64,000 bases of DNA from a virus. Under the pieces are notes generated by a model. It saw only the letters and a program-made list of their open reading frames with translations. It was not told the DNA's origin and did no database searches. The position numbers and the translations under genes were made by a program. The stretch is taken from IMG/VR virus record IMGVR_UViG_3300049596_000182, positions 1-64,000 of that record; one strand, given 5' to 3'. Below, piece after piece: positions 1-64,000 of this stretch. Each line of letters begins with the position of its first letter. The first letter of the stretch is position 1.

Positions 1-1953
1 TGGTTTAGCACACATTACAGCATTATATAAGAAAGACTTATTAGAAGGATCATCTCTAACAAACACTCGATCAACCCCTTCTGTAAGTTCATCATACGAT
101 ACTAGAGGAATCTGTGAGAAATCACCATAGCATCCTCCATATATATTTAATATACAATATCTCCAGAAATCAGCTTGATAAGCAGTGGGTATTAGCTTCT
201 GATGAAGTCTGAAATACTCTTCTCCATAATGATGATGTATAGATAACATACAATCTTCATTAGAGAAGTAGAATAACTCATACCCAGGATTCTTGGCTAG
301 AATATCTAGATAGATTTCTCTCATTATAATTGGAAGGTCTTCTGCTTTAAAAGGACCTGTTTTGAATATCCATTTAGGAATACCCTCACCTTCCCATTTT
401 CTGTCCTTTATGTCTTTAAAAGTTTTGATATCGTTGGTTTTATAAATTCTTCTTTCATGCCAAAGCTTTGCATAATACAAATCTTCACTTCTTGAGCTAT
501 ATAGAATTGAATAATGATTAGGTATTCTATACTTAACTATAGGAACATCTCCTTCATACAAATAATCTGCATCTTTATAATCATATAAATATAAATCTTC
601 TGTAATTCTTCCTACAGCAATCTCTTCAATTTGATTAAGTCTTCTGTAAACAGCACCAAGCATTTTAGGGCTAGTGACGTCTAATGGATCTGCACAATAC
701 AAATTGTATTTAGTGTGATAGATACATTTTTCTATTGCTCCTTCAAAAAAAGGTTCTTTTGAAACTGTTGCTATAAAACCTGCACATATTCCATCTCTGG
801 CTCCAAAATCTCTAGCTAAAATTTGTTTATAGCTCTTAATAATATCATCTAATGGAATTAATGAATGTGTACTAAAATCCATAAAAACTCCACCATAATA
901 GTAAGCCAGTAAATATCTAAAAAAATCACATTTGTATGCAGGGGGTATTAGTTTTTCATAGGTAGCTGTTACATCAACTTGATTTAGGTCTTTGATGAAC
1001 TCTTCTCTATCTTGTTCACTAAAATAGAACATTTCATAATCAAGATTTTGTTCTAACTGCTTTGTATAAAGATCTATTATTTCAGGATGTAGATTCTCTA
1101 CTGATTCATTACCTAATTTAAAGATCCATTTAGGGATACTATTTTCTTCCCAATACCCTCTCTGCTTTAAGTCTTTATAAGTATAAATTATTTCTGACTT
1201 AAATATTCTTCTCTCATCCCAAACTATGTTATATCTATCTTCAGTAGAATAGAGAATTTCATAATGTTTAGGATGTTTTATCTGTACAAGATTAATGTCA
1301 CCATCTTCAATAAACTGATTAGGAAGACGATGGTCATAAATTATTGTACCATCTCCACTCTCTCCCAGCACAATATCATCTAGTCCATGGAATTTTTTGT
1401 ATACTTCTCCAAACATGTGTGGACTAGTTATAGTTAAACATGTTACACCGTATATCCTATGTTTGATATTATATATAGATTGTTTTAAAGCAGCCTTTAA
1501 AAAAGCATTGTCTTTAGGAGTAATTATAAATGCATTATATAAACTCTGAATAAGGGGATTGTCTCCAGCAGTATCTTTAACATATACATAAGTGTAATGT
1601 TTAATTATATCAGCAAGTGGTACAAGAGTTTGCATACTAAAGTCCATATACACCCCTCCATATGTGGTTAAAACAACATATCTAAACATGTCTGTTTTAA
1701 ATGCTTCTGGAACTATTATATTATAAGCATACAATAACTCATTATCATTTTGATCTGTTATAAACTGTAATCTATCTTCTCTACTGAAGTAGAATAATTC
1801 ATAGTCAGGGTTATTCTCTAACTGTGTAGTGTATATCTCAGCTATTTCAGGATGTAAATCTTCTAGAGAATCATTACCTGCTCTGAATATCCATTTAGGT
1901 ATTCCTGGTTGATCCCAAGTTCTTCCTTTTAAATCTTTGTAAGTTTGTATCAT
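1..1953 (-). CDS. Tandem glycosyltransferase (three GT32-like units), 3' end outside window
   Basis: The frame is open from an ATG at 1953 to the left edge (651 codons) with no stop, so the C terminus lies outside the window. I see three tandem copies of one domain, about 255, 252 and at least 140 residues. Each starts with a version of IPKWIF, passes a (K/A)(T/C)DxFRY-type helix and reaches the sugar-nucleotide motif: GGVYMDFS (D104), GGVFMDFS (D359) and GGCYGDFS (D611). This pattern is known from GT32/OCH1-like (DXD sugar-binding) glycosyltransferases, where the core is usually DxD; here the last position is Ser in all three units. Each complete unit ends with an HExRRI/DERRI-like sequence before the next begins. 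It starts 6 bases after the gene at 1960-2241. Likely role: sugar transfer to virion proteins or host surface glycans (inference). Confidence 0.8.
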   Translation of the reverse strand, partial: MIQTYKDLKGRTWDQPGIPKWIFRAGNDSLEDLHPEIAEIYTTQLENNPDYELFYFSREDRLQFITDQNDNELLYAYNIIVPEAFKTDMFRYVVLTTYGGVYMDFSMQTLVPLADIIKHYTYVYVKDTAGDNPLIQSLYNAFIITPKDNAFLKAALKQSIYNIKHRIYGVTCLTITSPHMFGEVYKKFHGLDDIVLGESGDGTIIYDHRLPNQFIEDGDINLVQIKHPKHYEILYSTEDRYNIVWDERRIFKSEIIYTYKDLKQRGYWEENSIPKWIFKLGNESVENLHPEIIDLYTKQLEQNLDYEMFYFSEQDREEFIKDLNQVDVTATYEKLIPPAYKCDFFRYLLAYYYGGVFMDFSTHSLIPLDDIIKSYKQILARDFGARDGICAGFIATVSKEPFFEGAIEKCIYHTKYNLYCADPLDVTSPKMLGAVYRRLNQIEEIAVGRITEDLYLYDYKDADYLYEGDVPIVKYRIPNHYSILYSSRSEDLYYAKLWHERRIYKTNDIKTFKDIKDRKWEGEGIPKWIFKTGPFKAEDLPIIMREIYLDILAKNPGYELFYFSNEDCMLSIHHHYGEEYFRLHQKLIPTAYQADFWRYCILNIYGGCYGDFSQIPLVSYDELTEGVDRVFVRDDPSNKSFLYNAVMCAKP

Positions 1954-1959
1954 TGTTGG

Positions 1960-2241
1960 TTATAATGTGATATCAAATACTATTGTTGCTGAGCTTTTAA
2001 TACTTTTAGACAGATCTAGATGGATCTGTAAGAGGTTATGAAACTTCAATAGCTCTTCTAGCAGCATATCATTATACCTAGGTATAGACGGTGCTAGTCT
2101 AAAGTGGTAGGAATTAGGATTCCTAGTGATTTCTAATGTGGCTAACTCGTCCACAGAATCTATAATTCCCTGTAGGTGAGCAAAATAAGCAAGTTCGTTA
2201 TCTTGCATCACCTCAGGAAAGAATTTCTTGTTAATTTGCAT
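1960..2241 (-). CDS. Conserved small protein of unknown function (93 aa)
   Basis: A 93-residue, mostly helical protein with no membrane segment or recognised motif. Its ATG overlaps the stop of the upstream ferritin-like gene as TAATG, so the two are probably translationally coupled and may work together. The C-terminal half (LLEELLKFHNLLQIHLDL) could form an amphipathic helix for oligomerisation. The next gene downstream is the tandem glycosyltransferase, 6 bases away. No function is assigned. Confidence 0.7.
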   Translation of the reverse strand: MQINKKFFPEVMQDNELAYFAHLQGIIDSVDELATLEITRNPNSYHFRLAPSIPRYNDMLLEELLKFHNLLQIHLDLSKSIKSSATIVFDITL

Positions 2242-2645
2242 TAAGACAAGGTTAATAAGTATTTAGTTTTTGCTGCTTCACCGCTTAGAGCATCTGCTAA
2301 ATTAGCAATATCATGATAGCTATTTGATTCAGCATAGCTTTTCAATGAAGATGCAAAAGATAAAAGCTTTGACACACATTCATCCCCTGTACAATTTGTA
2401 AGAGGTTCTATCTTGTATGGAGCAGGACGTTTGCCTGTATAGCCCATAAGCTTCTCAATAACACCATCTTTGAAATCCTGTACATAATCGTACAATCCTC
2501 CTAGAGCTTGGTGCTCAGCATAACTCTTTGTTTGCCAATGAGTTAAATGTAGTTGCTCATGGAAATATGTAAGCTTCCCAGCTATTGTTTCCAAGTTTAG
2601 TTCTCCTGATTTCATCATCTCATCAGGGAATAATGATTTTGCCAT
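2241..2645 (-). CDS. Ferritin/Dps-like four-helix protein
   Basis: A 134-residue helical protein. Residues 29-64 read like the metal-binding face of a Dps or ferritin-like bundle: H33, H36-W37, H45, D60 and E64. The D60/E64 spacing and the HW pair recall E. coli Dps (H51-W52, H63, D78, E82), although the loop between HW and the second His is three residues shorter and no residue matches Dps D67. The family resembles small phage proteins annotated as DUF5856-like (from memory, not checked). A C-terminal helix follows a CTGDEC motif. Iron binding or particle stabilisation is inferred; a purely structural role is equally possible. The stop overlaps the next start (TAATG). Confidence 0.6.
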   Translation of the reverse strand: MAKSLFPDEMMKSGELNLETIAGKLTYFHEQLHLTHWQTKSYAEHQALGGLYDYVQDFKDGVIEKLMGYTGKRPAPYKIEPLTNCTGDECVSKLLSFASSLKSYAESNSYHDIANLADALSGEAAKTKYLLTLS

Positions 2646-2663
2646 AGTTTTTAATTATATTAT

Positions 2664-3353
2664 TTATCCACAAGAAACACATTCACCAGGAGCTCCACCT
2701 GCACCTTGGATTATTGAATCACTAATTTTACTAAATAATCTTGAAAATCCACCATAGATTACATAAAATGTTGAAGGGAACATTGAGAAATCACCTTGTA
2801 ATTCAACAACTAGATCACATATGTTACTACCAGTAGCAAATGATACTGTTGCAAAAGTACTAGGTGTTCCACAAGATTCTGAAGTTGTTCCTACATTTAT
2901 AGTTGCTATAGTAGTGGTAGTTGTAGTAGTTGTTGTACTTCCACAAGGTGTTCCATTAGATGTAACAACTGCATTAGATACAGTGTATAAAATATTGTTT
3001 ATAGATATATAAGTTGCATTAAAAGAAGCAACAGTAGTTAAAGAAGCATCTGAATATATAATTGTTCCTGTTGTAATTACACTAGAATTAGTATAATAAA
3101 CTCCTGTTGAATAAGGGTTTTCACATGCTCCAAATTCAGTATAACCAAGATTGATAATATGTGCAGTTGGTGTAACACCACCTTGCGTAGTGGTAGTGGT
3201 AGTTGTAGGTGTTCCGTTACAACACTCGTTTGCATTGATTTCCACCCAATTACCTACAGCAGGTTTGAATCTTTGTAGAATTGGACCACCAGCTATCACT
3301 CTACCTGTACCATCATAGCGTACGTACGCTTTTAATTTATTTTGATTTGCCAT
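2664..3353 (-). CDS. Virion display protein: RAYVRYDG anchor plus poly-Thr linkers
   Basis: This 229-residue protein starts with an anchor of about 45 residues (KAYVRYDGTGRVIAGG, then a PxVGxWxEI strand and ECC). A short poly-Thr tract follows, then a beta-rich segment, a second poly-Thr tract near residue 140 and a C-terminal beta domain with several Cys ending in GECVSCG. The same anchor is found in the genes at 3366-3809 and 5438-6301. The architecture suggests a protein fixed to the virion at its N terminus that presents a tip through flexible, possibly glycosylated stalks. It sits among tail/surface genes and next to glycosyltransferases. The ligand or receptor is unknown. Confidence 0.7.
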   Translation of the reverse strand: MANQNKLKAYVRYDGTGRVIAGGPILQRFKPAVGNWVEINANECCNGTPTTTTTTTQGGVTPTAHIINLGYTEFGACENPYSTGVYYTNSSVITTGTIIYSDASLTTVASFNATYISINNILYTVSNAVVTSNGTPCGSTTTTTTTTTIATINVGTTSESCGTPSTFATVSFATGSNICDLVVELQGDFSMFPSTFYVIYGGFSRLFSKISDSIIQGAGGAPGECVSCG

Positions 3354-3365
3354 TTTTATTTAATT

Positions 3366-3809
3366 TTAAAGTGCAGTTGTGGTTGTTGTTGTTGTTGGAC
3401 AAGGTCCTACTAATATAGCTAAACTAGATTGATTAATTTGATAATAGTACCCTGCTGTAGAAATATACAATCCAACTTGAGTGAACGGATTAGTAAGAGC
3501 TGCATCTTGATACACCATATTTCCGTTAATAACAGAAGTTGCTGTATAGAATACATTAAAACCTTGTTCACAAGCACTTAATAAATCTGAAGTTACTCTA
3601 CCAACCCACGCTGTAGGTGTAACACCACCACCACCTTGTGTGGTTGTTGTTGTTGTAGATGAAGGAATGTAATTACAACATTCGTATGCTTGAATTTCAT
3701 GCCATTTACCCACCTTAGGTTTATTTTTCCTAAGGATTAAGCTACCAGCAACGATTCTTCCGCTTCCATCGAAGCGAACAAAGGCTCTTAAGTCTCTCTT
3801 ATTACTCAT
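3366..3809 (-). CDS. Virion display protein: RAYVRYDG-type anchor plus poly-Thr linker
   Basis: 147 residues. Residues 6-45 repeat the anchor of the neighbouring gene (RAFVRFDGSGRIVAG, PKVGKWHEI, ECC). A poly-Thr tract and a GGGG stretch lead into VTPTAW and one beta-rich domain, and the protein ends in another poly-Thr tract directly before the stop. It looks like a shorter paralogue of the 229-aa protein and may have arisen by duplication and loss of the tip. Gaps to both neighbours are 12-14 bases, as in an operon. A virion surface location is inferred. Confidence 0.7.
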   Translation of the reverse strand: MSNKRDLRAFVRFDGSGRIVAGSLILRKNKPKVGKWHEIQAYECCNYIPSSTTTTTTQGGGGVTPTAWVGRVTSDLLSACEQGFNVFYTATSVINGNMVYQDAALTNPFTQVGLYISTAGYYYQINQSSLAILVGPCPTTTTTTTAL

Positions 3810-3823
3810 AATAATCGTTTTTG

Positions 3824-4840
3824 TTAATATAATAATTTGTATTTTTCTCTTAATTCCATCAGTTGTGATGTATAATAGTGTGTACAGAACTTCTGACTAA
3901 TCTCACTATTCATAACTTCTTGTAAATGAGGATCATTGAAAGGATCTTGTCCTGTGTGATACTTTCCTTTATAGAAAGCAGGATACCCATTGGCTTGATC
4001 ACCAACAATTCCTGCATTATGTAGGAGTCCCATTCTCTTTATTTTCTCAATTGGATCAGAAGACCAAGCAAAATCCATTTCAGGAATAATCTTTGCTTCT
4101 TGTTTCCTATACCAAATAGCCCAGAGAACAGCCCACATATCAGCACACCAACTTTGAAAGCCTTTATCTTCATTCTCAAAGAATTCTCTATTTACGTTTA
4201 GCAAATGTGTTCTAATTACCAAACAATCTTGCAACACCTTATCCCAGAAATCACTGTCGATGTTCTTTAATAGGTATTGAGCTCCTCCTGAATGTAAATT
4301 ATTAGCTTCAGCTATCTCTCTAGTTATGCCTGTAAACTCTGCTGTTTCAGCTAGAATGTCTCTAGTTTTGTACAACTCAAGCTTTTCAGGCTTTACATCT
4401 CTAATCTTACTATCAAAATATGAAGCGTTGATATAACTGTTTGTATCAGATACATAGTTTATATCATCATCCAGATAAGCATCTATGTTTAGATTCTCTG
4501 TAAACACTACGTCTGAATCACAATACATAACAGCTTTATCTTTCATCCCTGGATTCTCTTCAAAATATCTTCTCAGACAATAAGGACGCAACACAGGAAT
4601 ATAAACTCCTAACATGTTACTAATCTGGTGCTCATCTTTGTAGAACACAAATTCAGCTTCTGGATAGAGGTCTATCACTTGCTGCCATTTGGTATTCTTT
4701 TCCCTATAACTAGGAATGAATATAAGCACAATTGCTTTGTCTGAATGTCCAATTTTCCTTAAGCTCTCTATCCATAAATGTACCTGCCATGTGTAATAGG
4801 TATCATCTGGTTGAGCACAGATAAATCTTAGATCCTTCAT
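3824..4840 (-). CDS. Glycosyltransferase, GT-A type with DSD motif
   Basis: This 338-residue soluble protein has the layout of a GT-A nucleotide-sugar transferase: an N-terminal Rossmann-like part, a DxD metal site at D108-S109-D110 (in MYCDSDVVF), an acceptor region with HSGGAQYLL and a C-terminal HNAGIVG/FYKGKY segment like the closing motif of several GT families. It has no signal peptide or membrane span, so it should act in the host cytoplasm on proteins or precursors. It lies between poly-Thr display proteins and a tail-fibre-like protein, which makes phage virion proteins attractive acceptors (inference). I cannot assign the exact GT family or the sugar. Confidence 0.72.
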   Translation of the reverse strand: MKDLRFICAQPDDTYYTWQVHLWIESLRKIGHSDKAIVLIFIPSYREKNTKWQQVIDLYPEAEFVFYKDEHQISNMLGVYIPVLRPYCLRRYFEENPGMKDKAVMYCDSDVVFTENLNIDAYLDDDINYVSDTNSYINASYFDSKIRDVKPEKLELYKTRDILAETAEFTGITREIAEANNLHSGGAQYLLKNIDSDFWDKVLQDCLVIRTHLLNVNREFFENEDKGFQSWCADMWAVLWAIWYRKQEAKIIPEMDFAWSSDPIEKIKRMGLLHNAGIVGDQANGYPAFYKGKYHTGQDPFNDPHLQEVMNSEISQKFCTHYYTSQLMELREKYKLLY

Positions 4841-4881
4841 ATATGTAGTTTTGTTGGTTTTATTTAATTATAAATATATAA

Positions 4882-5427
4882 TTAAGGTACAATGTTAATA
4901 ACAGTTCCGTTTCTCCATAACGCACCACTTGGTAAACCAGCAGAACTTGTAGGTAATCCGTTGAAAATAACATTTCCACTGTTAGTTAATGTATATGGAG
5001 TAAAGGATCCACCAATAGTAACTAATAAATTTGCATCATCTACAAAAACACCACTTGTTGTTAATTTTCCTGTTCCATCTCCATTAGCCAAATAATTAGT
5101 ACCTACATTAATAATCTGTGTACCATTGTTTGATAAAATACCACTTAAATCTATGTCCCCTTGAACGTTTACTTTTTTTGTTTGACCATAGTTTGAACCA
5201 ATACGAATGTTACCTGAAACTTGTGTAATAACACTATTTGTAACATTTGTACTTGCATTGAATAAAGGAACAGTATTTGTAGTACCACCACCTGTAACAC
5301 CACCTGCTAAATCAGCAATATCTTGTGCTGTTGTTTTTACTGTAGAACTACCTTGAACTACAGGAATTTCTTCTGCACCAGTTAATGCAGAACCTGCTGT
5401 CAGTTGACTAATTTTTACGTTTGCCAT
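4882..5427 (-). CDS. Tail-fibre-like protein (KISQLT N-terminus)
   Basis: 181 residues. The N terminus (KISQLTAGSALTGAEEIPVV, then TVKTTAQDIADL) is a familiar opening of phage fibre and tip proteins: a short trimerising head with a TTAQDIA helix. Beta-repeat-like sequence with GGTTNTVPLF and NGDGTGKLTT follows, ending in a compact strand-rich tip. The overall composition (Gly, Thr, Asn, Val) matches the large fibre at 13005-19631. There is no endosialidase-type chaperone, so trimerisation must be supplied by the protein itself. A minor fibre or adaptor role is inferred. Confidence 0.6.
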   Translation of the reverse strand: MANVKISQLTAGSALTGAEEIPVVQGSSTVKTTAQDIADLAGGVTGGGTTNTVPLFNASTNVTNSVITQVSGNIRIGSNYGQTKKVNVQGDIDLSGILSNNGTQIINVGTNYLANGDGTGKLTTSGVFVDDANLLVTIGGSFTPYTLTNSGNVIFNGLPTSSAGLPSGALWRNGTVINIVP

Positions 5428-5437
5428 TTTTATATTT

Positions 5438-6301
5438 TTATTCTATAATTAAATTATCACCACCCTCTGTTATGATGGGGTCACTACCCTCTGTTGTTAT
5501 AAAATCACCAGGAGCACTGGTGGTTGTAGTTGTTGTTGTAGGACAAATATAAGGTGAACATGCAGGTAAATCACCAAGATTATATATTGCAGAGATAATA
5601 CCAGTTGTTAATGTAAACACTTTTGCATTTAAATAAGGACCGCCTAAATCATATATATAAGTACCACTAAATGTAACAGGAGGATTTCCAGGAGTTGTAT
5701 TATATATTTGTGTTCCTACATTAAATCCTGCAGATGTATAGTATAAGAATGAACTTCCGCCATAGCTAGGACTACCACTATTAAATACTTCAATCCAATC
5801 ACATTTTACTTCAGCTGGTGTTTTTGTTGACCAATCTGTACCTACTCCACATATTACACCATTACTATATAAATTTATTGGTTGAAAAGAATCTGTTGTG
5901 GTGGTGGTTGTTGTAGGTGTAGCAGTTGTTGTTGTACTAGTTGTAGAGGTTGTTGTACTTGTAGAAGTTGTAGTAGATGTACTTGTAGATGTGGTGGTGG
6001 TGCTTGGGTTACAAGACTCACAAGGCTTTATGAAATAAACCTCTTTCCAATTACCATCCTGAGGAGCATCATGTTGAAGAATCAAACTACCAGCTACATA
6101 TTTGTTGCTGTTATTTTGACCACCTATTTTATTTATATATCTAACAAATGCACGTAGTTTATAGTTGGGAGGGGTGGTTGTAACAAGAACGTCACTAATA
6201 GCTACCCAGTCACCCACCTTAGGTTTAACTGAAGTTACTATTGGTCCACCTGGAACAATCCTTCCCTTATTATCATATCTTATGTAAGCAGTTAAACTCA
6301 T
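5438..6301 (-). CDS. Virion display protein with two RAYVRYDG anchors and poly-Thr linkers
   Basis: 287 residues. The anchor is present twice in tandem: residues ~4-38 (AYIRYDNKGRIVPGG, PKVGDWVAI) and ~48-92 (RAFVRYINK..., YVAGSLIL, DGNWKEV, then CESC). A long Ser/Thr tract (~98-137) precedes a beta-rich domain of about 120 residues, a second poly-Thr tract and a short tail (DFITTEGSDPIITEGGDNLI) with two copies of a (T/S)EG(S/G)D-like unit. Compared with the two paralogues at 2664-3353 and 3366-3809 this is the longest linker. The DNA of the linker is a low-complexity repeat in which recombination between paralogues would be easy. Confidence 0.7.
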   Translation of the reverse strand: MSLTAYIRYDNKGRIVPGGPIVTSVKPKVGDWVAISDVLVTTTPPNYKLRAFVRYINKIGGQNNSNKYVAGSLILQHDAPQDGNWKEVYFIKPCESCNPSTTTTSTSTSTTTSTSTTTSTTSTTTTATPTTTTTTTDSFQPINLYSNGVICGVGTDWSTKTPAEVKCDWIEVFNSGSPSYGGSSFLYYTSAGFNVGTQIYNTTPGNPPVTFSGTYIYDLGGPYLNAKVFTLTTGIISAIYNLGDLPACSPYICPTTTTTTTSAPGDFITTEGSDPIITEGGDNLIIE

Positions 6302-6310
6302 ATCTTTTTA

Positions 6311-6472
6311 TTAAACAGTAGTCGTAGTAGTAGTGGTAGGAGGAACAGTTGTAGTAGTGGTAGTTGTACCATTGTTATACATAACACGTGTCAGAGTCTC
6401 TAATTGCTTAGATATCTGCCAAAGCAAGTTACTTTTTGTACTCCAACCTATTTGTCTAGAAGGTATTGCCAT
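6311..6472 (-). CDS. 53-aa mini protein: MAIPSRQIGW anchor plus poly-Thr tail
   Basis: A short gene with ATG at 6472 and TAA at 6311. Its first 33 residues (MAIPSRQIGWSTKSNLLWQI...) are nearly the same as the N terminus of the collagen-like protein encoded just upstream. The rest is little more than two poly-Thr blocks separated by VPP. It has no tip domain, so it may be a stub left by recombination, or a functional cap that occupies the same attachment site with a bare Thr stalk. The gap to the upstream gene is 12 bases. The intact frame and the same start context suggest that it is expressed. Confidence 0.65.
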   Translation of the reverse strand: MAIPSRQIGWSTKSNLLWQISKQLETLTRVMYNNGTTTTTTTVPPTTTTTTTV

Positions 6473-6484
6473 TATTAATAAATT

Positions 6485-7426
6485 TTATCCTACTTGATTT
6501 ACTGTTACAATTAATCCAGGAATAGCAGGGATATTTCCTGTAGCTACAGCTGATGTCATTACTACTGCATTATCTTGATTACTATTTATTTCCCACTTAA
6601 GCTGTACATATTCATTAGCCACTGTTGTTTTAACAAAAAAGTTCCATGCTGGTACAACATATACAGAATTAGATGGGAAACTTATTTGAGAAGCACTAGT
6701 TGGTATAGATGTACCATTTTGTGCTAACCAAATATGAATGTGTGTAGCAGTGTTACCAGTATTTTTTACCATCTGAGCACTAAACGCTATGCTATATACA
6801 CCAGGATTAGCTATAGTTATTCTATTACCAGAAACAATTGAAACACCGTTGTTCCAAGAATCTGAATTATTAAGACCCATTGTAAGAACACTATTAGCAA
6901 CACCTGTTTGATTTGTAGTGTCATAGAAAGATCCTAGATAACCAAACCCACCAGCTGCACCCTGAATTCCTTGAATACCCTGCACACCTTGTATACCTTG
7001 CTCTCCTTGAACACCTTGATCACCTTGGATGCCTTGATCACCTTGAGGTCCTTTTATATCACCAGCATCAAACCATACAGTTCCATTCCAAGTCATCAAT
7101 GATCCATCAGATAATAAAATCCATGCATCACCAATGTTAGCACCTGGTAAACTTCCTGCTCCTGCATTAAATGCAGCAAGATCAGCATAAGATCCAAGAA
7201 GAGTTACAGAATTACCTGCACTTCCTTGAGCTCCAGTTTCACCTTGCACACCTTGTATTCCTTGTATTCCTTGTGGACCCTGAGGACCAATAGGTCCTTG
7301 AGGACCTACAATACCACCACCTCCACTATTATATGTCACTCCTGTAAGAGCTTCTAATTGTTTAGAAATCTGCCACAAAAGATTCTCTTCTGTGCCCCAG
7401 CCTATCTGTCTACTTGGTATTGCCAT
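6485..7426 (-). CDS. Collagen-like protein with C1q/TNF-like tip
   Basis: 313 residues in three parts: an N-terminal anchor (MAIPSRQIGWGTEENLLWQI), two collagen-like Gly-x-y blocks rich in GPQG/GIQG triplets (~43-72 and ~128-156) separated by a globular segment (LGSYADLAAFNAG...), and a C-terminal beta domain of ~150 residues with the NPGVYSIAFSAQ strand pattern typical of C1q/TNF-like jelly rolls. Such proteins trimerise through the collagen stalk and carry a receptor- or matrix-binding head. It is the first gene after the promoter at 7446-7475. A virion surface role is well supported by family knowledge; the ligand is unknown. Confidence 0.82.
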   Translation of the reverse strand: MAIPSRQIGWGTEENLLWQISKQLEALTGVTYNSGGGGIVGPQGPIGPQGPQGIQGIQGVQGETGAQGSAGNSVTLLGSYADLAAFNAGAGSLPGANIGDAWILLSDGSLMTWNGTVWFDAGDIKGPQGDQGIQGDQGVQGEQGIQGVQGIQGIQGAAGGFGYLGSFYDTTNQTGVANSVLTMGLNNSDSWNNGVSIVSGNRITIANPGVYSIAFSAQMVKNTGNTATHIHIWLAQNGTSIPTSASQISFPSNSVYVVPAWNFFVKTTVANEYVQLKWEINSNQDNAVVMTSAVATGNIPAIPGLIVTVNQVG

Positions 7427-7445
7427 GATTGTGAAAATTAATATT

Positions 7446-7475
7446 CAAAGATATGTTGTTTTTTACTATAACCAA
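7446..7475 (-). promoter_or_regulatory. Bacteroidota-type promoter for the display-gene block
   Basis: On the minus strand TATCTTTG (7446-7453) matches the Bacteroidota -7 consensus TAnnTTTG, with TTG (7473-7475) 19 bases upstream as the -33 element. The ATG at 7426 is only about 15-20 bases downstream. This is the longest gene-free stretch near here (7427-7567) and also holds a 14-bp direct repeat and a 14-mer shared with the promoter region near 58800. Confidence 0.65.
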
Positions 7476-7496
7476 TGAGCATCAATAATTTACAAT

Positions 7497-7541
7497 AACT
7501 AAATTGATTAATTGATTTCTAACTAAATTGATTAGAGTTTA
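7497..7541 (-). repeat. Direct repeats and shared 14-mer upstream of the promoter
   Basis: The 14-mer aactaaattgatta occurs at 7497-7510 and again at 7521-7534 (24-bp period). Overlapping the second copy, ttgattagagttta (7528-7541) is identical to 58862-58875, which lies upstream of another promoter. The positions fit regulator or UP-like elements of late promoters. Confidence 0.5.
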
Positions 7542-7567
7542 GAAATATCTATATGTTGGTAGTAATA

Positions 7568-7696
7568 CTACTTACCTTGACCTTTATATTTCTTTACTGG
7601 TTTGTCTTTTGGACCTTTGGATTTTGAAGCTTTACCGCCTTTACGTTTTCCAAATGTGAGTTTTTGTGAGGATGATCCTCCTTTAGCCTTTGCCAT
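7568..7696 (-). CDS. 42-aa Lys/Gly-rich basic protein
   Basis: A small gene read directly from the DNA: ATG at 7696, TAG at 7568. It encodes MAKAKGGSSSQKLTFGKRKG followed by a Lys-rich middle and a KKYKGQGK end. There is almost no acidic residue, so it probably binds nucleic acid or sits in the capsid interior. It follows the last spanin-like gene by 10 bases and is the last gene before the promoter region at 7446. I have an impression of similar small KxYxGQG-ending proteins in other Bacteroidota phages, but could not check. A different frame over the same bases gives a 60-codon frame (7594-7776) that overlaps the neighbouring gene and looks like chance. Confidence 0.6.
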   Translation of the reverse strand: MAKAKGGSSSQKLTFGKRKGGKASKSKGPKDKPVKKYKGQGK

Positions 7697-7706
7697 GTTG
7701 ATTGTT

Positions 7707-8093
7707 TTATCTTTTTATAGTGAAGAATTGTAATACTATAACACCAATTAGTACCATCTTTTGAGTGAATTCCCATTTATTATTGTCTTTAGGAATAGGA
7801 ATACGCATATTTAATCTTTCATCATATCTCACTCTATACTGATTTGTAACTGTATACAAGCTATCATATGTTGTTTTTTCCTTATTTATAATGCTATCTT
7901 TTTTATAACCAGATGTTCTTAGTGAATCAATTGTAGTTTTATTAGATTGAAAATTATCATTTATAGTGGTTGCCTGCTTTAAAGTCATTATCACTACAGA
8001 ATCATTTCCTATCTTCTTAACGATCGGATACTGGCAATAGGTTAAATTTGACACCAGTGTCAGCAAGATTACTATCAAGTTTACTTTTAGCAT
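7707..8093 (-). CDS. Spanin-like protein with signal peptide and C-terminal membrane anchor
   Basis: 128 residues: an N-terminal hydrophobic signal (LIVILLTLVSNLTYC), a polar, helix-prone middle with TIDSL/DSIINKE/TYDSL coiled-coil-like pieces, and a hydrophobic C-terminal segment (KMVLIGVIVLQFF). The start lies 77 bases inside the end of the upstream lipoprotein gene in another frame, an arrangement like overlapping Rz/Rz1 spanin genes. The position within a lysis block supports a role in joining or disrupting the envelope membranes, but sequence similarity to known spanins is not visible, so this is an inference. Confidence 0.55.
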   Translation of the reverse strand: MLKVNLIVILLTLVSNLTYCQYPIVKKIGNDSVVIMTLKQATTINDNFQSNKTTIDSLRTSGYKKDSIINKEKTTYDSLYTVTNQYRVRYDERLNMRIPIPKDNNKWEFTQKMVLIGVIVLQFFTIKR

Positions 8094-8346
8094 TGCTTAA
8101 TTCAGATTTTAATGAGCTAACCTCTGCCTTTAATGATACAATTTGGCTAACTGCTTGGTTTACTATTTTTGTTTGTGCTTTGGCAGCACCTTCTTGTACA
8201 GCTGCACCATTTTTATTATTTTCTGAAACTTTGTTAAGTAGGGACTCAAGCTCTTTATCTTCTTTAACTGTTTCATCAGCGTGCTGAGCTGTGGTATATT
8301 GACATCCATATAGACTTATTAATATTAAAAATGTTAATACTCTCAT
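8017..8346 (-). CDS. Probable lipoprotein with coiled coil (outer spanin candidate)
   Basis: 109 residues. The N terminus is a short hydrophobic signal ending in LYGC (Cys15), a plausible lipobox. The remainder is hydrophilic and heptad-rich (IVSLKAEVSSLKSELSNAKSKLDSNL), predicting a long coiled coil in the periplasm. It overlaps the upstream gene by one base (TAATG) and the next spanin-like gene by 77 bases. Together with the membrane-anchored coiled-coil proteins upstream this could form an envelope-spanning complex. The lipid attachment is predicted from the motif only. Confidence 0.6.
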   Translation of the reverse strand: MRVLTFLILISLYGCQYTTAQHADETVKEDKELESLLNKVSENNKNGAAVQEGAAKAQTKIVNQAVSQIVSLKAEVSSLKSELSNAKSKLDSNLADTGVKFNLLPVSDR

Positions 8347-8648
8347 TAGTTTAACTTTTTTATAGCTCCTAATTGTTGTAATGTTTGTAACTGGGTGGTA
8401 GTCACAGCTTTAGTGCTGTCACTAACTCTTAGTGCTTCCTGCACCTTATCTAATCTACCTTCCACCTTATCAATACGTACATTCTGAGAAGTTGCCTGCT
8501 CTTTGAATGTTGTACGCACATCTATATATAGGTATGAAATAGCAATGAGCACCAAGAAAAGGGTGCCCACTATTGGGTTCTTAGCAAACTCCTTAAAACT
8601 TATAGGTAAAGGATTTGCTGAAATGTTTGTTTCTTTTTTCGCTGCCAT
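8346..8648 (-). CDS. Single-span membrane protein with coiled coil (lysis block)
   Basis: 100 residues: a cytoplasmic N terminus rich in Lys, one membrane segment (PIVGTLFLVLIAISYLYI, ~25-42) and a hydrophilic coiled-coil tail with RIDKVEGRLDKVQEAL heptads. This is the shape of an inner-membrane spanin or a type-III-like holin. Start and stop overlap both neighbours as TAATG, indicating tight co-translation with the proteins at 8648-8896 and 8017-8346. Which of the several membrane proteins is the true holin cannot be decided from sequence. Confidence 0.6.
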   Translation of the reverse strand: MAAKKETNISANPLPISFKEFAKNPIVGTLFLVLIAISYLYIDVRTTFKEQATSQNVRIDKVEGRLDKVQEALRVSDSTKAVTTTQLQTLQQLGAIKKLN

Positions 8649-8896
8649 TATTTTCTTTTTAAATCTTGTATAAATTCATCTCTTTGAGCCATTAGATATT
8701 TTTCTCTGTCTAATAGTCTTTGTCTTTCATCTTCAGTTAACTTCAGGATTAGTTCTTCTTTTGACTTAATCATCTGTTTATACTCGTTCATCTGAGATGT
8801 AAATAAACTATTCTGATAATACATAATACCAACTAGGATCAATATTGTAAAGGACTGCTCCTTTAGTTTATTCATAAACTCTTGACCATAGTTCAT
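8648..8896 (-). CDS. Small single-span membrane protein with coiled coil (holin or inner spanin candidate)
   Basis: 82 residues: one membrane segment at ~16-31 (FTILILVGIMYYQNSL) followed by a charged helix to the C terminus (KSKEELILKLTEDERQRLLDREKYL). It directly follows the endolysin gene (6-base gap) and overlaps the next gene by one base. Position beside the endolysin and the topology fit a holin or inner-membrane spanin; no family signature is visible. Confidence 0.58.
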   Translation of the reverse strand: MNYGQEFMNKLKEQSFTILILVGIMYYQNSLFTSQMNEYKQMIKSKEELILKLTEDERQRLLDREKYLMAQRDEFIQDLKRK

Positions 8897-8902
8897 TATA
8901 TT

Positions 8903-9502
8903 TTATTTTAATAGGTTATTGTATTCATTGAAATGCTTGATACGATCAGCAAGACCAATTGTACCACCATTTACACGCTTAGTCACCTTAGTTACTACAG
9001 CATCTGTAGCCCCCTCATCAGCAATCTTATGTAAACCATTCTTATGGAAGAACCAAGCTGCAGATAATAAAGGATACTTTGTAGCTACTAAATCAGGAGT
9101 GGCTAGGATATCATCCTCTACAGATTTATCAAAAGCTGTGTAGTTATCCTTTCCAGTTAGCTGAATGTAACCACGTCCTCTGAACTTCCAACCCTCACCA
9201 GATGCTTCTAAACCATTACCCATACGACCACCATACACCTTGTTAGCAATCTTTTCTGGCTGACGAGCATATGCATTAGCTAATGCTTCTGTAGGAAAGT
9301 ATTTCTTAAAAGTGGTCATAAGACCTTTAGCCCCATAGTTTAGATTCTCTGAAACAGCTTTGAATCCACCTGATTCATGACCACACTGAGCCAAGAAATG
9401 AGCTAGTCTTAAAGGAGTATTGATTTCAAACTTAGTTTGTACATCAGGAATCTGAGCAATCACTGTGTCAGGAATGTGTCCTTTTAATTTTTCTAAATTC
9501 AT
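8903..9502 (-). CDS. Endolysin, glycoside hydrolase family 19 (chitinase/lysozyme type)
   Basis: A 199-residue single-domain enzyme with the GH19 signatures: AHFLAQCGHESGGF (E43 as candidate catalytic acid), LNYGAKGLMTTFKKYFP, the substrate-groove block YGGRMGNG...GEGWKFRGRGYIQLTG (E103 nearby) and the C-terminal RVNGGTIGLADR. Phage GH19 enzymes of this size cleave the glycan strands of peptidoglycan and act as endolysins. There is no signal peptide, so export needs a holin; several small membrane proteins flank the gene. The best-supported enzymatic call in the lysis block. Confidence 0.93.
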   Translation of the reverse strand: MNLEKLKGHIPDTVIAQIPDVQTKFEINTPLRLAHFLAQCGHESGGFKAVSENLNYGAKGLMTTFKKYFPTEALANAYARQPEKIANKVYGGRMGNGLEASGEGWKFRGRGYIQLTGKDNYTAFDKSVEDDILATPDLVATKYPLLSAAWFFHKNGLHKIADEGATDAVVTKVTKRVNGGTIGLADRIKHFNEYNNLLK

Positions 9503-9505
9503 TTT

Positions 9506-10114
9506 TTATTTTTTGATTTTCCAAAATAACTGAAAGCCATAGTTTATTTGACCTTCAACGTCTGTACCAACCATCACACTATAAATCTGATCCTTCTTAG
9601 TCTTAAGAAGTAATCCAAGATTTACATTTTCAACACCTGATGTCTTGTCACCAATTACACCACCACCCATATATAATTGATTCTTAAGGGGTGCGTACTT
9701 AGTAATGGTTGTAGTTGTATGAATAGTAGGTATCTTATAGTTGTATTTATAAGATCTATTCTGTAAGTTGTTTTTCTGTAATGTATCAGCTATAGCTACA
9801 TATCCTAAGGTGTCCAGCTTCAATGTATCAGCATAGATGTTCTTTGCCAGGTAGGCAACAACTAATGAATCATATTGTTCTTTGAGCCTAGGATAGGATG
9901 TATCAGCTATATACTCTGGAGGAGTTTGAATAGTTTCATATATTGTCTCCTTAACCTTTAACTTCTTGATAATCAATGAGTCATGCACTTGCCATGTTGT
10001 ATCATGTACAGTGACCACCTCAGGTTGTTTATCTTTTATATATGTACAACCATCTTTTTGGAAAAGTATGATTGCCATTAAAACAGCAATTACAAAAATA
10101 AGTAATCTATTCAT
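9506..10114 (-). CDS. Membrane-anchored periplasmic protein (spanin-like, 202 aa)
   Basis: The N-terminal membrane anchor (LLIFVIAVLMAIILF, ~4-18) is followed by a Thr/Tyr-rich, repeat-like region containing VHDTTWQVHDSLIIKKLKVKE and a beta-rich C-terminal half (LYMGGGVIGD, YGFQLFWKIKK) reminiscent of an outer-membrane-type beta structure. Bacteroidota phages often carry proteins with this layout next to lysis genes, and they are thought to act as one-component spanin-like factors (inference). ATG at 10114 overlaps the upstream stop; 3 bases separate it from the endolysin gene. Confidence 0.6.
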   Translation of the reverse strand: MNRLLIFVIAVLMAIILFQKDGCTYIKDKQPEVVTVHDTTWQVHDSLIIKKLKVKETIYETIQTPPEYIADTSYPRLKEQYDSLVVAYLAKNIYADTLKLDTLGYVAIADTLQKNNLQNRSYKYNYKIPTIHTTTTITKYAPLKNQLYMGGGVIGDKTSGVENVNLGLLLKTKKDQIYSVMVGTDVEGQINYGFQLFWKIKK

Positions 10115-10358
10115 TATCTTCAGTTTGGTTCTTCTTGTTTATAAACTTGTCCACGGAAGCAATTCCAAAACAAGCTATAGTCAAGATTTTAAATGAGTCA
10201 TATATGAACTCATTTACTAACAATGGTTTATTCATAGCTCCTGTAACAATATCTGTTATAGCAAATATTATCATAATTACAAAAGAAGCAAAGCCAATTA
10301 CAGCTTTCTCATTGATTGAGTTGCTGTCATCAAATAGATCAGAAAAGAATTTCTTCAT
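10107..10358 (-). CDS. Holin-like protein with two membrane segments
   Basis: I choose the ATG at 10358 (83 aa, MKKFFSDLFDD...), because it has an A-rich leader and overlaps the upstream gene less than the in-frame ATG at 10403. Two hydrophobic stretches (VIGFASFVIMIIFAITDIV and FKILTIACFGIASVDKF) flank a short loop, and the C terminus is charged (KKNQTEDNE). This is the size and topology of a class II holin or of phage two-span proteins next to endolysins. The gene ends with TAG, showing that amber is a true stop here. Confidence 0.6.
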   Translation of the reverse strand: MKKFFSDLFDDSNSINEKAVIGFASFVIMIIFAITDIVTGAMNKPLLVNEFIYDSFKILTIACFGIASVDKFINKKNQTEDNE

Positions 10359-10632
10359 GTTTTTCGTTTTTAATTGTTTTTCTATTGTTAGGTAGGATGG
10401 CATAGCTTGTTAATTCCAAGTCTGCACTTGGTAAATCAACAGGAATAGAAGCTGTCTTCTTATAGATGAGCCTCTCTAGATTGTCTATACGTGTCTTGTC
10501 TATATTAGACCGAGCCATGAGGGCTTTTACATCAGCTTTGATTTCACTGACATCATTCCAAATCATCATAGCTAGTATTGATACTAAGCTAGGGAAAATC
10601 CAAACTTTGAAATTTTCAATAGGTTGTTTCAT
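10339..10632 (-). CDS. Small membrane protein with coiled coil, first gene of the lysis block
   Basis: 97 residues: one hydrophobic segment at ~10-25 (VWIFPSLVSILAMMIW), then an amphipathic helix (EIKADVKALMARSNIDKTRIDNLERL) and a polar tail. It ends with TGA inside the start region of the next gene. It could be a holin partner or inner-membrane spanin. A stable hairpin at 10650-10687 separates it from the glycosyltransferase gene upstream and may isolate or protect the lysis transcript. Confidence 0.58.
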   Translation of the reverse strand: MKQPIENFKVWIFPSLVSILAMMIWNDVSEIKADVKALMARSNIDKTRIDNLERLIYKKTASIPVDLPSADLELTSYAILPNNRKTIKNEKHEEILF

Positions 10633-10649
10633 TTTGTTTCACAAATGAC

Positions 10650-10687
10650 AATAGCATGCTCTTCCCTTATAAGGAAAACATGCTATT
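10650..10687 (-). other. Strong hairpin between glycosyltransferase and lysis genes
   Basis: The 9-bp arms aatagcatg (10650-10658) and catgctatt (10679-10687) are exact inverted repeats. The loop itself holds a second palindrome (ccttataagg). On the minus strand no clear U-tract follows; on the plus strand a TTTAGTTTT run does. It may be an intercistronic stem-loop, a processing site or a weak terminator. Confidence 0.5.
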
Positions 10688-10712
10688 TAGTTTTAAAATT
10701 GGAGTTTTATTT

Positions 10713-11588
10713 CTATGCTTTCAGAGAAGCAATTATCTTGTCAACGTTAAAGATTTCATCTTCACTGTTGTAAGGAAACTCTAATAGGTTTCCTACTATG
10801 TCAAACTTCTGGAAGTATGCACTACGAAGTTCTGGTTTCTTTGTGTGTGGATTAGCTAGGATGTTATCATGTATATCATAACCAAACACTGTAGGAGTGT
10901 TAGCTATCCATAACACTGTAGAAGGTTTATTGAGTCCAGCTGCTGCGTGTTGTACAAAGCTGTCCATTAGTAATCTCTTTTCGCTTAGCTCTATTAATAC
11001 AGCCAAAGCTCTAAAGTTATCTGTTATAGGTATTGTCCCAGCAAAAGCTGTTTGATCTTCTCTTCTTACATGGACAACATTGTAGTCTTTTACAAACTCC
11101 TCTATAACACTTGATACAATATTAGCTGGAATGTCTCTAGCCCATGAGTATTTCTGTTCTTGCTGAGGTCCACCACCATTTGTCTGTAATAACAAAATAG
11201 GTTTGTCAGATGCAAACTTAGCACTAAAGAACTGACGCTCTCTATCTGTTAAGTATATTTGTGGGTTTACACTATCAGGAACAGGTAAACCAAATATTCT
11301 AGTCCATGTATAGCTAAGATGTTCATCCTGTCTAACATAGTTTGTATCTACATAAGGATCATGTGCAAGCACAATGAAGTCCTTATTCTCTATATAATCC
11401 TGATAGAAATAAGCGGTTTGACCAAAGGCAAATGATCTATGAACATAAGGATTGTTCATAAACACCTCAGGAAAACCACTAACTACAATCAGTTGATCAT
11501 CAGGATATTGGTTATGTAACACCTCACAAATAGATGTAGCAAGGATGCATTTACCAATACCTCCATTAATCTGGAAAATGATGTTCAT
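10713..11588 (-). CDS. GT9-like (heptosyltransferase-fold) glycosyltransferase
   Basis: 291 residues with the GT-B outline of ADP-heptose-type transferases. The N-terminal loop INGGIGKCILATS (GGIGK 9-13) corresponds to the GxGD loop of that family (Lys in place of Asp here), followed by a YPDDQLIVVSG strand and NPYV. The C-terminal domain has LLLQTNGG, a DYNVVHVRRED strand and KRLLMDSFVQHAAAGLNKPS, which matches the D-S/G-xxxHxAaAlgxPt donor-site pattern. Cytoplasmic. It could modify host surface polysaccharide or phage structural proteins; it is one of three glycosyltransferase genes in the window. Ends with TAG and follows the 128-aa gene by 2 bases. Confidence 0.72.
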   Translation of the reverse strand: MNIIFQINGGIGKCILATSICEVLHNQYPDDQLIVVSGFPEVFMNNPYVHRSFAFGQTAYFYQDYIENKDFIVLAHDPYVDTNYVRQDEHLSYTWTRIFGLPVPDSVNPQIYLTDRERQFFSAKFASDKPILLLQTNGGGPQQEQKYSWARDIPANIVSSVIEEFVKDYNVVHVRREDQTAFAGTIPITDNFRALAVLIELSEKRLLMDSFVQHAAAGLNKPSTVLWIANTPTVFGYDIHDNILANPHTKKPELRSAYFQKFDIVGNLLEFPYNSEDEIFNVDKIIASLKA

Positions 11589-11590
11589 AA

Positions 11591-11977
11591 TTATAACTCT
11601 TCGTCTACTTCTTCTTGAAAAGGAACACCAGTTACCCAGTCCTTTAAGAATAAAAATTGCTCTAATCCTTGTGGGTTAGTAATAGCAATCTTTTCAAACA
11701 CAACCTCTTGATTATCAAGCTCTTGTAATTGCTTGTTCAAGATTTTAATATTCTGTTTGCTGAATCTGTAGTTACCTTTTTCATCTAGTAAGAGAATGTC
11801 CTTCTCATCTACAGATGCATTATCAATCCTTAGCTCATTAGCCTTGTCTTGATACTCTTGAAGACTAGGTTTTAACTTGTCATAGATCTTAATAAGCTTC
11901 TTCTGCACCTTAGTTTCCTCATTAGTAATGACTGACTGTAAGATGCTGCTTAGCAATTTTAAATCTGAATACTTCAT
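11591..11977 (-). CDS. Hypothetical helical protein (128 aa)
   Basis: A charged, predominantly helical protein (LIKIYDKLKPSLQEYQDKANELR, NIKILNKQLQELDNQEVVFEKI) with an acidic C terminus (FQEEVDEEL). No domain recognised. It is the first gene downstream of the promoter at 11998-12029 and is almost fused to the GT9-like gene (2-base gap), so it may assist the transferase or be a small chaperone or regulator. This is context, not evidence of function. Confidence 0.65.
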   Translation of the reverse strand: MKYSDLKLLSSILQSVITNEETKVQKKLIKIYDKLKPSLQEYQDKANELRIDNASVDEKDILLLDEKGNYRFSKQNIKILNKQLQELDNQEVVFEKIAITNPQGLEQFLFLKDWVTGVPFQEEVDEEL

Positions 11978-11997
11978 AAAGTTGGTTGTTTTAGCGG

Positions 11998-12029
11998 CAA
12001 ATATATGGTAATTCTTTTAAACTACCAAA
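11998..12029 (-). promoter_or_regulatory. Bacteroidota-type promoter with palindromic spacer
   Basis: Minus-strand TATATTTG (11998-12005) is a full match to the -7 consensus TAnnTTTG; TTTG (12026-12029) lies 20 bases upstream. The spacer between them is an imperfect palindrome (tggtaatt ... aactacca), which could be an operator. The ATG at 11977 follows closely. It would drive the 128-aa gene and the GT9-like transferase. Confidence 0.65.
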
Positions 12030-12044
12030 TTTTTGTTATGTGAA

Positions 12045-12377
12045 TTAAGAGGTTGTAGGTGGAACATATTCACCTGTAATAGTCAACTTAAGTTGTGCTG
12101 CTGCCCAATTGTATGCCCATTCATTAGCATCTGTAGCAGCATCCCAATCTAGGTAGTCTTGTCCTGAAATACTTAATGAACTATTTACCAATGTGTTAAA
12201 CATAGGATACATAGGTCCAGGTGTTGGAGGTGTTGGGGTTGTTACAACCTCATTTAATTGATATTGAAAGTTAGCATTTGTTGATAAGTTATCATAGTTA
12301 GATGTTAACACAAACACTGTTGCTTGTTTCTCTTCGCCATTTTGCCAAGAAGTAACTGGTTGAATTGTTTTTGCCAT
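12045..12377 (-). CDS. Small tail-region protein of unknown function (110 aa)
   Basis: The N-terminal half is beta-rich (KTIQPVTSWQNGEEKQATVFVL, ~3-24), followed by a Pro/Thr linker (TTPTPPTPGP) and a helical C-terminal part with several Trp and Ala (ANEWAYNWAAAQLKL). The linker joining two compact parts resembles the design of the other tail/display proteins here. Last gene of the fibre transcript before the next promoter. No homologue recognised. Confidence 0.65.
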   Translation of the reverse strand: MAKTIQPVTSWQNGEEKQATVFVLTSNYDNLSTNANFQYQLNEVVTTPTPPTPGPMYPMFNTLVNSSLSISGQDYLDWDAATDANEWAYNWAAAQLKLTITGEYVPPTTS

Positions 12378-12389
12378 TATATTAGGGTT

Positions 12390-12614
12390 TTAAATTTTAT
12401 TTTTAAATTCTTCTTTTGCTACTAGAAACTCTTCTTCTGTTATTTCAGTTCTTTGATGGTCATTACTTTCTAAACATAATTTTACAAAAGCTGAATCCTC
12501 AATACCTTTTTTATACAACACTCTACCAAGCTTTGTAGCAAGAACTTCATACTCAAATGTTTCTGTGTTTAATTTTGAATGGTAGATTTCTTCCACCTTA
12601 TAATATTTTATCAT
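12390..12614 (-). CDS. Small protein downstream of the fibre genes (74 aa)
   Basis: I place the start at the ATG at 12614 (MIKYYKVEEIYHS...), just after the upstream stop at 12620-12622, rather than at a GTG 24 bases earlier that would overlap that gene. The 74 residues mix strands and a C-terminal acidic helix (EITEEEFLVAKEEFKNKI). No motif is recognised. Small proteins at this position, right after fibre genes, are often assembly chaperones, but nothing here proves that. Confidence 0.6.
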   Translation of the reverse strand: MIKYYKVEEIYHSKLNTETFEYEVLATKLGRVLYKKGIEDSAFVKLCLESNDHQRTEITEEEFLVAKEEFKNKI

Positions 12615-12619
12615 ATAAA

Positions 12620-13021
12620 TTAACCTATTGCTTGACACACGTAGTCACATACTGGACTACTAGGTCCTATTTGATTAAAAATTTGTCCATAGATAGTTCC
12701 GTATCCATAGTATCCTGTTACTAAAAATACATATCCACTAGCATCAGGATAGTATCTGCCAATATCTAACGGACTAGTTGATGACAGTAAACCATCAGGA
12801 GGACTGTATGATGATTCATAACAAACATTATCATAGCAGATAGCAGTTGCTACATAATAACTATAATATTGTGGAAGAGGACTATACCCATAGAACTCAC
12901 TAATAGCATCAGGAGGACTAAACCCAGCCAAAGAGCTGAGTGTTCTTAAGCTACCTGAAGCACTTCCCAATTCTGTGCGTATAGCTCCAATTCCTAAAGG
13001 TCCACTAACTGGTAAGGCCAT
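12620..13021 (-). CDS. Tail-tip/adhesin-like protein with PVSGPLGIGAIRTELG N-terminus
   Basis: 133 residues. The N-terminal ~45 residues (LPVSGPLGIGAIRTELG, LRTLSSLAG, PDAISEFYGY) form a module found in many phage tail and fibre-associated proteins. The remainder is Tyr/Gly/Ser-rich with four Cys (ICYDNVCY, CDYVCQ) that may form disulfides. It overlaps the end of the large fibre gene by 17 bases, so it is probably co-translated with it and may sit at the fibre tip or help it fold. Confidence 0.7.
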   Translation of the reverse strand: MALPVSGPLGIGAIRTELGSASGSLRTLSSLAGFSPPDAISEFYGYSPLPQYYSYYVATAICYDNVCYESSYSPPDGLLSSTSPLDIGRYYPDASGYVFLVTGYYGYGTIYGQIFNQIGPSSPVCDYVCQAIG

Positions 13022-16000
13022 CGATTATAGATTTAAGGTCTTCAATTTGTTTCTGCTGTTCTTTGATAGCTTCAATAAGTACACCTACCATATTACCATA
13101 TTTAACACCATACTCATCTACATCTGCTGCATAATTTACAGCTTCTGGTAACACTTCATCTACTTCTTGTGCAATAACTCCAAGTTGTCTACCTTTATTT
13201 TCTTCACCAATCTTATTGTAAAATACACCACGAAGACTTGTAACTTTCTGAAGAGCGTTTTCTATAGTTTCAACATTTGTCTTTTTTCTACGGTCAGAAT
13301 AAGCAACCACATCGCCAGTTGCATAAATACCGCCCTCAACATATAATCTATATGAAGAAGAAGTGGTAGATGTACCTATACCCATTCTACCAGTAGCGTA
13401 TGGAGAATAAAATATCCACCCATATCCTAAATCATGCACACCTATATCGGTAGACTCTCTACCCATAAATGCAAATTGTGTTCCAACACCATAACCCAAC
13501 CAACCGTTTCTTCCAGAACCATAGGTATTAACATTACCATAAGGATTACCTTCTGCATCTGGAGAACGAAGTCCTCTACCATAAGAACTCCAATATAATC
13601 CTCCACCTCCATTTACATAAAACCAATCATTAGTAGTAACGGAAGAAACAGATTCCCAGCTACCATTATCATTAGACCAAGCACCCCATGCTCCAGCTTG
13701 AGTTAAGAAACCAATACGGTTTGAATTACAATGTATTTCACGTTGACCTTCATCAGTATCATTCATGTATATGGAGCTTGATGTACCTGCTCCATTTACA
13801 GTTAAATAACCATATACTTGAGCATTACCATTAGAATATGTTCTAAAAGCCCAACTTCTTCCATTAGTTAAAAATCCAATAGTATTATCATTTTCAGCAT
13901 ATACATACCCACGAGTAGTTCCAGCAGTTTCAAATCTTAAAGCAGTATTTGAACTATTACCTGAATATATTCTAAAATCAGAGTTACTTGCTGGCATTAA
14001 ATGCCATCCATTACCAGGCCAATGTAATCCTGTACTAGTATCTTGATGATATGCCCAACCAGAGTTTCTTGTACCATCACTACCACCCCATAACCTATCA
14101 CCACCACCCCAACGTAAATAAGCAGTAGTACTATCTATAAGGAAATTTCTAACACCAGCAACATCCCCATATATTTGCATATTACCACCATCCATATACC
14201 ACTGAGCATATGATGATGAACCATTAAAAGATTGCAGTCTTAACTTCCTTGTGGATGTACTATTACCAACAGCTTCTTGATAACTGCCTCCTCCATCTTT
14301 CCAATGTGTTGTATACACACCTGAACCTGTAGTTCCTACATATAAAGGACCACTAAGTTCGCCACCAGAAAGAGGTAGAGCATATGAGCTATAGTTGCTA
14401 GAATGTAATACATCTACATAAGAAGAATATGGAGAAGAAGAGCCAAATGACTGCTGCCAGATTCTCATTCCAAATCCACTCTTAAGGAATGTCACAAGAT
14501 TATCACTTCCTCCTGACCCATCACCATATGAACGAAGATGTAAGTAGTCAGCGTATGGAGCACTATTATTATTAGCCCACGATGTAAAACCAAATCCCAT
14601 TCTATAGGATGTCATAGTTGAAGGAGAGATAGTTCTTACATCCCAAGTCTGAATAGCACCACCTGATGTACCATTTACTAAACTTGCAGTGCTTGCAGAA
14701 CCTGCACTTCCTGCGGAACCTGTAATATTAATCCCCCAAGTACCAGATGCACTACTCCTTACAGCAGTTGTAAGATGATCTATACCTGCTTTACGATAGT
14801 AGTTATCAGTTCCATTTGTTACAATAACTTGTGAAACAGTTGGATTTTCAAAATTAGAAGTATTACTATTAATATAGTTAAGGAAGGTATAAGCGTTACT
14901 ATCTCTAACAACAACTGTATTAGCAGAAGCACCTGTAGATACACCATATCCTCCAACGGTGACAGAATTACCTGTAATGTTAATTCCCCATGTTCCACTT
15001 GCTCCTCCACCTGTTAGTGTAGGTGAGTAAGAGTTAAAGTTACCTGCATGAAGAACTTGATTACCTCCTTGTTGTAAAGCACCACTTATGACATTAACTG
15101 TTGAACCACTAAGACGTAAGGTGGCGGCTGATGATTCTAGGTTTAAAGTCCCATAAGTGCTTGTCTGTCTGTTATATGCTATAATGTAAGCTTGTCCTGC
15201 TGATATACCTATTTCAGCTGCTAAACCTGTAGCTGCATTTCCAGTATACCAACCTGTAAAACGACCCATACCGCTAGTGGATATATCTCCACTAAAATCT
15301 CTCTGTGATGTTGTAGCAGAGTTGCCAGAAGTATTATCAGCTACTCTAGCACTATCTACTCTTACCCCATATGTATTACCGCCATTCCAACCCATTAATG
15401 TAGGATAAGAAGCAGCCCAAGCATATGTAGCATTAGTTTGACTTACACCACCACCACTTGGAGAAGTTCCTTGAGAAGCATCAAAAATAACGTGTGCATT
15501 GCCATAGTTTTTCCATGCTAACATCCCCACTACGTTATTTATAACTGTAGCATCATTCCAGTTTGATTGACCTCTTGAAGCTACGTTACCTGTTGCAGTA
15601 ATACTCCACGTACCACTAGCTCCGCCACCTGTTAATGTTGGAGAGTAGGAGTTGTAGTTACCTGCATTTAGTGCAATATTCCCTGCAATTGTTACATCAT
15701 TAACACCACCTCCATTTACTGCAATACCGCCTCCTGTTGAACCACCACCAAATATTCTAGTTATACCACTACTAGCATTTTGATATCCAATGTACATACC
15801 ATCATTGAATGGTGAACTAGCCATGTTATTTCTAATAACACGCATTGAAGCATATCCATCATTTGTAGCTAAGTTTAATGCTTGACCACTAGCACTTCCA
15901 GTGTATGTATTTGATCCAGAATATGTTATATTATTTAAACCTGTGATGTTATTCCCACCCATAGCAATACTTCCAGTCATAGTACCACCAGCAAGTGGTA

Positions 16001-19000
16001 AATATGAACTCAATGCAGAAGATGGAGCAGGACTAAATCCTAGAGCTGAACATACGTTAGCAGCTGTTAAGTTTAAACATATGTTACCACTTGTTGTTAC
16101 AGGAGAATTACAAACGTTTATGTTTGTAGCTACCACTCCTACAGAGGTAACTGTACCTATACATGTTGTGTAACCGTTTGGATTGGTTGCATTGTAAGGT
16201 GTATATCCTAATGCTGAGCAAACATTTGCTCCAGATAAGGAAATAGCTAGGCTACCAGATGTTGTGATTGGACCACCTGTTACAGAGATGTTAGTTCCTG
16301 TAGCATTTACAGAAGTAACAGTACCTGTACAGCTGGTTCTGCTATTAAAGCTGTTCCAGTCTGAAGAGCTTAACAATCCTGTACAGATTGATGAAGCGGT
16401 GGCAATGTTTAATGATATGTTTCCTGATGTTGTAATAGGAGTACTTCCTATTGATATACCAGCAGTTGAAGATATAAGACCTACACTAGTTACTGTACCG
16501 CTACAGCTAGTGTGACTATTAAATGTGTTCCAATCAGCAGCTGTAAGTAAACCTGTGCATACTGTTGAAGCAGTGGAGATATTAATACCAAGTGTACCAC
16601 TTGATGTAATAGGACTACCAGATAGAAGCACACCAGTAGTAGATGTAGATGTTGCAACGTTTGTTACAGTTCCTGTACAAGTTGTATAACCTGCAGGGTT
16701 TGTAGAGTTGTAAGGACTAAATCCTAAAGCACCACATACATTAGCACCACTAAGTGATAATCCAATAGTGCCAGATGATGTAATAGGGCTTCCAGTTACA
16801 CCAATGTTTGTACCACTTACAGCAACACATGTCACTGTTCCTGTGAAACTATCAGAAGATGTAATGCAAAAGTTAGGATAGGTTCCTGTAATAGAGGTTG
16901 TACCACCTCCTGTTAAAGCAACTATTTGATCAGGACAAGAGTTTGTTATTAGTCCTGTAGTTGGGTTATATGCAACACCAGAGCTTGCACAAATTGCACT
17001 TCTAGCTCTACTATCAGTGAAGTAGAGATTAGTACCCTCTGTAACAACGGATGTATCTAATGTTTGGAAAGTTTTATCCCCTCTGTAATATTGACTTATT
17101 GTACCAGCAGCAATCAGTGGTTGCTTATCATTGAATGTAGTCCAATCTGTAGCACTTAGATAACCATCTGTTGTAGTGTTGGATTGTGTAATACCAAATA
17201 CACCAGTGGTAGAACAATATGTTAAAGGGGCTGTATGACCTACAGCAACTCTCACCCTTGCATCTGTATAATATAAATTACCACACTCAGTAACTTGACA
17301 AGTTAAATAGTCACCAGTGGTGGCTATAACAGTACCAAATCTACCAAATACGCTAGTTACGTTTTCAGTGTTATCTATTTTAACCCATCCTGTAGCAGAC
17401 TTAACTGCTAAGTCACCAACATGCCAATCATTAATACCACCAAGGTTTGTTGTTCCCTGTACAGAAACTCTCCAAGCCCAACCTGTTGTGGTTGTTCCAG
17501 ATATGTTAGGAGTGTTAGTAGCTGCGTTCCAATCACCTTGTAATATAATACCACCAGCTGTTGCACTGTCAACGTAAGTCTTAACAGCTAGTTGTGTAGG
17601 ATAGAGGGTGTTAGATGTTCCTAGAGCTGTAGCTGTAGATTTGTTTGCTACATTCTCAGGAGTATATCCTAATGTAGAACAAATATCTCCAGCAGTTGTA
17701 GGGTTTGCACTTGTAATTAAACCCTTACCATTTACAGCAATGTTTAATAAAGTCTCAGATGTATGTACATCAGTATTAACTGTAGCTAATGTAAGACTAG
17801 TACAAGTTCCTGTAGAACCTGTTCCTGTTACATCACCAATAAATTCTAATGATCCAGATATATTACTTGTAGTAACACAGGTTACTAACCCTTTATTATT
17901 AACTGTTATTACAGGAACTTGTGTAGAGCTACCAAATGTACCTGTTGCAGCATTCACTGTAGCGAGTGTTAAGCCTGCAGATCCAGGACCTGAAGCTGTA
18001 GCATCACCAGTGAGAGCTGTAATATAATTACCTGCTGGTTGTTTACCATTAAACGTATTCCAGTCAGTTGAACTTAAATAACCATCACTACCAGCACCTG
18101 CTTGTGTAATACCAACTGAACCACTGCCAGTGATTGTACCACCTGTTAAAGGTGCAGAAGCTGTAATACTTGTAACAGTTCCTACAGACCAACATCTGTC
18201 AGCTGTAAGATCATAGTTTACACCATTGATACCTAATTGTCTAGTGTCTGGAACAGGTGTATATCCTAAAGCATCTTCTTTATTATTAAATGTATTCCAA
18301 TCTGCACTAGACAAGTAACCATCTGTAGATGCATTAGCTTGACTAATAGATATTGTAGGAGTGAGTCCTCCTGTAGAAGCAAGAGGAGCAGATACAGATA
18401 TATTAGAAATGTATGATAGAGAAGGAATGTCTGCAGCCACTAGAGCTCTGTATGTAGGAGCCCCTGCTCCACCATCAGGACCAGCAAACACTGTGTTAGC
18501 TGCTGCATTAGCTAATGCAAAACTTAAAGCAGGGGTTGTTGTAGGAGTTGCTACAGATGTAGTGAATAACGGAACTAAGTTACCAGAACTAAAGCTTGTT
18601 ACCTTTTCTGGAAGATCTGGGTAATCGTTAGTAATTGTAAAGTTTGGATATGATCCAGATATACTGATACCATAACCAGCATTTAAATTTACAGTTTGGT
18701 CAGGAGCAGTGTTAACTATATTTATAACTGGAATAGTGTTAGGATTGCTTACAGAAGCAGAAATACCTAAACCAGCAGTAACACCTACGCTTGTAACTGT
18801 ACCTACAGACCAACTTCTATTGGCTGTTAAATCATGAGCAATACCATTGATTGTCAATTCAATAGCATCATCTACAGGTACATATCCTAGAGTTGTAGTG
18901 ATATCACCACCGCTCACTGGAGTGGCTGATGTTATAAGTCCTTTACCGTTTACAGCAAACTTAAGGAAGTTGTTACTTCCATAAATGTCTGTATTAACTG

Positions 19001-19631
19001 TATCTAATGTTAGTGTAACTGGAGATCCAGTGAAACCAAATCCATCTACATCCCCTACAAAACTTAATGATTGAGCTGGATAGTTGATTGGTATAGGTGT
19101 TACGTTTGTAATCCTACCCTTACCATCCACTGTAATACTAGGAACATTTCCTGAATTACCGTATGTTCCAGGTGCACCAAATACTGTTGCTAGTGTAGCA
19201 GTTACAGAACCTGGTCCGTTAGCTGTTACATCACCTGTTAAATTTGAAATATAATTACCTGAAGGTTGATAGCTAGTTGAATCTAAGCTACCATCACCCT
19301 TTACAAATTGTGATGATGCACCACCTGTTGTAACAAGGGCAGAAGCTTCTAATGTACCAGCAAAAGCAAGATTGTATAAACCACCAATTGTAGTGTTCTT
19401 ATTCAACGCTCCACCCAACATAACTGCACCACCAGGAGTTAGTTGCTCAATACCATTTGAAAATATATAACCTAAACCAGCATCTTGGAACTTTTGATCT
19501 ATTTTCTGTAGAGCAATCTCAAGGTTGTCATTATTGTTAATGCCTGTATATATTAAGTTATTACCTTCGTAGAATACGCAGGTAGCACTTAATACAATAG
19601 GGCACGGTTCAGCTGAACAAGTAATGTCCAT
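13005..19631 (-). CDS. Giant tail fibre with C-terminal S74 (endosialidase-type) chaperone
   Basis: 2208 residues. It opens with a Cys-containing head (MDITCSAEPC) and the anchor FYEGNNLIYTGINNNDNLEIA shortened in related genes at 60919 and 59544. Repeated units follow: DGYLS(S/A)xDWNTFN, a GTVTSV strand and VCxALGxxPYN, typical of phage fibre beta-repeats, then many small GSAGS/GTWGI units. The end is a peptidase S74 intramolecular chaperone: AYSDRRKK with S2112-D2113, RQLGVIAQEVDEVLPEAV, YGVKYGNMVGVLIEAIKEQ. In this family the Ser of the SD motif is the self-cleavage site, releasing ~97 residues after trimerisation. Likely the main receptor-binding fibre. Ends with TAG. Confidence 0.92.
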   Translation of the reverse strand: MDITCSAEPCPIVLSATCVFYEGNNLIYTGINNNDNLEIALQKIDQKFQDAGLGYIFSNGIEQLTPGGAVMLGGALNKNTTIGGLYNLAFAGTLEASALVTTGGASSQFVKGDGSLDSTSYQPSGNYISNLTGDVTANGPGSVTATLATVFGAPGTYGNSGNVPSITVDGKGRITNVTPIPINYPAQSLSFVGDVDGFGFTGSPVTLTLDTVNTDIYGSNNFLKFAVNGKGLITSATPVSGGDITTTLGYVPVDDAIELTINGIAHDLTANRSWSVGTVTSVGVTAGLGISASVSNPNTIPVINIVNTAPDQTVNLNAGYGISISGSYPNFTITNDYPDLPEKVTSFSSGNLVPLFTTSVATPTTTPALSFALANAAANTVFAGPDGGAGAPTYRALVAADIPSLSYISNISVSAPLASTGGLTPTISISQANASTDGYLSSADWNTFNNKEDALGYTPVPDTRQLGINGVNYDLTADRCWSVGTVTSITASAPLTGGTITGSGSVGITQAGAGSDGYLSSTDWNTFNGKQPAGNYITALTGDATASGPGSAGLTLATVNAATGTFGSSTQVPVITVNNKGLVTCVTTSNISGSLEFIGDVTGTGSTGTCTSLTLATVNTDVHTSETLLNIAVNGKGLITSANPTTAGDICSTLGYTPENVANKSTATALGTSNTLYPTQLAVKTYVDSATAGGIILQGDWNAATNTPNISGTTTTGWAWRVSVQGTTNLGGINDWHVGDLAVKSATGWVKIDNTENVTSVFGRFGTVIATTGDYLTCQVTECGNLYYTDARVRVAVGHTAPLTYCSTTGVFGITQSNTTTDGYLSATDWTTFNDKQPLIAAGTISQYYRGDKTFQTLDTSVVTEGTNLYFTDSRARSAICASSGVAYNPTTGLITNSCPDQIVALTGGGTTSITGTYPNFCITSSDSFTGTVTCVAVSGTNIGVTGSPITSSGTIGLSLSGANVCGALGFSPYNSTNPAGYTTCTGTVTNVATSTSTTGVLLSGSPITSSGTLGINISTASTVCTGLLTAADWNTFNSHTSCSGTVTSVGLISSTAGISIGSTPITTSGNISLNIATASSICTGLLSSSDWNSFNSRTSCTGTVTSVNATGTNISVTGGPITTSGSLAISLSGANVCSALGYTPYNATNPNGYTTCIGTVTSVGVVATNINVCNSPVTTSGNICLNLTAANVCSALGFSPAPSSALSSYLPLAGGTMTGSIAMGGNNITGLNNITYSGSNTYTGSASGQALNLATNDGYASMRVIRNNMASSPFNDGMYIGYQNASSGITRIFGGGSTGGGIAVNGGGVNDVTIAGNIALNAGNYNSYSPTLTGGGASGTWSITATGNVASRGQSNWNDATVINNVVGMLAWKNYGNAHVIFDASQGTSPSGGGVSQTNATYAWAASYPTLMGWNGGNTYGVRVDSARVADNTSGNSATTSQRDFSGDISTSGMGRFTGWYTGNAATGLAAEIGISAGQAYIIAYNRQTSTYGTLNLESSAATLRLSGSTVNVISGALQQGGNQVLHAGNFNSYSPTLTGGGASGTWGINITGNSVTVGGYGVSTGASANTVVVRDSNAYTFLNYINSNTSNFENPTVSQVIVTNGTDNYYRKAGIDHLTTAVRSSASGTWGINITGSAGSAGSASTASLVNGTSGGAIQTWDVRTISPSTMTSYRMGFGFTSWANNNSAPYADYLHLRSYGDGSGGSDNLVTFLKSGFGMRIWQQSFGSSSPYSSYVDVLHSSNYSSYALPLSGGELSGPLYVGTTGSGVYTTHWKDGGGSYQEAVGNSTSTRKLRLQSFNGSSSYAQWYMDGGNMQIYGDVAGVRNFLIDSTTAYLRWGGGDRLWGGSDGTRNSGWAYHQDTSTGLHWPGNGWHLMPASNSDFRIYSGNSSNTALRFETAGTTRGYVYAENDNTIGFLTNGRSWAFRTYSNGNAQVYGYLTVNGAGTSSSIYMNDTDEGQREIHCNSNRIGFLTQAGAWGAWSNDNGSWESVSSVTTNDWFYVNGGGGLYWSSYGRGLRSPDAEGNPYGNVNTYGSGRNGWLGYGVGTQFAFMGRESTDIGVHDLGYGWIFYSPYATGRMGIGTSTTSSSYRLYVEGGIYATGDVVAYSDRRKKTNVETIENALQKVTSLRGVFYNKIGEENKGRQLGVIAQEVDEVLPEAVNYAADVDEYGVKYGNMVGVLIEAIKEQQKQIEDLKSIIDGLTS

Positions 19632-19667
19632 ATTAATAGATTAGAAGTGTGTTGTAAATATAACAAA

Positions 19668-19692
19668 GCGAATGTGCATGAAACACATTCGC
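19668..19692 (-). other. Perfect 9-bp palindrome touching the fibre promoter
   Basis: gcgaatgtg (19668-19676) and cacattcgc (19684-19692) are exact inverted repeats around a 7-base loop. On the minus strand TTTGTTA follows, so a terminator reading is possible; the outer base is also the last base of the -7 box at 19692-19699, placing the palindrome over the expected start site, like a repressor operator. Confidence 0.6.
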
Positions 19693-19720
19693 AAAGGTAA
19701 CAAATATAGTTTATTTTCAA
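19692..19720 (-). promoter_or_regulatory. Bacteroidota-type promoter of the fibre operon
   Basis: Minus-strand TACCTTTG (19692-19699) with TTG (19718-19720) 18 bases upstream. A second -7-like box, TATATTTG (19701-19708), overlaps the spacer. The region lies between the end of the 1647-aa gene (19770) and the fibre start (19631). Confidence 0.65.
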
Positions 19721-19769
19721 TGAGTTACGATGAAGAATGCCACATAATATAGCAATAATTCACCCTATT

Positions 19770-22700
19770 TTATCTTAGGAAACCAGATTGAGACTGTGCT
19801 TTAATACCTAAGTCCTTGGCTAGGTCTGGGAAGAACATTGGAAGCATACCTTGAGCCTGACTGGTTATAGGGAAAGAACGTAGTAAATACTTAATAACGT
19901 AGTTCTTTTCTTGGAGTTTTTCATCTCCTACAGCTATAGCGTAGTTCTCAATCATGAAGTTCTTAACCAACGTCTTATAGTTGGTAATGTGAGATATAGA
20001 TGGGAATATACCTGAAGACACTAGACTTGTAATACTAGTTGGGTCATAGAAGTATAAGATCTCATCCTTAAGTTTATCAGAAGCTTTCAATAAGAACTTG
20101 TATTGGTTCTTAACTGTTTCATCTTCATCATCATCAGGAGCATTTGCCTTTAATCCAAGGAACAATCCGTATAGTGTAAGCATGAATATAACGTCAATCA
20201 TCTGAGACTTAATGTTCTTTCTAACTAGGTCCATGAATTCAGCCTCAGTCATTTTAAGTTCCTTGCCTGTTTCTTTTTCATAGTCAGCTTTCTTCTTCTC
20301 AAACAACGTTCTCATAAACTCAACACCTTTATCATTAGCTTGCAATGAGTTAGTTAAGTTAGTTAAGCTTCCTAATAAGTCCTCAGACATCACTCTAAAC
20401 ACCATTCTCATTCTACCCCATTCATAAGCATCTGATGCAGAGTTATATTTAAGGTTACCAGCTCTTACATCCACAAGTCTAGGAATCCAGTTCTTAAACA
20501 TCATGAACGACTTACCATAGATACTCATGTTGATCAAACGAACATCATCTTCTGATAAAGATCCTAATGCATCTTTAGTTAAAGACTGCACCTTTCTTCT
20601 TATATCTAACACTGAGTCAGACTTTCTATCCACTCCAGGTATAACAAACTCATTGTTCACTACAGATCCTAGTTTTAGTACACCCTTTTCTTCAACAAGT
20701 TTCTTAACGTCTTCTTCAAACTTTTGTTCTAAAGCTTTTCTTTGTTCTGCTGTTCCTCGATATCTATTAGCATATTCAGGAGTAGCTCTTAGTAATTCTC
20801 TAGCGTTTACAATCTTACCATCCTCAACAATAGAGTTCTTAAGGAAGCTAAAGAAGTTAACTGTCTGTACGTGTAAGTCAGAGTTCCTCATTAATACCAT
20901 TAGGAATTCTTGAATGTTCTCTTGACTTAACTTATTGAGAGACAGCTTCTTAGCTATTTCTTTATTGTAATTATCTGTTAGTGGTAGGAAGTATTCAAGA
21001 GCACCAATCATTAGTTTCTTATCTGCACCATTCATCTTATTAGTAGCTAACCAAAGTTCTGTACCAGCAAACTCAGTAGCAGTGAAATACTTACCTGAGT
21101 TGATGATTGATTGAGCTGTACCACCAAACAAGTTTGATGTAGCAGATAACACGTTGAGTCCCAATGCTTTAAGTTGGAATGTGTTATTCAATTGGTCAAT
21201 CACCTTATTGATACTAACTTGTCTTCCTTCTAGATTTTCTGGGAATATCTTATATCCAAGCTTGCTATTAATCTTCTCTCCAAACTTACCAAACTTACCT
21301 AGTAGTTGATCGAAGCTATCACTTTGTAAATACTTCTGACCATAAACAATAGCTTTCACCATGTCTTCAACAAGCTTAGTGTTCTCATTGTTATCTGGAG
21401 TGTATTGTAACACACCATCTTTGTATTCAGTTTTACCAAATATAGATGTAGCAATTGCTTTCTTATTCCTCTCTACACGTACAAGTGATCTAGCTTGAGC
21501 TTCAATGTTACGTAAATACTTATACTTAATAGCCATCTCGTTGTATAGAGCCATTGTTCTAAATAAGTCTGTGCTCACCTCACCTTCAATCTCTCTGGTG
21601 AAATATGTAGGAATTGTATCAATAGGTTTACCTGTAAGTGGGTTCACCTTACCAAATCCAATATCACCTTCATCAATAGATATTGATCTAAAGAACTGCT
21701 CTCCCAAAGATATGTTTCCACCAAATATAATCTTTTCCATCAATCCCTTTCTTACATAAGGAAGGAATGTTCTAGCTTCAGCTTTATTAATGTAGCCAAT
21801 CTCTTTGTATTCATTGTTCTTCTCTATAATATAATTATAGAAGTCAAGAGCAGCTTTGTTATCAGGTTTGTGTAATTCTTTCCATTCATTAGATTCCCAC
21901 TTAGATCTATCAGGGAACTTTCTAACTAGTTCATATTGCAACCACCCAATTGATTCTGAAGTACTTGCATCATATTTTCTCTTAGCATCATTCTTCTCTC
22001 TTACAATTGCAGAGTTGATTTCTTCATCTGTGCCTACTCTAGGTTTATCATCAATTCTTTTATACTCTTCTTCTAGCTTCTCATCTAAGAACTTTTTAAA
22101 CTCTTGAGCATCAACATTTTCTCTAATCCAAGCATAGTCTCTATCGTTGATTCTAGTTCTTAGTTCCTTATAGAATTCAGGATTAAACTCATCTATAAGC
22201 TCATTACTATCTTTCTTCTTAATTAAATCAAAGTAGTTCTTTATTGTAAGTCCTTTAGAAGCAGCTAGTTTATCGTATTCTTCTTTTAAATTTTGTAATC
22301 TTTTGGTCTCTGTAAGAGTGTCCATAGAAGATAAACCAAAAGCTTTGTTTGCCTTCTTAAACAACACCTCCACTCCCTTCAACTGTAATGTAGTGGTAGA
22401 AGAAAAGAATCTAGTAATACCCTTGATAATCTTTTCAGGAGACAATAAGTTATCTACATCAACGCTACCTGCAATAATTGTATCTGCAAACTCTTCTGCT
22501 ACAGTGTTTAAATCACTTTGTAAATCTCTAGCATCATCTGCTGTATCTCTAAGTTCTTCTTTAAGTTTCTTATCTTCTTCTGATAAATCTCCAAGGAATA
22601 AGAATCTAAGTTCAGAGTCTAACTTTGTATACATGTCAAGAGCATCTTGTGATGTTTCAATCTCTTCTTGAAAGGTATTCATTTCTTCCTCACTAAAAGA

Positions 22701-24713
22701 TTTAGGATCTTTACCAGCCCAGTTAGCATTGTAATTATCAATTGTAGTTTTGATTTGCTTGTTCAGCACCTTAGCCTGATACAATAGAGGTTTAACATTA
22801 CCTTTCATTTGTAACTGTCTGATTGCTGTAAAGAGAGCATTCAACTGCTCAGCTTTAGATAGCTTCTCAGAAGGTAGTGCTTTCTTTTCAGAAATCTGTT
22901 TGTATACAGCATTAAGTTTCTCAATGAGAGCATCAATCTTTTTATTACCTGTCTTCTCTCCTTCAAGACCTACAGGGATTAGATAGTCATCTTGAATAGC
23001 TTTAACACTAACATCACCTATCTTAATTGACTGAAGCTTAGGAAGGTCTCCAGTTTTAGCATTACCTTGAGAGTAGAATGCTTTAATAGGAATCATTCTT
23101 GTTTGCTTAAAGTCTTGAGGATTAATATTATATGTATTTTGAAGGATAGCTTTGTATTGCTCCATCTGTAATCTCCAAGCATTCACCTTATACCAAGGAA
23201 TGTCATCATACTTATCTACGTTAAGATCCATAAACTTCCAGTCAAGGATGTTTGTCTTACCATCAGGTTCAATAGCTAAGAAGTCAATAGTACCAGCTAA
23301 GTCACGCTTAGGATCATATACAATTGCCTCAGACATAAATCTTGTACCACCATTTTCTTTAGGGAATGAATTTAAACGTTCCTTTAGATTTACCTTTAAC
23401 ATCTCATACATAGTCCTATCATTAGGATCTAGTTTGGAAACATATCCATCATCATTAAGGGGTTCTGTTCTTAGGAAACCGTCAGCATCTACAAACACCT
23501 CAAATGCATGTTCAATATCTTTATGTCCTGCTGTACCTTTCTCAGCTTTTAAATCATCCACTGCTTTAGCAAACTCACTCTTAGTTAAGTCATTAGCTTT
23601 AAATCTTCTATCGTACCAATCACTAACTAAGTCAGTAACCCTTCTAAGAACTTTCACTCCATCTACATAGTATCCATCATCCTTCTTAACAACCTTAGCT
23701 TTAAGATCCATGATAGAATCGTATATCTGTTGTTGTTTATCCTTTTGTAGATAAACATCATTTTCAGAATCTCTAAGCTCATCAACTGTTCCAACAAACT
23801 CTCCAGATAACACTTGCATTGCAGCTTGGTCAAATCCAGACTTTTGGAATAAAGATTTAAGAGCGTTTACAATTGTTTGCCACCAGCTCTCAGCCTTGGC
23901 TATTAACTCAGGCTTTTCTGTTAAACCTTCGTTCTTATTAATAACTGTCTCTGTAAGCACCTTAGCAATAGCTTCTTTTTTAAGCTTCAATATATCAGGC
24001 TTACCATCAGCAGTTTGGTAGTTTGGATCAGATCCATATTCACGAAACACATCATTTAATATGTTATAACTGTTGATTTCTTTCAATAGTTTGTTGAATA
24101 ATTTAGGATCTAATTGCTGGATTATTTCAACAGCAAAGTGCATAGCTTCTTCTGTAAGAGCCACCTCTTCCTTACCCTCAACAACTTGTACTAATTTTTG
24201 TGTAATCAAGGCAGCACCATTAGCATCCACCTTAACACCATTCACAACAACCTTGTCCATTTGCTTAACATCAACTCCTATACGAGTTAAGAAGTCCTTA
24301 ACCATAGCAATGGTTTTAGGAGAAGCTTTAGAACTCACTGTGTCTGTAGGCTTTTGAAACAATGTTCCCTGTACAGCAATCTTTTCCCATTCTTGTTGAG
24401 CAAGTGGATTTACATCAACTTCCACCTTAGAGTTGTTACCTGCCACTGTAAGTTTAGATCTAACCAAAGACTTTCCTTCAGGAACATTAAACTCCTTGTT
24501 TATCTTATTGATAAGCTCTAACTGTTTTTTGTTCTGACCAGTTCCTGCAGGAGAGAATAAATATGTTGCTGTATTACCTTCACCATACTTCCTAAAAATG
24601 TTAGACTTGGTAATGCTTTTCCATACTGAGTGATAGATGTCTGTTAATCGATCAGCCAATATAGGATGGTCAGCTCTATAATTGTTCTCTATATACTTTA
24701 CTTTACAACTCAT
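19770..24713 (-). CDS. Large virion-associated protein with PD-(D/E)XK nuclease core (1647 aa)
   Basis: Follows the RNA polymerase gene by 14 bases. Residues ~440-495 carry a PD-(D/E)XK (RecB/Cas4-like) nuclease core: E462 in SEAIVYDP, D477 in AGTIDFLAI and D491-W-K493 in NILDWKF. Before it, LTEEAMHFAVEII (~187-199) looks like a degenerate metallopeptidase helix, and AESWWQTIVNALKSLFQ resembles helices of large phage internal proteins. Residues ~600-900 are highly charged coiled coil. The C terminus has one hydrophobic segment (IDVIFMLTLYGLFLGL). crAss-like phages are known to encode PD-(D/E)XK proteins in this part of the genome. It may be ejected with the polymerase and act on host or phage DNA (inference). 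Confidence 0.75.
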   Translation of the reverse strand: MSCKVKYIENNYRADHPILADRLTDIYHSVWKSITKSNIFRKYGEGNTATYLFSPAGTGQNKKQLELINKINKEFNVPEGKSLVRSKLTVAGNNSKVEVDVNPLAQQEWEKIAVQGTLFQKPTDTVSSKASPKTIAMVKDFLTRIGVDVKQMDKVVVNGVKVDANGAALITQKLVQVVEGKEEVALTEEAMHFAVEIIQQLDPKLFNKLLKEINSYNILNDVFREYGSDPNYQTADGKPDILKLKKEAIAKVLTETVINKNEGLTEKPELIAKAESWWQTIVNALKSLFQKSGFDQAAMQVLSGEFVGTVDELRDSENDVYLQKDKQQQIYDSIMDLKAKVVKKDDGYYVDGVKVLRRVTDLVSDWYDRRFKANDLTKSEFAKAVDDLKAEKGTAGHKDIEHAFEVFVDADGFLRTEPLNDDGYVSKLDPNDRTMYEMLKVNLKERLNSFPKENGGTRFMSEAIVYDPKRDLAGTIDFLAIEPDGKTNILDWKFMDLNVDKYDDIPWYKVNAWRLQMEQYKAILQNTYNINPQDFKQTRMIPIKAFYSQGNAKTGDLPKLQSIKIGDVSVKAIQDDYLIPVGLEGEKTGNKKIDALIEKLNAVYKQISEKKALPSEKLSKAEQLNALFTAIRQLQMKGNVKPLLYQAKVLNKQIKTTIDNYNANWAGKDPKSFSEEEMNTFQEEIETSQDALDMYTKLDSELRFLFLGDLSEEDKKLKEELRDTADDARDLQSDLNTVAEEFADTIIAGSVDVDNLLSPEKIIKGITRFFSSTTTLQLKGVEVLFKKANKAFGLSSMDTLTETKRLQNLKEEYDKLAASKGLTIKNYFDLIKKKDSNELIDEFNPEFYKELRTRINDRDYAWIRENVDAQEFKKFLDEKLEEEYKRIDDKPRVGTDEEINSAIVREKNDAKRKYDASTSESIGWLQYELVRKFPDRSKWESNEWKELHKPDNKAALDFYNYIIEKNNEYKEIGYINKAEARTFLPYVRKGLMEKIIFGGNISLGEQFFRSISIDEGDIGFGKVNPLTGKPIDTIPTYFTREIEGEVSTDLFRTMALYNEMAIKYKYLRNIEAQARSLVRVERNKKAIATSIFGKTEYKDGVLQYTPDNNENTKLVEDMVKAIVYGQKYLQSDSFDQLLGKFGKFGEKINSKLGYKIFPENLEGRQVSINKVIDQLNNTFQLKALGLNVLSATSNLFGGTAQSIINSGKYFTATEFAGTELWLATNKMNGADKKLMIGALEYFLPLTDNYNKEIAKKLSLNKLSQENIQEFLMVLMRNSDLHVQTVNFFSFLKNSIVEDGKIVNARELLRATPEYANRYRGTAEQRKALEQKFEEDVKKLVEEKGVLKLGSVVNNEFVIPGVDRKSDSVLDIRRKVQSLTKDALGSLSEDDVRLINMSIYGKSFMMFKNWIPRLVDVRAGNLKYNSASDAYEWGRMRMVFRVMSEDLLGSLTNLTNSLQANDKGVEFMRTLFEKKKADYEKETGKELKMTEAEFMDLVRKNIKSQMIDVIFMLTLYGLFLGLKANAPDDDEDETVKNQYKFLLKASDKLKDEILYFYDPTSITSLVSSGIFPSISHITNYKTLVKNFMIENYAIAVGDEKLQEKNYVIKYLLRSFPITSQAQGMLPMFFPDLAKDLGIKAQSQSGFLR

Positions 24714-24727
24714 TGTTTATCAGTTAT

Positions 24728-27700
24728 TTATTGTCCACAAGGATTAGGGTTATCAGCTCCTTCTAAATCGCCTTCAAATTCAGCAGGAGGTTTAGGCATA
24801 TTGTTTAACGCTGCAGCATTGATTCTATCTTCGTACTGACCAATTGTTTCGCCAGAAACTTTTGATATAGTCTCGTGTGCTTTCTCATGTAACAAAGCAA
24901 ACGTTAAGAACTCGTTAAATGATTTGAACTGTTCTGCAGGAAGTGCTGTAGCTTTACTACCGTCTGCCTGTGTAACAGGACTGGTCCAAGCTTTATCGTC
25001 AAACTTTTTCTGCATTAGGTCTTTAACCATTTGGATCTTCTCTCCTTTGTTTAAGTTTCTCATTGCTACAGGAACATCTTTGTTTGTAGAGATTTCATCA
25101 ACAAACTCTATAGCTGTATTCAAGAAAGACTTATCAGCTTCTAATTGCTCTAAAGTTACATACGCACTTAAACCTGGTTTAGGTTTTAATTCTTCTCTTA
25201 CTTCCATTAACAGTTTAGGAAACTCTGTTCTCCATTTAGATTTAGGAGACTCTTGTGTATGGGTAAGTTCAGCATTTCCTGTAGCTAACAAAGCTTTAAG
25301 AGCTGATGGATTTTGTTCAAAAGAAGCTTTCATTAATTCCTTCATTATTCTTGAAGAGTTTGCATCCCATGCTTTTGTATTTAATCCTTTAATTTTTCCT
25401 CCTAATTCTTTTGCATTAGCTCCTGAGTATTCTTGAAACTTAAGTAACATATCATAAAAACTAGGAGTAAGACCAAATTCAGGAGAATTATAAACTGAGC
25501 TATATAGTAGTTTAGCTGCTTGAAATGCTCCTTCAACATTTTCAAAGCCTACACCATCTGCTGTTGTAAAAGGTCTATTAGCAAAGTTACTTAACTCAGC
25601 ATTCTCTCCTGTACCTGCATAGATGTTAATCTTCTTAGAGCTATCTATAACTGGTTGAGGTTTAGTTGATTGAGTTTCATTAACTTGACCAAACCTAGCT
25701 TTAAACTGTTGTTCATTAGAAATATCTTGACCAGATATGTTTCTAAATTTCCAACCTTTAGGAGCTAGTATAGTAGTAGGTATTCCTAATTTAATTCCAG
25801 CTTTAGCTCCAGCTTCATCAAATCCTGTTTGTCCACCAGTTCTAATTGATTCTATTTTGTTCTTAAGATTAGGAGATTCTACAACACCTTTTAATATTCT
25901 ATAAGTCATTAAATCTACTTCTTCTTGATTCCATCCAGCTTCTCTCATAGTGTATATACCATTTCCTGCTATGTTTAATGTTTTAGCGTTCACTGAATTC
26001 AATTGGTCCACTATCACATTAACTTGAGATGTTATATTAGCTTTATTAATATCAGAAGTTTCTGTCTTTGTAGGAACAGCTAAAGGTATATATTTCTTAT
26101 TTTGTTCTAATACAGATGACTTAGTTAACTTCTCACCAGCAGAATTAAAGTTGTAAGCAAAAGCAATAGTTGCATCAGCACTTGCATTTTTGATAGTTCT
26201 ATTTTTATATCCTGATGTGGGTTCTTCTTGAAACTCTATAGCTGATTGAGTTTTAGTTGATTGAGTTTTAGTTGATTGAGTATAAAGTTTTACATTTTCT
26301 CCAGGGATGACTATGTTTTTACTACCATCTGTTTCTTCAAGTCTTGGAGAACGTGCTCCTACTTTACCTTCTTCTCTAATTCCTCTAAAGATAAATTTGG
26401 TACCATTTTTATCATACACTACATCCCCATCATTTAATGTACTATTATCTATAACTGGTTGAGTTTCAGTGGTTACAGGTGCAATATCATATACATATAG
26501 TCTACCCTTACCATTAACCCAATCTTTAGTCTGTTGGTACATAAGATCATTCTCAGATTTTGCACCATCATCCTTAAGCATTTTTTCTTTACCGCCAGCT
26601 TCTTCAATAGTTAAAAGACCACGATTTGTAATATTATAATATGTATCACCTATTTTTCTAACTTGTGTTTGACCTACAGGAATACCTATTTCATCAGCTT
26701 GTTTTTGAGAACGTATTGTAGCAGTTTTAGTACCAGCTTTAATCTTCTCAATATTAGCAGGTTGCATCTGAATAGTCTTATCCATAGATTGTAAAGGTAC
26801 AACTTTAGGTTGAGTTTGTCCACCATAATGTGCAATTATTTCTTCGTCTGTAATCTCATTAGCAATCTTTACAGTGCCATTGTTTAATACAGAAGGAATA
26901 TTGTTCTCATAGTATTCAGAAGCTAATTGACCGTCACCATATAGATTAATTAATTTATATACATGGCTACCCACTCCTTTATCATCATATACAATCACTG
27001 GACTACCGTCAGCATATTTAACCTTTTGATAACCGTATATGTCTTTTAAAGATAGGTCACCTTTAGATTTCTTAATTGCAAACATTGAGTTGGTTACATT
27101 TTCACCATTAGTCATATTAACTCTTGTTCCTGTAAAACTATCTTCAACCACTCTAGGAACCTTAACAAAATCATATTTCAAGCTAGCTGCATTATAACGC
27201 TCACTCAATAACAATATCTTTCTGTCTGTAGACTTGATTCCTAAGTTCTTAATATTAGGGAAAGCTGGAGAGAAGTATTGGTAAATGTCATTATCATATA
27301 TATCCACAGCAATAGGAGTCTCCTGAGCTAAGAAGAACTTAGGCTTCACCTTACCAAATATCTTGTCATCTTTCCAGTTATTCCTTTGGAATGCACCTTG
27401 AGCAAATGATTTTAATGAATCATTAGATACAAGAGGAGCTATTACTGGAGCAATGATTTTGCTATAGTCTTCAATAGGAATAATGTTCTTTATAGATATA
27501 CCTGTTTGGTATGTACCCTGGAGAATAGACAATTTAACTATGTTGTTGTACAGCTCTGTAGTAGATGGGTTATCTCTAAGCTCTCTCATATATCCTGTAT
27601 ACAAGTTCTCATCGTAAGCATCTTTGTTATTAGCTAATAGTTTAATGCTCTTAGCACCATCCACTCTATCAGAACTAACCACTTGTAGGTCGTTTAAGAT

Positions 27701-30700
27701 TGTAAGTCCTGGGTTCTTACGCTTAGCCTCAGCTAGTTGAGAAGCTACAGATGTACCTGCATCAACTAACAATGCTTTAATCTCACTGTTTAAACCACTC
27801 TTAGTTTGGATGATGTAGTCTAGGAAAGAAGCTTTTAGTTTGTTAGCAATTCTATCATAGTCATCAGCACTTAAGTATTGATCTTTTGCAAAAGACTTTA
27901 ATATTGAATTAGTTATAACTCTAAACTCATCTTTCTCAAGCTTGAATATCTCACCCATAGCTTCCATAGAAGAAGCAATAAGCTCAGCCTGCTTACCTAT
28001 AAATGAAGCATCTAACAACTCATTTACAGAACTAATAATGTTAATATCTTCAGCAACTTCTGTTCTTGTTTCCTTCTTAAACAATGCATCACCACTTCTA
28101 AACTTGGTAGTGTCATAGTTAATCGCTTGACCAAAGTTAAATAGATACTCAGCCATCTTAGCGTATTTCAAGAACTCGTTTAGTATAACATGTTGCTCAG
28201 CATTCTTAGGTTCACTAAGTTCTCCTTTAGAATAGTATTCTGAAATGTTATCTTCAAGAGTGTCAACGCTAACACCTGCAGAGTTAATCAATGTTCCAGT
28301 TGTAACAAACTTAGACTTAACAGCATCTATGTTCTTTTGGTTAAATAAACCTCTAGCTCCTGTGTTATCTAAGTATGTTAAATACTCCTTAATAATAGGC
28401 TGATTCATGAACATTGCTGTTGTCTCAATTGGAACACCAATTCTTTCTAAGTACATAAATGTACCTACAGCTAAGTCAGAACCTATAATCTTAAGGATGT
28501 ATGGATCTTTAGCTACATCCACAAACGCTGTTGCATATCCAGATAGTTTACCAGAAATATACTTACCAGCCTTATCTAGAATTGAAGATAAGGATATACG
28601 TTCTTCACCATTAATATTCACTGTATTATGTGGAAGAGCCACCTTACCATCACCTAATATCTTTCTATCAACCTCATTAACAAGCTCAAACTTACTAGGA
28701 TCAATATATGCAGAAATCTTTTGTGTAAGAGAATGGTTAGTGATGTTTACAGCAGCAATACCCACCCAACGCTTAGCAGTTACGAATGCATGTCTAAGCT
28801 TAGTTAGATAGTTTCTATCAAGCATCCTGTTCTTAATAGTGCTTTCATCATACCCTCTTAACTTATCTAATTTAGAAGCTAAGTCTTTTAAACCAGCATC
28901 TCCTATGGGAGAAATCAATCTCTCAAAGTTCTCTGGAAGTGTAAGAAGTTTTGTTAAAGAATCGTAGTATTCATTCTCTAAAGACTTCTTATACATGTCT
29001 CTAACATACTTATCTTTCAACTCAGCTTGTAGAGTGGCATCACTTAACTTATCTAGCTCTGCAGCAAGTCTTTCTTCAAGACCTTCTGTAGTGTTTACAT
29101 CACCTAACTCAGAAATCATAGCATCTAATATGCCTGAATATCTGTCTACTAGGTTCTCTGGATCACTAGCATCATTGTTCATTATGTATAGTGCATCTAA
29201 TATTTCGTTCTTCTTGATAGTTTTCTTATCAAGCATTTCATTAAATACATTAGCATAGAACTCTTTAGTAGCTTCTTCAGAACCTTTGTATTTAACTAGA
29301 CGGATGTCACCATTCTTATCTAAATAAGTAGCCTTTAAATAAGTGTTTAATTTATCTATATCAAAGTCAGATCCAGCCTTTGTAGTGATTTCAGAAGGAA
29401 CAACAATAGTATCTCCCATAGATTGTGGTAAGAAACCTTTCACTCTAAACACCTCAATATTACTTAATTCCTGTGTAGGAATACGGAAACCAACTCCCGT
29501 AAGAATAGAACGTCCTTCTGCTGTACTATTTAGATAGTTAAGTAGAGCCTTATCATCAGGGAACTTCTTACCAAACTTCACCTTAAACCAGTGTGGTAAT
29601 AACACCTCACAATAAGGTTGGTCCTTAGTATAGAACTTAAGAGTGTCATCTGTTAATCTTACCTTCTTCTTATCTTCTTCAGATAGGTTATTATATTCTA
29701 CTTTAGAGATTTCTTTAAATCCATCTTTTGTTTTAAGAGCAATCTTTCTACCAGCTTTTGCATTCTCCCATCCTGTTACAGGAACCTGTACCTTAGGACC
29801 ACCATTCATCTTAGGAGATGTAAGGGCTTTATCCACCATTGAATAAAGAATATTTCTAATCTGTACGTAGGCATTAGATGCTTCAAATGGAATTCTAAAT
29901 TGACCATTCTCATCTAACTGTACAGTATCTTTAGCATTGTCAGACATCTCTCTTCTAAGCATTTCATACTCAAGAAGTTTAGATACGTCTACATTAGTTG
30001 TAAGTTTAAACCCATCACCAAGATCTTCAATACCAAGCTTTCTTAATAGCTCGTTATATCCATTCTCGTGCATCCTATCTAATATCTCTTTGTTACGAGC
30101 ATATTCTCTAGCAGCTTCAGGACTTGTAGCTACACCATTGTTAAATAGGTTTAAGCTAGCTAGTTTAGTAGGCTGAGAACCACGAGTTTGTTGCTTAGAT
30201 CCTTCATAGCTATTCTCCACTTGAATACCGTAAGCACTCCAAGGAACTTGTATCTTGTTATCAAATCCACCATCGTTTAAGCTACCATCTCCATTATACA
30301 AACTGTACAATGTTTCAGTGCCCACCTTTCTGCCAGACTCAAATATAACATAGCCCACATCTTCCTTCATCATCTTAACATAAAGCTTCTCTAGGTTAGT
30401 TCCTTCTACAGCCTTGTAGTATAAAGGCATTTGAGAGAACTTATCTAACACTAAATCAAACTGAGTAGAACCATACTTGTTACCAGTTACAATAGGTTTC
30501 AACACCTCTGTAACATATTTTGGTTCTGGTTTAGATATAGTCTTCTCATCCTGAGCTCTTAGTGAATCATTAGTATAAGTGTAATCACCCTTGGCAGCCA
30601 TTTTATTTCTAGTGTAAGCCATTTGCCATTGGTGCCAATCTTCAGCCTCATCAGACCATTGACCATTCTTATTCTTAACCTCTCTATATGTACCATCCAT

Positions 30701-33700
30701 TAAATAAGAAGCAGCATCAGCCTCATTAGTCTCACCTAATAATCTACCTAACACCTTTACATCCTTTAATGTAATAGTGTTGGTGTAAGGTTTGAACTTC
30801 TGGAATCCTGGATCTCCTTCATTCAATTCAATCTCTCCAGCTTTATTTAGTTCCTGATTAAGGAATGTGTTATAGTCTGGGAAATCAAATGTAGTTCTTC
30901 TACCAGATAAGAAAGACTTAACACGTTTAGTTTCATCTAGGATGTTATCTTTAATCTTAAATTGATATGGATCACCAAATAAGATTTTATGGTATTCTAT
31001 ATTGTTGATTATATAGTTTGCATTAGCAAAACTTATAATATTGTTTAACTTTTTCTCAGAAAGCTTAAACTTATTAAACTTCTCTGCTTTTGCAAATACA
31101 TCATCTAGTTTAGGATAAGAGTATTCACCCTTAGTGTTTACATAGATTTCTCCATTTGCAGCAAGTGTTTTAAATGTAACATCAGATACACCATCAATGT
31201 AATCCTTAATAGACTTGTTGATGTCTCCTATGTTAGCTTCAATGAATGCGTTAATTTCTTCTTCAGATGCCTCTTTAGCAATCAAATTATTGATACTAGC
31301 TAATGTATCTTTAGAAAGAATATCCTTGAAGAAGCGAAGCTCAGAAGCTTTGTTTCCTACATTCATAAGTTGAGTTCTACTAGCAGCAGTTAGTGCTAAA
31401 TTGATCTCATCTTTTAAATATCCTTTAAAGGTTGTATAAATCTTACCCCAAGCTGTTCCGTTTTCAAATGCTGAGAAACGAACGTTGTTACCTAGGTTCA
31501 TCATCCATTCTGTAGAACCATCCGCAGGAATAAGTACATAGTAGTTACCATTAAGGTTTTGGTTAAACTCTTGTGTGAATCTTTCTCCTTCAGTTAATCT
31601 ACTAGTAGCTGTACCATCATTCTCATCTACAAGCTTAGTTCCCTGGATGTAACTAACCTTTATAGATCTAATTCTATTACCATCTTCATCAAAGAATAAT
31701 CCACCCTTCTTTAACACTTGGCTACTTGCAGAGAAAATATCTTTAAGCTCTGGTCTAGCTTCAAGAAGCTCATCTAATGTATTTGCTTCATTAAATAAGT
31801 TCTCAAATAAAGAAGGAGCATTATTTTCTGAGAATGCGTTTGTTCTTCTGTTCTCAACGTTAAAATAGGTAGCATCAATGTTAGGGTTGGTCACCTTTAC
31901 ATATAGCTCAGAGATGAGACTTAATGGACCATTAATGTCTAAAACCTTACCTGTAACACTTAATATATCATTCTTTCCTCTAAGAGAAACAATCAATCCA
32001 CCAATAGCGTTAGCAAACTTATTCTTTTGAACAGTCTTTAACTTTGAATAGACTTCCATAGGGAATTCAATACCTAGATTACCTAGGAATGTTATCATCT
32101 CTTCAGGAGTCTTATTTGACACATTAGTTAAGTCTCCAACTTTGTAAGTCTTTGTACCACGGTCATAGCTAATTAAAGAACCTTCCACTTTAGATAAAGC
32201 TTTCATGTTCTCTATCCAACCTTCTTTAACTGAGTTAGCAGCAGTGTATAAGTTAGCAGATCCTGTGTACACCTCATCTCCACTAACGTATTGAATAAGT
32301 GCATCAGGCTTTTGCTTGGTGAATGTTTGATAGAAGTTAACAAACAATCTCCAATCCTGTGCTTCAAACTTAGAGAAGTCAATAACCATGTTGTTTCTAT
32401 TACCACCCACACGAGTGAATAGACGTACATAGTTACTATCATATTTAGCAAGATCAATCAGCTTATCTACAACAGAAGTAACCTTTGTTGTATTAGCTAG
32501 TTTATCTAACACTGTAGCAAATGATCTAGTGAAGTTTAATAGCTTGTATCCCATTACATCAGATAGTTTCTGAGCAGGGAGAGCCATACTACTTGCATTC
32601 TCTTGATTACTTGGTGTAGTTTCAGTTAATGTACCAATAAGTAACTTGATAGCAAACGAAGAACTCTTCTTCCAATCTGTAGAGAATGGTTCAGGAGCGT
32701 AATCATTTTTATTTACGTTCTCATCATTAATACTAATACTTTGATTCTCATCAAACTCAAGTTTAAATGTACGTAAGAACTCTTTTGTTTTATTAACTAA
32801 TTGATTCCAAGCGTTTTCACCTAACATTTCCAATTTGCCTTCTTCAGCATATTGGCTTTTAACTTGGTTAAATATATCAGGAGCTGTAAGTTTTTCTGGA
32901 TTGTACAAAGATGTATTAGTTCCAAACATAATTTGGAAAGATCTAGCTGTAATATCCTGAACAAACTCATGTGTTTGTTTTTCACTTAATCCTTCAACAG
33001 CTCTGTATTCAGACATGTCATTCTTAACACTCTCTGGAACAGTCATTTCTTTAAACTTACCTGCATCAATAGCTTTGAATAACTCTTGCTTTTGTGTAGG
33101 TTTGTTTACAAACTGTTTAACAAACTCAATAATGTTTCTAAAGAAGTTTAAGATTCTTTCACCAATGCTTCTAGCAGGAAGTTTACCCACCTTGAAATCA
33201 GCAAAGTCATCAGCTATTCTTTCTTTAGCTTGCTTATCTGTAGCTTGGTCATAAGCAATCTTCTTACCAGATTGTCTATCTGTAAATGTACCAGGCTTAG
33301 ATTTAAACTCATCTAATATAGCTTGTCTTTGTTCTTCTGTAAGAAAAGCTTTCCATATACCCTCAAATACCTCGTGGTATTCTGTACCTCTAGCAGCTGA
33401 CTTATAGAACTTAGCTACACCATTTTCAAATGCACCCCAAGCTTTCTCACCATCATTTGTACTGATGATGTTATCTAATATCTCAAATGGAATACCTGGA
33501 ACATTTTCTGCAGCCCATCTTTTAAATATTTCTATCTCAGCATCATTAATTCTTTCTACACCATTAGTACCCACTCTTCTATACTCACTATTTGAAGGAG
33601 GTTTAGTTGCACCAAAATTCTTAGGAGCAGTAGGTCCTGTTTTACGAGATGTCCACCTTACACCAGTTAATGCTTTTGTAACCTTTGCTTTATTTATTTG

Positions 33701-36700
33701 ACGACTAGTTGGATCTATACCAGACATTGTTCGTGCATGTATAGCTTCTAAATCTGCTTTTACATCAGCTAATGTTGTAGGAGAGTTTCTATCTACCTTT
33801 ATAGAAGTATCAATATAACCTGGTCTACCACCGTCATCTACTACTGACCAATCTATTAAACTAAATATCTTGAAATCTCCAAATTTTTCTTGTTTAAATT
33901 GCTTACCTGATTGTTGACGTTCATTTCTTCTGTCAAATACCTCGTCCCATCGACTATATGGAGCAGTTCCATATATGATGTTGTTACCCGTTGTAGTTGC
34001 CATAACAAACACTTCTCCATACTCAAGAGGTTTTTCTTCTACAGGAGCAGCAGTAACAGGAGTTTCTCCTATTCTACTCATCTTATCATTATACTCAGCT
34101 ACTACAGCTTTTATCTGTTCAAGTTTAGGATATGTCTTTCCTAAAACAATTTTTTCTGTATCAATATAACGTTGTAAGTTTTTAGCTTCCTTAGCATTAT
34201 CAGGATTATTAGTATCAAGTGTTTTTAACTTATCTATACTTTGCTGTAAACTATATTCCCCTTGTGCAATGCGACCTTCTAAATACTTAACAGGATCTGC
34301 TAAAATATTACGGTCTCCTAGATCTAAAGCCTCATCTCCTAGTTGCATCATAGTCTTTCTAGCCGTACCGTAGAGAGGCATTAAATCTGAAAGCTTTTGA
34401 TCTCTTTCTTCTGTTAACGTCTTTATCAACTCTGCATTCAAGTTTACAGGAGCTTCTGGTGTAAGAGCAGGTTGTCCTTCTAAAGCAGCTAACTCTGCAT
34501 TATACTTAGCATTGATTTTAGCAGCATTAAGTTCTGCAAGATTGTTTGGTAAACCAGTAGGACCTTCTGAAGTAGCAGCTAAAGCACCACTGTGTTGTAC
34601 AGCAATGTTTTCAATGTACTTTGACAGCACATCTGTTATTTGTTTTCTAGTTAAATTTGGAAAGTTATATTTAATATACTCTTCAAACTTTTTTGGATTA
34701 TAAGCTTGGTATCCTGGCTCATCTTCTGTAATAAGAGGATTGCTACCAGGTATATCAAAAACTCCATCTATTGCTACAGTTAATAAATTTTTATCTTGTT
34801 CAGATAAAGAATTATTATCAGCAACTTCTTGTTTTAATTTAGACCTAGTTTCTGATAATGTATCAAAAGTTTCAGATAACTTAGTTTTAAAGTCTTGTAC
34901 TCTTAACTTTTCATTCTCTTTAAGTTCCTCTTGTCTACGCTTTTCTATATCAGCTTTCTTATCTACAGACTCTGTAGAAGTGGTAACCGCAGGACCAGCC
35001 TCTGTTCCATAAGGAGTGGTTTGTGTAACTGTAGCAGCTGTTGTTACAACTGGAGCAGCAGCTTGTTCATTTTTTATAGCCTGTAAACGAGCACTAATGT
35101 TTAATGCTGCAAACTGTAGAATAGAATCTTCTACACTCTTTGTAGCATCAAACAATGGTTTACCATCAGTACCCATTGTATTCTTTAAAAAATCTAAATA
35201 AGGTTTAGCTTTCTCAGCATTTGCAGCAATTGCTTGTATCCTAGGATTAGAAATAACTTCAGCAACAACATTACCATCACTGTTAATTGTTGCTGTAAAC
35301 TTAGTTTCACCTAGAGGTTCCTTTAGAGATATTGTATTTTCTGTTCCATTTACAAAGAACTCACCTAGCTTATCAGCAGATGGTGCAGCTTCAGCCATAG
35401 GAGTTACTACAGGGGCAGCCTGCTGTACAGGAAGATCTAATCCCTCAAGGATAGCATACTTCCTAACATAGTTGTAAGGAACTGCGTCTGTAGGTTTGTT
35501 TACATATGTAGATAGAGGAGTGTCTGTAATAGAACGGTTCTTACCATTAGGATACTTACTAGATAGTAAATATGATTGATAGTTAACCCACTCTCTGTTC
35601 TGTAGGAATCCATCTTCAAAGTATAACTCAATGAATGGTTCACTAGTCTTCTTTAAAGATTCATTGTTAACATTGTTAAATGTACCTTTTAGCTTGCTAA
35701 CAATAGCAGCTTCATTACTAGCAATGTCAGCAAAGTTATATTTATCACCACCAATATACAGCTCCATAGATCTTTCATCTATGTGTATTTGGTTATCTTT
35801 AGTATCCTTACCTTTTCTCCAATAGAGAACATTCTGTAAGAAGTCTGTATATAATCTATTAAGTTCAATAGTTTCACCCTTAGTATTCTGAGACTGCACT
35901 TCTTCTGACAAAAGTCTAATAGCTTCAAAGATGCTCTTAGCCTCATCGTTTGTAAAGGTTCTGTTATCTACGTATTGTAATGTATCACCATATTGTAACA
36001 CAGGTCTGCCTACAGGGAACTTTAAGTTCTCTCCATTGTAAGCAAGTGTACCAGTGGTAGAAATAACAATTAGGTTCTCTTGAGTAGCAATCTTCTTCTG
36101 AGGAACAAGATTATCTCCTACAAACTTTCTTTCATTTCTATCAGTAATAGGCACACCCTTAGATACACCAAAATCATAAATTGTATAGGTTCCTGCAGGA
36201 GCTGCAAATAACTCAGCTCTTTTAACAGTCCATGCTCTAGACATTTCTTTTGCCTGAGCTTCTTCTTGTTTTCTAAAACGTGGATCTCCTTTACTATTAT
36301 ATAATGCAGCAGTAGGCATTGTTGAGAACACTACAACATTCATATCAACAGGTTGACCCACCTCAGTAAGTTGTTTACCATCTTTGTCTACAAAGTAGTT
36401 CTTACCATTAGATTGAACTACATATACAGCAGCAACTAAACCATTCTCTACACTAGTATCTGTAGATCCAGATAACTCACCTAATCCTTTTAATCCTAGA
36501 GATTCTTCTTGGTTAGGGGTTACAAGGATTATCTTCATGTTAGCCCTGTTACCAAAGTTTTTAACATTGTTTAAGAACTGTCTAGATCTAACCTGATGTG
36601 GTTTAGCTAGTTGTTCCCAAGTTTCAGAAGCACCTGTTGTAGATGTATATAATATATTTGCAGATTTCTTAGGGTCTTCCTTTTCAAATGTTTCCAAACT

Positions 36701-39700
36701 TGGATTTCCTGTAGCAACAATACCAGATTTCTTTTCAACCTCTTGTTGTTGTCTACCTAATTGATCTGCAATCTTTTGTAACTTCTCTTGTTCACTTTCA
36801 ACCTTATTAAATCCTGATAGCTTTCTAGTGTCAATGTTATAGATGTTACCATCTTTATCTTCCACCTTAGCTGTACCATCTTCATTTAATGCAACGATCT
36901 TCACCTTAGCTAAGCTAGCAAACTCTTCGTCTAAGTCTTTAGCAATCTCTTGAGCTTTCTCCTTTGTAGGATAGATTTCAAAAGTTCCATCAGGAGAGAT
37001 AACTTGCCATCTGTCTTCTGCTAATCTATTAACCTTAGAAGGTCTAAGCTTAGCAACTTCGTATTCTCTGTTTAATTCTAAGTTCTCTCTCTTACCCTTT
37101 ACATTAGTATATTGAGGAACTACAGCAGGAGTAACCTCAGCTGCTGGAGCTTCTTCTTCTCCAGGAACAGTGGTTGGTGGTTCCTCAGAAGCTATTTCAC
37201 TAGCTTCTTTAAAGAACTTCTCAAGACCTGATTCACTTGCTAATTCATCAAGTATGCTAGAAGCAGATCTCTTTAATCCAATAAGCTTGTTAATATCAAC
37301 ACCATATCCATATAACTCAGAAGCACGCTCCATACCCACAACATCATCCTTGGTACTATCTAGGTTATTTAACTCAAAGTTTAATAGAGAGTTAAACGTC
37401 TTCATGTCTAAATCTCTATTATTGATAGCAAGGTTGATTCTCTCTGCACTTGTACGCAAAGCCTTAACCTGTGCTTTTATAGCCTTCTTATCTTCAGGAC
37501 TTGTAAACTCAGTGATTGTTCTGTTTAACTGATTAGCTCTCTCTTCATAGTTACTACTTAATTCTCTTAAGCTAGTTGGATCGGTAAGCTTACCTAGTAA
37601 GTCATTGTTAATCAATGGATTAACACCAGCTACAGTTTGAGAAATAGAAGATAGTCTATCATTTGCATCTGGAGCAACCATAGCATAGTATGCTAAGTTA
37701 GTCTTCCATTCATTAAAGACATCATGATTATTAGCAGCTATTGCTTCTTCAGGAGTTTTAGGATCTGTAATTTTTGCAAAAGGATTCTTAAATGTACTGT
37801 CTAATGAATCCACTGTAGACTTAATCTTGTTTGCATTTGAGATTAAATTATCTACATATGCATCAACTGTATTCTTATTAGAAGTGTTGAAGTCCATTCC
37901 AAAGGTTTTCTCAAACTCTTCTTTGGACAAATCTTTTAACATGTTCAATTGCTCAAGTGTAACGTCATGCATACCAGAAGGAATACGTGAGTTTACAAAG
38001 TTAAAGAACATGTCTTTCTTAAGGTTCTTATACTTAAAGATGTTACCAGACTTAGCAGCTGTATCCATTTCTTTAGCTATGGCAGCTGAGTTTAGTGTAT
38101 CAGTGTAGTTATCTTGTAACATTCCAGTGATACCATATCTATTAAGCATATTGATGGTAGACTGTAATCTAGCATCAGCACCTTTACCTTTAACGCTATC
38201 AATTCTGCTCATGATGCCACCACTAATTAAAGCAGACAATGCACCAACAAACATATTTTCAATACCCTCTTCTGAACCGTATTGATCAGCTAACCCTTTA
38301 TTAGTAGAGTTGATAACTTCATTTAATTCGTTCCAGTTTTGTCTATTATTAGGGTCGTTAAGGTTTTTGTATTTTCTAGTGTAGTAATCAAACGTACCTC
38401 TTTCAGCAGCAAATTGTCCACCCTCTTCATAAACACCTTCTGTAAAGATGTTAGCCACTTTAGGTTTTACAGATTCCCAAATTTTACCACGAAGAGTTTT
38501 AGCAGCCTTAGATTCAAATACATCTATACTACCTTCTTTCAATCCAAACTTACCAATATCTTCTAGCTCTCTAGTTAATGAACCAGAGATGCCACTAGAT
38601 GAAGCCTTACTAAATGATTTGAATAGGTTACCAAACTGTACAGCATTGGACACAGTGAGTAGTGCCATGTTAATACCAAATCTGGTATTCATAGCATTTG
38701 TTGCTAAATCTTCTATCTGTTTAGCATCTGCTCCTGTAGGTTCTTCACCAAGGTTTTCTAACTTATATTGATTGATTAAGTTTTCTCTAACTTGTTTGTA
38801 ACCATCTCTAGCTTCAATAGCAGCTTCTGTTCTAGCAGAACCGTATATGTTTAGTGCATATCTAGCACCGTCTGTCACCTTTGTTGCAGCAGCAACTTCA
38901 CCTAAACGTTTGATGTTTAGTATTTGCTTTTCTGTTTTACCAAGTTGAGTAGCTAAATTAAGAGCTTCATCTAAACGATTAGTTCCTGTAAATAATTTAT
39001 TTAAATACAAAGAAGCTTTACCAATTTGAGCAGCAACTAATGGAATTGCACCAATACCTTCTGTAATAGCACCAATTGCTAAATCTTGAACTACTGCTCC
39101 ACCAATAGCACCTGCTGTAAATCCTAGGTTCTTAATAATCTTATCTCCCCAAAAGTTTGCAGATCCTGGAGCAAAAGGAATGGCTGCTAAGAATGGACTT
39201 TCTTTTTCTCGTCTAGTGTAATAGTTAGGAAATGAATCTTCAATATTCTTTAACCAAGTATCGATCTTAGATTCATAACCATCAGGTCCTCCAGATAACT
39301 CAGATAACTTACCTGTCTTTAATGCAGCCACTGTATTTGGTATTGTACCAAAACTTTGAAGAAATGTACCACCGCCAATTGCTGCAAATTTAACAACACC
39401 ATTAGCTAATTGATCTGCCCAACTTTGTTGTAGTCCAGCTACGTTTTCTAAATCTCTATTTCTTTCATATATATTGTAACGTTGATTAGCTATAAGCTCA
39501 CCTCTAGGAATCATTTGTACAGGAGAGTTAAATGTATTTTGATTTGTAGGAACACGTGAAAAGTCTGATAATTGGTCAATAGTTAAACCAGAAGATCTAC
39601 TAGGACCTCCAATAGCAAAGTCTTCAAAACCTCCTAGACTCACATCAACCTTTCTGGTCTCTGGAGAACGCAGATCCATTTCAGGTTTACCATAATCTCT

Positions 39701-39742
39701 ATTAGAAGTATTGTCAATAAGCTCTTTATCAAAAATTGCCAT
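24728..39742 (-). CDS. Virion RNA polymerase polyprotein (crAss-like, 5004 aa) with accessory enzyme domains
   Basis: A single uninterrupted frame of 15 kb. The polymerase signature DFDID is at residues 3459-3463, inside TTKAGSDFDIDKLNTY and preceded by RIPTQELS and VKGFLPQSMGDTIVVP; in phi14:2 gp66 the same motif binds the catalytic metal of a QDE-1-like RNA polymerase packed in the virion. The N-terminal ~400 residues include Gly/Ala-rich hydrophobic helices (FTAGAIGGAVV). Pro/Ala/Thr linkers near 860, 1570 and 1905 separate further domains; HEVFE at H2123 is an altered zincin helix. The C-terminal tail adds ASCH-like (~4320-4425), SLOG-like (~4510-4685), NADAR-like (~4700-4850) and HEKAH (H4952) parts. 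Probably processed into several chains. Confidence 0.9.
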   Translation of the reverse strand: MAIFDKELIDNTSNRDYGKPEMDLRSPETRKVDVSLGGFEDFAIGGPSRSSGLTIDQLSDFSRVPTNQNTFNSPVQMIPRGELIANQRYNIYERNRDLENVAGLQQSWADQLANGVVKFAAIGGGTFLQSFGTIPNTVAALKTGKLSELSGGPDGYESKIDTWLKNIEDSFPNYYTRREKESPFLAAIPFAPGSANFWGDKIIKNLGFTAGAIGGAVVQDLAIGAITEGIGAIPLVAAQIGKASLYLNKLFTGTNRLDEALNLATQLGKTEKQILNIKRLGEVAAATKVTDGARYALNIYGSARTEAAIEARDGYKQVRENLINQYKLENLGEEPTGADAKQIEDLATNAMNTRFGINMALLTVSNAVQFGNLFKSFSKASSSGISGSLTRELEDIGKFGLKEGSIDVFESKAAKTLRGKIWESVKPKVANIFTEGVYEEGGQFAAERGTFDYYTRKYKNLNDPNNRQNWNELNEVINSTNKGLADQYGSEEGIENMFVGALSALISGGIMSRIDSVKGKGADARLQSTINMLNRYGITGMLQDNYTDTLNSAAIAKEMDTAAKSGNIFKYKNLKKDMFFNFVNSRIPSGMHDVTLEQLNMLKDLSKEEFEKTFGMDFNTSNKNTVDAYVDNLISNANKIKSTVDSLDSTFKNPFAKITDPKTPEEAIAANNHDVFNEWKTNLAYYAMVAPDANDRLSSISQTVAGVNPLINNDLLGKLTDPTSLRELSSNYEERANQLNRTITEFTSPEDKKAIKAQVKALRTSAERINLAINNRDLDMKTFNSLLNFELNNLDSTKDDVVGMERASELYGYGVDINKLIGLKRSASSILDELASESGLEKFFKEASEIASEEPPTTVPGEEEAPAAEVTPAVVPQYTNVKGKRENLELNREYEVAKLRPSKVNRLAEDRWQVISPDGTFEIYPTKEKAQEIAKDLDEEFASLAKVKIVALNEDGTAKVEDKDGNIYNIDTRKLSGFNKVESEQEKLQKIADQLGRQQQEVEKKSGIVATGNPSLETFEKEDPKKSANILYTSTTGASETWEQLAKPHQVRSRQFLNNVKNFGNRANMKIILVTPNQEESLGLKGLGELSGSTDTSVENGLVAAVYVVQSNGKNYFVDKDGKQLTEVGQPVDMNVVVFSTMPTAALYNSKGDPRFRKQEEAQAKEMSRAWTVKRAELFAAPAGTYTIYDFGVSKGVPITDRNERKFVGDNLVPQKKIATQENLIVISTTGTLAYNGENLKFPVGRPVLQYGDTLQYVDNRTFTNDEAKSIFEAIRLLSEEVQSQNTKGETIELNRLYTDFLQNVLYWRKGKDTKDNQIHIDERSMELYIGGDKYNFADIASNEAAIVSKLKGTFNNVNNESLKKTSEPFIELYFEDGFLQNREWVNYQSYLLSSKYPNGKNRSITDTPLSTYVNKPTDAVPYNYVRKYAILEGLDLPVQQAAPVVTPMAEAAPSADKLGEFFVNGTENTISLKEPLGETKFTATINSDGNVVAEVISNPRIQAIAANAEKAKPYLDFLKNTMGTDGKPLFDATKSVEDSILQFAALNISARLQAIKNEQAAAPVVTTAATVTQTTPYGTEAGPAVTTSTESVDKKADIEKRRQEELKENEKLRVQDFKTKLSETFDTLSETRSKLKQEVADNNSLSEQDKNLLTVAIDGVFDIPGSNPLITEDEPGYQAYNPKKFEEYIKYNFPNLTRKQITDVLSKYIENIAVQHSGALAATSEGPTGLPNNLAELNAAKINAKYNAELAALEGQPALTPEAPVNLNAELIKTLTEERDQKLSDLMPLYGTARKTMMQLGDEALDLGDRNILADPVKYLEGRIAQGEYSLQQSIDKLKTLDTNNPDNAKEAKNLQRYIDTEKIVLGKTYPKLEQIKAVVAEYNDKMSRIGETPVTAAPVEEKPLEYGEVFVMATTTGNNIIYGTAPYSRWDEVFDRRNERQQSGKQFKQEKFGDFKIFSLIDWSVVDDGGRPGYIDTSIKVDRNSPTTLADVKADLEAIHARTMSGIDPTSRQINKAKVTKALTGVRWTSRKTGPTAPKNFGATKPPSNSEYRRVGTNGVERINDAEIEIFKRWAAENVPGIPFEILDNIISTNDGEKAWGAFENGVAKFYKSAARGTEYHEVFEGIWKAFLTEEQRQAILDEFKSKPGTFTDRQSGKKIAYDQATDKQAKERIADDFADFKVGKLPARSIGERILNFFRNIIEFVKQFVNKPTQKQELFKAIDAGKFKEMTVPESVKNDMSEYRAVEGLSEKQTHEFVQDITARSFQIMFGTNTSLYNPEKLTAPDIFNQVKSQYAEEGKLEMLGENAWNQLVNKTKEFLRTFKLEFDENQSISINDENVNKNDYAPEPFSTDWKKSSSFAIKLLIGTLTETTPSNQENASSMALPAQKLSDVMGYKLLNFTRSFATVLDKLANTTKVTSVVDKLIDLAKYDSNYVRLFTRVGGNRNNMVIDFSKFEAQDWRLFVNFYQTFTKQKPDALIQYVSGDEVYTGSANLYTAANSVKEGWIENMKALSKVEGSLISYDRGTKTYKVGDLTNVSNKTPEEMITFLGNLGIEFPMEVYSKLKTVQKNKFANAIGGLIVSLRGKNDILSVTGKVLDINGPLSLISELYVKVTNPNIDATYFNVENRRTNAFSENNAPSLFENLFNEANTLDELLEARPELKDIFSASSQVLKKGGLFFDEDGNRIRSIKVSYIQGTKLVDENDGTATSRLTEGERFTQEFNQNLNGNYYVLIPADGSTEWMMNLGNNVRFSAFENGTAWGKIYTTFKGYLKDEINLALTAASRTQLMNVGNKASELRFFKDILSKDTLASINNLIAKEASEEEINAFIEANIGDINKSIKDYIDGVSDVTFKTLAANGEIYVNTKGEYSYPKLDDVFAKAEKFNKFKLSEKKLNNIISFANANYIINNIEYHKILFGDPYQFKIKDNILDETKRVKSFLSGRRTTFDFPDYNTFLNQELNKAGEIELNEGDPGFQKFKPYTNTITLKDVKVLGRLLGETNEADAASYLMDGTYREVKNKNGQWSDEAEDWHQWQMAYTRNKMAAKGDYTYTNDSLRAQDEKTISKPEPKYVTEVLKPIVTGNKYGSTQFDLVLDKFSQMPLYYKAVEGTNLEKLYVKMMKEDVGYVIFESGRKVGTETLYSLYNGDGSLNDGGFDNKIQVPWSAYGIQVENSYEGSKQQTRGSQPTKLASLNLFNNGVATSPEAAREYARNKEILDRMHENGYNELLRKLGIEDLGDGFKLTTNVDVSKLLEYEMLRREMSDNAKDTVQLDENGQFRIPFEASNAYVQIRNILYSMVDKALTSPKMNGGPKVQVPVTGWENAKAGRKIALKTKDGFKEISKVEYNNLSEEDKKKVRLTDDTLKFYTKDQPYCEVLLPHWFKVKFGKKFPDDKALLNYLNSTAEGRSILTGVGFRIPTQELSNIEVFRVKGFLPQSMGDTIVVPSEITTKAGSDFDIDKLNTYLKATYLDKNGDIRLVKYKGSEEATKEFYANVFNEMLDKKTIKKNEILDALYIMNNDASDPENLVDRYSGILDAMISELGDVNTTEGLEERLAAELDKLSDATLQAELKDKYVRDMYKKSLENEYYDSLTKLLTLPENFERLISPIGDAGLKDLASKLDKLRGYDESTIKNRMLDRNYLTKLRHAFVTAKRWVGIAAVNITNHSLTQKISAYIDPSKFELVNEVDRKILGDGKVALPHNTVNINGEERISLSSILDKAGKYISGKLSGYATAFVDVAKDPYILKIIGSDLAVGTFMYLERIGVPIETTAMFMNQPIIKEYLTYLDNTGARGLFNQKNIDAVKSKFVTTGTLINSAGVSVDTLEDNISEYYSKGELSEPKNAEQHVILNEFLKYAKMAEYLFNFGQAINYDTTKFRSGDALFKKETRTEVAEDINIISSVNELLDASFIGKQAELIASSMEAMGEIFKLEKDEFRVITNSILKSFAKDQYLSADDYDRIANKLKASFLDYIIQTKSGLNSEIKALLVDAGTSVASQLAEAKRKNPGLTILNDLQVVSSDRVDGAKSIKLLANNKDAYDENLYTGYMRELRDNPSTTELYNNIVKLSILQGTYQTGISIKNIIPIEDYSKIIAPVIAPLVSNDSLKSFAQGAFQRNNWKDDKIFGKVKPKFFLAQETPIAVDIYDNDIYQYFSPAFPNIKNLGIKSTDRKILLLSERYNAASLKYDFVKVPRVVEDSFTGTRVNMTNGENVTNSMFAIKKSKGDLSLKDIYGYQKVKYADGSPVIVYDDKGVGSHVYKLINLYGDGQLASEYYENNIPSVLNNGTVKIANEITDEEIIAHYGGQTQPKVVPLQSMDKTIQMQPANIEKIKAGTKTATIRSQKQADEIGIPVGQTQVRKIGDTYYNITNRGLLTIEEAGGKEKMLKDDGAKSENDLMYQQTKDWVNGKGRLYVYDIAPVTTETQPVIDNSTLNDGDVVYDKNGTKFIFRGIREEGKVGARSPRLEETDGSKNIVIPGENVKLYTQSTKTQSTKTQSAIEFQEEPTSGYKNRTIKNASADATIAFAYNFNSAGEKLTKSSVLEQNKKYIPLAVPTKTETSDINKANITSQVNVIVDQLNSVNAKTLNIAGNGIYTMREAGWNQEEVDLMTYRILKGVVESPNLKNKIESIRTGGQTGFDEAGAKAGIKLGIPTTILAPKGWKFRNISGQDISNEQQFKARFGQVNETQSTKPQPVIDSSKKINIYAGTGENAELSNFANRPFTTADGVGFENVEGAFQAAKLLYSSVYNSPEFGLTPSFYDMLLKFQEYSGANAKELGGKIKGLNTKAWDANSSRIMKELMKASFEQNPSALKALLATGNAELTHTQESPKSKWRTEFPKLLMEVREELKPKPGLSAYVTLEQLEADKSFLNTAIEFVDEISTNKDVPVAMRNLNKGEKIQMVKDLMQKKFDDKAWTSPVTQADGSKATALPAEQFKSFNEFLTFALLHEKAHETISKVSGETIGQYEDRINAAALNNMPKPPAEFEGDLEGADNPNPCGQ

Positions 39743-39754
39743 TATCGCTTAATT

Positions 39755-42460
39755 TTATTTTTGTTTTAATAAACTTTGAACTGTAGCAGGTCCTATGTTA
39801 TTAAGAATTCCTAATACACCATCTTCAGTTACGTATCCCTTTTGATTTAATATTGCTTTTTCCCAAACACCATTGTTATTAAAGTACATTAACACATCAT
39901 ACTTGTCATTTGCACCACCTGTGTTATTTGGACTACCTATTACATCAAGTCTTGTTTTTCCAGCTAAAGGAGTTCCAGCAAGACCTCCAATAGTGTGTCC
40001 TGTTATATAAGCATTAACAGGATCTTCTTTACCACTTAAATTTGTAGTGCGATTAGGAGAAGACATCACTGCATATTTAAAGTTGTTTGCAGCACTATTC
40101 GCAGCATAGTCAGGATAGAAAGCAGAAAACTCATTAGAGTTCATAGGAATAACTTGTTTCTTCTTTCCATTATTCATAATTACATTAGCACTACCATCAT
40201 ATTTCTTTTCTATTGTATATTTTGTTTGTGGATCTTTTTGTAATTCTGTAATTATGTCAGGCTTAAATAGATCTTTATTTTGAACATCAACTTGACCGTT
40301 TTGTTCATATTCAAAAAACTTGTTACCTATTAAATTTTCCATACGTGTTTTAATAACATCATCACCCATATTGATTGTACCAACAGTAGTCTGTATTTCT
40401 GGCATACTCTTAGCTAATACACTTGATTCATATTGTAGTTTTTTATTAACTACTTCCTTCAACACAGGTTGATATTTTATACTAATTTCCTTAGCTCTAT
40501 TGACCATTTGTTGTTCCTGAGCTGTTACAGGTTGATTAGTCTGAATTTTATTATAAGCAATTGCAAGAGGTTCGTATTTGGTTCCTTTATATCTTTTTAA
40601 AAATTCTGTAGAATTAAACTTAAATGTTGATTGCTCACCTCTATTACGACCAAATCTAATTTCTGTAAGTTCACTAGCAGTATTTGACATATTAAAAAGT
40701 TCTTCTGGACTATATAGTTGTTGACCATTTGGAAGATTAATACCTTTTTCCTTAGTTAAAGCATCTTTAATTACACTATCAAACTGTTGAGAACCGTTTC
40801 TAACAGTTAAAAATAAGTTACCCTTTTGAGCAAGGTCTATAGTAAATGCTCTTCTTTTTTCAAGATATTCTATTTTACCACTACCTTTAATATTTTTTGG
40901 ATCAATGTTGTAATCAGAGTTTAGTTTGTTTAATGCTTCCTGTCTTTGTGATATATATTCAGTTACAACTTTTCCATCTCTAACAGTTGTAGTTTTTATT
41001 GTTTTATCATTTGATAAATCAGGAAACAACTGATTAGCATATGTAGCATCTAATGTTTTTATAGCTGTTTCTGTTGCTTTAATGTCATTACTTAAATCAT
41101 TGAGAGTTGGGAGTTTGACATCTGTTCCTAAACCACCAGGTGAAGTGATAGGTTGTAATCCTCTTTTCTTAGCCTCTTCTTGAGTTCTTTTATAGATTTT
41201 ATCTTCCTCATCAGCGTTAAACTTTGCTATAGCAAGAGCATGAGTTGCTGCCCACTGTTGGTAGTCTTGTTGAGCTTTATTAACTTGGAACTGTAGCTTT
41301 TGCTTTTCCATATCTGCTTGTTGATATGGATTGGTCATTATTTCTACAATTTTACTTTCGTTTGCTAAATCTTTTGCAAGGTTAGTTAAATACTTTTCAC
41401 TATATAAAGCATATTTATACTGAGTTAAATCTTTTATATTATCTATCTCAGCAGTCTTTTTAGCTATCTCGTTTTCAAACGTACCATCAGTTAACTTCTT
41501 ATTAGCTGTAGTGATGTTTGCTTCAATGTCTGATCTTTCAGCAGCTGTTAACTTGTTATCAGTCTGTAGTTTAACTGCCCAATCAACCACTTGTTCAGAA
41601 AGCATTTGCTTAGCAGTGGTGTAAGTATTAACTATATCATTTTTAAATGTATCCTTTGTAGCTCCTCGATAATGGTAGTTTCCTGTTATCTTTAACTGTC
41701 GTTTATCATTTTCACTTAAGCTATCGTAGAAGTTGTTTAATATCTTTTGAGCTCCTATTCCTTTTGTCTTGATACGTTTCATAGCATCATCTCTTTCAGG
41801 AACACCTTTTTTCGGATCCAGAGATACATCCATTCTAACAACCTTACCAGTAGCATCTTTAACAGGGCTGTAGTATAATATACGACCATCAGCATCTGTC
41901 TTAAATGGAATATCTACAGAGTTTTCAGCTTCCTTAAGTTTACTAGCAAGGTCTCTTAATTGTTTGTCAAGGTCTGTATATTCTACAAACTCACCATTGA
42001 AAGTGGTTTGTGCATTACCATCATTTATCCAAGAACTAATTTCATCGTTTGCCCAAACCTCATTCTCAATACCACTCTTACCTGCTTTCTTAGCAGCTTC
42101 CATATCATTTTGTACCTTTCTAACTCTTTGAGTAGAATATACAGCATTCTGAACAGTGGGGTCTTTGATTATTTGAGTAGTCATACCACCAATAGAATTA
42201 ACCAACTGTTGGTTAGAGAAGTCTCCAGCAGCTACCGTTTTAAGTTTACCTCCTAGCTCATTAAGTTTAGATTGAATGTATTCTTTATGAATAGGCTTGA
42301 TTACATCCAAACCAGCTATATTATCTATGTAGCTTTGGATCTTTTCTACACCCTGGTCATATTGAGCCTGTCTACGCATGCCAACCTGAACCATTGCCTC
42401 AACAGGCAATTGTTGTACGTAGGGATTAAATTTCGTTATTTGGTCGGTAAATGATGCCAT
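39755..42460 (-). CDS. Internal virion (cargo) protein, crAss-like (901 aa)
   Basis: Highly charged, mostly helical. The N terminus (FNPYVQQLPVEAMVQVGMRR followed by QYDQGVEKIQSYID) is the familiar opening of crAss-like cargo proteins that lie inside the capsid or tail and are ejected with the DNA. Residues ~280-440 hold long coiled-coil helices (AEIDNIKDLTQYKYAL, QFQVNKAQQDYQQWAATHA); the C-terminal ~250 residues are more globular and Asn/Gly-rich. No enzyme motif was found. It lies between the promoter at 42475-42505 and the polymerase gene (12-base gap), so it is likely co-expressed and packaged with the polymerase. Confidence 0.75.
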   Translation of the reverse strand: MASFTDQITKFNPYVQQLPVEAMVQVGMRRQAQYDQGVEKIQSYIDNIAGLDVIKPIHKEYIQSKLNELGGKLKTVAAGDFSNQQLVNSIGGMTTQIIKDPTVQNAVYSTQRVRKVQNDMEAAKKAGKSGIENEVWANDEISSWINDGNAQTTFNGEFVEYTDLDKQLRDLASKLKEAENSVDIPFKTDADGRILYYSPVKDATGKVVRMDVSLDPKKGVPERDDAMKRIKTKGIGAQKILNNFYDSLSENDKRQLKITGNYHYRGATKDTFKNDIVNTYTTAKQMLSEQVVDWAVKLQTDNKLTAAERSDIEANITTANKKLTDGTFENEIAKKTAEIDNIKDLTQYKYALYSEKYLTNLAKDLANESKIVEIMTNPYQQADMEKQKLQFQVNKAQQDYQQWAATHALAIAKFNADEEDKIYKRTQEEAKKRGLQPITSPGGLGTDVKLPTLNDLSNDIKATETAIKTLDATYANQLFPDLSNDKTIKTTTVRDGKVVTEYISQRQEALNKLNSDYNIDPKNIKGSGKIEYLEKRRAFTIDLAQKGNLFLTVRNGSQQFDSVIKDALTKEKGINLPNGQQLYSPEELFNMSNTASELTEIRFGRNRGEQSTFKFNSTEFLKRYKGTKYEPLAIAYNKIQTNQPVTAQEQQMVNRAKEISIKYQPVLKEVVNKKLQYESSVLAKSMPEIQTTVGTINMGDDVIKTRMENLIGNKFFEYEQNGQVDVQNKDLFKPDIITELQKDPQTKYTIEKKYDGSANVIMNNGKKKQVIPMNSNEFSAFYPDYAANSAANNFKYAVMSSPNRTTNLSGKEDPVNAYITGHTIGGLAGTPLAGKTRLDVIGSPNNTGGANDKYDVLMYFNNNGVWEKAILNQKGYVTEDGVLGILNNIGPATVQSLLKQK

Positions 42461-42474
42461 GATAATATGATTAG

Positions 42475-42505
42475 CAAATGTAATTTAAATTATTATATAT
42501 ACCAA
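42475..42505 (-). promoter_or_regulatory. Bacteroidota-type promoter of the cargo/polymerase operon
   Basis: Minus-strand TACATTTG (42475-42482) with TTG (42503-42505) 20 bases upstream. The -33 element overlaps one arm (tatacca, 42498-42504) of an inverted repeat whose other arm, tggtata, is at 42530-42536. The ATG at 42460 follows within 20 bases. It would drive the 901-aa, 5004-aa and 1647-aa genes. Confidence 0.62.
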
Positions 42506-42546
42506 GAGTTCTAATGATTTTTGTTAATCTGGTATAATTGAATTAG

Positions 42547-45500
42547 TTAGAGATTTTTAATAGCTTTTACAATGTTACCATTTTTTGCCTTCTGTTTGTA
42601 CGCAACCACCTCTTTGTTATCCTTGTCATACACAGGAAGAACATCTGTATTGCTTATTCCTGAAGGTTTACCTAATGCGGTTGGAATAGTAAATCTAGCT
42701 AAAGGATTCATATTAATAAGTCTACCCTGATTGTCATATCTGAATTTGTATTCATTTTCATATATACCCAATGTTCTATTCTCTCTTCTGTTCTCAAGGT
42801 ACTTCTGACTAATAGAGTTAAGTGCTTCTCTTCTTTGGGCTTTAGTGTTAGATCTAGCTTGTGATTGTCTCACTTGTTGAGTGTCACTAATAACTGCATT
42901 CTTAAGGTCATACTCATTCAACAATTGTCTATTTGCATCAAACACTCTTGACTTCTCTTCTTTATTCATCTGAGATTCTTTTCCTAAAATCTCAGAGTTA
43001 GCAGCATACTTCTGAGCAGCTAATAAAGACTGAGCAGCAGGATTGTATCCTACGTTTCTAATAAGAGCATTGTAATCTGCCTGATTGGCATTAAGTGAAC
43101 TCTGTAATGATATATCAATTGGTGAGCCTAGTCTAGGTTGTAGAGTTTGTGCAAACACTGGATCCACTTGATTATCAGCTAACGCATCCATCTCTCCAGC
43201 TAACTGTGTAGGATCTAAATCCATTTGATTTGTAGGTCTTAAATAAGGCAACAACTCAGAAGCTAACATAGAATTATCACCAATGTTTTTATTGATAAAA
43301 TCACCAATTCTAGTAAACATAAAATCCTTTTTAATATCTTCTTCATCAGGACCAATAGGAACTGGTAACATACTTCCAGTTGGTTGGAAACCAGGAGAAC
43401 CAGCATTAGACATATTTAAAGCAGAAGGAGCATTAAGTGCTGACACTGTAGGAAATCCTGCACCAACATTATAATTAACAGCTGGAACGTTTTGATATAA
43501 ATAATCAGGAGGATTGTACATAAACCCTGGTCTTAATGGGAAGTTAGCAACTGGTTGTTGAGGTACAATACTTCTTATTAATTTTTGCATAGGACTAGCT
43601 ACACGAGATGATGGTCTTCTTAAGTTCATTAATGAAGGAGTTTCGTACCAAGAAGAAGAAGCGTTGTTAGGTATGTTTAAAGGAGTTGGAGCATTAAGTG
43701 CTGCTACAATACCATATTGAGCCATAGGTACATCAGACTCAACCTTTCCTTTCTTAATTTTAACACTTCCTTTTATAACATCATTATTAAATTTATCTAC
43801 ATCCTCATATCCAAACTCAGGAGCAGTGGCATGTATAGACTGTTGTAAGTCACCAAGCTTTTGTTTCTTTTCAGCAATATCTTTTAGTTCCATGTTAGCA
43901 CCAATAAGATTTGCTTGTAAAGAGTCTGCCTCTAATCTATCAAATGGTGTTAACACTTCTAGATCATTTATTTTTTTAGTTGACTTATCTATTAGCTTAG
44001 TTTGTTTAGCTTCTGTCTTAGTTAGGTCAGTGGCATAAGTTTTAAACTTCTTACCTTTAGCCTTTTTTTCAAACTCGTCTAAAGCATAATTAGGTATCTT
44101 CATGTTACCAAACACCACTAGATTGTCTTCTCCTGTACCACCATCTTTTAGCTTAACCATAGGTTCACCTCTTTCTACTTCTACAGGATTGTCACCAAAG
44201 GTAATACCAATACCTGTGTTACCCTTACCATCACTCTCTGCGTGAGATTGTCCTCTAGGCATCACTGTAACACCGCCATCTGGTAGATAAGGGTTTTGAG
44301 ATATAGGCTCCATGTATCCACCCCAATGGGTTTCAAGTTCACCACCCATATCATATGTTTCCATAGCTCTTTCACTAGGAGGAGTGTATTCTTTTAAATG
44401 ACCACCAGCACGTAACATCTGTGCATCATGAGGAGGCTTAAGAAGATCTTTCATCTTATATTCGCCAAAACTAGCAATAACTTGTGGCTGCCAATCATTA
44501 CTTACCCATCCACCGTCTTCCATGAATCCACTATAGTTAGATTGGATTGATTGAGCACCTTGTTGTAGTGCTGAACCCATAATATTATTTTGTGATTCTT
44601 CTTGAAGTCTTGCTGTTTCTTTTGCACTCTTACCACCAATAGCACCACCAATTAATCCACCAACAGCAGATCCAATAACTGTACCTACACCAGGGATAAC
44701 ACTTCCTGCAATACCACCGAGTGTAGAACCAATCTTACCAGCTCCGCCAGCTTGATTGAATTTACCACCACCAACAAGACTACCTAAACCACCACCTAGT
44801 TGACCAGCAATACCTGCACCAACTTGGGCTTTATTTAACTTACCACCTTTCTTGTATTGTTTAACCTTACTATCATTTAGTGGTTCATATTCAAGATTTG
44901 TATAAATTACATTTGGAGCAAATGTATTTTGAATCTCAGTTGGATTACCTCCAATACCACCACCATCTTGCATTATTAAAGGAGTGGTTCCTTCACCATA
45001 AGGATTACCTAACTCTCCTGGTTGAACAGACATATCCTCAGGTCTAACATATTTACGTTTGCTTATTTCTGATCTTGTACCAGCAGCCTTACCAACTACA
45101 CCAGTTAATGCAGCTGATTGTTTTGCCGTTTGTTTTTGTCTTTTTTCATCCCTAAGCATATTAATACCCTGTAGGATATTACCAGCATTGTTTATCACAC
45201 CAGAACCAATCTGACTACCTAAAGATGGTGTTGGTTGTGTTCCTAAACCTGCAAATCGATTAGTTGCATTTTGTTGAAACGCTGGGTTACTTAACATATT
45301 TCCAATATTGTTCATGTTAGCAGCAGGTGCATTAGTAGGAGTTCTTGTAGGCATGGGTTGTGCAGCAACTCTACCACCTCCTTGCATTTGCATTAGTTGT
45401 GGAAGTACATCTTCACCTACATCCTCCCAATTTATATTTCTCATTCCTGTAGTTCCTGCATTAAAAGCATAAGGACTTTGTTGTGCACCAGCTGCAGGAG

Positions 45501-45810
45501 GTTGAACATTCTGCACTCTCATTGGAGCAGGAGTACCTGTAACACTAGCATCTGCTTCATCAGCAAAATCACCATATTTAAAATTGGCAGTTTTATAAGT
45601 GTCACCGCCTATGTATGTACCAACTTCAGCTTGTGGAGGATTAGCAAAGTCAGTTAATTGTGTTAACTGTTTAGCAACCATTGTCTTACCCATAGCAGCT
45701 TTTTTAAATGCTTTACCATGAGCTTTCATAAATGCTGCTTCTGTAGGATACTTCTTATAGAATTCCTTTTCAGATTTAACTTTTGCGATCTTTAGGATTT
45801 GATCTTTCAT
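42547..45810 (-). CDS. Internal virion protein with glycine zipper (1087 aa)
   Basis: The N terminus (SEKEFYKKYPTEAAFMKAHG) is a module shared by large internal proteins of Bacteroidota phages. Residues ~320-395 form a long Gly/Ala-rich hydrophobic zone (GSTLGGIAGSVIPGVG, SAVGGLIGGAIGG), a glycine zipper of the kind that inserts into or lines membranes. An EDGGWV motif lies near 432 and a PRGQSHAESDGKG...VEVERGE segment near 510-550. The second half contains Pro/Asn-rich linkers, then a charged helical tail (ARSNTKAQRREALNSISQKY). It could contribute to the trans-envelope channel during DNA ejection (inference from the zipper). Follows the peptidase-bearing protein by 18 bases. Confidence 0.7.
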   Translation of the reverse strand: MKDQILKIAKVKSEKEFYKKYPTEAAFMKAHGKAFKKAAMGKTMVAKQLTQLTDFANPPQAEVGTYIGGDTYKTANFKYGDFADEADASVTGTPAPMRVQNVQPPAAGAQQSPYAFNAGTTGMRNINWEDVGEDVLPQLMQMQGGGRVAAQPMPTRTPTNAPAANMNNIGNMLSNPAFQQNATNRFAGLGTQPTPSLGSQIGSGVINNAGNILQGINMLRDEKRQKQTAKQSAALTGVVGKAAGTRSEISKRKYVRPEDMSVQPGELGNPYGEGTTPLIMQDGGGIGGNPTEIQNTFAPNVIYTNLEYEPLNDSKVKQYKKGGKLNKAQVGAGIAGQLGGGLGSLVGGGKFNQAGGAGKIGSTLGGIAGSVIPGVGTVIGSAVGGLIGGAIGGKSAKETARLQEESQNNIMGSALQQGAQSIQSNYSGFMEDGGWVSNDWQPQVIASFGEYKMKDLLKPPHDAQMLRAGGHLKEYTPPSERAMETYDMGGELETHWGGYMEPISQNPYLPDGGVTVMPRGQSHAESDGKGNTGIGITFGDNPVEVERGEPMVKLKDGGTGEDNLVVFGNMKIPNYALDEFEKKAKGKKFKTYATDLTKTEAKQTKLIDKSTKKINDLEVLTPFDRLEADSLQANLIGANMELKDIAEKKQKLGDLQQSIHATAPEFGYEDVDKFNNDVIKGSVKIKKGKVESDVPMAQYGIVAALNAPTPLNIPNNASSSWYETPSLMNLRRPSSRVASPMQKLIRSIVPQQPVANFPLRPGFMYNPPDYLYQNVPAVNYNVGAGFPTVSALNAPSALNMSNAGSPGFQPTGSMLPVPIGPDEEDIKKDFMFTRIGDFINKNIGDNSMLASELLPYLRPTNQMDLDPTQLAGEMDALADNQVDPVFAQTLQPRLGSPIDISLQSSLNANQADYNALIRNVGYNPAAQSLLAAQKYAANSEILGKESQMNKEEKSRVFDANRQLLNEYDLKNAVISDTQQVRQSQARSNTKAQRREALNSISQKYLENRRENRTLGIYENEYKFRYDNQGRLINMNPLARFTIPTALGKPSGISNTDVLPVYDKDNKEVVAYKQKAKNGNIVKAIKNL

Positions 45811-45828
45811 ATTGAACGTTTGTGTGTT

Positions 45829-48800
45829 TTATTTATATTTGGTTAACCAACCACCATCTTTTTGTTGTGGCATCTCTTCATCAGATCCAAGTGCACCAGC
45901 ACCTATACCTACACCTACAGGTACAGCGTATGTTCTATTAAGCCAATCTAGTATATTTTTTCTCAGTTCTCCTTTTTGTTCATATTGAAAAGGAGACTTT
46001 AATTTTTTCATATTACTTGGAATAAATTTAAGTTTTTTATCTGCATCTTTCATTTTCATCAGCTGAGCAATTACATCATTGTAGTCCTTATCAAAAAGTT
46101 CCATAATTTCTTTTGAAGGAGATGAAGGAGAAACATTTCTTGCAAACTGAGTTATATCTTCCATTGATAACGTTGTGCCTCTAGGAATCCCTTGTGTTTT
46201 TTCTATGAAGTCTAATAAACGTAGACCTCTAACTTGCTGTTCCCAAGGTTCAGCATAATAATGTGCATTTTTAAGACCAAGAGTTCTATTTAACCAAGTA
46301 TCTACCTTAGTAGTTGGATATTTTTTATATCCTTTAAAACCAGTGAGACCACCCATTTGTGAAAGAGCATGTTTAACCTCATGGTCTAAAACTGGTAGAG
46401 CTTCTTCTCTGTTTAACTTATCACTTAATAATATTCTTTTTTTACCCCTACTGTAAAAACCAGATGCATCCTTTCCTGTATTAGCTGCCCTTACAGATAA
46501 ATTTCCCCAACGGTTAATAATCTCATCTATATCTTTTTGTATCTCAGATGCACTTTCACCTGTTGCTGCGGATCTTCTTTTAAGATATTCATCACTTTGT
46601 AGCCAATCTATTTCCTTCTTACCAAGTTTATCAACATCGTTCAAACTAATTTTATTTCCTTTAGTTAGTTCACTTTCTAGATAGTTACCACGAGGAGCTA
46701 TTGAAAGCTTTGGTTTTGGTAAAGTTGGGGTAACTGCTCCTTTAGTATTGAGTTGAAAGACTGATCCTAAATCAGGACTTTGTTGAGGAACTTCTTTATA
46801 TCCTTTTAACCAATCTTTCTGTAATATCTTACCTTCAGTTATAGGTATGTCTCTTTGAGCTATTTGACTCCATTCTTTTTTACTATATCTTTTTCCCCAA
46901 TCAGAAGCTGTTCTTGGTACCTCAGCAATATATCCTTGTCCATATTGATCTGCTACATCAAACTTTGGACTAAAATAAGCTTTGTCAAATCGTTTAGACA
47001 GATCAAAGTTACCTACCATAGAAGGTTCTACATCTTGCTTAGCTCTAAATACACCAGACTGAAAAGCATCTTCCATTCCCTCTACTCCAAGTCCTCTATA
47101 CATCATTCCTTCTGTAGGTTTGAAAGCAAAAGGATTTAACTTATAGGTATTTTTTAAAGGTGTTTGTTCGGTAAGGTATTTACCTGCAGCTTTTACACCA
47201 GGTGCCGTTACAACACCTACATCTAAAGCATCTCCAATTAATCCTAGTGTACCTAATGTATTTGCTAGAAATCCATTCCCTTGACCAATACCATAAGGGT
47301 TATTCTCAGGATCTCTTACAGTGTTAAACAATCTAGTAGCTCCCATCATAGGAGTCATTTGTCCTATATTTTCAGCAGCTATCTTACCAGCCTCTGGATT
47401 ATATCCTGTTGGTGTGAAAGAACTTAATGTTTGAGCAAAAGGAGAAGCTCCTTGAGCTTCTTGCATCATAAGCTTTAACAACTCTTGTTGAGCAATTTCT
47501 TTCTCTCTAGATGTTCTATTATCTTGTTTAACAGTCTCTATATTTTCATACTTCTTTTCAACAACGGGTTTATTTTCGTTCTTCTTTCGCTGTTGTTCAT
47601 CTAATATTTCCTCTTGAGATGAAAGTGTAACAGTTGGTTTTTTTGTTCCAGCTTTAACGTTTGTAGATGAGGTTATTGGTGTATATGGTATATTAGATGA
47701 AGTAAGCTCAGGTTTAGGAATAGTCTTACCTTTTTGAGCTGTATCAAACTTACTTAACCAACCACCCTCTTTCATCATTGGATACTCTGTAACATACTCA
47801 CCATCAAAGTTATAGTCTTCTCCAGGGTACATCATCTGTTGGTCCCCTGTATCAGATATTCCTAGTACGGGATAATCTACTCCTTCCATTGTTATGTCTG
47901 TACCTGGTATTATAGTTACTTCTCCTGGGTGTGCCCATTGTCCCATTGGATCTACAATAGCACCATCCTGAGCAATACTGTTAGGTTTGAAATCCAAGCC
48001 TTCTTGGTAGAACTTCATCTCCTTACCATTCTTTGCAGAAGCTTTTGTCTTCTTAGCATACTTACCATTGCTAGGAGCAGGATTGATTGTACGTGCGTAC
48101 GTGAATCCTACAGCACCTGGTAAGCTACCACCCATTGCTTTCTTTAATACATTTGTTCCTTTCTTATATCCATTATTTGCATACCATTCAGCTTGTTCAT
48201 CATTAGGAAACTTTATAAATTGTCCTGTTTTATTAGCATAGTTCCAAGCAGCATCTTTATCATTTTGATTTAAGTACTGAAGTTTTCCGTTTGGCATTTG
48301 TACTACAGTAGGATATGCTTTTCCATCTCCTGATTCCATGTAATGTGTAGATGTACCAGGTTGTCCAGGTATTTGTATTGATCCTGCACGTTGGTCAAAC
48401 ATTCTTTGTACAAAGTTTAAATCACCTTTTCTAGCATTATGAATACTATCTACCCATGCTGTCTTATTTGTATTCCATAAATTACCACCATTCTGAAACT
48501 CATCATCTTTCTTCTGTGCATTCAAAGCCTTACGAATCTTCTCTGGATCTGTTTCAGGAGTTCCATCTAAACGAAGAACTTTTTGTGTTCCTAGTTTTGG
48601 TGTACTATATATAATTCTTTTACTACCACCAGTTGTATTACCTGACCCTAAGAAGTCTTCTTCACTAACCTCCATTCCATTTACTATATACTTCTTACTT
48701 CCTTTAGGAGTAGATTCTGTTGATTTGATTTCTTCAGATTTTTTAACTACTGAAGTCTTTTTCTTTTCTGGTTCAGTTTTTGATTTCTCAGTAGATGTAG

Positions 48801-49647
48801 ACAGTTTTACGTTTTTATCAATTAAACCACTTTCCTTTCCGTATCTTTTTAATCTAGTAGCTTTTTCCTCTGGAGTAAGCATACTTACAGGTTTAACTAA
48901 TATAGGATCATAAGAAAAAATAGAAACATAATCATCAGTTAAAGGATCGTTCTTGTCAATATTTCTATAAAAATTAAGCATTGTAGGAGTGATTCTATCA
49001 TCAAACAACTGCATTGGAGCTCTCATATCTAATATTGCACTGGCACCTTCTCTTTGAAAATACCTATTGCCATCATCAAGTCTTTTGTAATATGAATCTA
49101 TTGGAATAGATGTCATTTCAGAACCTGTTCCTCTAGAAAACAAAACAGAATTCATTTTGTTTCTGCGGATGAACTGTTCTAGTGATTCTTTATTTCTTTC
49201 TTTATAATAATTCTTCTTTCTATATTTTTCACCAGAAGAAAGATTTTGGTATTTTTTACCTTTATAATAATTAAGTACTTTATTAGCATTGTTATACAGA
49301 GCAAGACTATCTGCCATTGTAGGAACAGATTTACCCTTTTGAGCTACATATCCACCATCCTCAAACTGTCCACCCCATGCAGGAGAATAGTTTCTACCTG
49401 TTGTATCATAACCAAGACCTACAAAGTCAGGACCTACAGATGCTTGTACATCATTAGGATTAGGTTTTATACCATAGTTATCATCCTTTTGTTCTAAGGT
49501 CATTCCTCCTTGCTCAAACTTATTTAACCACCCACCGTCTTGCATTGTGTTATCCTTTCCACATATATGACATACATACATATCTTTCTTGCTAGAGCTT
49601 CCCTTGCTCCAAGAATGTCCACATGTACAGTTAATATTGTTAGCCAT
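45829..49647 (-). CDS. Multidomain internal virion protein: zinc ribbon, possible ART-like domain, HExxH metallopeptidase (1272 aa)
   Basis: N terminus: zinc-ribbon pattern C7-x-C9 ... C26-x2-C29 followed by QDGGWLNKF. The motif returns near 630 (KEGGWLSKF) and at the C terminus (QKDGGWLTKYK). Residues ~560-625 contain DPMGQWAHPGEVT and YPVLGISDTGDQQMMYPG, a block known from many Bacteroidota phage proteins. Around 848-910, MMYRGLG and KAYFSPKFDVADQYG have the spacing of the R and S motifs of ADP-ribosyltransferase-like folds (tentative). Residues 1089-1093 are HEVKH with a later AEPWEQQVR as possible third ligand, a zincin metallopeptidase. A hydrophobic Gly-rich stretch (VPVGVGIGAGALG) ends the protein. 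It may process neighbouring polyproteins or the cell wall. Overlaps the upstream gene by one base. Confidence 0.72.
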   Translation of the reverse strand: MANNINCTCGHSWSKGSSSKKDMYVCHICGKDNTMQDGGWLNKFEQGGMTLEQKDDNYGIKPNPNDVQASVGPDFVGLGYDTTGRNYSPAWGGQFEDGGYVAQKGKSVPTMADSLALYNNANKVLNYYKGKKYQNLSSGEKYRKKNYYKERNKESLEQFIRRNKMNSVLFSRGTGSEMTSIPIDSYYKRLDDGNRYFQREGASAILDMRAPMQLFDDRITPTMLNFYRNIDKNDPLTDDYVSIFSYDPILVKPVSMLTPEEKATRLKRYGKESGLIDKNVKLSTSTEKSKTEPEKKKTSVVKKSEEIKSTESTPKGSKKYIVNGMEVSEEDFLGSGNTTGGSKRIIYSTPKLGTQKVLRLDGTPETDPEKIRKALNAQKKDDEFQNGGNLWNTNKTAWVDSIHNARKGDLNFVQRMFDQRAGSIQIPGQPGTSTHYMESGDGKAYPTVVQMPNGKLQYLNQNDKDAAWNYANKTGQFIKFPNDEQAEWYANNGYKKGTNVLKKAMGGSLPGAVGFTYARTINPAPSNGKYAKKTKASAKNGKEMKFYQEGLDFKPNSIAQDGAIVDPMGQWAHPGEVTIIPGTDITMEGVDYPVLGISDTGDQQMMYPGEDYNFDGEYVTEYPMMKEGGWLSKFDTAQKGKTIPKPELTSSNIPYTPITSSTNVKAGTKKPTVTLSSQEEILDEQQRKKNENKPVVEKKYENIETVKQDNRTSREKEIAQQELLKLMMQEAQGASPFAQTLSSFTPTGYNPEAGKIAAENIGQMTPMMGATRLFNTVRDPENNPYGIGQGNGFLANTLGTLGLIGDALDVGVVTAPGVKAAGKYLTEQTPLKNTYKLNPFAFKPTEGMMYRGLGVEGMEDAFQSGVFRAKQDVEPSMVGNFDLSKRFDKAYFSPKFDVADQYGQGYIAEVPRTASDWGKRYSKKEWSQIAQRDIPITEGKILQKDWLKGYKEVPQQSPDLGSVFQLNTKGAVTPTLPKPKLSIAPRGNYLESELTKGNKISLNDVDKLGKKEIDWLQSDEYLKRRSAATGESASEIQKDIDEIINRWGNLSVRAANTGKDASGFYSRGKKRILLSDKLNREEALPVLDHEVKHALSQMGGLTGFKGYKKYPTTKVDTWLNRTLGLKNAHYYAEPWEQQVRGLRLLDFIEKTQGIPRGTTLSMEDITQFARNVSPSSPSKEIMELFDKDYNDVIAQLMKMKDADKKLKFIPSNMKKLKSPFQYEQKGELRKNILDWLNRTYAVPVGVGIGAGALGSDEEMPQQKDGGWLTKYK

Positions 49648-50513
49648 TACTTATAAGAAATTTGAGATGGTGTGATAATGAATTGACTTATTAAATGGGC
49701 ATCTGATCTATTATCTAGGACATGTCTCACCTTTAAATCTTTCGCACGTAGAGGTTCTTTCTTAAATGACCTCTTTCCATAATCCATATTTGGTTGATTT
49801 ACAATCTTATCTATAGACAGTGAGTCACAACCTGTTAGAAACAAAGGTACGGATTTATCTTTAACTAATGACCAAAATGTATTGTATTGATAAAAATTAT
49901 CTGATTTAGTAAACGTAATTGTCTTACTCTCAACGTTATATATAGGATACTTCAAGTATTCCTTTAAGTTGTTGATTGGTTTAGGAACCAACTCTAATAC
50001 ACCAGAAGACTGTTGTCCATTGTATAAGATAGCTTTGTTGAAATAAACTGTGTTTGTTTCTATTTTAGAGTTATCATTAAACACACCATCTGGGATAGGG
50101 AGGTATCTGTATGCCTTTGTGTAATCTTTTACATTCTGTAAGATCTCATCATAATACTGATAAGCAAATGGATACTCTATAATATAAGGTTCTATGTTTC
50201 CGTAGAATATATTGTAAATTGTTGTGTTAGTTAAATGTCTCCATAAAGATGGGGTGTTTGTAGGTACAAACTCAATAGCTGCCACATCTGCAACACATAG
50301 TTGCTCTATAGGCATTTGTAATCTTGTCTTACATTTCCCTATAGATTCAATAATAATAACCGTAACAGCATCACTAACCGAATAAGTAACTCCAGAAATA
50401 ACTTGGCTCTTAGGAATATTAGTTCCTAAGACATTTCCGTAGTTATCAGAAATCTTAAACGGTCCAGTTCTAATGCCAGCCTTTGTTAATCTTATTGTTA
50501 TTACTTTAGACAT
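49647..50513 (-). CDS. Muzzle-associated protein with TGPF anchor (288 aa)
   Basis: The N-terminal ~70 residues (ITIRLTKAGIRTGPFKI ... IIIESIGKCKTRL) match the start of the 191-aa Thr-rich protein at 58946-59521, so this is a reused anchor module. The remaining ~215 residues (YYDEILQNVKDYTKAYRYLP, FNKAILYNGQQSSGVLEL, ending in KEPLRAKDLKVRHVLDNRSD) resemble the closing part of crAss-like stabilisation (muzzle) proteins, which usually end with a similar basic segment. Because it directly follows the 1625-aa gene (12-base gap), the muzzle may be built from two chains here. Medium confidence; a separate tail-tip protein is the alternative. Confidence 0.6.
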   Translation of the reverse strand: MSKVITIRLTKAGIRTGPFKISDNYGNVLGTNIPKSQVISGVTYSVSDAVTVIIIESIGKCKTRLQMPIEQLCVADVAAIEFVPTNTPSLWRHLTNTTIYNIFYGNIEPYIIEYPFAYQYYDEILQNVKDYTKAYRYLPIPDGVFNDNSKIETNTVYFNKAILYNGQQSSGVLELVPKPINNLKEYLKYPIYNVESKTITFTKSDNFYQYNTFWSLVKDKSVPLFLTGCDSLSIDKIVNQPNMDYGKRSFKKEPLRAKDLKVRHVLDNRSDAHLISQFIITPSQISYK

Positions 50514-50525
50514 ATCTTAAATTAA

Positions 50526-53500
50526 TTACGAAGGACATTCTTCTACAGCTGTTCCATCTAATTCACACTCTGGTGCTGGTGGAGCAGTGGTAGTTGTAGT
50601 AGTTGTGCTAGTAGAAGTGCTACTAGTGGTTGTTGTAGTTGTTGGTACAGGTGCTACAGTTGTAGTTGTTGTAGTGGTACTACTAGTTGTAGTAGTTGTA
50701 GTGGTACTACTAGTTGTAGTAGTTGTAGTAGGTGTTACTGTCGTAGTGGTTGTAGTAGTAGTAGTTGGTCCAGGTGGGACAGTGGTTGTAGTGGTACTCG
50801 TGCTATTAGATGTTGTTGTGGTAGTGGTAGATGAGCAATTTTCAACTGCTGTACCAAATATACAACAAGGATTAATTGCTGTTCCTATCAATGTACAATC
50901 TACACATAGATCAACTGCTGTACCTACTATTCTACAATCTTTTGTTGTTGATGTGGTTGTGGTAGTGGTGCAAGGAATCTGAGAGAAAGTAATAGCCTCT
51001 AAATCACATCCACCATTTAATCCAGAATAGAAGAAGTTATTCTCTGCTATGTAGAAGTTAGGAATATAGCTATGGAAGCTAATCCAACTCTTAGTGTTCA
51101 TACTAAATGAAAGAGTCCATGACTTATTACAGAAGTATTCTGAATCATAAACACTTACCACTGTTCTTATTACACTATTACCTAGAGTTTTCTCTATATA
51201 GAATTCTCTATTAGTAGCATCATATTTAATATTTTTGCTATTAGGAATGTAATCTAGCTTAGATATAATTACCCTATCATATTTACTATCAAACACTCCA
51301 TGTAAGCCAATACCATCATAATGGTTATCTGTGTTTACATTAGGATAGTAACGTAAGATTTCAAACGCTAAATGGTCTGTAAAGAACTTATTAAGTCCTG
51401 AACCAAATGCTGATAAATCAGTAGCCTGTAAACCCTCAATTAAAAACACCTGTCCTCTCTTAGCATCTATTGTAATCTGTCCCTGAGGAATCTTTAACAA
51501 CATCTTATTTTGAGCTCCTACATATCCAAGATCTGTTTCAGCAAAGTCAATTGGAGGAGCACTCTTAAATAATGTATCATTACCTAAATAAGCAGCTTGT
51601 GGGTTACTAGTTTGAACTGTAAGCATTGTATTGTATAACAATGACTTGTTTTCAAACCTAGCCAATATAGCCTTATTCTGAATACCATCTAGTGATACAA
51701 GACCACCAAAGTTTTGAGGGAAATCAAAGAACGATGTAGGTTTATAGATCAACCAACTATTCACCTTATTGTCAGCAAATACATCCTGAGGATTTGAGTA
51801 AATAGCTCTGAATGGATATTTGGTAAAACAAAGTTGTTCATTCCAATCTGCAGGTAAGTGAGTGAATACATTCTCTCTGTTTTGCTTTGAAAATGTTATA
51901 TTGTAATAATATGTATTATCAAATACAATAGGAACTACAGACTCTTGTAACCAGTTATCAGGAATACCTGAGCTCACGTGTGGGAAGAAGTCACCTTCTA
52001 GATTATTGAATGCTTGACGTAAATCCACATTATATGAACTTTCACAATAGAAAGAAGGAATACCATAAGCAAACATATACATTTTACCATCGTAGAATGT
52101 TCTGTTAGGATTTACTATAGGAGGATTTGCTGCTGAGTTAGGTGCAGGATCTTGGTTATTAGGGCAATCAAAATTATGTGCCTTATAAGAAATCATATTC
52201 TTCAGCACGGGACCAGCACCTGCATTTAAAGAATAGTCTTCTAATACAGATCTGGCTGAGTGCCAGTATTGTGGGTAAGCTACATTACCAATCTCATCAT
52301 AGAATACATCACTATCATCAAGACCATTCACTCTGTTATCGATAAAGAATGGAAGCTTAGTCTTAAATGCAAATCTACTAATAAATGTATCTCCACCAAA
52401 TACAGTGGATGATTTAGGTGTAGAGAACATTAAATTGTTAGTGTCAATACTTTCTTGGAAACCTGTATCAATTGTATCGTAAGAATATATCTGACCCCAT
52501 TGATTATTAAAGATGTTCTTCAATGATCCATAGTAAGAAACTACATTAATTGCTTCATTCTTACTAGGTACAGAACAATTGTTCTTCTGTGATATAGTGA
52601 ACCTTGATGTATCAGAGATACCACTTACACCACCAACTAAAAGACTAGGAGTTTGATTAGGGAATGGTAGAGGTACCACTGATGAACCATCTCTGGTTTC
52701 AATAGTCTTTATGTATATAGATGATTCTCTATTAAAGTTGTTGAAATCATGTAAATCACTTACAGACTGTACTCCAGGGAACACATATTGAGAGTTATCT
52801 AATTGTCTTTGCTTGATACCTAGATTATTATTAATTGCCCCACTATAGTCATAACTAGCTATAGAGTTAAATGAATACCCGTAGTTTCTTCTAGTGATTC
52901 CATTTATGTAGATAGTTAGATAGGCTTGGTATGCAGCAAACATTGCTGATGCATTAAACGTTGGTGTGATAGCACCAATATCTTCACTAGACTCAAGAGC
53001 ATCACGTTGAGCTTCTGCTGTGAGAAGCTTATACATAGCATTCTTCTTAACCTCTACGAAATGAGCTATACCTGCACCAAACATAACGTTCTCAAGCTTT
53101 AGAACAGTTCCTAAGAAAGGTTGTCCAAAAGATGTTTCAGGTGAGTTAAATACCATTCTGTATTTAGATTCATCTGTAGCAAACGCATCTAACTTATTAG
53201 GATAACAAAGTGAGTTCTTTGTTGCATCTGTTGTAATACTAAAACTAGTTGTTCCAGATAAGTATACAGGAAGCACTAATGAATTCACTTGTTGTAAACC
53301 ATTACCCGTCACTGTGATTTGTTTAAATACAGTTGTTAATGGATCTTGATATTGGAATACAGTTGTTGAAGCACTAGTAAGATTATATGTGTTATAGACA
53401 ACCACAGTGATTGTAGCTGTTCCACTCATAACCAAAAGAGTGCTAAGAGAACATATCTTTTTTGTAGTTCCAACTACTAATGTTTCTATCTGTGTTGTAT

Positions 53501-55403
53501 TTGAAAAACAATCAGTATATTGTATAACACATGTTGTAGTGGCTATTACATTATAGGTAATACATTGATCAAGGTATGCATTATTATTATCAAGAAGGAA
53601 CTCATCCTTATTAAGATCATTATATGGATAGTTAGGGAAGTAGAATTCTGTTTCTTCTCTCTTATACTTACCTACGTTTCTAAGAATACCTTTACCTACA
53701 ATAGATCTATTTGTACTTCTGTCCCCTCTTACAATCTTAAATCCTGCAACGCTTTCTTTCTGTGCTTGTGTAAGATTAGATGCATACACCAAGTATGCAA
53801 CTTGTTGAACATCAATCTGTACACCTATTGGGAATATAGCATCATTCTGCATCACTGGTGCAAATCCTGCTCCTAGTGTGTATGTAGGACTTTCGTATAT
53901 AGGACTTACAAGAACATCAGGAAACTTGTGATGTCTAATAGGTTGACCAGCAAGATCCCCCCATACATCTATATTACATGGATAGGTATCAGTTGATTCC
54001 CAGTAAGCAAACTCACCGTATTGATAAGGTCCTTTATATGATTGACTTGTTGAATATCCAGGAGAAAATCCTGTTACAGAACCTGTGTTGTAAATCTTCC
54101 AATAAGGTGCACTTGTGCCCTCTCCAATAAAGTCAGGATTACTGCTTGGTACATCTGGTTGAGAACCTTCGTTAGCAGTAATCATTCTACCAGGAATATG
54201 GAAACCATCTGTTTGTTTACCATTACTTAATAAGAAAACTATTTCAAATGCATACACCTCATCTCTTAGATAACCTCTAAGATTTGTAGCGTTTAGTTCA
54301 TCAGCATAGTTTTCTGTACTAGGGATTCTATAAGTTTCCCATTTAAGATCAATTTGACTAGCAATTGATTGATAGTTAATTCTATCTATAGAGGTAAGAT
54401 TATCCCAGATAAGAATATCTTGGGCAGTGGTTAAGTCTTGAGCTACCTCATAATATGGATATTTCTCAAATATATCAGCAATAGCAAGACGGATTTGTGT
54501 AACATTCTGTCCTGTATAAGTTACAGTTCTAGTGTCATCTTCAATAAAATATGTACCAACAAGCTCAACAGAAGCTATTGCATTTATTGTCTTTACTACA
54601 GCAAGATTGAAATACTGGAATTGTCCAGTGGTATCTAAGTTACTAATACTAACTACAATAGACTTACCCACTTGATAAGAGAACTCTGGTGTAGTAATTT
54701 TATTATTAGCAATAGGTGTAGGATTGGTAACAGAGTAGAAAGATGTGTATGGGTTACCAGCAGCATCACAATACTGAATAGCAAACTGATATGTACCAGA
54801 AGTTAGATCACCACCAGTTACAACATCAGTTATATCTAATGCAGGAATGTTAAAATTAGGCTGAACGTTTAATTGATTACAATCAAGCTCAGTGGTATAA
54901 ATAGGATCACATAAATCAGCGTTAGGAGCTAACTTGTAGGGAATGTTATTTAAGTCTATATATCTTCTAGGATTAAGACCATCTGTCCAATATACTTCTG
55001 TAGTGCAATTGGTAATCTTATGAACAGCTTTAAGAATAGGATATTTTATATCAAAGCCTAAACATTTAGCACTTACGTACACACGATATACGCAATCATT
55101 ATTATCCATATATCCAATCTGGCTATCTTCTGTTTCAGGATTAGTTAAAAAGAATATATGTTTATTTTGCTCACCAATGAAATGAGTTCCTATCAAATGA
55201 TAGTTTGTAGGAAAGTTTAGACATAACTCATTACCTGGCTCATTCTGATAGTTAACAGAATCTGAGTCAAAGTTCTCAACACTAGCATTCAATGCATACG
55301 TAAGCTTACCCTTCTCAACCTGATTTACAGATTGATCCATGTTTAAGCCAGATATAGCACTGTTATACTCCTGCTTAATATTAGTTGTTTCTTCTCCAGC
55401 CAT
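50526..55403 (-). CDS. Tail stabilisation/muzzle protein with poly-Thr tail and GTAV repeats (1625 aa)
   Basis: The start (KQEYNSAISGLNMDQSVNQV) and the following blocks (GKLTYALNASVENFDSDSVN, LIGTHFIGEQNKHIFFLTN, CTTEVYWTDGLNPRRYID) are typical of the crAss-like tail stabilisation protein, a large beta-propeller-like protein forming the muzzle at the end of the tail. Beta structure continues to ~1475. The last ~150 residues differ: four Cys-capped repeats of the form CxxxGTA(V/I)xxC (one a residue shorter) are interrupted by a ~100-residue tract of Thr and Ser with VPPGP/VAPVP breaks. This tail is likely a surface-exposed extension, possibly glycosylated. Start overlaps the ring protein gene by 23 bases. 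Confidence 0.82.
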   Translation of the reverse strand: MAGEETTNIKQEYNSAISGLNMDQSVNQVEKGKLTYALNASVENFDSDSVNYQNEPGNELCLNFPTNYHLIGTHFIGEQNKHIFFLTNPETEDSQIGYMDNNDCVYRVYVSAKCLGFDIKYPILKAVHKITNCTTEVYWTDGLNPRRYIDLNNIPYKLAPNADLCDPIYTTELDCNQLNVQPNFNIPALDITDVVTGGDLTSGTYQFAIQYCDAAGNPYTSFYSVTNPTPIANNKITTPEFSYQVGKSIVVSISNLDTTGQFQYFNLAVVKTINAIASVELVGTYFIEDDTRTVTYTGQNVTQIRLAIADIFEKYPYYEVAQDLTTAQDILIWDNLTSIDRINYQSIASQIDLKWETYRIPSTENYADELNATNLRGYLRDEVYAFEIVFLLSNGKQTDGFHIPGRMITANEGSQPDVPSSNPDFIGEGTSAPYWKIYNTGSVTGFSPGYSTSQSYKGPYQYGEFAYWESTDTYPCNIDVWGDLAGQPIRHHKFPDVLVSPIYESPTYTLGAGFAPVMQNDAIFPIGVQIDVQQVAYLVYASNLTQAQKESVAGFKIVRGDRSTNRSIVGKGILRNVGKYKREETEFYFPNYPYNDLNKDEFLLDNNNAYLDQCITYNVIATTTCVIQYTDCFSNTTQIETLVVGTTKKICSLSTLLVMSGTATITVVVYNTYNLTSASTTVFQYQDPLTTVFKQITVTGNGLQQVNSLVLPVYLSGTTSFSITTDATKNSLCYPNKLDAFATDESKYRMVFNSPETSFGQPFLGTVLKLENVMFGAGIAHFVEVKKNAMYKLLTAEAQRDALESSEDIGAITPTFNASAMFAAYQAYLTIYINGITRRNYGYSFNSIASYDYSGAINNNLGIKQRQLDNSQYVFPGVQSVSDLHDFNNFNRESSIYIKTIETRDGSSVVPLPFPNQTPSLLVGGVSGISDTSRFTISQKNNCSVPSKNEAINVVSYYGSLKNIFNNQWGQIYSYDTIDTGFQESIDTNNLMFSTPKSSTVFGGDTFISRFAFKTKLPFFIDNRVNGLDDSDVFYDEIGNVAYPQYWHSARSVLEDYSLNAGAGPVLKNMISYKAHNFDCPNNQDPAPNSAANPPIVNPNRTFYDGKMYMFAYGIPSFYCESSYNVDLRQAFNNLEGDFFPHVSSGIPDNWLQESVVPIVFDNTYYYNITFSKQNRENVFTHLPADWNEQLCFTKYPFRAIYSNPQDVFADNKVNSWLIYKPTSFFDFPQNFGGLVSLDGIQNKAILARFENKSLLYNTMLTVQTSNPQAAYLGNDTLFKSAPPIDFAETDLGYVGAQNKMLLKIPQGQITIDAKRGQVFLIEGLQATDLSAFGSGLNKFFTDHLAFEILRYYPNVNTDNHYDGIGLHGVFDSKYDRVIISKLDYIPNSKNIKYDATNREFYIEKTLGNSVIRTVVSVYDSEYFCNKSWTLSFSMNTKSWISFHSYIPNFYIAENNFFYSGLNGGCDLEAITFSQIPCTTTTTTSTTKDCRIVGTAVDLCVDCTLIGTAINPCCIFGTAVENCSSTTTTTTSNSTSTTTTTVPPGPTTTTTTTTTVTPTTTTTTSSTTTTTTTSSTTTTTTTVAPVPTTTTTTSSTSTSTTTTTTTAPPAPECELDGTAVEECPS

Positions 55404-56304
55404 ATCTGTAACTTCTATTTGGTAGTTCGTATCTGTTAAATCTGTTTAAGTCTTGGATGATTCTTCTTTGCTTAGCCCAAGCATCTTGCTTCTTCACCTC
55501 AATGTCAGCCATGATAAATGCTTCATCAGCCATCTGTTTATAGTTTATCATCTTCCTCTCTAGCTGATTATATGTCTCATCGTTAGTTTGGTTAGTAAGT
55601 GTTTCCATCATTTTGTATTTGATGAAAGCCTCAACAAACTCTCTAACACGATAGTTATCTGGAATCAATTGGTTACCTATTCCATCATATGCTGTAGAAT
55701 AGAATATCAAATGAACCACACCATTTCTAAAATTGGTTACAAACTTGTTATCTCTAATGTCAAATGAATCAGCAGCAGAACTACCAAAGTTTGCACAGTC
55801 TAGTGCACAATGAGCTTGTACAGAGATGTTACCTGGTTTTAATAAGTATTGTCTATGATATTCTACAGCCACTTGTTGATTGGTCTTGTATACAGCTTGA
55901 ATAAGCTCAGGCATGCACGTAGGACAACCTGTTGTACATTCTAGATTGGTACAAGGAGCTCCTCCAGAAATAACAGGACTCACCTGTATTGTTGTTTGTG
56001 AAGCTGCTTGAGAATAGAATGAATTAGCTGTTTGATAAGGATAGCCAGGGATTGATGTACATAACCAAGCCTCTCTCACAGCAAAGAAGTTATCAGGAAG
56101 CCTAGCTTCAAAGTCCTCAATATATAGAAGCTGTTCGCTAATAACATAAGAAGACCTTCCTAGTTTCCTAAGACATTTATCCAGGTATGTAGGGAATAAC
56201 AAATCATCTACAGCACCTGTATCGAAGTAGCTTTTAAACTCTTCTTTTACAGTCGAATAGACAGGCTCAGGGGAGATGAAGTTATACTTGTAGTAATATG
56301 ACAT
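55381..56304 (-). CDS. crAss-like tail tubular/ring (adaptor) protein (307 aa)
   Basis: The helical N terminus (VYSTVKEEFKSYFDTGAVDDL and FPTYLDKCLRKLG) and C-terminal helices (YRVREFVEAFIKYKMMETL, ERKMINYKQMADEAF) enclose a beta-rich middle containing a Cys cluster (APCTNLECTTGCPTC). This helix-beta-helix order fits the head-to-tail adaptor family (T7 gp11/P22 gp4-like) that forms a ring under the portal. It lies between the IHF-like gene and the muzzle gene, exactly where crAss-like phages keep this protein. The Cys-rich insert may bind metal or stabilise the ring. Confidence 0.75.
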   Translation of the reverse strand: MSYYYKYNFISPEPVYSTVKEEFKSYFDTGAVDDLLFPTYLDKCLRKLGRSSYVISEQLLYIEDFEARLPDNFFAVREAWLCTSIPGYPYQTANSFYSQAASQTTIQVSPVISGGAPCTNLECTTGCPTCMPELIQAVYKTNQQVAVEYHRQYLLKPGNISVQAHCALDCANFGSSAADSFDIRDNKFVTNFRNGVVHLIFYSTAYDGIGNQLIPDNYRVREFVEAFIKYKMMETLTNQTNDETYNQLERKMINYKQMADEAFIMADIEVKKQDAWAKQRRIIQDLNRFNRYELPNRSYRYGWRRNN

Positions 56305-56309
56305 TTATT

Positions 56310-56786
56310 TTATTTTTTCCATTCACGATAAATATGTTGATATTGATCGTTGGTTTTTAGGTAGTGAGATAGTAACCTAGAGGTTGTACGAGATGGTTTG
56401 AAATACCAGAGTTTCATGTTCTTGAATCTGGCTGATTCTCTAAACCACATCCACCCAAAGAAATATCCTTCAGTGTGGTAATTAAAGTTGTAGATTATTT
56501 TACCCTTCTCTTTAGATCTTTTCCAATCAACTGGTAGGTTAACATATTCCTTACCATCAATTAGTTTCATCTTCTTCCTCTTCTTCTTATTGATTGAGAA
56601 GTCACCAAATCCAAAAGGAAGCTTAGCTTTCTCTCCAGTTTCTAGAATATAGTTTTTGAAGCTCTCATTATACAAATAGATGATGTTTCTCCATTGGTCA
56701 AATGAGATTTTTATAGAGGGGTTCTTTTTACAGAAATTATTGTAGTTTTCTTTACTGGAGCTTCTCCAATCAACTTTTGTTCGCAT
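56310..56786 (-). CDS. HU/IHF-like protein of the crAss-like structural block (158 aa)
   Basis: Residues ~42-72 read NESFKNYILETGEKAKLPFG then GFGDFSINKKKRKK, close to the HU/IHF signature GEKVxLxGFGxFxVxxR. The N terminus is helical (DWRSSSKENYNNFCKKNPSI), as in HU. Unlike HU, the protein has an extra C-terminal ~80 residues rich in aromatic and basic residues (FGWMWFRESARFKNMKLWYF). crAss-like genomes are known to carry IHF-like genes between ring protein genes, as here. A role in DNA bending at the portal or as a virion component is inferred. Overlaps the upstream gene by one base. Confidence 0.62.
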   Translation of the reverse strand: MRTKVDWRSSSKENYNNFCKKNPSIKISFDQWRNIIYLYNESFKNYILETGEKAKLPFGFGDFSINKKKRKKMKLIDGKEYVNLPVDWKRSKEKGKIIYNFNYHTEGYFFGWMWFRESARFKNMKLWYFKPSRTTSRLLSHYLKTNDQYQHIYREWKK

Positions 56787-57514
56787 TAGTTATTGTTGGT
56801 TGTGTTTGGTGCTTGACCATCCACCCCATCTGATGTTTGATCTGTTTTCAATCTAAAGTAGGTTGATAACAGCTTTTGAGATGTCAGTTCTAGCACTTGC
56901 TTTTCTAGATAACCAGGGCAGCCATATTCTTTATCTAGAGGGTTTTTACAATAGTCTTCTAGATTAACATTATCACTGCAACAGCATTCAGCAAACATGA
57001 TCTCATTAGGAACATCTTCTTCAAAGAAAGCAGAAATTCTAACAGCTTGTAACAAAGGATTATTTACATATAAATATCCTCCATTAGCAATCCAGTAGTA
57101 TTGCTCATTCTTGATGATTGGAAGTTTTAAGAGATTGACATATCTATTGATAGTAACCTCTTTTAACTTTTTGCCTTGCCCACTCATAGCGTTTATTGAA
57201 TAAACACCTTGAATGAGGTATTGATAATTACCCTCGCATATACGAGGAAGTTTATATTTTGTTCTAGCTACAGTACAAGGATCCACATAATCACAACATT
57301 CAGAAATAGGAACTTCTACCAATTCCAAACAAGGAATGGTAGTAAACAAAGTATCAGTAGCCCAAAGCTTTCTGAGATTTGTTTCACGTTTTACTAATAA
57401 AAGTGTGTTGTTCTTAATCTCAGATGCCACCACTCTATCAGTGATTAGGTTATCTGTTGATAACAATTTGTGCATTGCACGTACATCTGAAACTAATTTC
57501 CTTAAAGTTGCCAT
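56786..57514 (-). CDS. crAss-like ring protein (242 aa)
   Basis: Starts with a helix (ATLRKLVSDVRAMHKLLSTDN) and LITDRVVASEIKNNTLLLVKRE, the typical opening of a conserved crAss-like neck protein, followed by a Cys-containing core (ISECCDYVDPCTVART), beta strands (NYQYLIQGVYSINAMS) and a second Cys group (AECCCSDNVNLEDYC). The C terminus is polar. Its place in front of the IHF-like and tubular protein genes supports a ring of the head-tail connector. Start and stop overlap both neighbours by one base. Confidence 0.7.
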   Translation of the reverse strand: MATLRKLVSDVRAMHKLLSTDNLITDRVVASEIKNNTLLLVKRETNLRKLWATDTLFTTIPCLELVEVPISECCDYVDPCTVARTKYKLPRICEGNYQYLIQGVYSINAMSGQGKKLKEVTINRYVNLLKLPIIKNEQYYWIANGGYLYVNNPLLQAVRISAFFEEDVPNEIMFAECCCSDNVNLEDYCKNPLDKEYGCPGYLEKQVLELTSQKLLSTYFRLKTDQTSDGVDGQAPNTTNNN

Positions 57515-58764
57515 TATAAATACTGTTTGAATATATTTGTCATTCCCTCAGCTTGATCGATTAAGAATGCTGTCACTTCAGCCTTAGACATTGTGTGACC
57601 ATTCTTATCATCCCAAAGGCTCTTAGCATTTGAGAAAGCTGGAATTTGGTAAAATTTAATACCGTTAAAATCATGACTCACTTCATGATGCTTATCTCCT
57701 GTGAATATATAGAAGTTATTATGGAATGACCATTGGTCTCTATATTCTATTGGGAACAGTCCTGCAAGTTTAGCTGGCTTAATAGCATCCCCATGATTGA
57801 ACATTAATGCTGAATTGCCATAACTTACATACTTTCTGTATTTAGGAGAGCTATCAATTGTAAGTCTGTCTGTATTTCTAAAATACGTTTGTAACCAGTT
57901 AACCATGTGCCATCCTACAAACTCATCATGATTACCAGCTACATACACTACATTAACATGTTTAGCGTATTGTAATAACATTGTAATCATTAACACCTCA
58001 TGGTCACATATATACTCAAATGAAGTTTGATATGTATGTGTATTCTGTTGAGGGGTTCCTTTTGTAGTTGCATTGGTGTACTCACTATTAAACTCATCTG
58101 AGCCAATAATGTATGTGATTTCTTCTAGGTTGTTTGAAAGTTGAGCTTGTGCAGCTATCAATTCCACCTTATACATAATCTTAGCTAATCTATCTAGTAC
58201 ATTGTTATTACCATCTACATCCCATTTGTTTAAATGAGAGTCTTGTTTGTTGATAACCAACATACCATTTGGTCTCTCTGGGTCAAACTTAGGACTCATA
58301 ACTTCCTGACTAACAGGTTGGTATGATGCTAAAAAGTCTATAAAACTATCTTGAAAAACTTGTTCTGTAGACTTCTTTGCTAGCCAGGCTTTAACCTGCC
58401 AGTGGGGATTTCCACCATTCCCCCAGAAGTTCTGTACATATTTAGTTATTTCCCATTTATCTGTGTCTATGTGACACTTCTCAATTAGTTCGTCTAAGCT
58501 CTTAACCTCTTCGCTAAAATTAGCTACCACCTCACCAACACCCTTACTGATGTCCTCTGTAAACTTAACTATTACATTCTCTAGCTCAGCAATGTAATTT
58601 CCAACCTCAGCATCTTCCTCACTTTTCTCTTGATTTCTTAATTCTTTTAATAACTCATCCACCTCAAACTCTGTAATTCCAAGCTTATCAGCATAGAATT
58701 GTTTACTCTTTTTCCAATGTAGAATCTCTTCTAGCTGTTGTAGCAACGATTGGTTTTCAGACAT
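57514..58764 (-). CDS. Calcineurin-like metallophosphoesterase (416 aa)
   Basis: The C-terminal ~250 residues carry the phosphoesterase metal motifs in order: D175-S-H177 (NKQDSHLN), GSDEF (221-225) for the usual GDxxD, GNHD (277-280), NHGD (323-326) and GDKHH (356-360) for the usual GHxH. The N-terminal ~170 residues are different: a helix-turn-helix-like start (WKKSKQFYADKLGITEFEVDELLKEL without a gap) and a long acidic helix. The substrate may be nucleic acid or a cyclic nucleotide; neither is shown. First gene after the promoter at 58793-58825 and translationally coupled to the ring protein gene, so it is made with the neck proteins. Confidence 0.85.
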   Translation of the reverse strand: MSENQSLLQQLEEILHWKKSKQFYADKLGITEFEVDELLKELRNQEKSEEDAEVGNYIAELENVIVKFTEDISKGVGEVVANFSEEVKSLDELIEKCHIDTDKWEITKYVQNFWGNGGNPHWQVKAWLAKKSTEQVFQDSFIDFLASYQPVSQEVMSPKFDPERPNGMLVINKQDSHLNKWDVDGNNNVLDRLAKIMYKVELIAAQAQLSNNLEEITYIIGSDEFNSEYTNATTKGTPQQNTHTYQTSFEYICDHEVLMITMLLQYAKHVNVVYVAGNHDEFVGWHMVNWLQTYFRNTDRLTIDSSPKYRKYVSYGNSALMFNHGDAIKPAKLAGLFPIEYRDQWSFHNNFYIFTGDKHHEVSHDFNGIKFYQIPAFSNAKSLWDDKNGHTMSKAEVTAFLIDQAEGMTNIFKQYL

Positions 58765-58792
58765 ATATGGTTTAATTTAGTTAAAATTGGTG

Positions 58793-58825
58793 TAAAGGTA
58801 CGAACTAATTTTGACATTTACAAAA
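58793..58825 (-). promoter_or_regulatory. Bacteroidota-type promoter of the neck/muzzle operon
   Basis: Minus-strand TACCTTTA (58793-58800; one mismatch to TAnnTTTG) with TTTTG (58821-58825) 20 bases upstream. The ATG at 58764 lies ~30 bases downstream. Upstream the 14-mer ttgattagagttta (58862-58875) is shared with the promoter region near 7530. Confidence 0.6.
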
Positions 58826-58883
58826 TTTAATTAACCAATTTAATTATATACATTAATCAATTTGATTAGAGTTTAAACAAAAA

Positions 58884-58907
58884 CCCCCAGCCTAGAAAGG
58901 CCAGGGG
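58884..58907 (-). terminator. Intrinsic terminator after the surface-gene block
   Basis: On the minus strand a GC-rich stem (CCCC..GCCU / AGGC.GGGG, small internal bulge, loop UUCU) is followed at once by GUUUUUGUUU (58877-58883). A second perfect 7-bp stem (58910-58916 with 58929-58935) sits just before it, right after the stop at 58946. A clear rho-independent terminator. Confidence 0.85.
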
Positions 58908-58945
58908 ATACCTTGTAAAACCAACAAAACAAGGTTTTTGATATT

Positions 58946-59521
58946 TTATGGACAAGTTACATAATTTGTAATCTCACCAGCTGTAGTGATTTCAACAGCA
59001 TATGTACCTGATGGTCCAATTAATTTGTGCCAACCTGGTGAACCAATGAATGGATTTGATAGAGGTGATTGTATTGTATAAAGTATCATTGTAACAAATG
59101 GTACAGTAAATCCAGGTTGAGCCCATACTGATATTGTTGGGGATTGACCACAAGCCTCACCAGAAGTACCAGATGCTCCTGAATTAATTGTATACATCAC
59201 TGGGCTTGAAGATGTGGTAGTTGTGGTTGTTGTTGGAGGAACTGTGGTTGTGGTTGTAGTGGTTGTAGATGTACTAGTACTAGTTGTAGTGGTTGTAGAA
59301 CATGGCACTACAGATATATCTGTATAGTTTGTACATGTTCCTGTAGACATAACACGAACGATTGTTGTACCGTTTGGAACTACTGTAGATGTATATCCAG
59401 CCAATAAGCTAGATCTTGATACACCTGTTACAAATGGTGTAGAATACGAATCTACATTTGAATATAGACTAAATGGTCCTGTTGAGGTGCCAGCTGTCGT
59501 TAATGTAATTAATACTGTCAT
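58946..59521 (-). CDS. Virion display protein: TGPF anchor, poly-Thr stalk, beta tip (191 aa)
   Basis: Residues 1-74 (VLITLTTAGTSTGPFSLYSN ... IVRVMSTGTCTNYT) repeat the N-terminal module of the 288-aa muzzle-associated protein. A Ser/Thr tract (~75-106, broken by VPP) follows, and a C-terminal domain of ~80 residues begins at MYTINSGASGTSGEACG and ends in NYVTCP, with two Cys placed to close a disulfide. It is the last gene before the strong terminator. A surface tip on a flexible stalk is the simplest reading. Confidence 0.7.
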   Translation of the reverse strand: MTVLITLTTAGTSTGPFSLYSNVDSYSTPFVTGVSRSSLLAGYTSTVVPNGTTIVRVMSTGTCTNYTDISVVPCSTTTTTSTSTSTTTTTTTTVPPTTTTTTTSSSPVMYTINSGASGTSGEACGQSPTISVWAQPGFTVPFVTMILYTIQSPLSNPFIGSPGWHKLIGPSGTYAVEITTAGEITNYVTCP

Positions 59522-59543
59522 AATTTATTTATTGATTTTAATA

Positions 59544-60899
59544 TTAGAAGCTTCTTATTGCTTTAGCACGATATGAATTAGACTTATTATCACCAAGTCC
59601 AGTTCCATTTAAAAAGTTTATAGCAGATGCAAAGTTTGCACTACCACTTGTAGAAGTCCAATATGGAACATTTGCATAAACACCAATTGCAACTTTATTT
59701 GGGTATATACGCTCTAGTTCCTGTTGGCTTGGTAAGTACCAATCGCTGTATCCACCTTCTACTAAATCTCCACATAGTCTAGCTGGAATTCCTGCAGTAG
59801 GACAGCCTGCCATGATATCAATTGTATTTTGATTACCTGTACCTAGTGCATATTGAGTTGATATAAGTGTACCAGTACATCCCCAGGCTGCACCTGTTGA
59901 AACATCTGATACAGCAGCTACTAGTCCATGTTGAGAAAGTGGATCATATCCTGGATCAAAAGATTGTAGAATATAAGCTATGATACCACCTAATGCTGCT
60001 TGACCAACTGTGTAAGTACCTGGTGGTATTGGAACAGAAGTAGTAGTTGTGGTTGTTGTTGGAGTAGCTGTAGTGGTTGTTGTAGTTGTGCTACTTGAAG
60101 TAGTTGTTGTGGTGGTAGTTGGAGTTATGGTAGTAGTAGTTGTTGTTGTAGAACCTGGACATCCAACAAATCCTGTTGCTGCAATTGCATACAACGTACC
60201 TCCTGGGTTTGTTGTCACAGATCCTGTAACTACCCATGTATTTCCTGGAGAGGTTACCCTATCATTAATTGCAAATGTTCCAAACGGATACTCTTCAGAA
60301 TATGCTATAGAACTATCTTCACAGTTTGTTATTTGGTACCATATAGATAAAGGAGTAGCAGTGGTAGTAGTCGTTGTAGTGCTAGTAGATGTACTAGTAG
60401 ATGTAGTAGTAGATGTACTAGTTGTTGTTGATGTAGAACTAGATGTAGATGTTGTAGTGGTTGTAATAGGAACAGCGGTAGTTGTTGTTGTTGTTGTACT
60501 GCTACTGCTGGTAGTAGATGTTGTAGTTGTTGGTGTTATTGTAGATGTGGTGGTTGTAGTTGTTATTGGTATAACAGTTGTAGATGTAGTAGTTGTAGTT
60601 GGAGTGATGGCACAAGAGTTTACCAATGTACAGAACATCACCTTTAAAGATGGGTTCTGATTAATTACAGTGATGAGGGTTTGTACTAACTCTATAGGTT
60701 CAAGTGCGTTATCTAGTTTCTGCAAAGCTAATGTCAATATATCCCCTGTATCAATTCCTGAGTTAGGAAGATCTGGGCCATTATATTGAACAGCTGATGT
60801 AGGAATAGGATAACCAGCAAATGCTCCATTATTACATTGCTGTGGATAATAGGCATTCACTGTATTCTCAAAGCAAGGGGTACCAGGTACGCAAGCCAT
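59544..60899 (-). CDS. Virion display protein with DUF1566/Lcl-type C-terminal domain (451 aa)
   Basis: N terminus: Cys-containing head (MACVPGTPCFENT) and the anchor VQYNGPDLPNSGIDTGDILT followed by LALQKLD. Two long Ser/Thr tracts (~100-186 and ~253-292) surround a small beta domain (IWYQITNCEDSSIAYSEEYP). The last ~155 residues start with TYTVGQAALGGIIAYIL and contain GGYSDWYLPSQQELERIYPN and VPYWTSTSGSANFA, ending RAKAIRSF. This is the DUF1566/Lcl C-terminal family, related to the formylglycine-enzyme/C-type-lectin fold and common in surface proteins and phage adhesins. Probably a carbohydrate- or cell-binding tip on mucin-like stalks. Confidence 0.78.
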   Translation of the reverse strand: MACVPGTPCFENTVNAYYPQQCNNGAFAGYPIPTSAVQYNGPDLPNSGIDTGDILTLALQKLDNALEPIELVQTLITVINQNPSLKVMFCTLVNSCAITPTTTTTSTTVIPITTTTTTSTITPTTTTSTTSSSSTTTTTTTAVPITTTTTSTSSSTSTTTSTSTTTSTSTSTSTTTTTTTATPLSIWYQITNCEDSSIAYSEEYPFGTFAINDRVTSPGNTWVVTGSVTTNPGGTLYAIAATGFVGCPGSTTTTTTTITPTTTTTTTSSSTTTTTTTATPTTTTTTTSVPIPPGTYTVGQAALGGIIAYILQSFDPGYDPLSQHGLVAAVSDVSTGAAWGCTGTLISTQYALGTGNQNTIDIMAGCPTAGIPARLCGDLVEGGYSDWYLPSQQELERIYPNKVAIGVYANVPYWTSTSGSANFASAINFLNGTGLGDNKSNSYRAKAIRSF

Positions 60900-60918
60900 T
60901 ATAATTTAGTTTAATCGA

Positions 60919-62028
60919 TTAAGGGATGTACATGATGTAGTAGCACGCGCGTACAGGTTGAATGTTAGCATGACCTAATCCACCACCTGTATTACCAACG
61001 GTTACATTTATACCTGTAGTGGCAGTTGCTGTATACTGAGGAGCAGTGAGTGCTGGATCACTATTTGTTAATTGTGTAGCAACACATTGTGTTCCACCAG
61101 AGTCATCTGTAGTTCTGTTACCTCTAAAGATAGAGCTACCAGGAGCATGTACGTGACCAGGATCAGTAACTACAACAGAGTGTGAGTGTGCAGGGATTTG
61201 TGTGCTGTTTAATATTATAGTGTTAACACCACCACCATCTCCAAGAGCATAGTTAGGGTTACCAACGTTAATAGGGTTAACAGCAGGATCTAAAGTTCCA
61301 CCACCCATACCAACAATAGCACCTACAGGAACACGTCCTCTTTTATCAGGAGTTCCATTTAAGCCATTACATAGATAGATTTTATCAAACCCGTCAGCAG
61401 CAATACCTGCTCCAGTGATATCAAAGTAGGTCAATGAACCATAGTATTCTACAGCTGTATAAGGAACCATCTTTGTATAGTTCTGTGTAGGAGCAAGACT
61501 ATTTAAGTAAGCTTGGATTAAACCATTTAGATCAGCAAGCTTTACGTAGTTTGTACTTACGTTTAAAGCTAATGCCGTTAAGTCTACACCTAATTGACAA
61601 AGCTTTGTAATAACAGCCTGAACAACAGCATGTGTATCAGAAGAGGCTGTTACACCTGTAAGACAACCTATGTTATAATCTGCATTCAATACAGCAATAT
61701 CAGCTTCTACAGCATCAACTTGTACCTGTAAATCACACGCAGCTTTTACTAAAGCTGTAAATAAATCTAAAGCAGAAGGAGTTCCACACGTAGGGAAACA
61801 AGGAGGAAGATACTGTGTAACTAGATTACAATAATCATCTAGATCTATATCGATAGAGATTCCTGTTCCATCTAGAAAACTAATCACTTTATTAATAAGA
61901 GCTTGCTCTACAACAAGAAGGTTATCACCAGTATCTATTCCTAAAGAAGGGATAGGGTCTCCTGTATATCTAACACATTTATCAGAAACAATCTCTACAC
62001 AACCGTTATAACAATTTGTACAAGACAT
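60919..62028 (-). CDS. Tail-collar-type fibre protein (369 aa)
   Basis: N terminus: four Cys in 18 residues (MSCTNCYNGCVEIVSDKC), then the anchor VRYTGDPIPSLGIDTGDNL shared with two other genes. A helical stalk (~95-190) leads to a C-terminal tip with the phage tail-collar pattern: YLCNGLNGTPDKRGRVPVGA, QIPAHSHSV (metal-binding HxH), DPGHVHAPG, and GHANIQPVRACYYIMYI. In T4 short tail fibre-type proteins such His pairs bind metal inside the trimer. No poly-Thr tract. Likely a short fibre or head/tail decoration that binds the cell. Confidence 0.85.
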   Translation of the reverse strand: MSCTNCYNGCVEIVSDKCVRYTGDPIPSLGIDTGDNLLVVEQALINKVISFLDGTGISIDIDLDDYCNLVTQYLPPCFPTCGTPSALDLFTALVKAACDLQVQVDAVEADIAVLNADYNIGCLTGVTASSDTHAVVQAVITKLCQLGVDLTALALNVSTNYVKLADLNGLIQAYLNSLAPTQNYTKMVPYTAVEYYGSLTYFDITGAGIAADGFDKIYLCNGLNGTPDKRGRVPVGAIVGMGGGTLDPAVNPINVGNPNYALGDGGGVNTIILNSTQIPAHSHSVVVTDPGHVHAPGSSIFRGNRTTDDSGGTQCVATQLTNSDPALTAPQYTATATTGINVTVGNTGGGLGHANIQPVRACYYIMYIP

Positions 62029-62036
62029 TTTATAAA

Positions 62037-62303
62037 TTATTTATGAATTAAAAGTTTTACTTTACTCGCTATCATCTTCACAGTAAATTGACTACAGTAG
62101 TCAGGGTTACAATATTTGTAAACTAAGATTCTTTTATAGTTTAGTAAGTCACCAATTACAACTCCTGGTACAGGATAATTTAAAGAGAATACGATATTAT
62201 TATATTGATTATTTGCCAAGTCTGTTAACTTGCAATCAATATCATTTAATAGTACAGGTATAGTTGTACAATCAATACAGTTTGTAAGCCTTGGTGATAA
62301 CAT
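62037..62303 (-). CDS. Conserved small protein of the structural block (88 aa)
   Basis: 88 residues with paired Cys (NCIDCTTIPVLLNDIDCKL near the start; YCNPDYCSQF near residue 70) and beta strands between. A basic C terminus (KMIASKVKLLIHK). The start lies inside the end of the 47-aa zinc-ribbon-like gene (32-base overlap), suggesting coupled translation. Function unknown; small structural or assembly protein likely from context. Confidence 0.65.
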   Translation of the reverse strand: MLSPRLTNCIDCTTIPVLLNDIDCKLTDLANNQYNNIVFSLNYPVPGVVIGDLLNYKRILVYKYCNPDYCSQFTVKMIASKVKLLIHK

Positions 62304-62415
62304 TTTTTATTCTTTGAGTTGCTTGCTTCAGCTTATAATTACATGCTGAACATAAGCCATTAATTAATTGACATCCACATCCTACTTTGATGCCACATTC
62401 TCTACAGTTTGCCAT
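62272..62415 (-). CDS. 47-aa Cys-rich mini protein (zinc-ribbon-like)
   Basis: Read directly from the DNA: ATG at 62415, TGA at 62272. The sequence begins MANCRECGIKVGCGCQLI and continues NGLCSACNYKL, giving six Cys (4, 7, 13, 15, 22, 25) as CxxC, CxC and CxxC pairs, then a basic helix. This would bind one or two zinc ions. It starts one base after the upstream stop and overlaps the next gene by 32 bases. It could be an assembly factor or a small regulator of late genes; neither can be shown. Confidence 0.65.
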   Translation of the reverse strand: MANCRECGIKVGCGCQLINGLCSACNYKLKQATQRIKNVITKAYKLY

Positions 62416-62416
62416 T

Positions 62417-62974
62417 TTATTGAAAATTAATTATGTAGTTATTTCCTGAACAACCACAGTTGGTTCTAATAAAGTTGTTAAGCATTTTATCTGCTTGTAT
62501 ATACAGTTTGTTAGAAGTGTCTACAGCACAGTTATTAGCTGCAGCAATAGAACCCTGAATCATGTAGTATACACTATTTAAATTTACCTTAGCCTGTGTC
62601 TTGATAGCAAGATCGCATTCCATCATATCAAGCTTCATGAAAGCATTGTCAAACTTCTCTTGTAATTGGTCAACACGAATAATGGTTTTGGTAACATAGT
62701 TCAGATATGCAGGAGCAACAGAATATGTTAATGTATAGATTCCATCAGGTAGAGGAATCAATGGAGCTCCTACAACACTAAGTCCTAATGAGGCCGAATT
62801 AAATATATTAAAGTCATTAACATTAAATGGTAAAAATACAGGATCAAATCCAGGCATTGTTACTTCAAGAGTTGGAGAAGAAACAACAGGAGGATTTGTA
62901 TTGTAGGTTGATGCATCAGCTACACCTAATGTTAATGTGTTATAAGTTGGTACTACTAGTATATCTAAGGTCAT
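62417..62974 (-). CDS. Conserved structural-block protein (185 aa)
   Basis: The N-terminal ~100 residues are beta-rich (ILVVPTYNTLTLGVADAS, IPLPDGIYTLTYSVAPAYL), like an immunoglobulin-type or virion-attachment fold. The C-terminal half is helical (RVDQLQEKFDNAFMKLDMME, YYMIQGSIAAANNCAVD) and ends with NCGCSGNN. The two-part design recurs in crAss-like phages next to capsid genes, in my recollection, but no specific function is known to me. It follows the hairpin at 62990-63030. Confidence 0.65.
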   Translation of the reverse strand: MTLDILVVPTYNTLTLGVADASTYNTNPPVVSSPTLEVTMPGFDPVFLPFNVNDFNIFNSASLGLSVVGAPLIPLPDGIYTLTYSVAPAYLNYVTKTIIRVDQLQEKFDNAFMKLDMMECDLAIKTQAKVNLNSVYYMIQGSIAAANNCAVDTSNKLYIQADKMLNNFIRTNCGCSGNNYIINFQ

Positions 62975-62989
62975 GTCTTTAAAATAAAT

Positions 62990-63030
62990 ATGCCAGAGGA
63001 CTTGAGAAATATCCTCTCACCCTCTGGCAT
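62990..63030 (-). terminator. Hairpin after the first structural gene (probable terminator)
   Basis: Perfect 10-bp arms atgccagagg (62990-62999) and cctctggcat (63021-63030); the loop holds a smaller stem (gaga/tctc). On the minus strand ATTTATTTT follows. No new promoter is visible before the next gene, so it may act as a partial terminator that sets the level of the downstream genes relative to the abundant upstream protein. Confidence 0.6.
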
Positions 63031-63057
63031 AGGTTATATGATTCTACTTTTATTCTA

Positions 63058-64000
63058 TTAAGGAATCAAAGTAGTTGTTGTTGAAGTACTAGGCCAAACA
63101 GTAGTTGTAGTAGAAGTAGTACTTGTTACAGGACCGCTCTCATTAGTAACAGCACCTAAAGCAGCAACTAAAATTGCCTCGATTGCAGCAGTTGCACCAC
63201 TAGGGATAGCAATGATTACAGTGCTATCTTCATAGATATAGTCGCCCCACTGATACTCAGACCTGTTATACTCATTAAACTTAATGTAATAAGTGTCATA
63301 AGTAGTACCATCAGTTACCCAAGACTCAAAGTTCTCGTTGTAACCAACCATTCTGTACAAATGTTTAAGGTAACCAGCTTGATAGCTATAGAAGTTTTTC
63401 TCTAATTGCTTAATCTCATCTGAAGTACCAGATATGTAAGAAGCACGTTGAGTAACTACAGCCTCAGCAACGATGTTACAATTGTCAGCAACGATGAAGT
63501 CAGCAGTTGTAGCTGGTCCACTGTACACAAAAGTACGGAAGTACATACGATCGTATTCCCAAGGGAAAGCAGCAACATCACATGGTTGACCATATTTAGT
63601 TAATGGTTTACCAGAGATAACTAACTTAGCGTTTTGATCGTTACCAACTCTTTGGAATTGATAGAAAGTGTTGAAGCTAATGTTGTCAGGGTTGTTACCT
63701 GGAGCTTCTTGTTCAAACTTTAAGATAGCTTGATCAATAAAAGCAGGAACATCAACTTCTGCACAAGGATCGCCACCACACTCTAAACAAGGAGCAACAA
63801 CTGTAATAGAACGGGTGAAACCGTTGAAATACAATGTGTCAATGTAAGAAGAATGAGCACGTAATGTGAATGTTACAACCTCACCTGGCTTAACGTTAAA
63901 GTTACTAATCTGAGTTACTTGGTTAGCAGCAACTGGGTTACCAGTCACCTTGTACCATTCTGTAACGTTTGATTTGCAAGAAGAACCTGTAGGACATCCA
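63058..64000 (-). CDS. Virion structural protein with poly-Thr C-terminus, 5' end outside window
   Basis: The frame stays open to the right edge (it reads GCPTGSSCKSNVTEWYKVTG before the first in-frame GTG at 63948), so the true start is upstream. Visible: a beta domain (PGEVVTFTLRAHSSYIDTLY), a Cys cluster (CLECGGDPCAE), a mixed domain (DRMYFRTFVYSGPATTADF, EIKQLEKNFYSYQAGYLKHL) and a hydrophobic Ala-rich strip (AAIEAILVAALGAV). It ends in a short Ser/Thr tail (STTSTTTTVWPSTSTTTT). The terminator-like hairpin directly behind it suggests strong expression. A major virion protein is likely; I cannot tell capsid from tail. Confidence 0.65.
   Translation of the reverse strand, partial: GCPTGSSCKSNVTEWYKVTGNPVAANQVTQISNFNVKPGEVVTFTLRAHSSYIDTLYFNGFTRSITVVAPCLECGGDPCAEVDVPAFIDQAILKFEQEAPGNNPDNISFNTFYQFQRVGNDQNAKLVISGKPLTKYGQPCDVAAFPWEYDRMYFRTFVYSGPATTADFIVADNCNIVAEAVVTQRASYISGTSDEIKQLEKNFYSYQAGYLKHLYRMVGYNENFESWVTDGTTYDTYYIKFNEYNRSEYQWGDYIYEDSTVIIAIPSGATAAIEAILVAALGAVTNESGPVTSTTSTTTTVWPSTSTTTTLIP

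Follow-up and report, generated by a model that had tools for sequence, protein, structure and literature searches.

Exchangeable ASCH-fold, SLOG, NADAR and HExxH passengers in the C-terminal tail of a crassvirus virion RNA polymerase

Viewed as a whole, our sequence searches, structure models and survey of relatives suggest that the giant RNA polymerase encoded in the window (the whole 64,000-base stretch of DNA analysed here, which is bases 1-64000 of a virus record 114,224 bases long) probably ends in an exchangeable passenger segment of enzymes for nucleotides and bases, which would be packaged and injected with the polymerase and whose NADAR domain would reverse ADP-ribosylation of bases. 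The fusion itself, the identity of the domains, the intact NADAR catalytic residues and the modular swapping of passengers among relatives are observed directly. This kind of protein, the polyvalent virion polymerase, is already known, and the crassvirus version described here is widespread and modular. It is accompanied by an unexpected and well supported pattern of cysteines at the termini of the cargo proteins.

The initial annotation had placed ASCH-, SLOG- and NADAR-like patterns and an HExxH motif on the end of an RNA polymerase, and the fusion is borne out both by a single intact reading frame and by homology to a polymerase of known structure. The 5004-aa ORF is unbroken and all four motifs were found where they had been reported, inside residues 4320-4956 (Table 1). 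In phmmer searches the polymerase core (residues 3115-4314) matched the crystal structure of the phi14:2 virion RNAP (PDB ID 6vr4) with an E of 1e-18 in an alignment spanning GSDFDIDK, and in tblastn searches it matched 103 phage records, mostly crAss-like; these matches identify the 5004-aa protein, by homology, as a catalytic crassvirus virion RNA polymerase. It has in common with phi14:2 6vr4 and with crAss001 gp47, gp50 and gp49 the homologous core with GSDFDIDK, the gene block and the terminal cysteines. However, unlike the phi14:2 and crAss001 polymerases it is doubled in length, an upstream cargo protein that is separate in other crassviruses being fused into the ORF, and it bears a passenger tail of 690 aa. 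A Pfam search of its N-terminal 4000 residues returned chance matches only. In cr108_1 (L036:13044-13335) and cr131_1 (L004:12574) we observe that the polymerase reading frame is broken in or beside DFDID, apparently by an intron, and this break comes without terminal cysteines.

Table 1. Predicted features of the polymerase and the following cargo protein in the window, with one passenger of a relative (locus given with its position).
Feature	Position	Strand	Remarks
Giant ORF, 5004 aa	24728..39742	-	Crassvirus virion RNA polymerase by homology: upstream cargo part, catalytic part and C-terminal passenger tail
C3378, sole internal cysteine of the 5004-aa protein	29609..29611	-	Conserved in the core, ~80 aa ahead of DFDID, [YW]CE[IV]xLPxW
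GSDFDIDK (residues 3457-3464; DFDID 3459-3463)	29351..29374	-	RNA polymerase DxDxD catalytic motif; invariant in alignment
ASCH-fold domain (residues 4319-4424), GTKTATIRS motif	26471..26788	-	Model and Foldseek to YqfB/PH0355/ASCH
Repeated linker TETQPVID, ASCH/spacer border	26448..26492	-	Repeat family D1
Small spacer between ASCH and SLOG (residues 4432-4488)	26279..26449	-	From sequence
Repeated linker TQSTKTQSTKTQSAI, two overlapping copies, spacer/SLOG border	26235..26294	-	Repeat family D1
cpYpsA/SLOG domain (residues 4502-4690), GGQTGxD nucleotide-binding loop 4636-4642	25673..26239	-	PF12694; profile to 3imk
Repeated linker NETQSTKPQPVID, SLOG/NADAR border	25644..25688	-	Repeat family D1
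NADAR domain (residues 4703-4853), catalytic E4737, K4744, H4828	25184..25636	-	PF08719; profile to YbiA 2b3w
HExxH module (residues 4861-4980), HEKAH 4952-4956 and conserved E4971	24803..25162	-	Possible minimal zincin
C5002, cysteine near C-terminus	24737..24739	-	Near-universal in crassvirus RNAP cargo proteins with a following partner
Next cargo protein downstream, 1647 aa	19770..24713	-	Position as crAss001 gp49; weak PDDEXK match
Sole cysteine of the 1647-aa protein, residue 3	24705-24707	-	From sequence
A1S_2505 domain, passenger of L022	L022:13604-14416		NF049995, E 1.8e-33

From residue ~4314 the tail runs in the order ASCH-fold domain, spacer, cpYpsA/SLOG domain, NADAR domain, HExxH module and a short end with C5002; the spacer, the repeated linkers at the borders and the terminal cysteine had not been recorded in the initial annotation. 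The linkers at three domain borders of the tail all repeat one 45-nt unit (TQSTKTQ/QPVID), and such repeats would aid domain exchange by recombination, perhaps serving as recombination handles. The domain identities first read from motifs are supported by Pfam matches for NADAR and cpYpsA, and by a structure-model match for ASCH. We found that the NADAR domain matches PF08719 with an E of 2.6e-11 (44.5 bits, cut-off 35.1), and at the profile level YbiA (PDB ID 2b3w) with an E of 5.9e-11. The catalytic residues on which its assignment had been made to depend are intact, and each of the Glu, Lys and His is invariant (100%) across 44 nonredundant crassvirus NADAR copies. The Glu-Lys spacing of +7 is the same as that of E88/K95 in the E. 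coli C7 NADAR, where E88, K95 and D171 are mechanistically relevant (PMC11543638), and the third catalytic residue, elsewhere Glu or Asp, is a histidine in phage NADARs (PMC11125620). The domain shares the YbiA-type profile, the Glu and Lys motif and this histidine with phage NADAR proteins (gp30.3-like, DUF1768; phrog_1017), but the latter typically stand alone whereas the window NADAR is part of a virion polymerase. It is a probable enzyme for taking ADP-ribose off DNA bases.

The SLOG domain matches PF12694 with an E of 1.7e-8 (34.8 bits, cut-off 26.2), and the G, G, Q, G and D of its nucleotide-binding loop are 100% conserved among relatives. Similar to the cpYpsA SLOG family (PF12694, 3imk; the ICP1 ‘molybdenum carrier’) it possesses both the GGQTGxD loop and the R..N..SD.T block, although the order of these blocks is reversed with respect to 3imk and Pfam, profile positions 43-125 preceding 1-32, an arrangement common to its phage relatives. 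For the ASCH-like part, searches of Pfam, NCBIfam and PDB sequences were all without a match, and its identity rests on the predicted fold: an AlphaFold2 model built from 9 sequences has a pLDDT of 94, and a Foldseek comparison with the PDB, as had been proposed, returned ASCH-fold proteins as all of the top 13 matches (TM about 0.5, E 9e-3 to 0.18), the best of them E. coli YqfB (E 9e-3, prob 0.99). This part has the fold and the GxKTxTxR motif in common with ASCH domains and the N4-acetylcytidine amidohydrolase YqfB, but unlike known ASCH families it has no detectable sequence-family match. In the HExxH module the H, E, H and a downstream Glu, which would be the third metal ligand, are invariant in 7 relatives. 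Its model (pLDDT 88) gave no significant fold match in a Foldseek search of the PDB, where the minimal metallopeptidase selecase ranked first (E 0.17, prob 0.60), and we regard the module as a putative minimal zincin. That the whole architecture is a product of chimeric assembly or of misread domains has a negligible probability: the identical tail on a separate 92-kb IMG/VR contig argues against a chimera, and like architecture is present in dozens more contigs and in named phages.

A survey of other crAss-like polymerases, which the initial annotation had called for, showed that such domains recur in polymerase ORFs in varied sets or are missing altogether. Searching with the polymerase core alone we found 20 loci (31-60% identity, plus near-identical fragments) that share the end of the core and are wholly divergent in the sequence beyond it. 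Among these, L012 carries ASCH only, L028 NADAR only and L010 and L013 HExxH only, L022 carries an A1S_2505 domain (Table 1), and L018, L020 and others carry none; L007, which was found through its SLOG, has SLOG only. In IMG/VR, 49/55 NADAR loci lie inside a crassvirus polymerase ORF, 43 of them C-terminal to DFDID, as do 21/38 SLOG loci (19 C-terminal to DFDID), these counts being of loci, some on one contig, and not of independent events. Among the combinations found are SLOG+NADAR, ASCH+NADAR, A1S_2505+NADAR and A1S_2505+SLOG. The A1S_2505-family domain (NF049995) is itself a recurrent passenger, also beside NADAR or SLOG (L085, L086, L119, L055 and L070). By Pfam, other long polymerase tails hold an AlkB-like 2OG-Fe(II) oxygenase, an SF1 helicase or DUF7831 (L144, L156, L165, L171, L184, L166 and L208), and in L184 oxygenase, NADAR and helicase occur together in a single tail. 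In an unbiased sample of 80 polymerases (64 nonredundant) picked by the DFDID region only, those with a recognised NADAR, SLOG, ASCH or A1S_2505 passenger were a minority; since most polymerases of this sample are without one, the tail is not essential.

Exchange is seen most closely in isolates of Kehishuvirus (host Bacteroides intestinalis), where gp50, the catalytic polymerase, has one slot near residue 60-80 with no insert in crAss001, a SLOG in PhiCrAssBcn2 and a different domain of ~115 aa in Bcn4/Bcn9, between near-identical flanks; that near-identical isolates differ by a SLOG insert indicates that passengers are swappable. In cr126_1 a NADAR lies near a gp50-type N-terminus, in a protein that GenBank names DUF1768-containing protein. 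Mass spectrometry has detected crAss001 gp47, gp49 and gp50 in virions (PMC10172136), and the phi14:2 gp76-78 records are annotated from MS/MS. Combined with the presence of gp50 in virions, the slot swaps indicate that the passengers are modular and that those of the isolates reside in a proven virion protein family. The domains of the tail in the window are likewise exchangeable passengers of a crassvirus polymerase. Because homologous polymerases are known virion cargo, it is likely by analogy that the tail is packaged and injected with the polymerase, and its delivery in this way, as first suggested, is well supported by the crAss001 and phi14:2 homologues.

The accompanying claim that no such system had been described overstates the case: we found none on crassvirus polymerases, but N4-type virion polymerases with effector domains have been described as ‘polyvalent proteins’ (PMC5512222), and phage NADAR/SLOG fusions have been surveyed (PMC9503650). 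Our search of the literature other than the phi14:2 RNAP paper found nothing that combines crAss with NADAR, SLOG or a terminal cysteine. The N4-type polymerases with zincin, ART, lysozyme and PBECR domains (Iyer et al. 2017, PMC5512222) have a giant packaged polymerase and injected effectors in common with the window protein, and they too have an HExxH domain on the C-terminal side of the polymerase. However, the polymerases are unrelated, that of crassviruses being two-barrel and not T7-like, the passengers in the window are of types that process ADPr and nucleotides, and NADAR, SLOG and ASCH are absent from the text of that study (PMC5512222). Being large and multidomain, with effectors in variable combinations and with virion association by homology, the window polymerase fits the polyvalent type.

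The cargo proteins are moreover strikingly poor in cysteine, with 2 in the 5004 residues of the window protein (3378 and 5002) and 1 in the 1647 residues of the next. Cysteine is present in the last 6 residues of 73/74 closed polymerase ORFs of the DFDID-picked sample; it is found there in 60/61 full-length ORFs (0.21 expected), and at position 3-6 of the next large protein in 55/57 (0.36 expected). The two exceptions among the 57 are L214, whose start was wrongly chosen (MATC follows a few codons later), and L203. As controls, the first cargo protein has no N-terminal Cys in 65/66 cases and the last no C-terminal Cys in 59/59, the one exception (L196) coming after a split-off protein whose C-terminus reads ..NCL. 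In phi14:2 the sole four cysteines in 5398 residues are gp78 C1797 (the last residue), gp77 C3 and C2179 of 2180, and gp76 C3; in crAss001 we find gp47 C2339/2341, gp50 C5 and C2404/2412, and gp49 C5, and Dulem virus 41 has the same three-piece pattern. Derived extra gene splits bring an extra Cys pair, as in L022 (C4402 last, facing C3, and C534 last, facing C3) and also L189. Most of the remaining internal cysteines occupy a single conserved position in the core, ~80 aa ahead of DFDID, and the single-chain N4 virion polymerase has zero cysteines in 3500 residues. The pattern covers the window together with L010-L028, L135-L214, L022, L189, L196, L034, L037, L217 and L219. In L189 a distinct 224-aa ORF that may encode a homing endonuclease lies between two cargo genes (L189:14233-14904).

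Chance does not account for the terminal cysteines (60/61 against 0.2 expected), nor does a DNA-level cause, as both TGT and TGC are used, 0 to 5 residues from the stop, the gaps between genes vary from -32 to 567 nt, and in crAss001 the gp47 and gp50 genes are on opposite strands. N-terminal-cysteine ligation is unlikely because the cysteine is at position 3-6 rather than 1-2. The rule of n pieces with n-1 facing Cys pairs, together with cysteine depletion elsewhere, suggests a thiol coupling of successive cargo proteins. We give about even weight to a model where they are joined head-to-tail through these residues, most likely by disulfides in the virion, ejected in sequence as a single chain and parted once in the reducing cytoplasm; in this model the passenger tail would lie just inside the coupler. 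Other parts of the crAss001 particle are known to contain disulfides (PMC10172136), and we found no literature reports of them for crassvirus RNAP cargo proteins. The terminal-cysteine rule is a candidate answer to how several giant proteins can be packaged and then leave the particle one after another by way of a narrow tail.

In the explanation that we consider probable, enzyme domains for bases and nucleotides, set between the polymerase core and a short terminal one-cysteine peptide and connected by repeated linkers, would be packed in the particle with the polymerase, threaded into the cell together with the genome, and have the incoming genome and the early transcripts as their first targets. 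NADAR would most likely take ADP-ribose off bases of incoming DNA or early RNA, ASCH and SLOG would probably work on modified or signalling nucleotides, and the HExxH module may be a protease. The substrates of the tail and any anti-defence benefit are what we infer from its domains, and neutralisation of NAD/ADP-ribose defences, as initially proposed, is plausible by analogy. A different and less likely possibility is that NADAR and SLOG degrade or soak up cyclic ADP-ribose-type signals and ADPr derivatives from Thoeris/TIR and related defences. Phage SLOG domains are mostly YpsA-like, of a cADPr-sensing clade and often fused to NADAR or Macro, and the 2022 viral NAD/ADPr survey argues that soluble ADPr derivatives are the favoured substrates of phage NADAR and SLOG (PMC9503650); SLOG and NADAR also co-occur in several polymerase tails. 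However, passengers of relatives such as the AlkB-like oxygenase and SF1 helicase are nucleic-acid enzymes, and their company with NADAR in the L184 tail points to nucleic-acid repair or de-modification. Also against soluble substrates, one E. coli-phage NADAR removes ADP-ribose from guanine of DNA in vitro; in the same work NADAR hydrolytic activity by itself gave cells no protection against DarT1 (PMC11125620). We rate nucleic-acid substrates as probable and soluble ADPr as possible, two options that computation does not separate.

Two further readings are improbable. SLOG, perhaps with ASCH, might be a sensor tuning the polymerase to NAD/ADPr-type nucleotides, with the tail enzymes secondary; SLOG domains can indeed be nucleotide-binding sensors, and phage fusions of SLOG to nucleic-acid enzymes have been interpreted as sensor-regulated (PMC9503650), but passengers are found at the N- or C-terminal end of different cargo proteins and relatives lose them readily, which is a poor fit with an integral regulatory role. 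Slightly less probable still, the passengers could be near-neutral accretions in a permissive spot, with no selected function. While their patchy presence is in keeping with this, the catalytic residues are 100% conserved across the 44 nonredundant NADARs, the same small set of families recurs, and the domains are intact in virion cargo, all of which argue against this reading.

Crassviruses are among the most abundant viruses of the human gut. If swappable enzymes that reverse ADP-ribosylation or mend bases are routinely part of their virion polymerase, the phage would answer such defences before any protein synthesis, and as Kehishuvirus isolates with and without the SLOG passenger have been obtained on Bacteroides intestinalis, the idea is open to study with near-isogenic phages.
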